DNA of 45,821 nucleotides from Hyphomicrobiales bacterium (GTDB lineage Bacteria > Pseudomonadota > Alphaproteobacteria > Rhizobiales > JACESI01): contig JBDWKL010000032.1 of assembly GCA_039973685.1 (NCBI GenBank), positions 1 to 45,821 of the forward strand, in the 5' to 3' direction. Position numbers and translations under genes: made by a program. The stretch's first letter is position 1. Each line of letters begins with the position of its first letter. Of the stretch, positions 1 through 45,821 are shown one piece after another. The notes below the pieces were generated by a model, which had not been told where the DNA came from, searched no databases, and worked only from the letters and a program-made list of their open reading frames with translations.

Positions 1-2
1 CG

Positions 3-36
3 CCCAAGTAATTCCATGTTATTCCATATATTCCCA
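3..36 (-). promoter_or_regulatory. Array of four MraZ-type boxes upstream of mraZ
   Basis: Four boxes recur at exactly 10-base intervals: CCCA at 3-6, TCCA at 13-16, TCCA at 23-26 and CCCA at 33-36. Read on the - strand they are TGGG, TGGA, TGGA and TGGG, each followed by a variable spacer. MraZ is known to bind short direct TGGGN repeats, spaced one helical turn apart, in the promoter of its own operon, so autoregulation of the dcw operon is the natural reading. In E. coli the repeats lie on the coding strand; here they read on the other strand. The array may extend beyond the left edge. Confidence 0.6.
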
Positions 37-108
37 GAAATGCTGCGTAGGTCTTATTTCTCATTCAGATTTTGGGGTGTTGAGTTTTAACAGTGTGTTG
101 TGTGCGTA

Positions 109-555
109 ATGGAACGGTTTGTTTCCAATTTTACAAAGAAGGTTGACGGGAAGGGGCGCGTGTCTGTGCCGCCGCAGTTCCGTACAATTTTACAGCGTTC
201 AGGGGATGATCAAATTTACGCGCAACTTTCATTAGAAACGCATTCAGTGATAGCCGGAGGGGCTTCCCTTTTGGCGCAGCTGGAGGCACGGCTTGAGAAG
301 ATGGATCCCTTCTCGCCGGAATATGATGATTGGGCGACCCATATTTATGCAGACAATCATGCGCTTAAAATTGACGGCGATGGCCGGATTATTTTGACGG
401 ATGAAATTGTTGAGCATGCAAAAATTAAAGGTGAGGTGACGTTTGCTGGTCGTGGCGCGTCTTTCCATCTTTGGCAGCCAGAAGCTTTTGAAGAATACAT
501 GGGCGGCGTTCGTTCGCGCATCCGCGATGTGCGGGCTGGAGGGCAGCTTTCGTGA
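109..555 (+). CDS. mraZ: Transcriptional regulator MraZ
   Basis: MraZ is a DNA-binding regulator of the division/cell wall operon that forms ring-shaped oligomers and recognises TGGG-type repeats in its own promoter. The 148-aa protein has the two expected AbrB-like halves, each with the DxxxR signature: D13/R17 in DGKGRVSVP near the N-terminus and D89/R93 in DGDGRIILT in the second half. The ATG at 109 is preferred over an in-frame GTG three codons earlier, because family members begin M-[DE]-RFVSNF. No strong Shine-Dalgarno sequence is visible. It is the first gene of the cluster and its stop overlaps the rsmH start (GTGA), which suggests translational coupling. Length is normal. Confidence 0.95.
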   Translation: MERFVSNFTKKVDGKGRVSVPPQFRTILQRSGDDQIYAQLSLETHSVIAGGASLLAQLEARLEKMDPFSPEYDDWATHIYADNHALKIDGDGRIILTDEIVEHAKIKGEVTFAGRGASFHLWQPEAFEEYMGGVRSRIRDVRAGGQLS

Positions 556-1556
556 GTAGTGAGTTGCCGCATATTCCTGTGATGCTTGATGAAGTTGTTG
601 CTTATCTCAAAGAGGTTGGCGATCTCAAAGGCTTGCGGATTGTTGACGGCACTTTTGGTAATGGTGGCTATACCCGCGCTTTGCTCGATGCGGGTGCTGA
701 GGTGATTGCGATTGATCGTGATCCTAATGCGATTGCGGCAGGTCAAGCGCTTGTGGCTGAGAGCGAAGGTCGGTTGACCTTGGTTGAGGGGCGCTTCGGT
801 GATCTTGATCAGCATGTGCGTGATCTTGGTTTTGATCATGTTGATGGTGTGGTGCTTGATGTTGGCGTTTCTTCCATGCAGCTTGATCAGGCAGAGCGTG
901 GCTTTTCGTTCCGCGAAGATGGGCCGCTTGATATGCGCATGGAGCAGGCAGGCCTCAGTGCTGCTGATGTGGTGAACACGTTTTCAAAATCAGATTTGCA
1001 GCGCGTGATTAGCGTGCTGGGTGAAGAGAAGAAGGCGGGCTATGTGGCGCACGCGATTGTAACAGCGCGCGAAGAAGCGCCGATTGATACAACCGCGAAG
1101 CTTGCAGCCATTGCAGAGCACGCAGTTGGTAAGCGCCATGATGATAAAATCCATCCAGCAACGCGCACCTTCCAAGCGCTCAGAATTTTCGTAAACCGTG
1201 AACTTCAAGAACTTGCCCGTGCGCTTATGGCGGCAGAGGCGATCTTGGGTGAGGGCGGTAGTTTGGTCGTTGTGGCGTTTCATTCGCTGGAAGACCGGAT
1301 TGTTAAAAAGTTTTTGGCTGATCGCAGTCGTGTGTCTGGTGGCGGCTCTCGTCATTTGCCAGCGGTGGAAGTGGATGCGCCGACATTCTCGCTTTCCAAT
1401 CGCCGTGTTCACACGCCGTCTCCCGATGAAATTTCTCGTAATGCTCGTGCGCGCTCTGCCAAGTTGCGCGCTGCCATTCGTCTTGATGGCGCATCGCGCC
1501 CGCTTGATATGGCGGCGGTCGGTGTTGCGCCACTTTCACAATATTCGCTCTTGTAA
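552..1556 (+). CDS. rsmH: 16S rRNA (cytosine(1402)-N(4))-methyltransferase RsmH
   Basis: RsmH (formerly MraW) uses S-adenosylmethionine to methylate N4 of C1402 in the ribosomal P site, in the cytoplasm. The 334-aa sequence shows the SAM-binding motif DGTFGNGGYT at residues 32-41, the acidic AIDRD strand end near residues 53-57, the VDGVVLDVGVSSMQLD segment, and a C-terminal VVVAFHSLEDRIVK block, all typical of this family. The start is GTG, set by the 4-base overlap with the mraZ stop. It is the second gene of the dcw cluster in most bacteria, as here. Confidence 0.96.
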   Translation: MSSELPHIPVMLDEVVAYLKEVGDLKGLRIVDGTFGNGGYTRALLDAGAEVIAIDRDPNAIAAGQALVAESEGRLTLVEGRFGDLDQHVRDLGFDHVDGVVLDVGVSSMQLDQAERGFSFREDGPLDMRMEQAGLSAADVVNTFSKSDLQRVISVLGEEKKAGYVAHAIVTAREEAPIDTTAKLAAIAEHAVGKRHDDKIHPATRTFQALRIFVNRELQELARALMAAEAILGEGGSLVVVAFHSLEDRIVKKFLADRSRVSGGGSRHLPAVEVDAPTFSLSNRRVHTPSPDEISRNARARSAKLRAAIRLDGASRPLDMAAVGVAPLSQYSLL

Positions 1557-1567
1557 GGGGTTGTTTG

Positions 1568-1927
1568 ATGCGTCGTTTGTTGAATTTAGTTTTGGTTGGG
1601 TTGATGGTTGCAGGTGCCGCCTACACCTTTGAAATTAAGCGCCGTGCAGAAGGTGCTGCGGAAAAGGTCGTGAAAATTGAGCGACAAATATCGCGGGAAA
1701 AAGAGACAATCGAAGTGCTTGAAGCAAGCGTCAGTGTTTTGACCCAGCCTGCACTTTTGCAAGAACTAACCGAGCGCCATGCAAATGAGTTGCAGCTTGA
1801 GCCGCTCAAGGTTGATCAGGTGATTTCTCTCCAAGAACTGCCAAGCCGCCCGCTTGATCTCAGTCCCTTCCAAAAAGATGATCAGCTTGGCGGTTACGCC
1901 GGCGGTACTGACACGAATATTCAATAA
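1568..1927 (+). CDS. ftsL: Cell division protein FtsL
   Basis: FtsL is a small bitopic membrane protein that joins FtsB and FtsQ and activates the FtsW-FtsI septal synthase. The 119-aa product has a short cytoplasmic tail, one membrane helix (about residues 4-20) and a periplasmic helical segment rich in Glu/Lys (about 22-80), as expected for the coiled coil with FtsB. The sequence of the family is poorly conserved, so the call rests on topology plus its fixed position between rsmH and ftsI. An AAGGGG Shine-Dalgarno lies about 8 bases before the ATG, which is preferred over the TTG one codon upstream. Confidence 0.85.
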   Translation: MRRLLNLVLVGLMVAGAAYTFEIKRRAEGAAEKVVKIERQISREKETIEVLEASVSVLTQPALLQELTERHANELQLEPLKVDQVISLQELPSRPLDLSPFQKDDQLGGYAGGTDTNIQ

Positions 1928-1969
1928 ACCTCACAACGAAGTCGCCAGACCGTAATCGGAAACAATTAG

Positions 1970-3709
1970 ATGCAAACGCCAGGAACAATATTCAGAGAAC
2001 ATTTTGCGCAAAAAGCCGCAGCCAATGGTTCGATTGAAATTGATGGAGCTAAGAAACAACGACGCGATCTGACGAAGACGCGGATTGTGTTGGTCGCATT
2101 TGTGTTTTTCGCAGTTTATGGTTTGATCGCTGCACGCCTGACTACTCTTGCTATTGCAAGCTCCAATAACGTGGAAGTAGCCGCAAAAATCGCCGATAAT
2201 AAACTGATGATTGCTCGTCCTGATTTGGTGGACCGCAACGGCGATGTGCTGGCGAAGGATCTCAACACTTATTCTCTTCATGCCAACCCGCAGAAGATTA
2301 TTTATCCAGAAGAAGCGCTGGATAAGCTGGCGACAATCCTGCCAGACCTTAATCGCAAGAAATTACTGCGCCGCTTGCGCGGTAAGGGCAAGTTTGTTTG
2401 GATTAAACGGGAATTGACGCCATCTCAACGGGCGCAAATTTTTGATCTTGGTATTCCAGGTCTCCAGTTTGATCGTGAAACGCGCCGTTTTTATCCAGGT
2501 GGCCCAACAGCGTCTCATCTGGTTGGCTATGTTGATATTGATAATCAAGGGATCGCAGGGTTTGAGAAATTCGTTGACGATCATTGGTTGAATGATCTGC
2601 GCGCCGTCGGCTTTGGTTCAAACGAACGTATGGAGCCCGTAGCTCTCTCTATTGATATGCGGGCGCAGCACGTGGTTCGCGATGAACTTACAAAAGCGAT
2701 GAAAAAGTATAGAGCTGTCGCGGCGATCGGTATCATCATGGACGCGAATACTGGCGAAGTTGTCGCTATGTCATCGTTGCCAGATTATGATCCGAATAAT
2801 TTGCAGAAGACATTTTCAAAAGACGCCTTAAACCGTGCAACGGCTGGCGTTTTTGAAATGGGTTCGACCTTTAAGGCGATCACCACTGCGATGGCTTTGG
2901 ATAGCGGCAAAGTGTCGATGCATGATCGTTTTGATGCAAGAAGGCCTATCCAGCACGGACGTTTTAAAATCCGAGATTTCCATGCGAAGAGACGCATTTT
3001 GAGCGTGCCGGAAGTATTTATTTATTCTTCAAACATCGGCACGGCAAAAATGGCGCAAGCTGTTGGAACTAAGGGACATAAAAAGTTCTTAGAGCGTCTT
3101 GGGCTCTTAACTCCCGCATCCCACGAATTGCCAGAAATTGGGAAACCGCAGTCACCGAAAAAATGGAAGACTTTGTCGTCGATGACAATTTCTTTCGGCC
3201 ACGGTATTTCAGTGACACCGTTGCAAACATTGTCTGCAGCAGCAGCTTTGCTCAATGGTGGAAAGCTCATCCCACCAACATTCCGTCCTCGTTCTGTTGA
3301 GGAAGCAAATGAGGTTGCAACCCGAGTTGTGTCTGAAGAAACAAGCCATAATATGCGCTACCTTTTCCGCTTGAACGTCGAAAAAGGTTCTGGCCGTCGC
3401 GCTGAAGTTGAGGGCTATGCCGTTGGTGGTAAAACGGGCACTGCTGAGAAGGTCGTGAACGGGCGCTATTCATCGAGCAAGAAATTGAATTCATTCCTTT
3501 CAGCTTTCCCGATTAATGATCCGCGTTATGTGATGCTGGTAATGGTCGATGAACCGAAACCGTCAGAAGGGCAAAAGTCTGCAACGGCTGGTTTGAACGC
3601 TGCACCAACAACGGCGGCAATCATTCGACGTGTAGCGACGACATTAGGTGTTACTCCGCGCTTGCCAGATGATATCCCGGTATTAACAGAAATTGACTAC
3701 CGCAATTAG
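1970..3709 (+). CDS. ftsI: Septal peptidoglycan transpeptidase FtsI (PBP3)
   Basis: FtsI is the class B penicillin-binding protein that cross-links septal peptidoglycan with FtsW. The 579-aa sequence has a cytoplasmic tail, one N-terminal membrane helix (about 39-61), a pedestal domain, and a transpeptidase domain with all three catalytic motifs: S299-T-F-K302 (active-site Ser), S353-S-N355, and K488-T-G490. Length is typical for alphaproteobacterial PBP3. The ATG has only weak Shine-Dalgarno pairing and lies 42 bases after ftsL, so it is probably in the same transcript. It would be the target of beta-lactams that inhibit PBP3. Confidence 0.96.
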   Translation: MQTPGTIFREHFAQKAAANGSIEIDGAKKQRRDLTKTRIVLVAFVFFAVYGLIAARLTTLAIASSNNVEVAAKIADNKLMIARPDLVDRNGDVLAKDLNTYSLHANPQKIIYPEEALDKLATILPDLNRKKLLRRLRGKGKFVWIKRELTPSQRAQIFDLGIPGLQFDRETRRFYPGGPTASHLVGYVDIDNQGIAGFEKFVDDHWLNDLRAVGFGSNERMEPVALSIDMRAQHVVRDELTKAMKKYRAVAAIGIIMDANTGEVVAMSSLPDYDPNNLQKTFSKDALNRATAGVFEMGSTFKAITTAMALDSGKVSMHDRFDARRPIQHGRFKIRDFHAKRRILSVPEVFIYSSNIGTAKMAQAVGTKGHKKFLERLGLLTPASHELPEIGKPQSPKKWKTLSSMTISFGHGISVTPLQTLSAAAALLNGGKLIPPTFRPRSVEEANEVATRVVSEETSHNMRYLFRLNVEKGSGRRAEVEGYAVGGKTGTAEKVVNGRYSSSKKLNSFLSAFPINDPRYVMLVMVDEPKPSEGQKSATAGLNAAPTTAAIIRRVATTLGVTPRLPDDIPVLTEIDYRN

Positions 3710-3787
3710 GGCTTTGCCCAAATTTCCTTGTGTTTGGGCCGAAAATCAGGCTTAGACGAAGACAGTATTGCACTAAGGGCGACCTTT

Positions 3788-5278
3788 ATGGCTGATGAAA
3801 AAAACAAGCAAATGGGGCAGGGCGTGGAACGCTCATTGAGTGCGCTCTTGTCGTCCGATGCCTCTCTCTCCAATGATGCAAAAAACATCCAAGTTAACGG
3901 CATAACGGCTGACAGTCGGCAGGTTGAACCTGGCTTTATCTTCGCAGCCCTTAAAGGCGTAAACCTTGATGGTACGCGGTTCGTTGGTCAAGCGATTGAA
4001 GCGGGCGCGGTTGCTATATTGGTTGATGAGGCTGTGTCGGTTGATGCGACAGTTCCGGTGATCGCAGTTTCAAACCCACGGCGCGAACTCGCTCAAATTG
4101 CATCGCGGCTTTATCCTGCTCAGCCAGAAGTAATTGCTGCTGTCACAGGAACGGCTGGCAAAACCTCAGTCGCGGCTTTCCTTCGTCAAATCTGGAAACA
4201 AGCAGGTTTTCAAGCAGCCAGTGTTGGTACAGTTGGTGTGGTGAGCGACGTTGAAAATGTCTATGGCAGTTTGACCACGCCTGACCCTGTGGCTTTGCAC
4301 AAAACAATTGATCGCTTGGCAAACGCGGGCGTCACCCATTTGGCGATCGAGGCGTCCAGTCACGGCATTGATCAGTATCGCTTGGATGGGGTGAAAATTT
4401 CAACGGGCGGTTTTACTAACCTAGGTCGCGATCACATGGATTATCACCCAACGGTTGAGGAATATTTCGACGCGAAAATGGGTCTGGTTGAACGCCTTTT
4501 GCCAAAAGGCGCTGACTTTGTGGTTGAGCCTGAAAGCCCTTTCGGTGACCAAGCGGCTGCGCGGGCGAGTGCTTCTCATTTGAACGTTTTAAGCGTTGGT
4601 GAAAATGCGAGCAGTATTGAGCTTGTAAATTTAGAACGCGCAGGCTTTGCCCAAAAGATGACACTTAAATTTGGTGACGAGGCGCACGATGTGCTTTTGC
4701 CGCTCGTTGGTCGCTTCCAAGTTTCCAACGCGCTTATTGCGGCTGGTATGGCCTATTCAACGGGCGTCTCTGCTGATGTCATCGTTGAAGCTCTTGCTGG
4801 GCTGAAGGGTGAATCCGGTCGGCTAGAATATGTTGGTGAGACGAGTGCTGGTGCTTTGGTGTTTATTGATTACGCGCACAAAGTTGAAGCGCTTGAAAAT
4901 GTGCTTGAAGCCCTTCGTCCCTACGCTGACAACAATCTGACTTGCGTGTTTGGCTGTGGTGGGGATCGTGATCACGGCAAGCGTGCTTTGATGGGTGAAA
5001 TCTCTGCAAAGTTTGCTGACAAGACCATCGTTACCGATGATAACCCGCGTAGTGAAGACCCTAAGTTAGTCCGCGCTATGATTATGGACGCCGTACCTGA
5101 GGCGCTGGAAATTGGAGATCGCGAACAGGCGATTTTCTCAGCGATTGAGCAGGCAGAAGCAGGCGACGTGATTGTGATTGCTGGCAAGGGCCACGAAACT
5201 GGTCAAATTATCAAAGATAAAACACTCCCCTTTAGCGATCACGAAGTGGTTGCGCGTGCTTTAAGTGCAAACGCTTAA
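3788..5278 (+). CDS. murE: UDP-MurNAc-tripeptide synthetase MurE (meso-DAP adding)
   Basis: MurE adds the third peptide residue to UDP-MurNAc-L-Ala-D-Glu, using ATP, in the cytoplasm. The DNPR motif at residues 418-421 (in DDNPRSEDP) is the known signature for meso-diaminopimelate rather than lysine. The ATP loop reads GTAGKTS with K125; the usual Asn of GTNGKTS is Ala here, a position that varies in this class. The central ATPase and C-terminal ligase domains are complete in 496 aa. The ATG at 3788 follows an AAGGG sequence about 8 bases away, better than the in-frame TTG 20 codons upstream. The gap to ftsI is 78 bases. Confidence 0.95.
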   Translation: MADEKNKQMGQGVERSLSALLSSDASLSNDAKNIQVNGITADSRQVEPGFIFAALKGVNLDGTRFVGQAIEAGAVAILVDEAVSVDATVPVIAVSNPRRELAQIASRLYPAQPEVIAAVTGTAGKTSVAAFLRQIWKQAGFQAASVGTVGVVSDVENVYGSLTTPDPVALHKTIDRLANAGVTHLAIEASSHGIDQYRLDGVKISTGGFTNLGRDHMDYHPTVEEYFDAKMGLVERLLPKGADFVVEPESPFGDQAAARASASHLNVLSVGENASSIELVNLERAGFAQKMTLKFGDEAHDVLLPLVGRFQVSNALIAAGMAYSTGVSADVIVEALAGLKGESGRLEYVGETSAGALVFIDYAHKVEALENVLEALRPYADNNLTCVFGCGGDRDHGKRALMGEISAKFADKTIVTDDNPRSEDPKLVRAMIMDAVPEALEIGDREQAIFSAIEQAEAGDVIVIAGKGHETGQIIKDKTLPFSDHEVVARALSANA

Positions 5279-5298
5279 ATATCCAAGTGAAACGAGAA

Positions 5299-6735
5299 AT
5301 GACTGAGCAAATGGCTTTAACAAATTTATGGACAAGTGGCGATGCAGCAAAGGCCATGAAGGCTGAATTTGCAGGCCCAACCGATCAGCGCATCGGTTCT
5401 GTCTCCATAGATAGCCGCACAGTTGACAATGATGCCATCTTCTTCGCGATCAAAGGTGACCGTTTTGATGGTCATGCCTTCGTTGAAAAGGCGCTCGCAG
5501 AAGGCGCGGCATTTGCCGTGGTTGCGAAAGACAAGCTTTCCGAACTTTCAGTAGACCTGTCTCGTGTCATGGTTGTTGATGATGTGCTGGTTGGAATGGA
5601 AGACCTCGGTCGCGCTGCTCGCGCACGACACGCGGGCAAAGTGATTGCGATTACCGGGAGTGTTGGCAAAACTGGCTCTAAAGAAATGCTGCGCCATGTG
5701 TTTTCTGCCAATGGTAAAACCCATGCTTCGGTTGCCTCGTTCAACAATCATTGGGGCGTGCCGTTGACGCTGTCACGGACGCCTTTTGATGTTGATTTTG
5801 GCATTTATGAAATTGGCATGAACCATCCTGGCGAGATTATTCCGCTGGTTGATATGGTGCAACCTGATGTTGCGATTATCACCACGGTTGAACCAGTTCA
5901 CTTGGAGTTCTTTGAGAACGAGCAAGAGATTGCACGCGCCAAGGCAGAGATATTTACAGGCATCGCGTCGGGTGGAACGGCGGTTCTTAATTTGGACAAT
6001 CGGCATTTTGAGTTTTTAAATCATCTCGCCACTGAGCATGGCCTGAACATCGCAACATTTGGCGAAGGTGACGGTGCTGATGTGCGGCTGATTAATGCTG
6101 AACTTGACGAAGAGGGCACGAATGTTCGTGCATCGGTGTTCGGTCACGAAGTCGCTTACCGACTAAGCCAACCGGGCCGTCATATCGTTCAAAATTCATT
6201 AGCCGTTTGTGCAGCTCTTCATCTCACAGGCGCTGATCTTGAAAAAGGTCTGTCGACGCTCGCAACCATCGAGGCTGGGCGTGGTCGAGGTGCGCGGCTT
6301 GAGCTTGATGTGGATGGTGGGACCATCACTATTCTCGATGAAAGTTATAACGCCAATCCTGCTTCTATGAGAGCGGCAATTGGCTTGCTTGGTGCGGCAC
6401 AATGTGGCCAAGATGGTCGCCGTATTGCTGTGCTTGGTGATATGCTGGAGCTTGGCGAAGAGAGCGATGCGCTACACGCTGGACTGTTTGACGCACTTGA
6501 GGCTGCAAATATAGACCTTGCATTCCTCAGTGGACCGCATATGAAAGCGCTTTACGATGCAATTCCTGCAAAAATGCGGGGGAAATATGCTGCAACGTCC
6601 GATAGTCTTGAGGAAAGATTGCTCGATACGGTTGCAAAAGGGGACGTGCTTATGGTCAAAGGGTCATTAGGGAGTCGAATGGGGCCGATTGTTGACAAGT
6701 TGACCGCCCGATTCCCAGCCAGTTCACGCTCCTAG
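5299..6735 (+). CDS. murF: UDP-MurNAc-tripeptide:D-Ala-D-Ala ligase MurF
   Basis: MurF attaches the D-Ala-D-Ala dipeptide to UDP-MurNAc-tripeptide, giving the cytoplasmic pentapeptide precursor. The N-terminal domain (about 1-105) carries the substrate-binding DSRTV segment, the ATP loop reads [13 protein letters not shown] with K124, and the central domain has [10 protein letters not shown] and [11 protein letters not shown], both typical of MurF. The ATP loop ends KTG where many relatives have KTS or KTT. The start is uncertain: GTG at 5287, ATG at 5299 and ATG at 5311 are all in frame without a strong ribosome-binding site. The dipeptide substrate comes from Ddl, encoded after the cluster interruption. 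Confidence 0.94.
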
Positions 6736-6773
6736 TTCCTCGCGTTAAAATTCACACGAACTCAAAGAGTACG

Positions 6774-7859
6774 ATGCTTTTACTTCTTGCTGATCTAGCC
6801 GATTCAATTCCAGCGCTTAATGTATTTCGCTACATTACCTTCCGTGGTGGCTTGGCCACTGTAACGGCCATGCTGTTCATGTTTATCTTTGGTCCATCAA
6901 TGATCAAAATGCTTCGTGCAAGACAGGGCAAAGGCCAACCAATTCGCGAAGATGGCCCCGAAAGCCATATCATCGCGAAAGCAGGCACGCCTACGATGGG
7001 CGGGTTGATGATATTATCGAGCTTGTTTGTCTCTACCCTGCTATGGGCAGACTTAACCAATGTCTATGTGCAGATGGTGATGTTTGTGACACTGGGCTTT
7101 GGTGCGATTGGTTTTTATGATGATTATCTCAAGGTAAGCAGACAGAGCCACAAAGGTTTCCCGGGCAAGATACGTTTGGCTTTAGAGTTTGTGGTGGCCG
7201 GCCTTGCTTGTTGGTTCATCTCCACCAATACAGACCCTCAATATGCGACCAGCCTAACATTCCCATTCCTTAAAGATTTCATTTTGAACCTCGGCTATTT
7301 CTTCATTCCGTTTGCAGCCTTCGTCATCGTGGGCACAGGCAATGCGGTGAACCTAACAGATGGCTTGGATGGTCTTGCAATTGTGCCTGTTATGATCGCT
7401 ATGGGTTCATTCGGTTTCATTGCTTACCTTTCTGGTAACGCGGTGTTTGCGGATTATCTACAAATTCACAATGTGTCTGGTACGGGCGAACTTGCGATTA
7501 TTTGCGGTGCCATCATCGGTGCGGGTCTTGGCTTCCTTTGGTATAATGCCCCTCCTGCTGCGATCTTTATGGGCGACACAGGTTCTCTCGGTCTCGGTGG
7601 CGCGCTTGGTACGATTGCTGTTGCGACAAAGCATGAGATCGTTCTGGCGATTATCGGCGGATTGTTTGTGCTTGAGGCGATGTCCGTGATCATTCAGGTG
7701 ATCTCCTTTAAAACCACAGGCAAGCGCGTGTTCCGCATGGCGCCTATCCATCACCATTTTGAGAAAAAGGGTTGGACTGAGCCGCAAGTGGTTATCCGTT
7801 TCTGGATCATCGCTTTCATTCTTGCATTGATTGGTCTAACGACCCTGAAACTACGGTAA
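6774..7859 (+). CDS. mraY: Phospho-N-acetylmuramoyl-pentapeptide transferase MraY
   Basis: MraY transfers phospho-MurNAc-pentapeptide to undecaprenyl phosphate, making lipid I on the inner face of the cytoplasmic membrane. The 361-aa protein is strongly hydrophobic with about ten membrane helices. Cytoplasmic loops carry the family signatures: [18 protein letters not shown] with the Asp pair, [25 protein letters not shown], and the [13 protein letters not shown] histidine motif. All catalytic residues appear present. It lies 38 bases after murF and 6 bases before murD. Confidence 0.97.
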
Positions 7860-7865
7860 GAACTG

Positions 7866-9233
7866 ATGATCCCTGTCACCCATATGCACGGAAAATCAGT
7901 TTTGGTGTTGGGGCTTGGCGGGTCTGGTCTGGCCACGGCTGAAGCGTTGAAAGCAGGTGGTGCGAATGTGCTGGCTTTTGATGACAATGAAGCGCAGGTC
8001 TTAAAGGCCCGCGCGGTTGGCATCGACTGCGAAGATCTTCGTGATGTGGATTTTGATGGCTTTGAAGCACTGGTGCTTTCTCCGGGCATACCACTCACTC
8101 ATCCAGAGCCTCATTGGAGTGTGAAGAAAGCGCAAGCAGCGGGTGTTGCTATTATCGGCGATGTTGAGCTGTTTAACCGCGAACGTCTTGCCGTCACGCC
8201 TAATTGCCCATTTATCGCGATTACAGGAACAAACGGGAAATCGACCACTACTGCGTTGCTTTCTCATATGTTGAGCGTTGCTGGCTATGACGTGCAAATG
8301 GGCGGAAACATTGGCCGCGCTGTCCTGACACTTGATCCACTGGCAACAGATAAATGCTACGTGGTCGAATGCTCTTCTTACCAAATTGACCTCGCGCCCA
8401 GCCTGAAGCCAAGCATCGGAGTTCACCTTAATATCAGCCCCGATCACATCGACCGCCACGGCACGGTGGAGCACTACGCAGATGTAAAAGCACGTCTTGT
8501 CGTGGGAGCAGACCATGCAGTTGTTGGCGTTGATGATCCGCTTTCAATTAAGATTGCAGATCAGTGTGATGCAAAGGGCGTTTCTCTCGCCCGCGTTTCT
8601 CTTAGCGGTGATGCGGCGGTTAGTGCTCGTGGCAGTGAAATCTTCAATGCCGATACGCCTGTCGCGAAGGTTGCCGGAATTACAAGCTTACGTGGAGAGC
8701 ATAATCTGCAAAACGCAGCCATTGCCTATGCCGTTTGCCATAAAATGGGGCTTGATGATACCACCATACAAAAGGGCTTGGACAGCTTTGGCGGATTACC
8801 GCACCGTTTAGAACAAGTGGCTGAGCGTGATGGCGTCTTTTTCGTCAATGACAGCAAAGCAACGAACGCGGATGCTGCTGCAAAAGCGCTCGCTAGTTTT
8901 GATAAAATCTATTGGATATTGGGCGGACTGCCAAAAGAGGGCGGTATACAAAGTCTTAACGAGTTCTTTCCTAAAATAGTTCATGCTTTCTTAATTGGAG
9001 AGGCCGCAGAAGCCTTTGGGCATACTTTGACAGGAATTGTGCCTTACTCAATGAGTGAGACGTTAGAAGTGGCGACGCGTGACGCGGTAGCAATGTCTGC
9101 TGCAAGGTCGGTAGAAGCAAATGAGACAGTGGCGGTGCTTCTCGCACCAGCCTGCGCAAGCTGGGATCAGTTTTCCAGTTTCGAGGCACGTGGAGATGCA
9201 TTTAAGTCTTCAGTGAAACTTGAATTGAACTAA
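7866..9233 (+). CDS. murD: UDP-MurNAc-L-alanine:D-glutamate ligase MurD
   Basis: MurD adds D-glutamate to UDP-MurNAc-L-Ala in the cytoplasm, the step before MurE. The N-terminal Rossmann-like domain opens with VLVLGLGGSG (UDP binding), the ATP loop is GTNGKSTTT with K125, and the central domain shows YVVECSSYQID and NISPDHIDRHG, standard MurD blocks. The C-terminal part contains FVNDSKATNADAA and the WILGG segment. Length (455 aa) is usual. It starts 6 bases after the mraY stop, so the two are probably co-translated. Confidence 0.96.
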   Translation: MIPVTHMHGKSVLVLGLGGSGLATAEALKAGGANVLAFDDNEAQVLKARAVGIDCEDLRDVDFDGFEALVLSPGIPLTHPEPHWSVKKAQAAGVAIIGDVELFNRERLAVTPNCPFIAITGTNGKSTTTALLSHMLSVAGYDVQMGGNIGRAVLTLDPLATDKCYVVECSSYQIDLAPSLKPSIGVHLNISPDHIDRHGTVEHYADVKARLVVGADHAVVGVDDPLSIKIADQCDAKGVSLARVSLSGDAAVSARGSEIFNADTPVAKVAGITSLRGEHNLQNAAIAYAVCHKMGLDDTTIQKGLDSFGGLPHRLEQVAERDGVFFVNDSKATNADAAAKALASFDKIYWILGGLPKEGGIQSLNEFFPKIVHAFLIGEAAEAFGHTLTGIVPYSMSETLEVATRDAVAMSAARSVEANETVAVLLAPACASWDQFSSFEARGDAFKSSVKLELN

Positions 9234-9286
9234 ATCTGCGAAGCAGATAACTGGAATATTGCGGCAAAGAATGGGGAGTGATGCAT

Positions 9287-10450
9287 ATGGTATCAAGGGC
9301 AGACCGATCGCCTATTGCGAACTGGTGGTGGACTATCGACAAACCAATGCTATTTGGTTTGATCGCTTTGATGTTCCTTGGCCTCATCTTGTCGTTTGCG
9401 GCAAGCCCTTCCATTGCGGAGCAACTGGGTCTTGAAAGCTACTTCTTTGTGAAGCGCCATGCGATTTTTGCAATCCCTGCTTTGTTCATGCTGTTGTTTG
9501 TCTCCTTCCTTAATACCAAAATGATCAGACGATTGGCGTTGTTGATGTTTATTGGCGGGCTTATTCTGCTGGTCTATACGCTGTTTGCAGGTGATGTTGT
9601 TAAGGGTTCACGCCGCTGGATTTCGCTGTTTGGCTTTACGGTGCAACCTTCTGAGATCGTCAAACCAGCCTTTGTCATTTTGGTGGCTTGGCTGTTTGCT
9701 GAAAATGCAAAGCGCCCCGATATCCCTGGTAATGTCTTCGCGATTTTATTGCTTGCCGTTTTTGGCGCTGTGCTGGTGGCGCAACCAGATATTGGCCAAA
9801 CTGCCTTGATCACACTCACATGGTGCGTGGTGTTCTTTATGGCTGGATTGTCATGGGTATGGATTGTCGTACTTGGCGGAATGAGCATTGGTGGTATGAC
9901 GGCGGCTTATCTGTTTGTTCCCCATGTAACAGGACGGATTGACCGGTTCTTGAACCCTGAAAGTGGTGATACCTATCAGGTTGATAAAGCGCTTGAGGCG
10001 TTTTTCTCTGGTGGTTGGTTTGGGCGTGGTCCAGGTGAGGGTGTTGTTAAACGCGGCGTGCCTGATAGCCACACAGATTTTATCTTTGCCATTATCGGTG
10101 AAGAGTTCGGCATTATCGCTTGTTTGCTGCTTGCTTTGTTCTTTTTACTGCTTGTTATGCGCGGGCTTTATCTTGGGTTTCGCCAAGAAGATACATTCGT
10201 TCGCTTGGCTGTCGGTGGCTTGATTATTATGTTTGGGATGCAGGCTGGCATCAACATGATGGTGAACCTGCAACTGGCTCCAACCAAAGGCATGACCTTG
10301 CCGTTTATTTCTTATGGCGGTTCTTCATTGCTATCCGTTGCGATTGCCATGGGGATGGTGCTAGGTCTGGCGCGTAAAAAACCGAAGCAATCGCGGATGA
10401 CAATGACACCGCACGTGCCTGATTTGGGCGCGAACCATCAACCTGCTTGA
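9287..10450 (+). CDS. ftsW: Septal peptidoglycan polymerase FtsW (SEDS family)
   Basis: FtsW is the SEDS-family glycosyltransferase that polymerises lipid II at the septum, partnered with FtsI. The 387-aa protein has about ten membrane helices and SEDS signatures including GSRRWISLFGFTVQPSE, the RIDRFLNPESGDTYQ loop, GRGPGEGVVKRGVPDSHTD and the C-terminal PFISYGGSSLL block. The ATG at 9287 is chosen because the GGGGAG ribosome-binding site at 9273-9278 sits about 8 bases before it; GTG 9278 and ATG 9281 overlap or crowd that site. The N-terminal segment VSRADRSPIANWWWTID resembles rhizobial FtsW. Confidence 0.95.
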   Translation: MVSRADRSPIANWWWTIDKPMLFGLIALMFLGLILSFAASPSIAEQLGLESYFFVKRHAIFAIPALFMLLFVSFLNTKMIRRLALLMFIGGLILLVYTLFAGDVVKGSRRWISLFGFTVQPSEIVKPAFVILVAWLFAENAKRPDIPGNVFAILLLAVFGAVLVAQPDIGQTALITLTWCVVFFMAGLSWVWIVVLGGMSIGGMTAAYLFVPHVTGRIDRFLNPESGDTYQVDKALEAFFSGGWFGRGPGEGVVKRGVPDSHTDFIFAIIGEEFGIIACLLLALFFLLLVMRGLYLGFRQEDTFVRLAVGGLIIMFGMQAGINMMVNLQLAPTKGMTLPFISYGGSSLLSVAIAMGMVLGLARKKPKQSRMTMTPHVPDLGANHQPA

Positions 10451-10462
10451 GCGATTTATTAA

Positions 10463-11605
10463 ATGGCGAATACGGATTCAAAACCAAAACGAGCACTTGT
10501 TTGTGCTGGCGGGACAGGCGGCCATCTTTTCCCCGCCCATGCGCTGGCTAGCGAGCTGACGCGCCGTGGCTATGATGTGCATCTTGTGTCAGATGCGCGC
10601 ACCGAGCGCTTTGCAAAAGACTTCCCCTGTGTTGAACGCCACACCATAAAATCGGCAACTCTTTCGGGCCGAAACCCGATCCAGCTTTTGAAGGCATTTT
10701 ATTCGCTTTTTGCAGGTTATTTGTCTGCTCGCCGTTTGATGGGCAAAGTCCAACCAGACGTAGTGATTGGCTTTGGTGGCTATCCAACGGTGCCGCCACT
10801 ACTGGCAGCTTCCACGAAGGGTTATCCGACGATGATCCATGAAGCGAATGCGGTTTTGGGTCGGGCGAATAAGTTTTTGAGCGACAAGGTAATGGCGGTC
10901 GCTCTTGGACTTCCCCTCATTGGCAAGACACCTTGGCGGTTTTTCTACACAGGAAACCCTGTGCGAGATGATGCCCTTATTGCGGCTGAAAAAGCCTATG
11001 CCCCATCCAACGAAGGCGAAACCTTTTGTCTAACGGTGTTTGGCGGGAGCCAAGGGGCGCAGGTTTTCTCAACCGTTGTTTTAAAAGCCATCGCCCAATT
11101 GCCTGAACCATTGCGCAAGCGTTTAAAGGTTGTCCAACAAGCAAGAGCTGAAGACCAAGACGCTGTTAAAAAGGCTTATGAAATGATGGAAGTGCCAGCA
11201 GACGTGGCACCCTTCTTTGAAAATATGGTTGGGCACATTGGTGATAGTCATTTGGTGATTTGTCGCTCTGGCGCTTCAACCACGGCGGAGCTTGCCGTGA
11301 TCGGTCGTCCTGCCATTCTTGTGCCTTACCCTCATGCGCTTGACCATGACCAAGCAGCTAATGCTGCCGCATTGGTTGAAAATGGTGGCGGCTGGGTTAA
11401 GAAGCAAGACGGCTTTAGCGCTGAATGGCTGGCGGAAGAATTGCAGCGGATGATGGAAGATGCGTCTGTGCTTGAAACAGCAGCGCGCAATGCTAAAGAA
11501 CAAGGCCGCCCTGATGCGGCACAACGATTGGCCAATGCGGCTCATGCCCTTGCCAATCGCCAAGAATTAACTCAAGAACTCGTTGATCAACCTTCGGAGA
11601 CGTAA
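10463..11605 (+). CDS. murG: Lipid II synthase MurG (GlcNAc transferase)
   Basis: MurG adds GlcNAc from UDP-GlcNAc to lipid I, giving lipid II at the inner face of the membrane. This GT28-family protein of 380 aa has the first glycine loop [11 protein letters not shown] (residues 15-25), the second GGYPTVPP and the [11 protein letters not shown] block, VFGGSQGAQ at the start of the C-terminal Rossmann domain, and the donor-binding [31 protein letters not shown] region. No obvious strong ribosome-binding site precedes the ATG, 12 bases after ftsW. All substrate-contacting motifs look intact. Confidence 0.96.
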
Positions 11606-11610
11606 CACCC

Positions 11611-13020
11611 ATGAAAATGCCTCAAAATATTGGACCGGTTCATTTTGTCGGTATTGGCGGTATTGGCATGAGCGGCATTGCCGAAGTGCTGCAAACTTTG
11701 GGCTATACCGTTCAAGGTTCTGACATGTCAGACAGCGCTAATGTGCAACGCCTTCGTAAAAAAGGCATCACCGTAAATATCGGCCATAATGCAGATAATC
11801 TGGGTGAGGCTGAAGTGATCGTTGTCTCTTCTGCGATTAAAGCAGACAACCCTGAGCTAATGGCAGCGCGCGAGCGGGTGCTTCCTGTTGTGCGCCGTGC
11901 TGAAATGCTGGCCGAGCTGATGCGCTTTAAATCTGCAATCGCCGTTGGCGGTACGCATGGCAAAACAACAACCACGTCGATGGTCGCGGCTTTGTTAGAA
12001 GCAGGCCAAAAAGACCCGACAGTTATCAATGGCGGCATCATCAATGCTTACGGCACCAATGCCCGCATGGGTGATGGCGACTGGATGGTGGTGGAAGCCG
12101 ACGAATCTGATGGCACCTTCGTGAAACTGCCTGCTGATGTGGCCATCGTTACGAATATGGACCCAGAGCACCTTGACCATTACGGCACCTTTGATGCCGT
12201 CAAAGAAGCCTTTCAGCGGTTTGTTGAAAATGTGCCGTTTTATGGGTTTTCGGTGATGTGTATTGACCATCCAGAGGTGCAACGCCTTGTTGGTCAAATC
12301 GAAGATCGTCGTATCATCACTTATGGTGAGAACCCGCAAGCTGATGTGCGTTTTGAAGACATTCGTGCGGAAGGCGGATCAACCCGCTTTAGCGTGGTCA
12401 TCCATAATCGTCGTACGGATGATGTGGAAGAAATTTCTAACCTTCTGCTACCGATGCCCGGCCACCACAATGTATCCAACGCAACGGCGGCTATTGCTGT
12501 TGCGTCAGCTCTTGGGGTTGGCAGTGATGAAATCCGTGACGGTCTTGCAAGCTTCTCTGGTGTGAAGCGTCGCTTCACGCATACGGGGTCTTGGAAGGGT
12601 GTTGAGATATTCGATGACTACGGCCATCACCCTGTTGAAATTGCAAGCGTCTTGAAAGCGGCACGTTCTGCGGCGCAAGGCAAAGTCGTCGCTGTGGTTC
12701 AACCGCACCGCTATACGCGCCTTCAAAGCCTATTCGATGATTTCTGCACATGCTTCAATGATGCGGACACCGTGATTGTCGCCCCCGTTTATGAAGCGGG
12801 TGAAAGCCACATCGAAGGCGCTGATCGTGACAGTCTCGCGGATGGTTTGCGCCAGCGTGGGCACCGCAATGTTGTTGTAACGGAAGGCCCATCTGATTTG
12901 GCCGCAATCGTTGCAGAAGAAGCTTCCGCCGGTGACTATGTGATGTGCCTTGGCGCGGGTAATATTACGGCATGGGCGAACGCTTTGCCGGATGAGCTTG
13001 CCGCACTTGGCGACGGCTAA
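11611..13020 (+). CDS. murC: UDP-N-acetylmuramate:L-alanine ligase MurC
   Basis: MurC adds L-alanine to UDP-MurNAc, the first peptide step of precursor synthesis. The 469-aa protein starts with the nucleotide-binding [15 protein letters not shown] loop, has the ATP loop [10 protein letters not shown] with K118, the [11 protein letters not shown] block and [11 protein letters not shown] in the central domain, and [11 protein letters not shown] and QPHRYTR in the C-terminal domain. The order is textbook MurC. A GGAG lies about 11 bases before the ATG. It follows murG by 5 bases. Confidence 0.97.
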
Positions 13021-13032
13021 AGGGAGACGCAA

Positions 13033-13986
13033 ATGGCTTTTGCCGATTTATTGCCTGAGCTTGAGCCTTGGGTCTCCAAAGTGCGTGGTCGCTTAAGTGC
13101 GAATGCTGATTTGAGCAAGGTGACATGGTTCCGCGTGGGTGGTTCGGCGCAATTGCTGTTTCAACCAGCGGATGAAGAAGACCTCCAGCTATTTTTGACG
13201 AACCTACCGCAAGAAATTCCCGTTATGGTAATTGGCGTTGGCTCCAATTTGCTGGTGCGTGATGGCGGTATTGAAGGTGTGGTTATTCGCCTTTCCGCCA
13301 AAGGCTTTGGTGGGATGGAACGTGATGGCGACACGGCCATTCGTGTGGGTGCCGCCAGCCAAGACAAGCGCGTTGCAGCCTTCGCCCTTGAATGCGGGCT
13401 TGATGGTTTTGCCTTTTATCACGGCATACCGGGCGGCATTGGCGGTGCACTTCGCATGAACGCGGGCGCCAACGGTACGGAGACGAAAGACTGCGTTAAA
13501 GAGATTGTCGCGATTGACCGCAAGGGCGAGCGTCATGTCTTGAGTAATAAAGATATGGGTTACGCCTATCGCCATTCAGACGCGGCGGCAGATTTGATAT
13601 TCACCGAAGCAGTCTACCAAGGAACGCCCGCTGACAAAGCCGCCATCCAAGAACAAATGGACGCCGTACAACATCACCGCGAAACCGTTCAACCTGTGAA
13701 AGAAAAGACGGGCGGTTCAACCTTCAAAAACCCTGAAGGCAGTAGCGCATGGAAAGAAGTCGATGCCGCAGGCTGTCGTGGGCTTATGGTGGGTGGCGCT
13801 CAAATGAGCGAGCTGCATTGCAATTTCATGATCAACACAGGCGGTGCGACGGCGACTGACCTTGAGACACTAGGCGAGACGGTGCGGGCGCGGGTGTTGG
13901 AGAATTCTGGGATTAAGCTTCACTGGGAAATCAAGCGGCTTGGCGTTTGGCCTGATGGTGTGCAGATTTCGGAGTTTATGGGGTAG
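13033..13986 (+). CDS. murB: UDP-N-acetylenolpyruvoylglucosamine reductase MurB
   Basis: MurB is the FAD enzyme that reduces UDP-GlcNAc-enolpyruvate to UDP-MurNAc with NADPH. The 317-aa sequence shows WFRVGG, the FAD-binding [14 protein letters not shown] block, the [16 protein letters not shown] pyrophosphate loop, R180 in YAYRHSD, the catalytic serine S229 in GGSTFKNP, and the likely catalytic glutamate E299 in HWEIKRLG. An AGGGAG ribosome-binding site sits 6 bases before the ATG. It is the last gene of the first dcw block; ddl, its usual neighbour in related genomes, begins about 5.6 kb further on. Confidence 0.96.
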
Positions 13987-14116
13987 GGGTGTTTGTTGTG
14001 GGTGGTTCGCCTGTCTGGTGATGATCATCGAGCATCCGCTTTGAGCCCAATGTTGCGATTTCTCTTACATAAGTCTAAGGGCAGCAGGGTGCCAGGAGCG
14101 GACATCGGATACTTGA

Positions 14117-14731
14117 CTAGAAGACGGCATCTGCTGATCGACAAATCATATAACCGCCATGCAGTCTAACTATCAATCGATCATCCTCTTTGGTCAGATG
14201 TTCTATTTTAGAGTGACGTACTCCTTGTCGCTCTAACTCGGTTACAACTTGTTCACAAACTGGTTTAGGGCCACTACAAATTTGATAACTTGAAGTAGAG
14301 GTTATCTTACCAAAATCTTTGATTGTGGGCATGTTTAAAAAATCACTTAATTCGTAGGGACAGTTTGATGTGACAAGAAAGTGGTCAACGACTTCAAGAA
14401 TGGCAAACTTATCATCTAAAGGTGCACTGCAATATACGGTAAGGTCACTACAAGCCGTCCATAACGTTTTGCTCATTGGTTCTATAGTGAAATCATCTAA
14501 GTCTTCACAAAAATCATCGCCTTCAAACCAACTTTCCGGTATTCTAAATTCGTCAATCTCATTAAACTGGAAACTTATCTCTGCATCGTTGTTCCCGTCA
14601 GGCTCTTCGAGCCACCATGGATATCCGCTTAGATGGATAACACCACTACGATCACGAAATTCAGTGCTTTGTATTTTCGCTGGATGACAAATCTGTCGAT
14701 TTTTTAATAGATCAATCAGTTCCAATTGCAT
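14117..14731 (-). CDS. Orphan acidic protein of unknown function
   Basis: I do not recognise this protein. It is about 204 aa, strongly acidic in its first half (clusters such as FEGDDFCEDLDDF), with no signal peptide or membrane helix and five to six cysteines. The second half has alternating hydrophobic stretches ending in RLIVRLHGGYMICRS. The DNA is AT-richer than murB next door, and it is alone on the - strand inside the interrupted dcw cluster, which suggests recent acquisition. Start choice is open: ATG at 14731 is used, with GTG at 14740 and TTG at 14743 in frame. Small acidic orphan proteins of this kind include immunity proteins, but nothing here proves that role. Confidence 0.6.
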   Translation of the reverse strand: MQLELIDLLKNRQICHPAKIQSTEFRDRSGVIHLSGYPWWLEEPDGNNDAEISFQFNEIDEFRIPESWFEGDDFCEDLDDFTIEPMSKTLWTACSDLTVYCSAPLDDKFAILEVVDHFLVTSNCPYELSDFLNMPTIKDFGKITSTSSYQICSGPKPVCEQVVTELERQGVRHSKIEHLTKEDDRLIVRLHGGYMICRSADAVF

Positions 14732-14743
14732 GAGTGTCACCAA

Positions 14744-14940
14744 TTTAAGAAGATAATTTATTCATTAGTATTTACTCAAAAATAATTAAACTTTCTTTAG
14801 TTGGGTTTTCCAAGCTAGGAATTTAGAATTACATAAATTACGTGTTTGCTCTGGGGCAGCAGCAGTTAGACAGATATTCTAATATGGTCGCAAAGTCCGC
14901 AAAGCCGACCTTAACTTCCACGCCATTCGCCCAAGCCCCG
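14744..14940. other. Non-coding spacer between orphan gene and ankyrin remnant
   Basis: This stretch is AT-rich near the orphan gene start (14745-14830), fitting a promoter for that - strand gene, though no clear -35/-10 pair stands out. The remainder (14840-14940) has no recognisable gene or repeat. The longest + frame that crosses into the ankyrin remnant is antisense to it and is not considered coding. Confidence 0.4.
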
Positions 14941-15150
14941 TCACTCACCCATCTCCAAAATCTTCACCATCGCCTCATAGCCCCGCGAATTCGCAAGGTC
15001 CAACGGCGTTCTGGCAAACTTATCTGCGAGCGTTTTGCTTGCACCTGCGTTTACCAGTGCTTGGGCTGTTTTTTGGTGATTTTCGCCACCATCACCCAGC
15101 ACCACGCTTTCAATCAGCGCTGTCCAGTGAAGGTTGTTGACGTGTTCGGG
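14941..15150 (-). pseudogene. Truncated copy of the 3' end of the downstream ankyrin gene
   Basis: Positions 14953-15149 match 15681-15877, the last coding part of the ankyrin gene, at roughly 90% by eye without gaps. The copy stays open on the - strand and would read EHVNNLHWTALIESVVLGDG and onward to a TGA at 14941-14943, but it lacks the signal peptide, the first ankyrin repeats and any start codon. Homology ends within a few bases of the stop codon. Upstream on the same strand it runs directly into the end of the 93-aa orphan gene, in the same frame after that gene's stop. It is best read as a displaced gene end. Confidence 0.85.
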
Positions 15151-15183
15151 CCTCGAATGAGTTAATAAGATGGTTTCTGCGCA

Positions 15184-15465
15184 TTAATTCCATTCGCCAG
15201 AGACTTTTGCGAAGCGGACCAGTTGATAAATCCCAATATTTTTATGCGATAATTCTCGAATGACATCAGGGGCCATCTGAATTGGCATGATCAATTCGTA
15301 TCCGTGATCTAATGATGATATCAAATGCAGTCGATCTGCGCCAAATAACTCCTTTATTGTATTCAATGCCATATCCTCAAATTCACCGACTTCCAGATAG
15401 AATTTGTATAGGGAACGGGAATAATCTCTTGGTGTATTGAGCTTTGCAATGTCTTCGGAGTCCAT
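15184..15465 (-). CDS. Orphan 93-aa protein of unknown function
   Basis: I do not recognise this small soluble protein. It starts at an ATG (CAT at 15463-15465) and has mixed acidic and hydrophobic content, with a helical-looking N-terminal half and the segment HGYELIMPIQMAPDVIREL. There is no signal peptide, membrane helix or cysteine motif. The DNA is AT-richer than the flanking ankyrin sequences. It is the only gene between the intact ankyrin gene and the displaced copy of that gene's 3' end, so it is the cargo of that arrangement. About 200 bases upstream are non-coding and could hold its promoter. Confidence 0.6.
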   Translation of the reverse strand: MDSEDIAKLNTPRDYSRSLYKFYLEVGEFEDMALNTIKELFGADRLHLISSLDHGYELIMPIQMAPDVIRELSHKNIGIYQLVRFAKVSGEWN

Positions 15466-15674
15466 TTGTGTATCCCGTCTAAATTCAACTTGGTCTTGAA
15501 AATATAGGCATAGAAAATGTCAAAAATAATATTGCCGTCTACCTAAATAGGAGTCCACTTTGTAATCATTGGTGCAACAGCGCCTAAAGCCTGATTTGTC
15601 CGCGGAGTTGCCTCCAATTATTTTTGTCTGAAGTTTTTGAAATCGTTGAATTCGTTAAGTCGTGGCTAGTTCGG

Positions 15675-16376
15675 TTATTCCTCCAAAATCTTCACCATTG
15701 CCTCATACCCCCGAGACTTCGCAAGGTCTAACGGGGTTCTTCCAAACTGATCTGCGAGCGTTTTGCTTGCGCCTGCGTCTACCAATGCTTGGGCCGTCTT
15801 TTGGTGGTCTTCGCCGCCATCACCCAGCACCACGCTTTCAATCAGCGCTGTCCAGTGGAGGTTGTTGACGTGGTCGAGCGGTGCGCCTGCTTTTATCAAA
15901 GTTTGCACCACCTCAAAATGCCCGAGGTGGGCCGCGGCGATGAGGGCTGTGCCGTCGTAAACGCTGGTGACGTTGGTTGATTTATTGCCAAGCTCTAGCG
16001 CCACTTTCATGGTTTCAAGATCATCGGCTACAGCGGCGATTGTGACGACGTCATAAACATCAATTTCTAGCGCGTTCATATCGGCACCCGCTTTTGCAAG
16101 GCTGCGCATGATGGCGCGGTTGCCAGCGTATCCTGCAATGTGAAAGGCGGTTCGATCACGGCGATCAGTTTGTTCGAGATCAGCACCGGCTTTGATGAGT
16201 TTTTCAAGCTCCGCCACATTGCCTTCGTGGGCTGCTTTTAACAAACCCTCGTAAGCGGCGATTTCTTTTGGCCTTGGTGCAATTTGTGCTTGGCTTGAAA
16301 GGGGTGACAAAATCACCCCAATCATTGTTGCAAAAGCGATTGCCAGAAATTGGATATTTCTATTGGCAAGCTTCAT
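15675..16376 (-). CDS. Secreted ankyrin-repeat protein
   Basis: The 233-aa protein begins with a Sec-type signal peptide (charged start, hydrophobic core, SSQAQ cleavage region near residue 30) and then has about five ankyrin repeats; GTALIAAAHLGHFEVVQTLIKAGA and FGRTPLDLAKSRGYEAMVKIL are the clearest. Ankyrin repeats mediate protein contacts; a periplasmic location is inferred from the signal. Its ATG overlaps the cysK stop (TAATG), so it is probably translated by coupling with cysK. Periplasmic ankyrin proteins next to redox or oxidative-stress genes are known in Proteobacteria, but no specific partner can be read here. Its 3' end is duplicated downstream. Confidence 0.88.
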   Translation of the reverse strand: MKLANRNIQFLAIAFATMIGVILSPLSSQAQIAPRPKEIAAYEGLLKAAHEGNVAELEKLIKAGADLEQTDRRDRTAFHIAGYAGNRAIMRSLAKAGADMNALEIDVYDVVTIAAVADDLETMKVALELGNKSTNVTSVYDGTALIAAAHLGHFEVVQTLIKAGAPLDHVNNLHWTALIESVVLGDGGEDHQKTAQALVDAGASKTLADQFGRTPLDLAKSRGYEAMVKILEE

Positions 16377-17353
16377 TATTCGCCCAACCCTTCAAAGAGT
16401 ACGGTTGACAAATAACGCTCCGCGAATGAAGCGGCAATGACGACGACGCGCTTGCCAGCCATCTCAGGGCGGGCGGCAACTGTTAGGCCTGCGTAAATTG
16501 CAGCGCCTGATGAAATGCCAACAGGTAGGCCTTCCGTTGCAGCGACTTTGCGAGCTGTATCGAAGGCTGTTTCATTGTCCACTTGGATAACCTCATCCAT
16601 ATTTGTGGTGTCCATATTGTCTGGAACGAAACCAGCGCCGATCCCTTGGATCATGTGAGGGCCGGGGTTGCCACCTGACAAAATTGGGCTTGCGGTCGGC
16701 TCAACAGCGATCATTTTGATTTCTGGTTTGCGCTCTTTCAATACCTGCGCCAAGCCTGTGAACGTGCCGCCTGTGCCAACGCCTGCAATGATCACATCCA
16801 CGTCGCCGCCTGTGTCGTGCCAAATTTCTTCAGCCGTTGTTATACGGTGAATTTCTGGGTTGGCAGGGTTTGAGAATTGGCTTGGCATGACCGCGCCATC
16901 AATTTCTTCCAAAAGCTCTTGTGCCTTAGCAATGGAGCCGCCCATGCCTTTTTCTTTTGGCGTCAAGACCAGTTCAGCGCCAAGAAGGGCAACCATCTTG
17001 CGGCGTTCAATTGACATGGATTCTGGCATGGTGAGGATCAAACGATAACCACGGGCGGCAGCAGCAAAGGCGAGCGCGATGCCTGTGTTGCCTGAGGTTG
17101 GTTCCACAAGGGTGGTGCCTTCTTTAATCTTGCCCTGTTTTTCAAGATCCAAGATCATGTTCACGCCGATGCGGTCTTTTACGCTGGCGAGCGGGTTGAA
17201 GAATTCACATTTGACCACAATGTCGGCCACAGCGTTTGTTTCTTTGGCGAGCGCTGGAATACGCACAAGCGGGGTGTTTCCGATTGTTTCTAAAACGCTG
17301 TCATAAATGCGCCCTCTTAGGGGCTTGTCGAAATTAACGTCAGACTTGGTCAT
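16376..17353 (-). CDS. cysK: Cysteine synthase A (O-acetylserine sulfhydrylase)
   Basis: This PLP enzyme makes L-cysteine from O-acetylserine and sulfide in the cytoplasm. K59 in [11 protein letters not shown] is the PLP lysine, the PTSGNTG loop (residues 85-91) binds the substrate carboxylate, and [11 protein letters not shown] is the PLP phosphate loop; PVGISSGAA completes the family pattern. The 325-aa length is normal. An AAAGGA ribosome-binding site precedes the ATG. It is transcribed divergently from the riboswitch-hupE unit and runs into the ankyrin gene with a one-base stop/start overlap. CysK is more likely than CysM from the overall sequence pattern. Confidence 0.93.
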
Positions 17354-17488
17354 GTGTTTTCCTTTGAAGGTCTTGGAGGATTTGCTGATCTAGAGTTTGG
17401 CCATTGTTGCCTGCCATTTCCAGCAATAATTGTCCTGTATTTAGGTATGTGTGAAGTAAGATGTTCCAAAAAACATTATTCGCGTCGT

Positions 17489-17513
17489 ATTTACCATTGA
17501 CGTTGTGGTAAAT
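17489..17513. promoter_or_regulatory. Perfect inverted repeat, candidate operator between cysK and hupE
   Basis: ATTTACCA (17489-17496) and TGGTAAAT (17506-17513) are exact reverse complements around the 9-base centre TTGACGTTG. The TTGACG at 17497-17502 could be a -35 element for the riboswitch transcript, which would start shortly after; no convincing -10 box is seen at the expected distance. Position between divergent promoters and the dyad symmetry fit a dimeric repressor or activator site. I do not recognise the motif as belonging to a named regulator. Confidence 0.45.
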
Positions 17514-17532
17514 TTCGCGGCACTAATAGTTT

Positions 17533-17725
17533 ATTCGGTTCCCCTTTGAGTGCGAAGCATGGGGATCAAATGGGAATGAAGAAGAGGTGACCCAAGTCGG
17601 GGCCTTACACTTCAGCCGCCCCCGCGACTGTAAGCGGAGAGCATTTATCAAACACCACTGGCGACGTTTAGCTGGGAAGGAGATGAATTGCTTTGACCCG
17701 TGAGCCAGGAGACCAGCCGGATATG
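17533..17725 (+). ncRNA. Cobalamin (adenosylcobalamin) riboswitch
   Basis: The leader contains the conserved cobalamin aptamer in order: GGGAATGAAGAAGAGGTG near 17573, then GCCGCCCCCGCGACTGTAAG and CGGAGAGC, CCACTGGCGACG, CTGGGAAGG, and the B12 box GAGCCAGGAGACCAGCCGG at 17702-17720. These match the core of the Rfam cobalamin family closely. The ends given are approximate because the closing stem was not folded. It precedes a HupE/UreJ transporter gene, so binding of the coenzyme is expected to lower transporter production. Such placement is known from comparative genomics for cobalt and corrinoid uptake genes. Confidence 0.95.
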
Positions 17726-17756
17726 GCCTTTAAACGATACTCATTTGAGTGTGGTG

Positions 17757-17862
17757 AAGGGGCAACCTTTAAACAACGGACGGGGTGTTCCGGTGGAAGG
17801 CTGAGAATTAATCTCACTTTCTGGCGCCAGCCCCTCTTCATAGCGACTTTCTGAAGGGGAAA
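17757..17862 (+). promoter_or_regulatory. Expression platform with likely ribosome-binding-site sequestration
   Basis: Between the B12 box and hupE, CCCCTCTTC (17831-17839) can pair with GAAGGGG (17853-17859), the ribosome-binding site 6 bases before the ATG, leaving a small bulge. Upstream GGGG runs (17759-17762 and 17782-17785) could compete for the same CCCC and release the site. There is no stem followed by a T-run here, so control at translation initiation is more likely than termination. The pairing was found by eye only. Confidence 0.5.
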
Positions 17863-17865
17863 CTT

Positions 17866-18516
17866 ATGAAACGAATTCTATCTGCTGCGGCACTTGCCGT
17901 TATCGCGACGCCAGCTTTGGCGCACCACCCACTTGCGGGACAACCTATGGAAACGTTTGCCGATGGCCTGCTTTCAGGTATTGGGCATCCGCTTTTGGGT
18001 TTTGACCATTTATTCTTTGTTGTGGCTGTCGGCCTTGCTGCAGCATACACGGGCTTTCAACGCTCAGCACCTGCCGCTTACATTGTCGCAATGGCAATCG
18101 GTTGTTTGATGATGAGCTTCGGCACTGATTTGCCGGTTAAAGAAACAATCATCGCGCTATCACTCTTGATTGTTGGCGGCATTGTTGCTTCTGGCCGTGC
18201 GCTTAATCTTATTCCAGCGCTGGTTCTTTTCGCAGGCTTTGGCCTTTTCCACGGTTCTGCCTTTGGCGATTCCATTGCTTCGCAAGAAGCTGGTGTCGGC
18301 GGTGTTGTTCTGATCGGTTATCTGATCGGCCTTGCTGTCCTTCAATACGCAATTGCAATGGCGTCAGCTTACGCGATTAGAACCGTCTTCGGTGCAACTG
18401 AAGCAACAGCGGCAAATGCCCGTGTTGCTGGCGCAATTGTTGCCGGTATCGGTGTGTTCTTGACTTTGGAAGTTGTTGAAGGTGCAGCCTTTGCAGCGCT
18501 CGGCCTCGGCGCTTAA
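17866..18516 (+). CDS. hupE: HupE/UreJ-family metal transporter (probable cobalt uptake)
   Basis: The 216-aa protein has a cleavable-looking signal (residues 1-19, ending PALAHH), followed by the family hallmark HPLLGFDHLFFVVAVG and about six membrane helices; FGLFHGSAFGD is a second conserved His-containing block. HupE/UreJ proteins import nickel or cobalt across the inner membrane. Control by a cobalamin riboswitch points to cobalt here, because cobalt is the centre of B12; no hydrogenase or urease genes that would need nickel are nearby. An AGGGG ribosome-binding site precedes the ATG. Monocistronic, closed by a terminator. Confidence 0.9.
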   Translation: MKRILSAAALAVIATPALAHHPLAGQPMETFADGLLSGIGHPLLGFDHLFFVVAVGLAAAYTGFQRSAPAAYIVAMAIGCLMMSFGTDLPVKETIIALSLLIVGGIVASGRALNLIPALVLFAGFGLFHGSAFGDSIASQEAGVGGVVLIGYLIGLAVLQYAIAMASAYAIRTVFGATEATAANARVAGAIVAGIGVFLTLEVVEGAAFAALGLGA

Positions 18517-18554
18517 AGACTGTTCGCCTATTTAGGCACCCAATATGAAGATTT

Positions 18555-18582
18555 AACGCGGGGCTTCGGCTCCGCGTTTTTG
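18555..18582 (+). terminator. Rho-independent terminator after hupE
   Basis: The arms ACGCGG and CCGCGT, with GG/CT pairs and a CTTCGG-type stable loop between them, form a GC-rich hairpin directly followed by TTTTTG. It lies about 40 bases after the hupE stop and isolates this gene from the EamA gene downstream. Confidence 0.88.
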
Positions 18583-18627
18583 TTTGCGGCAAAGGTTATT
18601 GGCTCCAAGTATAAAGGGGAGGCGGGA

Positions 18628-19554
18628 ATGACAATCGCGACTACCCATGCACGGCCTCACTTTGTGGCGCGCGGTGTTATGCTGATCATTGCGGGCACTT
18701 TCCTCATTTCAATGCAGGACGCCGTCGTCAAAATTTTTTCTGAGCACCTAACCCTTTGGCAATTGTTTGTTATTCGTGGGGTTTTGACCATTCCTTTGTT
18801 TGTTTTGCTTGGGTGGGGATTTAATGCTCATAAAACATTGCTTCGTGATGCCATGCGCCCTTGGGTGCTTGTGCGCGGTTTCTTCATTGCGATAACGCTG
18901 CTGCTTTTTTACGCGGCTCTTCCTTTCTCACAAATTTCGACACTTGCTGCCGTGATTTATCTAAGTCCGGTATTGATCGTGATCTTCTCGTCATTCCTCA
19001 TTAATGAGCCGGTGAAACTTTCGGGCTGGGTTGGTGTGTGTTTGGGGTTTTTGGGAGTGCTGGTGTTATTGCAGCCGGGTACTGATGCCTTTTCAAGTTG
19101 GACACTTTTGCCACTCGTGGGCGTGGTTTTATATGCCTTTGCCCATATTATTACACGGGTTCATTGCCAAGATGTGCCCGCCGTAGCGCTTGGCTTTTCG
19201 CTGAATTTAGCAATGCTCTTTCTTGGTGTAATCGGCAGTATATTCATAGGGTTAGAGTTTTTCGGTAATGAGCTGGTGGGTTCGCACCCTTACATTTTTG
19301 GGGAGTGGCAAGCTCTCGATTTGTCTGTGTGGTTTATCCTTGTTCATCTCGCTGCAATTGCTGCTATTTCGGCCTTTGTTATTGCAGGCGCTTATCAATC
19401 AGCACCCCCGTCAATTATCGCGACATTTGAATATTCGTTTCTCATCTTTGCCGCTTTTTGGGACGTTTTTTACTTTGAAACACCGCTAACGGTCACAGCT
19501 ATTATTGGCATGATGATGATTGTTGGTGCGGGAATGTTGGTGCTAAAGCGCTGA
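18628..19554 (+). CDS. EamA/DMT-superfamily permease
   Basis: The 308-aa protein has about ten membrane helices in two homologous five-helix halves, the pattern of the drug/metabolite transporter superfamily (EamA domains). Recognisable features are the early helix GTFLISMQDAVVKIFSE, the AALPFSQISTLAAVIYLSPVL end of the first repeat, and the GAYQSAPPSIIATFEYSFLIFAAFWD block of the second. The substrate cannot be read from sequence. The ATG at 18628 follows a purine-rich AAGGGGAGGCGGGA stretch, better than an upstream in-frame start that overlaps the hupE terminator. It lies between that terminator and ddl. Confidence 0.88.
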   Translation: MTIATTHARPHFVARGVMLIIAGTFLISMQDAVVKIFSEHLTLWQLFVIRGVLTIPLFVLLGWGFNAHKTLLRDAMRPWVLVRGFFIAITLLLFYAALPFSQISTLAAVIYLSPVLIVIFSSFLINEPVKLSGWVGVCLGFLGVLVLLQPGTDAFSSWTLLPLVGVVLYAFAHIITRVHCQDVPAVALGFSLNLAMLFLGVIGSIFIGLEFFGNELVGSHPYIFGEWQALDLSVWFILVHLAAIAAISAFVIAGAYQSAPPSIIATFEYSFLIFAAFWDVFYFETPLTVTAIIGMMMIVGAGMLVLKR

Positions 19555-19623
19555 ATGCATGGCCAGATTCAGCCGAATCACGCATGATACTGGTTAATTT
19601 AAATCAGCACCAAGGGCCTTCCC

Positions 19624-20550
19624 ATGTCTCAAAAACACGTTGCCGTTTTAATGGGTGGATGGTCATCAGAGCGTCCCGTCTCATTATCAACAGGGGAAGA
19701 ATGCGCCAAAGCTCTCGAAGGTGAGGGCTACCGTGTCAGCCGTGTTGATGTGGATCGCAATGTGGCGCAAAAGCTTGCTGAATTGAAGCCAGACGTTGCT
19801 TTTAACGCGCTTCATGGCCCTTTTGGTGAAGATGGTGCGATACAAGGCATCCTAGAATTCTTAGATATTCCCTATACCCACTCTGGCATTATGGCGTCTG
19901 CTCTTGCCATGAACAAAGACCGTGCAAAAGCTGTCATGAAAGACGCAGGTGTGCCGGTTGCAGAACATCGCATTATGAACCGATTTGACATCGGAACTGA
20001 GCACCCAATGGACCCACCTTATGTGGTGAAGCCGGTCAATGAAGGGTCTTCTTTCGGTGTCATAATTGTCCTTGATGATCAAAAAACACCACCGCCTGAA
20101 ATATCGAGTGATAACTGGCCCTATGGTGACATCGTCATGGTCGAGCGATACGTTTCTGGCCGTGAGCTCACATGTGCTGTGATGGATGGTGAAGCCCTTG
20201 ATGTGATTGAAATTGTTTCAATTGACCACAAGTTTTACGATTATGATGCTAAATATGCACCTGGAGGCTCAAAACACGTCCTTCCTGCAAAAATTTTACC
20301 AAATATTTACCAAAATATACAGATTCTATCATCCAAGGCTCACCATGCGTTGGGGTGTCGAGGCGTAAGCCGTGCAGATTTCCGTTTTGATGAAAAATCG
20401 GATGGAAAACACGACCTTATTTGCCTCGAAGTAAACACTCAACCGGGTATGACGCCGACATCACTGGTTCCAGAAATGGCGGCCCATGCGGGGCACTCAT
20501 TTGGGGCTTTAGTTAAATGGATGGTGGAGGAAGCCAGTTGCGGGCGTTAG
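19624..20550 (+). CDS. ddl: D-alanine:D-alanine ligase
   Basis: Ddl joins two D-alanines with ATP, providing the dipeptide that MurF uses. The 308-aa ATP-grasp enzyme shows [18 protein letters not shown] with the conserved Glu in [37 protein letters not shown], the [18 protein letters not shown]-binding segment and the C-terminal [17 protein letters not shown] metal-binding block. All expected motifs are present. An AAGGG precedes the ATG. It restarts the dcw order after the 5.6 kb interruption; its 3' end overlaps ftsQ. Confidence 0.96.
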
Positions 20551-21458
20551 CCGAGAAAAAGCAGCCAGCACCGAGAAGTGTTAGAAGAGCTCGATTTGAA
20601 GAGGGGAAAGACCTCTCTCGTCGTCAGCTATTCGCACGTCGATTTTTCCATCGCGCTGAGGCGCGTGTGGAAACATTGCCGCGCTTCTTTTCTGCAATCA
20701 TGTCAGCAAGTGTCGTTGGCGGTCTCACGCTTTACGGCTTGGTGCTAGGTGGACATTTGGGTGATGCGGCTTCGCGAACCACGGCTCTTATCGGTTTTGA
20801 TGTTGATGCCGTGACGATCACAGGCCACCGTTTCATGCGTGAGCAAGATATTCTCGATGTGCTGGGTCTTGAGCCTGGTGTGTCGCTCGTAACCTTCAAT
20901 GTTGCTGCTGCCCATCAAACGCTTTTGCGTGAACCGTGGGTAGAATCGGCATCCGTTCGAAAGATCTATCCAGGCAAACTGCAAGTTAATCTGCAAGAAC
21001 GCCAGCCATTTGCCGTTTGGCAACGTGGTCAGATTAAGTCGATCGTTGATAGCGAAGGCCTCGTTTTGGATGATTTTGATGCTGAGGTTTATCAGGGTTT
21101 ACCGCTTTTGGTGGGCCATGGTGCACAGCGCAAAGGCGCTGAATTCCTTAATACCTTGGCTGAATTCCCTGAAATCTCAAACCGCGTTCGCGCCACGATG
21201 TTCCGTTCAGAGCGTCGCTGGGATATTTTATTGGACAACCGCATCACCGTTAAATTGCCGGAGCGCAAAGTGCGTGAAGCTTTGACGGAATTGGTGCTGC
21301 TTGAAAGCGAAAATGATATTTTGTCAAAAGACTTGGTGAGTATTGATATGCGTTTGCCTGATCGTTTGGTGATGCGCTTATCCGACGATGCAATGGTCAA
21401 TCGTCAAGCTGTTTTGAAACGGCGCAAAGAAATCAAATCCAAGGAGAAGAACATCTAA
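20538..21458 (+). CDS. ftsQ: Cell division protein FtsQ
   Basis: FtsQ is the bitopic scaffold of the FtsQLB complex. The protein has a basic cytoplasmic tail, one membrane helix ([18 protein letters not shown]), a POTRA domain ([21 protein letters not shown] and onward, including [20 protein letters not shown]) and the beta domain that follows. The TTG at 20538 is preferred because a perfect GGAGG lies 7 bases upstream at 20526-20530; it gives 306 aa and a 13-base overlap with ddl. The ATG at 20517 (313 aa) is the alternative but has no ribosome-binding site. The stop overlaps the ftsA start (TAATG). Confidence 0.9.
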
Positions 21459-22792
21459 TGATTCGCCTTGGCTCAAAAACTTCAGGATCAAAAGGCGGCT
21501 TGCCGTCTAACAAATCCACGTTGATTACGGTTTTGGACATTGGCACGACGAAAGTCTGCTGTGTTATTGCGCGTCTTCATCCAAAACGTGACAGTTTGGA
21601 ACTTTCTGATCGCACCCACATGATTGAGGTGATCGGCTTTGGTCACCAGCGTTCGCGCGGCATTAAGGGCGGCGTTGTTGTTGACCTTGATGAAGTCGAA
21701 CAGGCAATTCGCCTTGCGGTTGATGCTGCTGAGCGTCGTGCTGGGATGACAGTTGAATCACTCATTGTGAATGTGTCTGCAAGTCGCATTCGCAGTCACG
21801 CTTTCTCAGCCAGTGTTTCGCTTGCGGGACAAGCGGTTGAAGAAAATGATATTTCGCGGGTGTTACAAGCTGGCCGCAATCACACATCTGAGCCGGAAGC
21901 GGCTGTGATGCATTCTTTGCCAATTGGCTATTCGCTTGATGGTAATAATGGCATTAAAGACCCGCGTGGCATGATTGGCGAGCGTTTAGCCGTTGATATG
22001 CATGTGGTTACAGCCAATGACGCAGCCCTTCGTAATCTCGAACTTGCGATTAACCGCTGCCACTTGGCCGTTGAAGCTTTTGTAAGCTCTCCTTATTCCG
22101 CAGGCCTTGCAAGCCTTGCTGGTGATGAGGCTGAGCTTGGTGTCACCTGCATTGATATGGGCGGTGGCACGACCACAGTTTCTGTTTTTGTTGACGGCAA
22201 GTTTGTCCATTGTGATGGGCTGGCTATTGGTGGTCAGCACGTAACCATGGATTTGGCGCGCGGTCTTTCGACATCGCTGCGCAATGCTGAATTGATCAAA
22301 GTTAAACATGGCAGTGTGCTGCCTGGTAACCTTGTCGATTATGATCCGGTCAATGTGAATGTCATTGGCGATGAAAGCGGCATTGGTGCGGATGTTTCAG
22401 CATCGACGATTTCAAAAATTATTCGTCCGCGCGTGGAAGAAACCTTTGAACATGTGCGCGACAGGCTGAATGCTTCCGGTTTTGCAGGTTTGGTTGGTCG
22501 CCGTGTGGTTTTAACCGGCGGTGCGAGCCAACTAACGGGCGTTGCCGATCTAGCGCGTTCGGTTATTGGGAAAAATGTACGCCTTGGGCGACCTTTGGGG
22601 GTCACAGGTCTTCCTGTTGAAGCCCGCAGTGCTGCCTTTTCAACTGTGGTTGGTTTGATGATTTATCCACAGGTAGAGCAAGCAAGCGATGATATGGGCT
22701 GGTCTCCTGGTCGACACCACTCTGAAACGGCGATGACGGGGACAGGTGGCTATATTGGCCGTGTTGGCCGTTGGTTTGCGGAGAATTTTTAA
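21458..22792 (+). CDS. ftsA: Cell division protein FtsA
   Basis: FtsA is the actin-like ATPase that anchors FtsZ filaments to the membrane. The 444-aa sequence has the phosphate-1 loop [14 protein letters not shown] (from about residue 24), the SHS2/1C domain region (about 105-185), [14 protein letters not shown] as phosphate-2, [13 protein letters not shown] as the adenosine motif, and a C-terminal amphipathic tail ([12 protein letters not shown]) that fits the membrane-targeting helix. It starts by a one-base stop/start overlap with ftsQ. Length is typical of alphaproteobacteria. Confidence 0.96.
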
Positions 22793-22988
22793 GATGACGA
22801 ATGACGAAAATGCAGAAGAGGGAGCAAATGAAATTTCCTCTCATAAAGATCCACCCAGTGAGCTGGTCGATCTACCGAGTAGAACAGAACACCCAGAAAC
22901 GGGCACTAAAGCCCAGCAACTAAGTTTTTTTGAACCGACGCAACAACCCATACAAACAAAGCCGTCGCGTATCACAAGTGAGGACACC
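22793..22988 (+). other. ftsA-ftsZ spacer, open in the ftsZ frame
   Basis: The 196 bases between ftsA and the conventional ftsZ start have no stop codon in the ftsZ frame. An ATG at 22794, one base after the ftsA stop, would add a hydrophilic, disorder-like 65-residue segment ([16 protein letters not shown] and onward, ending RITSEDT). Third-position base use is neutral, and the chance of such a run being open is around one in twenty. In related genomes this spacer is normally regulatory. No clear promoter was found in it. Confidence 0.4.
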
Positions 22989-24797
22989 ATGACTATCAAT
23001 CTTCAAGCCCCTGATATCACAGAGTTGAAACCTAAAATCACCGTGTTTGGTGTTGGTGGAGCTGGCGGTAATGCTGTCAACAACATGATCAAATCCGGCC
23101 TTGAAGGGGTCGAGTTTGTGGTAGCCAATACAGATGCACAAGCATTGACCAGTTCACGTTGTGACAAGATTGTCCAAATGGGCCTTCAAGTGACCGAAGG
23201 TCTGGGCGCAGGTTCGCAGCCAGAAGTTGGTCGCCAAGCCGCAGAAGAAGTCATCGATGAAATCAATGACTACCTCAATGGTTCACATATGGCATTTATC
23301 ACTGCTGGTATGGGCGGCGGAACAGGCACAGGCGCAGCGCCAATCGTTGCGCGTGCCGCTCGCGACAAAGGTATTCTTACCGTTGGTGTTGTGACCAAGC
23401 CTTTCCAGTTTGAAGGTGGTCGCCGTATGCGTTTGGCAGAGGCTGGCATTGAAGAGCTTCAAGCCAATGTGGACACGCTCATCGTGATCCCAAACCAGAA
23501 CTTGTTCCGTATTGCGAATGAAAAAACGACATTTGCTGATGCCTTCTCAATGGCTGACCAAGTGTTGAACTCTGGCGTTAGCTGCATCACAGATTTGATG
23601 GTCAAAGAAGGTTTGATCAATCTCGATTTTGCTGATGTTCGTTCGGTTATGAACGAGATGGGCAAAGCGATGATGGGTACAGGCGAAGCATCCGGTGAAA
23701 ACCGTGCTGTTGAAGCAGCAGAAGCTGCAATCGCTAATCCATTGCTTGATGAAACATCTATGGCCGGCGCACAAGGCTTGTTGATTTCAATCACTGGCGG
23801 CAATGATTTGACTTTGTTTGAAGTGGATGAAGCGGCAACGCGTATTCGTGAAGAAGTCGATCCAGATGCAAACATCATTTTGGGTGCAACATTTGATGAA
23901 GCGCTTGAAGGTGTCGTTCGTGTTTCTGTTGTTGCAACAGGTATCGAAAAAGGTGCTCAAACAGGCGTTGTTCCTGAAATTAAAGCAGGCTCTACATTCT
24001 TGCGCCCAATCATGGAAAAACAGGCTGCAATGCCAGTAGCTCCAGTTGTGGCACCTGTAACCGCAGAAGCAGCGATTGAAGCAGAACTTGCAATTGAAGC
24101 GCCAGCCGCTGTTGCACCAGCAATGGAAACAGAGCAGTCTAAATCTGATCCAGCAGTTACGATTGCGCCGTTTGCGCCAAGTACTGAAGCAATGCAATTG
24201 GCACAAGGTGGCGATATGCCAGCTGTTGAAGATTTGGAAGCGCCAGCAATGCCTGCAATGGCAGAAGCGCCTGCGGCACCAAGCGAGCCTTTCATTCCTG
24301 CGACTGCTGAAGAGCCATTTGTGACGCAAAAAATGCCAAGCGTTGATGATTTTCCGATGATTGTTCAAGAAGAAATTCGGGCTAAATCAGAATCGTCACT
24401 AGAGCTTGAAACACAAGACGAACGTGGCGCACTTGGTCTATTAAAGCGGATCACGACTGCGACATTGGGTACACACAAGAAGGAAGAGGACAACGTAACC
24501 GCTGCTCCAAATCTTTCTGGCGCACCACAAATGCCAGAAGCTGCACCTCTCGCCACACCTGCACCAGCACCGCTGCAAGCACAGGCACCAGCGCCAATGC
24601 AGGATCAAGCGAACCAAGCAAATGCATTTGCAAAACCAGCTCAACCACGTGCTCAAGCACCGGAGCCGCAGGCACCACAATACGCGCCACAAGCCGGACA
24701 ACTTGATCCGCATGGTCGTGCAACACCTGCTGCACAACCAGCACTTGCAGAGGATCAACTAGAGATTCCAGCATTTTTGCGTCGCCAAGCTCAATAG
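22989..24797 (+). CDS. ftsZ: Cell division protein FtsZ
   Basis: FtsZ is the tubulin-like GTPase that forms the division ring. The GTPase core (about 1-320) contains [15 protein letters not shown], the tubulin signature GGGTGTG at residues 109-115, and NLDFADV in the T7 loop. It is followed by a long Ala/Pro/Gln/Glu-rich linker of roughly 260 residues, and the conserved C-terminal peptide [10 protein letters not shown] that binds FtsA. Total 602 aa, as in other rhizobial FtsZ proteins. The ATG at 22989 matches the family N-terminus and follows GAGG 5 bases upstream. The frame stays open upstream to an ATG at 22794, so a 65-residue extension is possible. Confidence 0.96.
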
Positions 24798-24827
24798 AGG
24801 CGAGCATCCCATTGTAACACTTGTTAA

Positions 24828-24850
24828 TAGTCCGCCCTTGTGGCGGACTA
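24828..24850 (+). terminator. Perfect hairpin after ftsZ
   Basis: TAGTCCGCC (24828-24836) and GGCGGACTA (24842-24850) pair completely around a 5-base loop, 31 bases after the ftsZ stop. There is no T-run after it on the + strand (ACTATTTG follows), so it is a weak intrinsic terminator at best, or a 3'-end stabilising or processing hairpin for the dcw transcript. Confidence 0.55.
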
Positions 24851-24903
24851 ACTATTTGAAAGTAAATTGAAATATCGATTAATATTCAGTTAGAAACCGT
24901 GAT

Positions 24904-24932
24904 TTGTGAAACTGTTTTGAGGCAGGTATCTT
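24904..24932 (+). promoter_or_regulatory. Candidate sigma-70-type promoter for the lpxC leader
   Basis: TTGTGA (24904-24909) and TATCTT (24927-24932) are separated by 17 bases; each matches four of six consensus positions. Transcription would start near 24940, giving a leader of about 165 bases before lpxC. It lies after the ftsZ hairpin, so it would let lpxC be expressed separately from the division genes. Found by inspection only. Confidence 0.4.
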
Positions 24933-25031
24933 AGAGACAACAAAACGTGGTTTTGGGCATGCAGTGTAAAAGGGTTGAAACCTAGCGGTGCGTGCTTCCG
25001 AGAATAACACGGTGACATGTGGTGGTGCTGG

Positions 25032-25061
25032 CTCTTCGGGTTTTTGAAGAGTTTTAGTTTT
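25032..25061 (+). terminator. Attenuator-like hairpin in the lpxC leader
   Basis: CTCTTC (25032-25037) pairs with GAAGAG (25046-25051) around an 8-base loop and is followed by TTTTAGTTTT. This resembles an intrinsic terminator placed 43 bases before the lpxC start codon. The rest of the 24798-25104 spacer holds the ftsZ hairpin, the candidate promoter and two short possible stems (CAAAAC/GTTTTG and GGTT/AACC) but no gene. Confidence 0.45.
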
Positions 25062-25104
25062 AGAGACAAGCTAACCAAGCGCTTTGAAAGGCTGAAATTA
25101 AGAT

Positions 25105-26073
25105 ATGAGTGTCCGCACAAAATTTACGACCAACCCGTCGGTTCAGCACACTATTTCACAATCCATTTCTTTCGATGGAAAGGGCGTTCACGGCAATCAA
25201 GCTGTTCGGATGACCTTGAACCCTGCGCCAGCCAATACGGGTGTTGTTTTCGTCCGTACGTCAGGTGAAGGCCGCAGTACTGAAATTAAAGCGCGACATG
25301 ATTTTGTTGGTGCAACTGAATTATGCACGATTGTCGGCGATCCAAATGATCTGTTTGTTGCGACTATCGAACACTTGATGGCGGCATTGGCGGCTTTGAG
25401 TGTCGATAATGTTATCATTGACATTACCGGCCCTGAAGTTCCGGTTATGGATGGTAGCTCGTCAGTCTTCATCGAAGAGATTTGTGACGTTGGTTTGATC
25501 GCGCAAACGGCTCGCCGTAAATATATTAAAATTGAAAATCCTATCCGCGTTGAAATGAATGGTTCATGGGCTGAGTTCCAGCCTTATGATGGCTGTGAGT
25601 TTGACGTTGAGATCGATTTTGATGACCCAGCTATTGGCAATCAGCGTTTTATTACGGAACTTACAGGCGATCGCTTTAGCCAGGAAATTTCGCGAGCGCG
25701 CACTTTTGGCTTCATGAAGGATGTCGAAAAACTCTGGAAGGCTGGGTATGCACTCGGTTCTTCTTTTGAAAATTCAGTGGTAATTGGCGACAAAGGGATC
25801 ATGAATCCTGAAGGTCTTCGTTTTGACGATGAATTTGTGCGTCATAAATTGCTTGACGCTGTTGGTGATCTTGCTCTTGCTGGTGCGCCGTTCTTGGGCC
25901 GTTATCGCTCTTATCGCGGTGGCCATAAGCTGAATTATTTGATGGTTAAAGCATTGTTTGAACAGCAAGATTGCTGGTCGTACCATGAACTTGCTCGTTC
26001 TGGCTTCACGGTTGCTCCGCTTACCAATATTGGGGTTGAACCCGCTGTTGCTTTGGCGCCCTCACAAAACTAA
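25105..26073 (+). CDS. lpxC: UDP-3-O-acyl-N-acetylglucosamine deacetylase LpxC
   Basis: LpxC is the zinc enzyme of the committed step of lipid A synthesis. The zinc ligands align with the E. coli enzyme: H90 in TIEHLMAALAAL, and H247 and D251 in HKLLDAVGD; the general base H274 lies in GGHKLNYL at exactly the E. coli spacing (27 residues after the first HKLLD His). FDGKGVHGNQAVRMTLNPAP opens the first domain, and the EVPVMDGSSSVFIEEI block is standard. 322 aa is normal. It commonly follows ftsZ. The leader has a candidate promoter and an attenuator-like hairpin. Confidence 0.97.
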   Translation: MSVRTKFTTNPSVQHTISQSISFDGKGVHGNQAVRMTLNPAPANTGVVFVRTSGEGRSTEIKARHDFVGATELCTIVGDPNDLFVATIEHLMAALAALSVDNVIIDITGPEVPVMDGSSSVFIEEICDVGLIAQTARRKYIKIENPIRVEMNGSWAEFQPYDGCEFDVEIDFDDPAIGNQRFITELTGDRFSQEISRARTFGFMKDVEKLWKAGYALGSSFENSVVIGDKGIMNPEGLRFDDEFVRHKLLDAVGDLALAGAPFLGRYRSYRGGHKLNYLMVKALFEQQDCWSYHELARSGFTVAPLTNIGVEPAVALAPSQN

Positions 26074-26203
26074 TACGCTTTCGGCATTTACCATTTTTGT
26101 TAAAACACTTGTTTTTGATTGAACTTAGGACGAATTGCCGTTTTTTCGCCTTTTTATCCGTGATATAAGATCTGCGGGCCAGAGAGTTTTTTTTGGGGAA
26201 GAT

Positions 26204-27385
26204 ATGCTGCGTAAAATAATGATCATCACTTTTGCAATGACACCGATGGTGCTTGCTGGGTGCTCTTCAGTTCCATTTGGTGACAGGTTTGGCAATGGCA
26301 AGGCCAAGAAAGAAGCAGCAGCTGATGCCGCCGCTTTGATTGCAAAACCTGAAATTCCAGCACAAAGCCTGCTTAATGCTGGTGTTCGCAACATCAATAC
26401 TGGTGATCACAAGAGAGCGCAAAAAGCTTTCGCAGAGCTTGGAAAACAGCACCCATTCTCAAAAGAAGCTGAACGCTCGCTCGTTTTGTCCGCGTTTTCG
26501 CATTATTCCGAAGCTGAATACGACAAGACCGTTTCTACAGCTGAGCGCTTTATTCAACTATATCCAGGCAGCACTGATGCAGCTTATATGCAGTATTTGA
26601 TTGGCGAATCGCATTTTAAACAAGTGTCATCGATTTTGCTTGATCAGGAAGATACAAGGAAAGGTCTGCGTGCTTATTCAAACCTTATCCGTTTGTACCC
26701 TGAATCGAAATACGTAGAAGATTCTAAGACCAAGATCATTTTCATGAATGACCAGCTTGCTGGTAAGGAAATGCAGGTTGGTCGCTATTATCAAGAAAAA
26801 AACCAGCACTTAGCAGCGGTAAATCGTTTCCGTGGCGTTGCTGAAAACTTCCAAAAAACCCGTCACATTGAAGAATCGTTATATCGTTTGACGGAAAGCT
26901 ATTTGGCTCTTGGTATCGTCAATGAGGCTCAAACTGCTGGGGCTTTGTTGGGCTACAATTATCCTGAATCTGAATGGTACAAAGATGCCTATTCATTGTT
27001 GAGTGGCCGAAAACTCGAGCCGAGCTTTAATCCGCGCTCACGCCTTCGTAAAATCCTGCCGTTCAGTGGTAAGAAAAAACCGCAGTCTGTGCCTGTTGCG
27101 ACTGCGCCAGTGATACCTAACAATCAATCTGTTTCTTCGGCCGTGGGCGCTAGTGCACCAGTAGTGTTCGAACAAGCAGTGCCCAACACCAGCAACGCTG
27201 CTGCTGCGGCGGCCGCTGTTGTGACCCCAGAACAAGATGTTCCAGCTTTGGCTGCTGCATCTGTTCAGCCTGTGCAGTCGGCGGGTATTGTTGAAGCGGA
27301 TAGTTTGCAAGCTGCAACGGAAGTTGCGTCGGCCAAAAAGACCGGATTTAAGCGCTTCATCCCATTTGTGGGTAAAAAGAACTAG
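26204..27385 (+). CDS. bamD: Outer membrane assembly lipoprotein BamD, with C-terminal extension
   Basis: BamD is the essential TPR lipoprotein of the BAM complex that inserts outer-membrane beta-barrels. The signal ends in the lipobox VLAGC with C20 as the lipidated residue, followed by TPR repeats (about 50-265) with family segments SYSEAEYDKTVSTAERFIQLYP-like and GRYYQEKNQHLAAVNRF. The start at 26204, after GGGGAAG, is chosen because it alone places the signal peptide at the N-terminus. After the TPR part there is an unusual extension of about 115 residues, rich in Ala, Val, Pro and Gln, bounded by two similar basic motifs, KILPFSGKKK and KRFIPFVGKKN. Confidence 0.93.
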   Translation: MLRKIMIITFAMTPMVLAGCSSVPFGDRFGNGKAKKEAAADAAALIAKPEIPAQSLLNAGVRNINTGDHKRAQKAFAELGKQHPFSKEAERSLVLSAFSHYSEAEYDKTVSTAERFIQLYPGSTDAAYMQYLIGESHFKQVSSILLDQEDTRKGLRAYSNLIRLYPESKYVEDSKTKIIFMNDQLAGKEMQVGRYYQEKNQHLAAVNRFRGVAENFQKTRHIEESLYRLTESYLALGIVNEAQTAGALLGYNYPESEWYKDAYSLLSGRKLEPSFNPRSRLRKILPFSGKKKPQSVPVATAPVIPNNQSVSSAVGASAPVVFEQAVPNTSNAAAAAAAVVTPEQDVPALAAASVQPVQSAGIVEADSLQAATEVASAKKTGFKRFIPFVGKKN

Positions 27386-27418
27386 CACAGTTATAACAAC
27401 GCTGGCTTGTCTGGCCGT

Positions 27419-27460
27419 TAGCGATATATAATCAGGAGAGACACTCCTGATTCATCGCTA
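27419..27460 (+). promoter_or_regulatory. Long hairpin directly upstream of recN
   Basis: AATCAGGAG (27430-27438) pairs perfectly with CTCCTGATT (27444-27452), and the flanks TAGCGAT (27419-27425) and ATCGCTA (27454-27460) extend the stem past a small asymmetric bulge, giving 16 pairs. It ends 5 bases before the recN ATG. The only good ribosome-binding-like sequence nearby (AGGAG) is locked inside the stem. There is no T-run, so it is not a typical terminator for bamD. Confidence 0.6.
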
Positions 27461-27465
27461 TATCC

Positions 27466-29133
27466 ATGCTGAGCTCACTTCTAGTAAACAACATCGTCCT
27501 CATTGATCGTCTGCATGTAGATTGGCATGAAGGCCTTTCCGTGCTGACTGGTGAAACGGGCGCGGGTAAGTCGATCATCCTCGATAGCCTGTCGCTGGCT
27601 CTTGGTGGGCGCGGTGATGGCGGACTTGTTCGTTCAGGGCAAGACAAAGGTAATGTGACAGCCGTCTTTGATGTGCCGCTTAGTCATCCTGTCCGCGATA
27701 TTTTGCGCGACAATGATGTAAGTGCTGATGATGACATCATCTTAAAACGTGTTCAGCAGGCGGACGGCCGCACCAAGGGCATGATCAACGATCAGCCTGT
27801 TAGTGCTGGTTTGATGCGGTCGGTCGGGCAACTCCTTGTTGAAATTCATGGCCAACATGCAGACCGCGCTTTGGTAGATACTGATAGTCATCGGCAAACG
27901 GTCGATGCATTTGGTGGATTGACCAGCATGGTTGATGAAGTGGGCATTGCTTATCGCTCTTGGCGGGCGAAGCGCAAGCAACTCACTGATTTAAAAACCC
28001 GCGTTGAAGACAGCGAAAACGAACGCGATTATCTGCGTGCGGTGCTTGAAGAACTGAATATTCTTCAAGTGGAAGTCGGTGAGGAAGAGCAATTAGCTGC
28101 CCGCCGTCAAGCGATGATGAATGTTGAGAAAATCGCTGGTGACATTAATGATGCCTATGATGTGATCAACGGCCATACGTCACCTGTTCCGACACTTTCA
28201 AGCTTACTGAAAAACCTTGAACGCAAAGCAGAGCAAGCCCCCGGCCTTTTGAATGGTGCGATTGAAGGGCTTAGCCTTGCGCTTGATAGTTTGGACAATG
28301 TGCGTGGCCACCTCGAAACGGCAATTCGTGAAACGAATTTCGACCCTAAAGAATTGGAAGAAGCTGAAGAGCGCCTATTCGCCCTTCGTGCAGCCGCGCG
28401 AAAACATAAGGTGCAGGTGGATGCCCTTCCAGAGCTTACCGTTCAGTTTATGAATGACCTTGAGGCGATTGAAACGGGCGAAGAGCGGTTGGTCGAACTT
28501 GAGCAAGAAGAGCGTAAAGCTTTCGTCGTCTTCGATGATAAAGCAAAGGCGTTGAGTGCGGCGCGCGGTGAGGCGGCGGGAGAACTTGCAAATCAAGTGA
28601 TGCAAGAATTGCCAGCCTTGAAGCTTGAGGCTGCACGTTTTTCTGTGATGCTAGAAAGCTCATCAGATAAGCCTGTTGAAACTGGCTATGACACGGTTGA
28701 ATTTCATGTGCAGACCAACCCTGGAACAAAACCTGGTCCAATTATGAAGGTCGCTTCAGGTGGGGAACTATCACGTTTTCTTCTTGCGCTTAAAGTATCG
28801 CTGGCAGATCGAGGCTCCGCACCGACGTTGATTTTTGATGAGATCGACACGGGCGTTGGTGGCGCGGTTGCGGAAGCGATTGGTGAGCGCCTTGCGCGTT
28901 TATCATCCAATGTGCAGGTCTTGTCCGTCACCCATGCACCGCAGGTGGCTGCAAGGGCAAACAATCATTTTCTCATCAGTAAATCTGCCGTATCTGGTGA
29001 AGACCGGGTGGAGACAGACCTCATCGCCCTTGATGATGCGGCACGCCGCGAAGAAGTGGCGCGCATGTTGGCAGGACAAGAGATCACGGATGAAGCCCGC
29101 GCTGCAGCAGACCGACTAATGGGCGGCGCCTAA
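27466..29133 (+). CDS. recN: DNA repair ATPase RecN
   Basis: RecN is an SMC-like ATPase acting in double-strand break repair. The 555-aa protein has Walker A GETGAGKS (residues 29-36), a coiled-coil region rich in Glu/Leu/Lys (about 155-390), the ABC signature SGGELSRFLLALK, Walker B TLIFDEIDTGVGG and the SVTHAPQVAARA switch. Order and length are normal. The start lacks a close ribosome-binding site and sits just after a strong hairpin. No alphaproteobacterial LexA site (GTTC-N7-GTTC) was seen upstream. It is followed immediately by ligA, with no bases between stop and start. Confidence 0.95.
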   Translation: MLSSLLVNNIVLIDRLHVDWHEGLSVLTGETGAGKSIILDSLSLALGGRGDGGLVRSGQDKGNVTAVFDVPLSHPVRDILRDNDVSADDDIILKRVQQADGRTKGMINDQPVSAGLMRSVGQLLVEIHGQHADRALVDTDSHRQTVDAFGGLTSMVDEVGIAYRSWRAKRKQLTDLKTRVEDSENERDYLRAVLEELNILQVEVGEEEQLAARRQAMMNVEKIAGDINDAYDVINGHTSPVPTLSSLLKNLERKAEQAPGLLNGAIEGLSLALDSLDNVRGHLETAIRETNFDPKELEEAEERLFALRAAARKHKVQVDALPELTVQFMNDLEAIETGEERLVELEQEERKAFVVFDDKAKALSAARGEAAGELANQVMQELPALKLEAARFSVMLESSSDKPVETGYDTVEFHVQTNPGTKPGPIMKVASGGELSRFLLALKVSLADRGSAPTLIFDEIDTGVGGAVAEAIGERLARLSSNVQVLSVTHAPQVAARANNHFLISKSAVSGEDRVETDLIALDDAARREEVARMLAGQEITDEARAAADRLMGGA

Positions 29134-31284
<2,151 letters not shown>

Positions 31285-31329
31285 CCATATGAAGTGAGGC
31301 CACAAAGAGCGTTTGGCAAAGGGGCTGGC

Positions 31330-32046
31330 TTGAGCTGGAAATTCCAAGAAATGAAACGTGGCTTCGCGGATGGCCTGCCAGTCATGATTGCGGTCGTCGC
31401 TTTCGGCGGCTTGTTTGGAGCGGTTGCGGCTGAACGCGGTTTATCGTTTTGGGAAGCTGTGTTTTTATCTGCCTCCGTTTTTGCTGGCGCTAGCCAATTC
31501 ACGGCCTTGCAGTTTTGGGAACACCCGTTGCCCTATGCCACTATTCTTATGATCGTTGTCGCCGTTAATTTTCGCCACATCCTTTATGGTGCAGCATTGG
31601 GTAAAAAGCTCGATCGTTTTTCGCGGTCACAGAAATTTTTCAGTTTTTTCTTTCTCTCAGACCCGACCTTTGCACTGGCTGAAAAACGGTTTGAAGAAGC
31701 TCAAGAAGACCCTAATGATGTTGGGCTAACGGCCTATTATTTTCTAGGCGCGTCTTTGGGCATTTATCCTGTTTGGGTCGGTACAACTGCACTCGGGCAT
31801 ATCTTCGGCGGATTGATTGAAAGCCCTGAGCGCTATGGAATCGACTTCATTTTGCCGATTTATTTTCTAGTACTTTTGATTGGGTTTCGAGCGCGAGCAA
31901 ATTGGTTTTGGGTGGTTGTCAGTTCAGGGACTGCGGCTTATTTCGCGTTGATCACGCTTGGCTCCCCTTGGCATATTAGCATCGGCGCTTTGGTCGGCAT
32001 TGCTGTTGGCGCTCTACTTGGTGGCAAGAAGGAGGCAGTGGCATGA
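31330..32046 (+). CDS. azlC: Branched-chain amino acid exporter subunit AzlC
   Basis: AzlC, with the small AzlD, forms an inner-membrane exporter for branched-chain and related amino acids (known from AzlCD and E. coli YgaZH). The protein has about seven membrane helices and family segments GFADGLPVMIAVVAFGGLFG, SASVFAGASQFTALQF and NFRHILYGAAL. The start is unsure: TTG at 31330 has AAAGGGG just upstream and is used here (238 aa), while GTG at 31294 (250 aa) and ATG at 31351 are in frame. The stop overlaps azlD (ATGA). The substrate range is not visible in the sequence. Confidence 0.9.
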   Translation: MSWKFQEMKRGFADGLPVMIAVVAFGGLFGAVAAERGLSFWEAVFLSASVFAGASQFTALQFWEHPLPYATILMIVVAVNFRHILYGAALGKKLDRFSRSQKFFSFFFLSDPTFALAEKRFEEAQEDPNDVGLTAYYFLGASLGIYPVWVGTTALGHIFGGLIESPERYGIDFILPIYFLVLLIGFRARANWFWVVVSSGTAAYFALITLGSPWHISIGALVGIAVGALLGGKKEAVA

Positions 32047-32339
32047 ATGAAACATTCTGGCTCATTCTCGCGCTCGGTATTGCCACCTATGCAACGCGCT
32101 CGCTTGGTTATTTGATCGTCTCCCAGTTTGGCACATTGCACCCACGTGTTTTGGCAGCGCTTGATGCGGTGCCTGCAGCCGTTATAACCACCATCGTGCT
32201 GCCGCCCGTCATCGAGGGCGGACTTGCCGAGCGGCTTACATTTGTGATTGCGGTGCTTTTGAGCTTGCGTCTTTCAATGCCAATTACGTTAGCAATCAGC
32301 ATTGTTGTGCTTGGTCTGTTGCGAGCCTTTATCGGCTAA
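32043..32339 (+). CDS. azlD: Branched-chain amino acid exporter subunit AzlD
   Basis: This 98-aa protein is nearly all membrane, with about three to four helices, and fits AzlD by size, content (ALGIATYATRSLGYLI, VLAALDAVPAAVITTIVLPP) and its 4-base ATGA overlap with azlC. An AAGGAGG ribosome-binding site lies inside the azlC 3' end. Its TAA shares three bases with the TAG of the convergent pepP gene, so the two transcripts must overlap and no terminator separates them. Confidence 0.9.
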   Translation: MNETFWLILALGIATYATRSLGYLIVSQFGTLHPRVLAALDAVPAAVITTIVLPPVIEGGLAERLTFVIAVLLSLRLSMPITLAISIVVLGLLRAFIG

Positions 32340-34153
32340 GCCATCGGTGCTGTCATATCTTTCAACCAAGCGCGTTCGTCTTCATCAAGACGGTCTGCGA
32401 GCTTTTCATAGACTGATTGGTGATAGGTATTGAACCATGAAAGTTCGTCTTTAGAAAGCAGCGAAACATTGACCAGACGCCGATCAATCGGTGCGAAGGT
32501 CAGCGTTTCAAATCCCATCATGAGCCTGTCACCTGACCAAATTCGTCGTGGTTCGGTTACAATGATTAGGTTTTCAATGCGGATACCATAGGCGTCCGTC
32601 TTGTAATATCCTGGTTCATTGGAAAGGATCATTCCGACTTCAAGTGGAATGGTCGAGACCTTGGAAATACGCTGCGGGCCTTCATGGACGCTCAAGAACG
32701 ATCCAACGCCGTGCCCTGTTCCATGATCGAAATCATGACCTGCTTGCCATAACGCATGACGGGCGAGGCTATCCAGTTGTGCACCGCTGGTCCCTTTTGG
32801 AAAACGCGCTATTGAGATCGCAATCATGCCCTTCAATACGAGCGTGAAATGACGCTTCATGTCATCGGTTGGATGGCCGATAGGAACCGTGCGAGTAATA
32901 TCAGTGGTGCCGTCTTGATACTGACCACCCGAATCCACCAGATAAAGTGTATCGTCTTTAAAGGAAGCGTTGGTTGCTTCCGTCACACGGTAATGAACGA
33001 TAGCCCCATTGGCTCCAAAACCTGAAATTGTATCAAAGGAAATGTCCTGCAAAGGAACGCCGTCCTTCTTGCCTTCTTCCTTGCGCAAGCTCTCAAGTTT
33101 CTTTGCTGCCTTAATTTCATTGAGGGACGAGGTTTCTTGGTTTGATAGCCAAAACAGAAAACGAGTAATTGCCGCGCCGTCGCGAATGTGAGCCGCTCTT
33201 GATCCGGCAAGTTCGACTTGGTTTTTAATGGCTTTCGGTAAAACACAAGGATCAGGCTTTTCTAAAACTGTTCCACCGTTGCCTTCAATATGGGTTTTAA
33301 ACACCATGCCAGTGGTCGCAGGATCAATCGCGATTGTGCCGTCTATGGTTGATAGTTTGTCCAATAGGTCATCTTTATCGCAGAGACTGACAAGTTTCCC
33401 GACTTTGGCTTTTACCCCATCATTGAGCTTTTCTTGATTGATAAAAAGCTCGGGCGCTTTGTCGGCATGAATAATTACGAAGCCGAGGGTGAGCGGTGTG
33501 TGGGGTACGTCGTTGCCGCGAATGTTTAAGAGCCAGCAAAGGGAATCGGGTTGTGTAATGAGGAATGCAGTTGCACCCATTTCACGAACTTCACTTTGCA
33601 TCGCACTGATTTTATCGCTGGCCTCTTGCCCTGACAATGCCATCGGCTGGAGGACAACTTGGCTGCATGGTGGCGCGGGGCGATCTTGCCAAACGACATC
33701 CACCAAATTGTCATGCGCCACCAAAATAGCGCCTGTTTTCTCAAGCTTGTGTTCAAGTCGCTTAATCTCGCTAACAGGGTGAAGCCAAGGGTCATAAGCG
33801 AGGCGGTCATCTTTCGTCAGGTTTTCAGCCAGCCACTCACCCATGGATTGATCAGCAATGTGCACGGGTTCCAACAGGTCAACGGCCACTTGGTCACGTA
33901 CTTGTAGGGTGTATCGTCCATCAATGAAGATGGCGGCTTTATCCTTTAAGACCGCAGCCATGCCTGCCGATCCTGTGAAGCCCGTGAGCCATGCAAGGCG
34001 TTCAGCGCAAGCAGGCACATATTCGCCTTGATGTTCATCTGCACGGGGAATGAGGAAGCCGGTAACACCTGCTTTCGCCATTGCATCACGCAGGTGAGTG
34101 AGACGTTTTGGATCGCCAGAATCAGCTGAAGGGGGAGAGAAGTCTTGAAACAT
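32336..34153 (-). CDS. pepP: Xaa-Pro aminopeptidase (M24 family, aminopeptidase P)
   Basis: This cytoplasmic metallopeptidase removes the N-terminal residue from peptides with proline in second position. The 605-aa protein has the three-part architecture of the long aminopeptidase P type: two N-terminal creatinase-like domains and the C-terminal pita-bread domain. Metal ligands are visible as the two Asp in LVDSGGQYQDGTTDITRT, His in FDHGTGHGVGSFLSVHEGP and Glu in SNEPGYY and in IRIENL. No clear ribosome-binding site precedes the ATG. It converges on azlD with overlapping stop codons. The symbol follows common usage for this family. Confidence 0.92.
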   Translation of the reverse strand: MFQDFSPPSADSGDPKRLTHLRDAMAKAGVTGFLIPRADEHQGEYVPACAERLAWLTGFTGSAGMAAVLKDKAAIFIDGRYTLQVRDQVAVDLLEPVHIADQSMGEWLAENLTKDDRLAYDPWLHPVSEIKRLEHKLEKTGAILVAHDNLVDVVWQDRPAPPCSQVVLQPMALSGQEASDKISAMQSEVREMGATAFLITQPDSLCWLLNIRGNDVPHTPLTLGFVIIHADKAPELFINQEKLNDGVKAKVGKLVSLCDKDDLLDKLSTIDGTIAIDPATTGMVFKTHIEGNGGTVLEKPDPCVLPKAIKNQVELAGSRAAHIRDGAAITRFLFWLSNQETSSLNEIKAAKKLESLRKEEGKKDGVPLQDISFDTISGFGANGAIVHYRVTEATNASFKDDTLYLVDSGGQYQDGTTDITRTVPIGHPTDDMKRHFTLVLKGMIAISIARFPKGTSGAQLDSLARHALWQAGHDFDHGTGHGVGSFLSVHEGPQRISKVSTIPLEVGMILSNEPGYYKTDAYGIRIENLIIVTEPRRIWSGDRLMMGFETLTFAPIDRRLVNVSLLSKDELSWFNTYHQSVYEKLADRLDEDERAWLKDMTAPMA

Positions 34154-34353
34154 GAGGGTTTTGGCCGCCGAGAGGAGTGTCTTAAGAAAGGTTAAACTTT
34201 TTTGGCTGGTATAACAATTTATCCATGCAATTTTTGCAGTGCAGCATTGTTTGATTGGCTCTACTGCTTTTTCACAAAACGCTTATCTTCTAACTTGTAA
34301 CTCGCAAGGTCGTCCCTCCCACTGACTTTGCCAATAGAAACGGAATTATTGTT

Positions 34354-34518
34354 ATGGCTAGAAAATCTTTTTATGCAGGATTGATCAAATCTCGTGAATT
34401 GCAAGCCAAGCGTTATGTGAATGGCTTCCTGCTTGATTTTGATGATCAAACATTGAAAGCACGTGGCTTTGATCGCTCAACTTTGTTGCGCGAAGGTTCT
34501 TCACGCCGCGGTATCTAA
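34354..34518 (+). CDS. DUF1127-like small protein (54 aa)
   Basis: This short gene encodes MARKSFYAGLIKSRELQAKR and onward to REGSSRRGI, 54 residues, basic overall. The middle part, FLLDFDDQTLKARGFDRSTL, fits the DUF1127 (YjiS-like) pattern of Leu-rich D-x-x-L-x-x-x-G-x-x-R. In alphaproteobacteria such proteins are small and arginine-rich, and some have been linked to RNA turnover and phosphate or carbon metabolism. Coding is supported by a clean ATG-TAA frame with biased third positions, a 200-base upstream spacer for a promoter and a strong terminator just after it. Family assignment is by pattern only. Confidence 0.65.
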   Translation: MARKSFYAGLIKSRELQAKRYVNGFLLDFDDQTLKARGFDRSTLLREGSSRRGI

Positions 34519-34579
34519 GTATATTGGTATCACATCAGGCAACGACTTGATGTAGTACTGATTACGATGAGCAAAAGAG

Positions 34580-34604
34580 ACGGGGACTTTGGCCCCGTTT
34601 TTTT
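34580..34604 (+). terminator. Rho-independent terminator after the 54-aa gene
   Basis: ACGGGG (34580-34585) and CCCCGT (34593-34598) form a stem with a 7-base loop, followed by seven T. It ends the 54-aa transcript, and the prmA gene converging from the other side stops 19 bases further on. Confidence 0.9.
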
Positions 34605-34622
34605 GTGACCTTTTTTAGGTCG

Positions 34623-35486
34623 TCAGGGTCTGTGTAAAACCAGTGTTGCCCAGCCTTCGCGGTGGATGCTGTCCACCAATATAGCGCCCTGTGCGCGGTA
34701 GGCGGCAAGAACTGCTGGTTTTTGGTGGATCAGCAAGCCAGACAAGATGATTGTCGCATTAGCGGCAAGGTGCTCGCTCATTGGTCTAGCTAGTGTTTGC
34801 AATGGCTTGGCGAGAATGTTGGCGATGACCAGTCCAAACGGACCTTTTTCTGTGAAAACAGGATGGTGAAATCCGGCGGCCGTTTCACAATGCACCAATT
34901 GGGCAACGCCGTTTAGTTCCATATTCTCGCGCGCGATTTTGACGGACGTTGCATCAATGTCGGTTGCAAGGACAGGCTGTTTGGTTTGTTTAGCAACGGC
35001 TGCGGCCAAAACGCCAGAGCCTGTACCAAGATCGAGAATATTGATGAAATCATGCCGCTTAGTAACGCGCTCTATCGCATCAAGGCAGCCAGCCGTCGTG
35101 CCATGGTGCCCCGTGCCAAAGGCTTGGTTCGCATCAATTTGTATGGCGTGTTGGTGCGGTCTAACTTGATCGAGATCATGAGCACCGTGAACGAAAAAAC
35201 GGCCAACGCGGACTGGTTTCAAATCTTTCAAGCCTTCGAGTACCCAATCAACATTATCGGGCAGGGCTTTGTGTTCTAGCTGTTTAGCAACGTCGCCCAG
35301 TTCTTGAACCAAAACCGTCAGGCTGTGCTCTTCTTGCGGGTAGATATCCACTGTCCACGTTGACGGATCATCCGGGTCTTCAAACGTGGCGGATGCTGGA
35401 TAGCCTAGCAGGTCTGATTGTGAGGCGCGGTCGGAGAGGGCTTCTGCGGTTTCCCGGTCAAATCGACCACTTAGTACAATACTCAT
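34623..35486 (-). CDS. prmA: Ribosomal protein L11 methyltransferase PrmA
   Basis: PrmA uses S-adenosylmethionine to trimethylate lysines and the N-terminus of ribosomal protein L11. The 287-aa protein shows the conserved QAFGTGHHGTTAGCL linker and substrate-side motif, the SAM loop DLGTGSGVLAAAVAK, DIDATSVKIARENMELNGV, and VIANILAKPL (the NILA catalytic-type motif). The N-terminal domain that binds L11 (about 1-90) is present. Its ATG overlaps the stop of the antiporter gene (ATGA), so the two are co-translated. pepP and prmA are common neighbours in Rhizobiales, though a small gene separates them here. Confidence 0.95.
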   Translation of the reverse strand: MSIVLSGRFDRETAEALSDRASQSDLLGYPASATFEDPDDPSTWTVDIYPQEEHSLTVLVQELGDVAKQLEHKALPDNVDWVLEGLKDLKPVRVGRFFVHGAHDLDQVRPHQHAIQIDANQAFGTGHHGTTAGCLDAIERVTKRHDFINILDLGTGSGVLAAAVAKQTKQPVLATDIDATSVKIARENMELNGVAQLVHCETAAGFHHPVFTEKGPFGLVIANILAKPLQTLARPMSEHLAANATIILSGLLIHQKPAVLAAYRAQGAILVDSIHREGWATLVLHRP

Positions 35487-37303
35487 TCATAAACATCCTG
35501 ATTGGCTTTTTGCGGTGGACCAAGGGATAAAACCTTGTCACCTGCTTGTGCTTTTGGTTTGCCATTTGGCGTGGCAAATTCCAAGCCACCATTTGTCTTT
35601 ATTATGCCAATCACCCGATTTCTCTCTGAGCGTGTTGCCAAATAATCGTCAAAGCTGAATTCTTCGCTCAATAAAGTCGTTTGTATCGTCTCGCCCGTTT
35701 TAATGCGATCTATCGCTTCATAAAGGTCAATCGGGTTCAAGAACAAACGCCGCCCGCCAACGGTGAAAGACATGGTTTGATTGTCGCTCTTTAGGTCTGC
35801 TTCAGCGGCTAGTTGCAACACATTGGTGCGACCAAATTCGTGGGCCATTTCTGTGCAGACGAGTGCGTTATAAGCATCGTTGTCGGAGATGGCGATAAGG
35901 TGGCTGAAGCTGTGTACATCAAGCCGATGTTCGCGCACCTCAGACAGGATTTCGCCGAAGTAAACGGGAATATCTGCATAGCGCGCTTCTTTTAAATGCG
36001 AGAAATTACTGTCGGCGATGGTGACGGGAATGCCGTTGTCTTTCATCTCTTGTGCGACTGCAACGGCAAAAGGGTTGGACCCGACCAATAACAGGCCAGG
36101 GGTTGCCGATGAGGAAAGACCAAGCGCTTTGGCAAGCGGACTAAGTGAGAAGCCGTGCAAGATGACGGTGATGAATACCACGGCAAAGGCAAGGGCTACC
36201 ATGCGGTCGCCATCAGGATTTCCCATTTCGCTGAGCGCTGCACCAAACAAACCAGTGACGGCGACTGCAACAATACCGCGCGGTGCAATCCAGCCTGTGA
36301 GAAAGCGTTCTTGCCACGTAAGGTCTGCCCCAATGGTCGACACCCAAACAGAAAGCGGGCGCACTACAAATAAGAGCAGGGCGATATAAGCGGCGTCACG
36401 CAGGGTGAGGGCTTGGAGCGTTTCAGGTTCAAGCGTTGCCGTTAGAATGACGAATAGGGCGGAGACCAATAAAATGGTGATGACCTCTTTAAAGCGGCGC
36501 ATCTCAGCCAAGCTTGCAATGCGTGAATTACCCATGGCGACACCCATTGCCGTAACCGTAAGCAGGCCTGCTTCTTCTAAGATGTGGTTGGTCGCGACAT
36601 AGCTTGCCAAAAGGGCAATGAGGATGATTGGTGCTTTTAAGAACTCTGGTACTTGCCCCCGAATGAAGAGGCCCGCGATTGTCTTGCCAAGATACCACCC
36701 GCCGATTGCGCCAACAGGCATGGCGATGGCAAAGCGAATGAGTACCGATGTGAGATCGTGATGGCTATCAACCGCGCCGAAGACCAAGAAAAGCTCAAAC
36801 GCTAAAACCGCGAACAATGCACCAACCGGATCAGCAATGATTGCTTCCCAGCGAAGCAGGGCAGAGGGACGTTTTGTAAGCTTGGCATTGCGCAACAATG
36901 GCATGATGACGGTTGGGCCTGTCACCACAAATATACCGGATAAAATGGCAGCTGCTGGCCAACCAAGGCCGCCAACATAATGCGCTGCCATTGCACCAAA
37001 AAACCACGCAATGGGCGCGCCGACAAAGACCAATCGTCTGACTGCTTTTGAGGTGTCTTTGATCTCGGAAAAATTGAGCGTTAAGCCGCCTTCATATAAG
37101 ATCACCGCCACGGCTAGTCCGATGGCAGGCCTTAATATCCCTTCGAAATCTGCGCGTGGATCAAGTAAGCCAAATACGGGGCCTGCTAAAATGCCCGCTG
37201 CTGCCAAAAGGACGATTGCTGGTAAATGAAAACGCCAAGCGATCCATTGGGCCGTGATGCCTAGGGCGCCAATAAGGGCGATTTTGCCTGCAATATCTTC
37301 CAT
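35483..37303 (-). CDS. CPA1-type sodium/proton antiporter with C-terminal RCK-like domain
   Basis: The 606-aa inner-membrane protein has about 12 membrane helices (roughly 1-395) with the CPA antiporter signatures ILYEGGLTLNFSEI, FVVTGPTVIMPLLRN and the ion-site segment WEAIIADPVGALFAV containing the conserved Asp. From about residue 400 a cytoplasmic nucleotide-binding domain follows (GLLLVGSNPFAVAVAQEM, VTIADSN, HLIAISDNDAYNAL), resembling TrkA-N/RCK_N domains, then a tail with further regulatory sequence. Probable role: monovalent cation/H+ exchange gated by a nucleotide. Ion preference cannot be read. GAGGAA precedes the ATG; its stop overlaps prmA. Confidence 0.9.
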   Translation of the reverse strand: MEDIAGKIALIGALGITAQWIAWRFHLPAIVLLAAAGILAGPVFGLLDPRADFEGILRPAIGLAVAVILYEGGLTLNFSEIKDTSKAVRRLVFVGAPIAWFFGAMAAHYVGGLGWPAAAILSGIFVVTGPTVIMPLLRNAKLTKRPSALLRWEAIIADPVGALFAVLAFELFLVFGAVDSHHDLTSVLIRFAIAMPVGAIGGWYLGKTIAGLFIRGQVPEFLKAPIILIALLASYVATNHILEEAGLLTVTAMGVAMGNSRIASLAEMRRFKEVITILLVSALFVILTATLEPETLQALTLRDAAYIALLLFVVRPLSVWVSTIGADLTWQERFLTGWIAPRGIVAVAVTGLFGAALSEMGNPDGDRMVALAFAVVFITVILHGFSLSPLAKALGLSSSATPGLLLVGSNPFAVAVAQEMKDNGIPVTIADSNFSHLKEARYADIPVYFGEILSEVREHRLDVHSFSHLIAISDNDAYNALVCTEMAHEFGRTNVLQLAAEADLKSDNQTMSFTVGGRRLFLNPIDLYEAIDRIKTGETIQTTLLSEEFSFDDYLATRSERNRVIGIIKTNGGLEFATPNGKPKAQAGDKVLSLGPPQKANQDVYE

Positions 37304-37420
37304 TCCGGTTCCTCAGTATTTGAATTGATGAGTTTCACAATCGACACAGAATTATCCTTCTGATAGATAACGGAACGGCTGAAGTTTTACAGCTTATATT
37401 TGTTATTTTAGGATGTTGTT

Positions 37421-39427
37421 ATGTCACAAAATCTTCGGTCAATACTTGTTTTATTCGTTTTCGTTTCTTCTTTTCTTTCCCATCAATCCGTACTGGCCAG
37501 TGAATCCGCTCTTTTGTCTCTCTTTGAGCAGCTTGAAAAGCGCGGCATTGTGGTCTCTCACTCCAATTTGCAGGGAGCTGGTGATAGCGCAACGTTTGAT
37601 GAGATCAAGCTTTCAAGCGGTAAAGATAATGCGCCGCAATTTGTCTTCTCATCCGGCACTGTGACCAAGGCTAAAGCCAGCGCTGGTGTTGGTTTAGACG
37701 GAGAGGGTTTTACTGCTAAAAAGTTGCGTATTGTCAGCGGTGACCAATCTATCGCGTTTACAAATTTCCAAGTCCAAGACTTCTCGTTTCCTCATATGGA
37801 AATTCTTTTGGACGCGCCTGTTGAAACCGACCCATTGATCAAACAAGCAGATCCATTGGGTGTGCTAAATGGGGCGTTTTATAAATTTGTGGCTGGTGCA
37901 AGTTTCTCTCTTTTTGGCGTGGATAGCACGGAGACCCTTGTGCATGTCGACGAGGTAAAAGCTAATGTTTCTACTGGCCCCTTGGCTTTGGAACAGATGC
38001 AAGATGGCAAGCTTGCTAGCTACGCGATTAACAACGTTGAATACAAAGTCGAAGGGGTGCAGGGGCAGGACGTTTCCTTTTCAATCGAGAAGATCCTTGT
38101 CGCTGATTACAATCTCAAAACCCTTGCCCATGTCTTAGATAACGACAATTACAAAGACGGCAAAGGCGATGGTGTGTGGCTTGAGGCTGTAGGTGTTGGC
38201 ACGGCAACCAATATGGAAATGTTGATCGACGGTAGCACCGTTAAAATTGCGAAAATCACCAATGGTGTTTCTCGTTTGCGCCAGCTGGATATTTCGCCAC
38301 TTGAAGCGATGAAAGCAATGCAGGGCGTGGCTCAAGCGCAGCAAACGGATAATAACCGGGTTGAATTATTCCGCGAGTTTTTCCCCGCGTTATCATCTCT
38401 TTACCGCATGATGGAGATTGATGAAATGCGACTGGAAGGCATGGTCGTCTCTCCTCCAAAACCAGCAGTGCCATTTGAACTTGGTACTATTTTAATTGAT
38501 CGATTTTCTGTGGATCAAGGGCTGAAGGAAGTCAGCATTGCAGACCTAGCCTTCACTGACAAAAATGGGATGTCTGTCAATCTTGGTCGATTTGCGCTTG
38601 GCGATATTCAGTTTCCAGCCCTTGTCGACATTATGGCATATCTTGAAAGCCTCAGCGGTGATACCGCCCCTGAACTGAATTATGCCGCTGTTGCATCTCT
38701 TTCGCCGACACTTGGTGAGATCGATGTGAAAAATTTCGACGCGGTTTTCGGTAACGACAATCATCTCAATATTGAAGGCGCAACACTGAGTGCTTCCAAT
38801 TACATTGGCTTGGTGCCGACCAAATTATCCTTGAAGCTCGACAATGTGAATGTGCCGCTTGCTGGCTTGTCGCGCTCTAATGGCGTCGCCGAAGTTTTGT
38901 TCAAGATGGGGTATAAGAAAGCCGTGTTGAACGGAACCATCGATATGGCGTGGACGGAAGCGACAAAAGAACTTGAAATTTTGCCAAGCCAAATACGCAT
39001 CAATGACTTGGGTGTTTTGAACCTGTCAGCGAAGATGGGCAATGTGCCGCGACAATTTATTGAAGACCCGCAAGATGGTGCTGCTTTGGCGCTTGGTGCG
39101 ACCTTTAAGGAAGTCGAGATTTCTTTCGAAGATCAATCATTCACCAACCGTTTTGTTGAAAAGACAGCCAAAGAATCTGGCGGCGACGCTGCAACGGTAC
39201 GCCAACAATTCAGCGCCATTGCAAAAGGACCGCTTGCCATTTTTCAAAGGCCAGAATTTGCTGAAATGGTGGGAACGGCCGTTGATAATTTTCTCGCAAA
39301 TCCAGGCAAGATCACGGTGACCGCAAAACCTTCGGAGCCTATTGCTCTTGTTGGATTTGCAGTGATGGCTCAACAAGCACCAGGCAACGTTATCGATGCT
39401 TTGAATATTAAAGTATCAGGTCCGTAG
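37421..39427 (+). CDS. Large exported protein of unknown function
   Basis: I do not recognise a named family. The 668-aa protein starts with a Sec signal peptide (hydrophobic core LRSILVLFVFVSSFLS, cleavage after VLA near residue 26) and has no further membrane helix, so a periplasmic or outer-membrane-facing location is expected. The rest alternates short hydrophobic strands with polar turns, rich in Asp/Gly/Leu/Val, reminiscent of AsmA-like beta-rich envelope proteins, with repeated LXXLSPLEAM-like and IXIXGA patterns but no catalytic motif. AGGA precedes the ATG. It is divergent from the antiporter gene, 117 bases away. AT content and codon use match the neighbours, so it looks native. Confidence 0.8.
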   Translation: MSQNLRSILVLFVFVSSFLSHQSVLASESALLSLFEQLEKRGIVVSHSNLQGAGDSATFDEIKLSSGKDNAPQFVFSSGTVTKAKASAGVGLDGEGFTAKKLRIVSGDQSIAFTNFQVQDFSFPHMEILLDAPVETDPLIKQADPLGVLNGAFYKFVAGASFSLFGVDSTETLVHVDEVKANVSTGPLALEQMQDGKLASYAINNVEYKVEGVQGQDVSFSIEKILVADYNLKTLAHVLDNDNYKDGKGDGVWLEAVGVGTATNMEMLIDGSTVKIAKITNGVSRLRQLDISPLEAMKAMQGVAQAQQTDNNRVELFREFFPALSSLYRMMEIDEMRLEGMVVSPPKPAVPFELGTILIDRFSVDQGLKEVSIADLAFTDKNGMSVNLGRFALGDIQFPALVDIMAYLESLSGDTAPELNYAAVASLSPTLGEIDVKNFDAVFGNDNHLNIEGATLSASNYIGLVPTKLSLKLDNVNVPLAGLSRSNGVAEVLFKMGYKKAVLNGTIDMAWTEATKELEILPSQIRINDLGVLNLSAKMGNVPRQFIEDPQDGAALALGATFKEVEISFEDQSFTNRFVEKTAKESGGDAATVRQQFSAIAKGPLAIFQRPEFAEMVGTAVDNFLANPGKITVTAKPSEPIALVGFAVMAQQAPGNVIDALNIKVSGP

Positions 39428-39535
39428 TCATTAGAGTTTTCATCATTTAATTTATGGAATTTTAATCAATAAATTTCTAAGTATATTAAAAAATTTAGTT
39501 CATAATTTTCTTGTATTTACTTATAGGAGATGGTG

Positions 39536-40048
39536 ATGGATTGGTTATTAAAGACGGCTGTAGGTGCATTTGGCGGAACTGCTTTATTGATTGCTGGGCA
39601 AGCATATTATCCCGGCTCAGGACAGGCCTCTAGCTCAGTACAAGCCCCTAACTTTGATTTTGAATATGATGTGGCGACTGAGACGGAAAAAACTAATTAT
39701 TTGAATGGTCTTGGTGATTATTTCGTCACAGGGATGAAGAAGAAACACAAAAGTAATGTTCTTTCATTTGAAGGTGTTAGTACTGAAGAGCGTGAGATCT
39801 ACTTAACCCTTTCGTTAGATGAACTTTTGAAGGGAAAGGATATCCCGGATTCTTTGGTGTTTAGCCCAGAATTTGGAACACTTATGGAAAAACAGTTCCT
39901 TCTTGGGTTCGCTCAAAAATGCGATGAAAAAAGAATATCTAAGTTCTTTGAGCTCGATCTTTCGATGGTTATTGATGTGCAAATGTCAGGGCAGACCGTT
40001 ACTGATCTTGAACTTTCAAAATCTGTTTGCGCTGAGACGATTGGATAA
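39536..40048 (+). CDS. Membrane-anchored or exported protein of unknown function
   Basis: Not recognised. About 170 aa with one N-terminal hydrophobic helix (LLKTAVGAFGGTALLIAG), followed by a short Ser/Gln-rich linker and a soluble helical domain containing two cysteines (QKCDEKR and SVCAET) that could form a disulfide in the periplasm. The ATG at 39536 is preferred: the AGGAG at 39525-39529 sits 6 bases upstream, while the earlier ATG at 39530 overlaps it. The spacer before it (39428-39535) is very AT-rich and may be its promoter. It may be accessory. Confidence 0.7.
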   Translation: MDWLLKTAVGAFGGTALLIAGQAYYPGSGQASSSVQAPNFDFEYDVATETEKTNYLNGLGDYFVTGMKKKHKSNVLSFEGVSTEEREIYLTLSLDELLKGKDIPDSLVFSPEFGTLMEKQFLLGFAQKCDEKRISKFFELDLSMVIDVQMSGQTVTDLELSKSVCAETIG

Positions 40049-40079
40049 GCATCCAGATCAAGCGTTGAGTTGAAGGTGT

Positions 40080-40448
40080 TTAAATCCGGTCACTCACATG
40101 GTTCTTGCCATCGGTGACCGGAACATCTTTTTGCGCATAAGGATCAACGCCCTCAATACAGGCAATGTTAATGCCGTAGGTGTTGGGGTGTGATCGGCGC
40201 TGGTGGTGGGTGTAGATGCCGCAGGTCTTGCAAAAATAATGCTTCGCCGTGTTGGTGCGAAATTGATAAAGACTTAGATTATCCGCACCCTTCACGACCG
40301 TAAGGTCTTCAAGCGGCACAGTCGCCGCGATGGTGCCTCTGCGCGAACACATAGAACAATCACACCGCCGCATATCAACAAGACCATTTGGAAGGTTGAG
40401 CGCCAGTTCAACAGCGCCGCAATGGCAGGTGGATTTGTGGGTGGTCAT
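40080..40448 (-). CDS. GFA-family zinc protein (CENP-V/Gfa-like)
   Basis: The 122-aa protein has the zinc-ligand pattern of the glutathione-dependent formaldehyde-activating (GFA) fold: CHCG near residues 8-11, RRCDCSMCSRRG near 28-39, and FCKTCGIYTHHQ near 72-83. Such proteins bind zinc through these cysteines; the name comes from Gfa of Paracoccus, but most members have no proven activity and a glutathione role should not be assumed. The size fits a minimal member. No strong ribosome-binding site is visible. It is convergent with the 170-aa gene. Confidence 0.88.
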   Translation of the reverse strand: MTTHKSTCHCGAVELALNLPNGLVDMRRCDCSMCSRRGTIAATVPLEDLTVVKGADNLSLYQFRTNTAKHYFCKTCGIYTHHQRRSHPNTYGINIACIEGVDPYAQKDVPVTDGKNHVSDRI

Positions 40449-40497
40449 GGGTGTGGGCTTTGGGTTTGTGTTGGAGCCTTAAGTATCTCATTCCATT

Positions 40498-40592
40498 GCT
40501 CTGGATTGCAAGGTCAAGCCTCACAATGACAGATGTGGGAATAGGTATTCGAACTATCAGTGCATCATGCCAAGGCGCGATCTTGGCATCCA
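40498..40592. repeat. Pair of intergenic palindromes, dispersed-repeat-like
   Basis: Two imperfect or perfect palindromes sit together. The first is ATTGCAAGG-TCAAG-CCTCACAAT (40505-40527), followed by GACA; this resembles the widespread alphaproteobacterial intergenic repeat of the form GGATTGCCGGGTCAAGCCCG. The second is ATGCCAAG (40567-40574) and CTTGGCAT (40582-40589) around a 7-base loop. The surrounding 40449-40706 has no other gene. Recognition of the family is from memory of its pattern. Confidence 0.5.
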
Positions 40593-40706
40593 GAATTCCG
40601 AATTTGCTTTCACTTTGAGCGCTATTTTCCTGGATTGCTTTACTGCGAAGGTTGTAATTTGTACCAAAACTCCCACGTAGTTTTAGGAACCCGACAGGAA
40701 TTTTCT

Positions 40707-41204
40707 ATGTTTGGCTTTATCAAGAAACAGCGACCAAATATTTTTTTGGGAAAAATTGGTGTCAACGAAGATAACTTGCTTATGCAAGGTCTCGAAAGAA
40801 CCCTTTTCTTGTCGCGAGAACGGAAGGCTGAGCTTATAGAAGGCGCACTTCGTAAAATTATTACCTTCCCGCCAGTGCCGTCTGATGACTTACTGAGAGA
40901 AGATGATCTCATTTTAGATATCATCGTCACTAAATTCAGTATTGGTCATTTTTTGACATTTGGTTTTATTCCAATGGGTGGTAGAGCGAATGTCGTTCTT
41001 TCGGGGCATCTTTATAAAGCGCATTCGTGTGTCAGTGTGCCCGCCATAACTGTAATGTATAAATCTAGGTGGTTTGACTTTTTACTCGGACCTGTCCGAT
41101 TGAGTTATTCTTTTTGGTCCGCAAAAAGTGAAAACTATGGAATTGATAAACTAGTTGGTCATGCGGCTTTGAAGCTGTTGTCAAAGATTTCCAAGGTAAC
41201 GTAG
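40707..41204 (+). CDS. Orphan protein of unknown function (165 aa)
   Basis: Not recognised. The ATG at 40707 is chosen because AGGA lies 7 bases upstream; an upstream in-frame start would add 49 residues that run through the palindromic repeat and look non-coding. The protein begins MFGFIKKQRPNIFLGKIGV, has a mixed Leu/Arg/Glu middle, and a hydrophobic stretch (FSIGHFLTFGFIPMGGRANVVLSG) that may be one or two beta strands or a membrane-contact segment. AT-rich codon use suggests transfer. It lies just before the displaced uvrD end, on the opposite strand. Confidence 0.55.
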   Translation: MFGFIKKQRPNIFLGKIGVNEDNLLMQGLERTLFLSRERKAELIEGALRKIITFPPVPSDDLLREDDLILDIIVTKFSIGHFLTFGFIPMGGRANVVLSGHLYKAHSCVSVPAITVMYKSRWFDFLLGPVRLSYSFWSAKSENYGIDKLVGHAALKLLSKISKVT

Positions 41205-41209
41205 TTTCT

Positions 41210-41475
41210 TTAAAGCCGCTCCCCAAAGCTATCCAACACCCTTTTCTGCCCCACCTTTTCAAAATCAATCGGTCAGCGTGTTGCCGTCAATGCGTGCCAT
41301 TGTGCCATAGGTGAATTTGATGTGGAAGGTGCGCTTGCCAGTTGTATAATCTGACTTCATCGCCGTCACCGTTTTGGCGATCAGTTCGCCGTCGGTGAAT
41401 TTGGGGCCGCCTTTTTCTTTTGGCGGCTGGGTAACCGCCGATTTTCTTGAAATCGGCGGTTATGTTTCGTGGGTG
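41210..41475 (-). pseudogene. Truncated, frameshifted copy of the uvrD 3' end
   Basis: This stretch matches the last 260 or so bases of the uvrD gene (43639 to about 43905) at roughly 80% by eye. On the - strand it would read GGPKFTDGELIAKTVTAMKS and, close to the end, IDGNTLT; then an extra base (G near 41271) shifts the frame, after which IDFEKVGQKRVLDSFGERL follows in another frame to the matching TAA at 41210-41212. The helicase motifs are absent. Homology stops at the stop codon, as in the ankyrin remnant. It is a displaced gene end, not a working gene. Confidence 0.85.
41432..41462. other. Perfect 13-bp hairpin after the chemoreceptor gene
   Basis: TAACCGCCGATTT (41432-41444) and AAATCGGCGGTTA (41450-41462) are exact reverse complements around a 5-base loop, 30 bases beyond the chemoreceptor stop codon. 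No T-run follows on the - strand. The corresponding uvrD sequence is similar but far less symmetric, so the symmetry arose in this copy. It could end or stabilise the chemoreceptor transcript. Confidence 0.6.
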
Positions 41476-41491
41476 TCGGTTATCGTCGCGG

Positions 41492-43246
41492 CTATGCGAC
41501 TTTAACTGAAGATAGGAATTGGTTGATTTCGTCACGCAAACTTTGCGATTCTGCGTTCAACTGTTTTACGGCACCTAGAACTTCGGTTGCTGACTTACCA
41601 GTTTCATCTGCTGCTGACGTAACCCCATCCATGGTAGTTGAGATTTCTTGCGTGCTTTCAGAAACTTGCAAAACATTGATGTTTATTTCGTCAATAGCGA
41701 GGCCTTGCTGTTCAACCGCAACTGATATGGTTTCAATCGCTTCGTTTGTATTCGAGATCCGATCGACGATGACTTCAATAGCGCCTGCAGTTTTCTGTGT
41801 GTTTTCCTGCATGGACATTATTTGACCAGTGATTTGCTCTGTTGCTGTAGCCGTTTGATTTGCGAGCTGTTTTACTTCTGAAGCAACAACTGCGAAACCT
41901 TTGCCGGCGTCGCCTGCACGGGCCGCTTCAATCGTCGCGTTAAGAGCAAGCAAATTGGTTTGCTCAGTGATGTTGGAAATTAATTCTACGACTTCGTAAA
42001 TCTTCTGAGCGTTATCTACCATCACTGTCGTCTCGGTTTGTACTTCTTGTACTTCGGACACGGCTTCTTGCGTGACAGTCGTTGCACGATCGATTTGTGA
42101 TCTGATTTCTCTGGTTGAAGCGGTGAGCTCTTCAACAGCCGAGCTAACAGATTGTGCATTGCTTGATGCTCTATCCGTCATGAACTGAATTTGTTCACTC
42201 TGGCTTTGCGTTTGTTGTGACGTGCTGGACATCGTTTCTGCTGTGCCATTTAGTTGTTGGGCAGCGCCAGCGACAGAGGTCAATATGTCACCCACTTGTT
42301 CATCAAAGTTATTGTTTAAATCTTCAATTTTGCCAGCGCGGATCATGGTTTCTTGGTTTGCTTCGTTCACGGCTTTTTCAAGCTCTGTATTCTCAACGAG
42401 CTTAAGACGGAAACCTTCTAAACCTCTAAGCATGGTGCCAATTTCATCTTTAGACTCAGTAACAACCTCTTCATTGATGCGCCCAATAGTTAGACGCTCG
42501 ATTGTCTGCATGGTGTATTTCAATGGCTTTAGTATTGAAGTTTGAACCATGTAGAGTGAAAAAATGGTAATTGCTAACATCGATGACAAAGATACAACAA
42601 TGAGCCAGAACTCGGTTTGATGTTCATGCTCTGATGCTCTTTGGGTCGCCTCCAATGTGAAGGAGGTTACTTCTGCGAGAGCTTTTTGGATTTCATGATC
42701 AAGGTGTTCAGCCTCAGCATCAATTTTTTCGCCGATTTTTATTGTGGCTTCAAGATTGTCAGAAGCGAGTGATTTTATTAGGTCTTTAACATGAGTTTCG
42801 AATTCATCATGCTCGTGTTCAATTGTCTTTAGAAGCGTTAGAAGATTTGTAAACTTCTGTTCAATTTTCTCATCATTGGCATGAGAGATAATAGACTCTG
42901 CAAGTTTCTCGGAAGCAATAAGCTCTTGTTTCACGATCTCACCATGGGTGAAAAACTTCTTTTTAGCTTTTTCAAAGTGAGAAGGCTCGAGCTTAAACAG
43001 CTGCGCTTCGGCTGTGTACTTCAACATCCGTTCAAGTTGGATGGTTTGTTCAAGCTGACTTGTTGTTGCTCTACTGAGTTTAGCTGTGAACGGGATGTCT
43101 TCTTCCGCAACAGCGGTAAGTTCAACACCGATTGCCTTGACTTGAGTGTAGGAAAACAGTGCCACTATGCACAATGCCAATAAGCCTGCACCGACGTTCA
43201 GGTAAATTTTGGTACCAAGACCAATTTTTGAAAGATATTTAGCCAC
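41492..43246 (-). CDS. Methyl-accepting chemotaxis protein
   Basis: This 584-aa chemoreceptor has a first membrane helix (about 14-34), a periplasmic helical-bundle sensing domain rich in Glu, His and Lys (about 35-212), a second helix (about 213-238), a HAMP linker (about 238-290), and a cytoplasmic signalling domain whose hairpin tip is [33 protein letters not shown]. Heptad Glu/Gln pairs fit methylation sites. The periplasmic EHEHDEF and EHLDHEI segments are unusually rich in His and Glu. It starts with GTG, after AAGGGG. No chemotaxis genes are adjacent; it lies between uvrD and the displaced uvrD end. The ligand is unknown. Confidence 0.95.
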
Positions 43247-43638
43247 GATAGCCCCTTTTCGTTTCGGGAGGACACCACCACAGTGCTTTTTCCCGACTTC
43301 TTAAGCAGTCAATTCAACGACCTAGCTGATAAAAAAATGTACGCAATTTTGTGATTTCTCAATTACAGAATTGCATTAATTTGGTTAATGAATAGATAAA
43401 GCCTACTCTCAAGGAAGTACTATAAAGCAATAAATATTAAGTTTTTATATAGTAGTCACGGCAATTTTTGTAAATTTATACTAAAAATTGTAAAGTAAAA
43501 ATTTTTGATGTATTTGAAATAAGTTTGAGTATTAATTTTAAATTATTGGCAGTTTTTTTCGTTTGCGGGCGTAGACAGTTGGAATTTGATGGTTCTTTAT
43601 TTTTTACCATCCAACCAACCAGAAAACGGGCAAAAAAC
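43247..43638. other. AT-rich non-coding spacer between uvrD and the chemoreceptor gene
   Basis: About 390 bases with no gene. The part near the chemoreceptor holds its ribosome-binding site and presumably its promoter. An inverted repeat CAATTTTT (43462-43469) and AAAAATTG (43483-43490) flanks a TAAATTTA core and could be an operator. A pair TTAA-N5-TTAA near 43380 falls short of the CtrA spacing. The whole stretch is much more AT-rich than uvrD. Confidence 0.5.
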
Positions 43639-45821
43639 TTAATGCCGCTCTACAAAGCTATCGAGCACTCTTTTCTGCCCTGCTTTTTCAAAATCAATCG
43701 TCAATTTGTTGCCATCAATGCTTGCGACCGTGCCGTAGCCGAATTTTAGGTGGAAGACGCGTTCACCCGTTTTGTAGTCTGACTTCTTCTCCGTCACCGT
43801 TTTGGCGACGAGTTGGCCGTCGATGAATTTGGGGCCGCCTTTTTTCTTTTGGCCGCGATAACCGCCGGTTTCTTCAAAGTCCGCTTTCTTGTTGCGTTGG
43901 GCGCGTTTCCAGCCGGGGGTAGCGTAGGTGTTTTGGAAAGGGTCACGCAAGTCGAAGCGGGAATTGCCGTATTGCCCGCCAGAAGAACCCGCACCATAGC
44001 CGCCATAAGATTGGCCGCTTTCGACGATCTCCACATGGGCTTCTGGTAGTTCATCCAAGAAGCGCGACGGGATTGAGGATTGCCAAAGGCCGTGAATGCG
44101 ACGGTTGGAGGTGAACCAGATTTTCGCCCGCTTTTTCGCCCGTGTCACACCCACATAAGCAAGGCGGCGTTCTTCTTCCAAGCCCGCTCGCCCACTTTCA
44201 TCAAGTGCGCGTTGATGGGGGAAGAGGCCTTCTTCCCAACCAGGCAAAAACACCGTGTCAAATTCCAAACCCTTGGCAGAGTGCAATGTCATAATCGAGA
44301 CTGCATCAAGCGCTTCTTTGTTGTCGCGGTCCATAACCAGTGAGATGTGTTCCAAGAAGCCGTCCATGGTCTCGAAATCTTCCATGGAGCGGATAAGCTC
44401 TTTCAAGTTTTCAAGGCGGCCCGGTGCTTCGGCAGAGCGGTCGTTTTGCAGCATTTCGGTATAGCCGCTTTCATCCAAGATGATTTCGGCAAGCTCGGTA
44501 TGGGGCAGAGTTTCTAGTTGCTGGCTCCAGCGGGAAAACGTCTCCATCAACCCGCGCAAAGTTTTACGCTGCTTGGGCTTTAGCTCTTCCGTCTCAATGA
44601 GGTCCATCACCGCACGCATCATCGGCACACCACTGGCGCGTGCCGTGTCGCGGATCAGCAGGATGGTTGCATCACCAAGGCCGCGCTTTGGTTTGTTGAC
44701 GATGCGCTCAAAGGCGAGGTCGTGGGCAGGCTGAACCACACAGCGGAAATAGGCGAGCGCATCGCGAATTTCCATGCGCTCATAAAATCGAGGGCCACCA
44801 ATGACGCGGTAATCAAGGCCAAGCTTGATGAAGCGTTCTTCAAACTCACGCATTTGGAAAGAGGCGCGAATGAGGATGGCGATGTTATTGAGCGGATGGT
44901 TTTGGCGTTGGAGCTGTTCGATCTCTTCACCGATAGAGCGGGCTTCTTCTTCGCTGTCCCATGCAGAGGCCACATAGACCTTCTCTTCGTCGTCGCCTGC
45001 TTGGTCGGTAAACAGGGTTTTGCCAAGACGGTCTTCGTTGTGGCTGATCAGGTGTGAGGCGGCAGCGAGGATGTGGCTTGTAGAGCGATAGTTGCGTTCC
45101 AGCTTAATCACCTTCGCGCCGGAGAAGTCCTTTTCAAAGCGCAGAATGTTATCCACCTCAGCACCGCGCCAACCATAGATCGATTGGTCGTCATCCCCCA
45201 CACAACAAATGTTTGCGCCACCTTGGGCAAGCAGTCGAAGCCACATATATTGTGAGATGTTGGTATCTTGGTACTCGTCCACGAGGATATATTGGAAGCG
45301 GCGTTGATAGTCGGCCAGCACATCGGGGTTTTCTTTAAAGAGTCGCAGGCATTCCATAAGGAGGTCGCCAAAGTCGCAGGCGTTTAGTGTTTTGAGACGC
45401 TCTTGATATTGCTCATAAAGCTTGCGCCCTTTGCCGTTGCCAAATGCGCGGGCGTCACCCTCTGGCAGCATAGAAGGGGACAAGCCTTTGTTCTTCCAGC
45501 CATCCATTTGGTTGGCGAACTGGCGGGCAGGCCAGCGCTTGCTGTCGATGTTTTCAGCTTCGATCAATTGCTTGATCAGGCGAATTTGGTCGTCTGTATC
45601 AAGGATTGAGAAATTAGACTTGAGGCCGACAAGTTCGGCATGGCGGCGCAGTATCTTCACGCAGATAGAGTGGAACGTGCCAAGCCATTGCATGCCTTCC
45701 ACAGTGTCGCCAATCATCGACCCAATGCGGTCTTTCATTTCGCGGGCGGCTTTGTTGGTGAAGGTGACAGCCAGAATTTGATAGGGCGATGCCTTGCCCG
45801 TTGCCAGAATGTGGCCAATGC
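43639..45821 (-). CDS. uvrD: DNA helicase UvrD/PcrA, 5' end outside the window
   Basis: This superfamily 1A 3'-5' helicase acts in excision and mismatch repair and at stalled forks. The visible 727 residues start inside motif Ia territory (QILAVTFTNKAAREM) and include motif II LVDEYQDTN, III GDDDQSIYGWRGA, IV LERNYRST, V MTLHSAKGLEFDTVFLPGWEEG and VI RLAYVGVTRAKKR. The C-terminal part has a Gly/Tyr/Ser-rich linker (SGQSYGGYGAGSSGGQYG) and a small basic domain ending DSFVERH. The N-terminal Walker A is off the window because the frame is open through the right edge. UvrD versus PcrA naming is a matter of convention. Confidence 0.95.
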   Translation of the reverse strand, partial: IGHILATGKASPYQILAVTFTNKAAREMKDRIGSMIGDTVEGMQWLGTFHSICVKILRRHAELVGLKSNFSILDTDDQIRLIKQLIEAENIDSKRWPARQFANQMDGWKNKGLSPSMLPEGDARAFGNGKGRKLYEQYQERLKTLNACDFGDLLMECLRLFKENPDVLADYQRRFQYILVDEYQDTNISQYMWLRLLAQGGANICCVGDDDQSIYGWRGAEVDNILRFEKDFSGAKVIKLERNYRSTSHILAAASHLISHNEDRLGKTLFTDQAGDDEEKVYVASAWDSEEEARSIGEEIEQLQRQNHPLNNIAILIRASFQMREFEERFIKLGLDYRVIGGPRFYERMEIRDALAYFRCVVQPAHDLAFERIVNKPKRGLGDATILLIRDTARASGVPMMRAVMDLIETEELKPKQRKTLRGLMETFSRWSQQLETLPHTELAEIILDESGYTEMLQNDRSAEAPGRLENLKELIRSMEDFETMDGFLEHISLVMDRDNKEALDAVSIMTLHSAKGLEFDTVFLPGWEEGLFPHQRALDESGRAGLEEERRLAYVGVTRAKKRAKIWFTSNRRIHGLWQSSIPSRFLDELPEAHVEIVESGQSYGGYGAGSSGGQYGNSRFDLRDPFQNTYATPGWKRAQRNKKADFEETGGYRGQKKKGGPKFIDGQLVAKTVTEKKSDYKTGERVFHLKFGYGTVASIDGNKLTIDFEKAGQKRVLDSFVERH

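Follow-up and report, generated by a model that had tools for sequence, protein, structure and literature searches.

In the genome of a Hyphomicrobiales bacterium (GCA_039973685.1), the helicase gene uvrD is followed on its own strand by an AT-rich spacer, an orphan gene for a methyl-accepting chemotaxis protein (MCP), and then a second, frameshifted copy of the uvrD 3' end that has decayed as non-coding DNA. We read this arrangement as an old insertion scar that needed no dedicated element and arose through recombination within uvrD, a single crossover being the simplest route; we assign this reading a probability of roughly 0.55. The locus itself belongs to ordinary genome dynamics, and it looks like an ordinary old recombination scar and not a new type of element. 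Its wider value is that the decay pattern of the leftover fragment can type a single-gene insertion behind a core gene: a codon-position test tells the replacement of a gene end by a foreign one from the duplication of the gene's own end, two histories that are alike by eye.

The window, i.e., the whole stretch of DNA analysed here, is the complete 45,821-bp contig C32 (JBDWKL010000032.1) of this genome (G000), and its features around the end of uvrD are collected in Table 1. The order given in a preliminary description of this DNA, namely uvrD, then the spacer and the chemoreceptor gene, then the copy of the uvrD 3' end, is borne out on the minus strand. The same description called uvrD intact, which stands insofar as the gene looks whole, but its frame runs off the end of the contig; the first ~112 residues are located on another contig (C54:3-371), so that uvrD is probably whole across the contig gap that splits it. 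On the other side, the stop codon of the pseudo-copy lies 5 bp from that of an unknown convergent gene, with the GFA-family gene beyond. The convergent gene has neither a Pfam match nor a match near uvrD in three relatives of the same genus, and a search of the genome with the AT-rich spacer recovered only the spacer itself and nothing else at E ≤ 0.1.

Table 1. Features at the uvrD end of contig C32 (positions in the window).
Feature	Position	Strand	Basis or remark
uvrD (UvrD/PcrA-type helicase), 3' part, 726 codons	43639..45819	-	Pfam UvrD-helicase and UvrD_C; weak tudor match below its cut-off
Duplicated uvrD 3' end, intact version	43639..43900	-	Alignments; upper border approximate
Spacer, AT-rich, 392 bp, 31.6% GC	43247..43638	.	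From uvrD stop to MCP start
Orphan MCP gene, 584 aa, open frame, same strand as uvrD	41492..43246	-	
Pseudo-copy of uvrD 3' end, frameshifted	41210..41473	-	81% over 244 bp; homology up to the stop codon
Perfect 13-bp hairpin with 5-nt loop, within the pseudo-copy	41432..41462	.	Possible terminator from dead uvrD sequence
Unknown gene, 165 aa from ATG, convergent	40707..41204	+	Listed ORF begins at GTG 40560
GFA-family gene, the resident downstream neighbour	40080..40448	-	Behind uvrD also in G003; 42-residue piece in G001

The duplication of the uvrD end is far above chance. A search of the genome against itself matched 41205-41500 to 43639-43878 at 81% identity (E 5.7e-58) and found no third copy. 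The alignment extends from the common stop codon (41210 versus 43639) up to 41473 versus 43900, a span of ~264 bp, so that the earlier estimate of a roughly 80% similar copy of the last 260 bases holds up well. Its top lies only ~20 bp from the stop codon of the MCP gene. The uppermost 33 bp of the homology, above the word CGGCGGTTA starting at 41440, are weakly similar yet outscore 2000 of 2000 shuffles; shorter pieces of 13, 20 and 27 bp reach only 0.03, 0.008 and 0.013 in the same kind of test, and the upper border of the copy is therefore approximate. The lower border is sharp, as had also been noticed: the alignment begins at the stop codon, and no similarity was found beyond the two stop codons, where the 100-bp and 300-bp flanks are equalled by 366/500 and 272/500 shuffles, respectively. 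Two details of the preliminary description need adjustment. The cargo of 2.4 kb corresponds to the start-to-start spacing of the copies (2.43 kb), whereas the DNA between them measures 2.17 kb (41474-43638). The frame-breaking extra base is there (a C at 41272), but it is not the sole indel, since gaps of 1-2 bases occur between 41416 and 41453; when read through, the copy contains two TGA codons.

The three other genomes of the genus that served for comparison (G001, G002 and G003) have neither an MCP gene nor a second uvrD end behind uvrD. G001 has an aquaporin-family (MIP) gene followed by a 42-residue GFA piece, and G003 has a tautomerase-family gene followed by GFA; in G002, the next shared gene comes directly after uvrD with no gene before it. 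A homolog of the gene at 37421-39427 is reached downstream in all three, and PrmA comes next in G002 and G003, the stretch of G001 being too short to show it. Judging from these neighbourhoods, the chemoreceptor and the duplicated end are a derived insertion, as the preliminary description had proposed, and an adjacency of MCP and uvrD throughout the family was not seen. In a wider set of 73 named uvrD loci, 66 of them with at least 3 kb of downstream sequence, an MCP match lies downstream of uvrD only in L014 and L015, 4.2-4.4 kb off and past other genes. A second match to the uvrD end turned up in a single one of these loci, L072 of Oribacterium, where the main match ends at residue 160 and we take the second for the remainder of that gene. 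In genome searches, G055 gave a further partial match, which belongs to a small ORF of its own (111 aa), and the double matches in G022, G028, G030 and G050 are each taken for one gene found in two pieces.

The inserted gene codes for a protein with an MCPsignal domain (PF00015, E 4.4e-31) and a weak HAMP match below its cut-off, and it is 62% identical at the amino acid level to an ortholog of equal length in G001. It is AT-rich for this genome: among 334 sampled ORFs, its GC content (43%) falls at the 1st percentile, its GC3 at the 7th and its codon score at the 11th, a composition that fits an accessory gene. The preliminary description took the lack of chemotaxis neighbours as a further sign of cargo. 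This argument loses its force here, since 17 of the 18 MCP places in the genome are not within 10 kb of CheW-domain matches, which are confined to C5:62690-64422 (CheW being the one partner family searched for), so that orphan receptors are the rule in this organism. When the sensor part was searched in 297 genomes of the order, 33 gave a match at E ≤ 1e-15, the best one outside the genus at 38% identity; a viral_contigs search with the MCP gave 17 pattern matches and no relatives. On the other side of uvrD, ~0.6 kb upstream (L171 946-2031, G000:C54), there is a gene for a protoglobin-MCP (globin-coupled sensor), so that chemoreceptor genes flank uvrD on both sides. Among the 73 named loci, an MCP match upstream of uvrD occurs in six (L011, L012, L013, L020, L024 and L037; mostly Roseibium/Labrenzia). 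A second variable single-gene slot is found at the ilvB-ilvH locus, where a 198-aa gene and an EamA gene flank it (L123 4515-6269; L172 6913-7524; L175; L176); its occupant is the MCP ortholog in G001 and a GFA gene in G000, and in G002 and G003 the slot is empty.

In the mechanism that we favour, the incoming DNA would have carried the chemoreceptor gene and, with it, part of a uvrD 3' end that differed hardly at all from that of the host. Circularisation of this fragment and a single crossover between it and the chromosomal uvrD would be the simplest way in, the alternative being some other one-step insertion with duplication of the target end. The gene would thereby keep a complete 3' end and have the chemoreceptor behind it, and the final ~264 bp of the old uvrD would be stranded beyond the insert, beside the resident neighbours; this remnant would have been dead almost from the beginning and would have decayed neutrally since. 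The presence of the duplicated segment on both sides of non-homologous DNA is as in single-crossover insertion, and so is the empty site at uvrD in the three genus relatives. The insert carries one gene only, and no integrase or transposase family was found among the 38 larger window proteins in Pfam searches (thresholds of E 1e-3, in part 1e-5 and in part 1e-10). We further infer that the donor was of the same or a very close species and already had the MCP gene beside uvrD; such a state, uvrD with the MCP but no copy, is seen in none of the three genus relatives and in none of the 73 named uvrD loci. A nearly identical donor should also share the DNA after the stop codon, and the end of homology at the stop therefore requires either a different downstream region in the donor or a chance breakpoint.

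The closest precedent comes from Escherichia coli, where 56 of 60 recombinants obtained with lacZ-end DNA gave a PCR product of an end duplication, and 14 sequenced duplications of 109-950 bp were attributed to single crossovers of circular DNA (PMC3240628). There too, an end segment of a few hundred bp, comparable to the ~264 bp seen here, was duplicated around inserted DNA; the lacZ case was, however, made in the laboratory from plasmid DNA, whereas the uvrD case is old, decayed and reconstructed from its remains. As presented in the same report, the usual product of homology-facilitated illegitimate recombination (HFIR) is a deletion, with a joint of 3-10 bp microhomology (PMC3240628). The uvrD locus instead shows a duplication, so the HFIR variant of the mechanism fits less well; its joint is blurred. 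A 9-bp shared word at 41432-41440 lies inside the copy and not at its border. An HFIR-like process has also been proposed for displaced parts of resident genes in Vibrio cholerae, where orphan immunity genes of the type VI secretion system (T6SS) are explained by an upstream-anchored insertion that likewise shifts the resident part downstream (PMC5361080). By that account, the shifted V. cholerae genes originate in different strains and persist as genes, in contrast to the dead fragment at uvrD. A limited search of the literature on orphan chemoreceptors, partial duplications and gene-end islands yielded nothing closer than these two studies and two others considered below (PMC8409611 and PMC8794818).

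An unlikely but serious alternative is a segmental tandem duplication followed by deletion, in which an ancestor had the MCP gene ~17 kb upstream of uvrD and in the same orientation, the segment from the one to the other was duplicated, and most of the second copy was then lost. The ortholog in G001, which is the closest relative of the inserted gene, indeed sits at C4:50617-52365, 17 kb upstream of uvrD (ORF start ~C4:69542) and likewise in the same orientation; most of the gene order of this block is also found on C54 of G000. Duplication of such a block with subsequent deletion would give the same order and also ends that were near-identical at birth. The corresponding slot, however, is empty in G002 and G003 and holds the GFA gene in G000, with no MCP remnant found there, so that the MCP in that position may be a private insertion of G001. 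The scheme also needs at least three steps, and two single-gene trees leave the branching order within the genus unresolved.

The preliminary description had itself proposed that a gene-end-targeted mobile element or import swapped in its own diverged uvrD end and pushed the native one downstream. The termination of homology at the stop codon would be expected of an element that restores the end of its target gene, and the AT-rich composition of the MCP gene points in the same direction. In a tree of both 3' ends with those of relatives, however, the intact end and the copy pair with each other (support 91/88, which is moderate and just under the tool's mark of 95; deeper forks are weak), with branch lengths of 0.23 for the copy and 0.059 for the intact end. 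The intact end is also not anomalous beside its relatives: over codons 641-720 of 726, it has 68-75% amino acid identity to the three genus relatives, which are 65-70% identical to one another, and by this comparison it does not look chimeric.

The codon positions bear on the same question. The 50 differences between the intact end and the copy fall as 13/14/23 on positions 1/2/3, and we polarised them by the majority of four outgroups. At positions 1 and 2, where there are 27 differences, the majority sides with the intact end in 23, with the copy in three, and is tied in one; at position 3, the score is 8:8 with seven ties. The change per site along the copy is 0.146 at positions 1 and 2 versus 0.143 at position 3 (difference -0.003, 95% range -0.086 to 0.086 by codon bootstrap), and along the intact end 0.022 versus 0.141 (difference 0.119, 0.049 to 0.197). 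The copy has lost coding constraint and decayed as non-coding DNA. The best fit to these values is that it was unconstrained for the whole time since the separation and that the two ends were nearly identical at the event, although the polarisation relies on 50 differences and much-changed third positions, and a constrained phase of up to ~0.09 of the 0.14 per site would stay within the 95% range. A diverged foreign end should have brought an excess of third-position changes; the even change of the copy over codon positions, together with an intact end that does not look chimeric, argues against such a replacement, and with the absence of an integrase among the 38 window proteins we regard it as improbable. 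Integrase-borne islands of the SGI1 type, as reported for trmE (PMC8409611), likewise insert at the 3' end of a gene; unlike them, the uvrD locus has no integrase that we could find, no long island and no sign of constrained divergence.

We hold it to be very improbable that the whole of uvrD was duplicated in tandem with the MCP gene in between and that the 5' part of the second copy was then lost. Such a history would lead to the same end product and is compatible with the neutral decay of the remnant, but no clear uvrD sequence extends upstream of ~41473, the MCP stop codon follows within 20 bp, and a search of 61 genomes with the C-terminal 153 aa revealed no case of two full uvrD copies. 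An artefact of assembly or binning is extremely improbable even for a complete contig from an assembly of 55 contigs with an estimated contamination of 2.89%, because the two copies are 19% different and hence not one repeat assembled twice, and because the far side of the copy runs into GFA and further genes that are found behind uvrD in G003.

The insertion, as we reconstruct it, may have had a later consequence in the dead end itself, which contains a perfect hairpin that starts 29 bp past the MCP stop. In 486 kb, there are 22 hairpins with a perfect stem of at least 11 bp and a loop of 3-8 nt, 16 of which, this one included, lie ≤60 bp after a gene end, so that it may end the MCP transcript; no run of T follows it on the receptor's strand. 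Folding of 40 nt gives -19.1 kcal/mol for the copy against -4.7 for the same place in the intact uvrD (weak). We also considered that the hairpin could be the MCP gene's own terminator, sharing CGGCGGTTA with uvrD at a microhomology joint, but the uvrD homology runs through it to ~41473, which indicates that it arose inside the copy. A dead gene end may in this way have been turned into a terminator, with template switching as a conceivable cause; this is guesswork from a single sequence. Template switching has been described as a process that makes and maintains RNA hairpins, likewise with a long perfect stem where the homolog folds weakly (PMC8794818); in contrast to the hairpins of that report, the uvrD-copy stem is seen in a single sequence and the mechanism is a guess.

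The window contains another partial duplication of a gene end. An ankyrin-repeat gene (15675-16376) has its 3' end repeated downstream over 199 bp (14953-15151, 90% identity); the homology breaks off shortly before the stop codon, and the sequences that follow are unrelated to each other. The preliminary description saw in uvrD the same order over again. The codon positions give opposite patterns, with 4/2/14 differences between the ankyrin copies as against 13/14/23 at uvrD: the ankyrin ends diverged while both were coding, which suggests an allele that diverged under coding constraint, so that two loci alike by eye have different histories. A 93-aa ORF with no Pfam match lies between the ankyrin gene and the copy of its end.

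We consider highly improbable a general process that would embrace both loci, in which this lineage would gain single accessory genes independently of an integrase, anchored at gene 3' ends and breaking at stop codons, as at uvrD and the ankyrin gene, after which the dead end would be remodelled, template switching being one possible way, into a hairpin that serves the new gene as a terminator. In a sample of 446 kb including the window (~14% of the genome), the last 400 bp of each of 410 ORFs were searched for copies within 8 kb at E ≤ 1e-5, and only uvrD and the ankyrin gene had a partial 3'-end copy; the other matches are read as tandem paralogs and one near-full-length duplicate. Within these limits, the sample does not suggest that gene ends are frequently duplicated. 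It contains a 125-codon ORF with a 79% identical, near-full-length copy 1.3 kb away (L165 223-609 and 1900-2277, on G000:C25).
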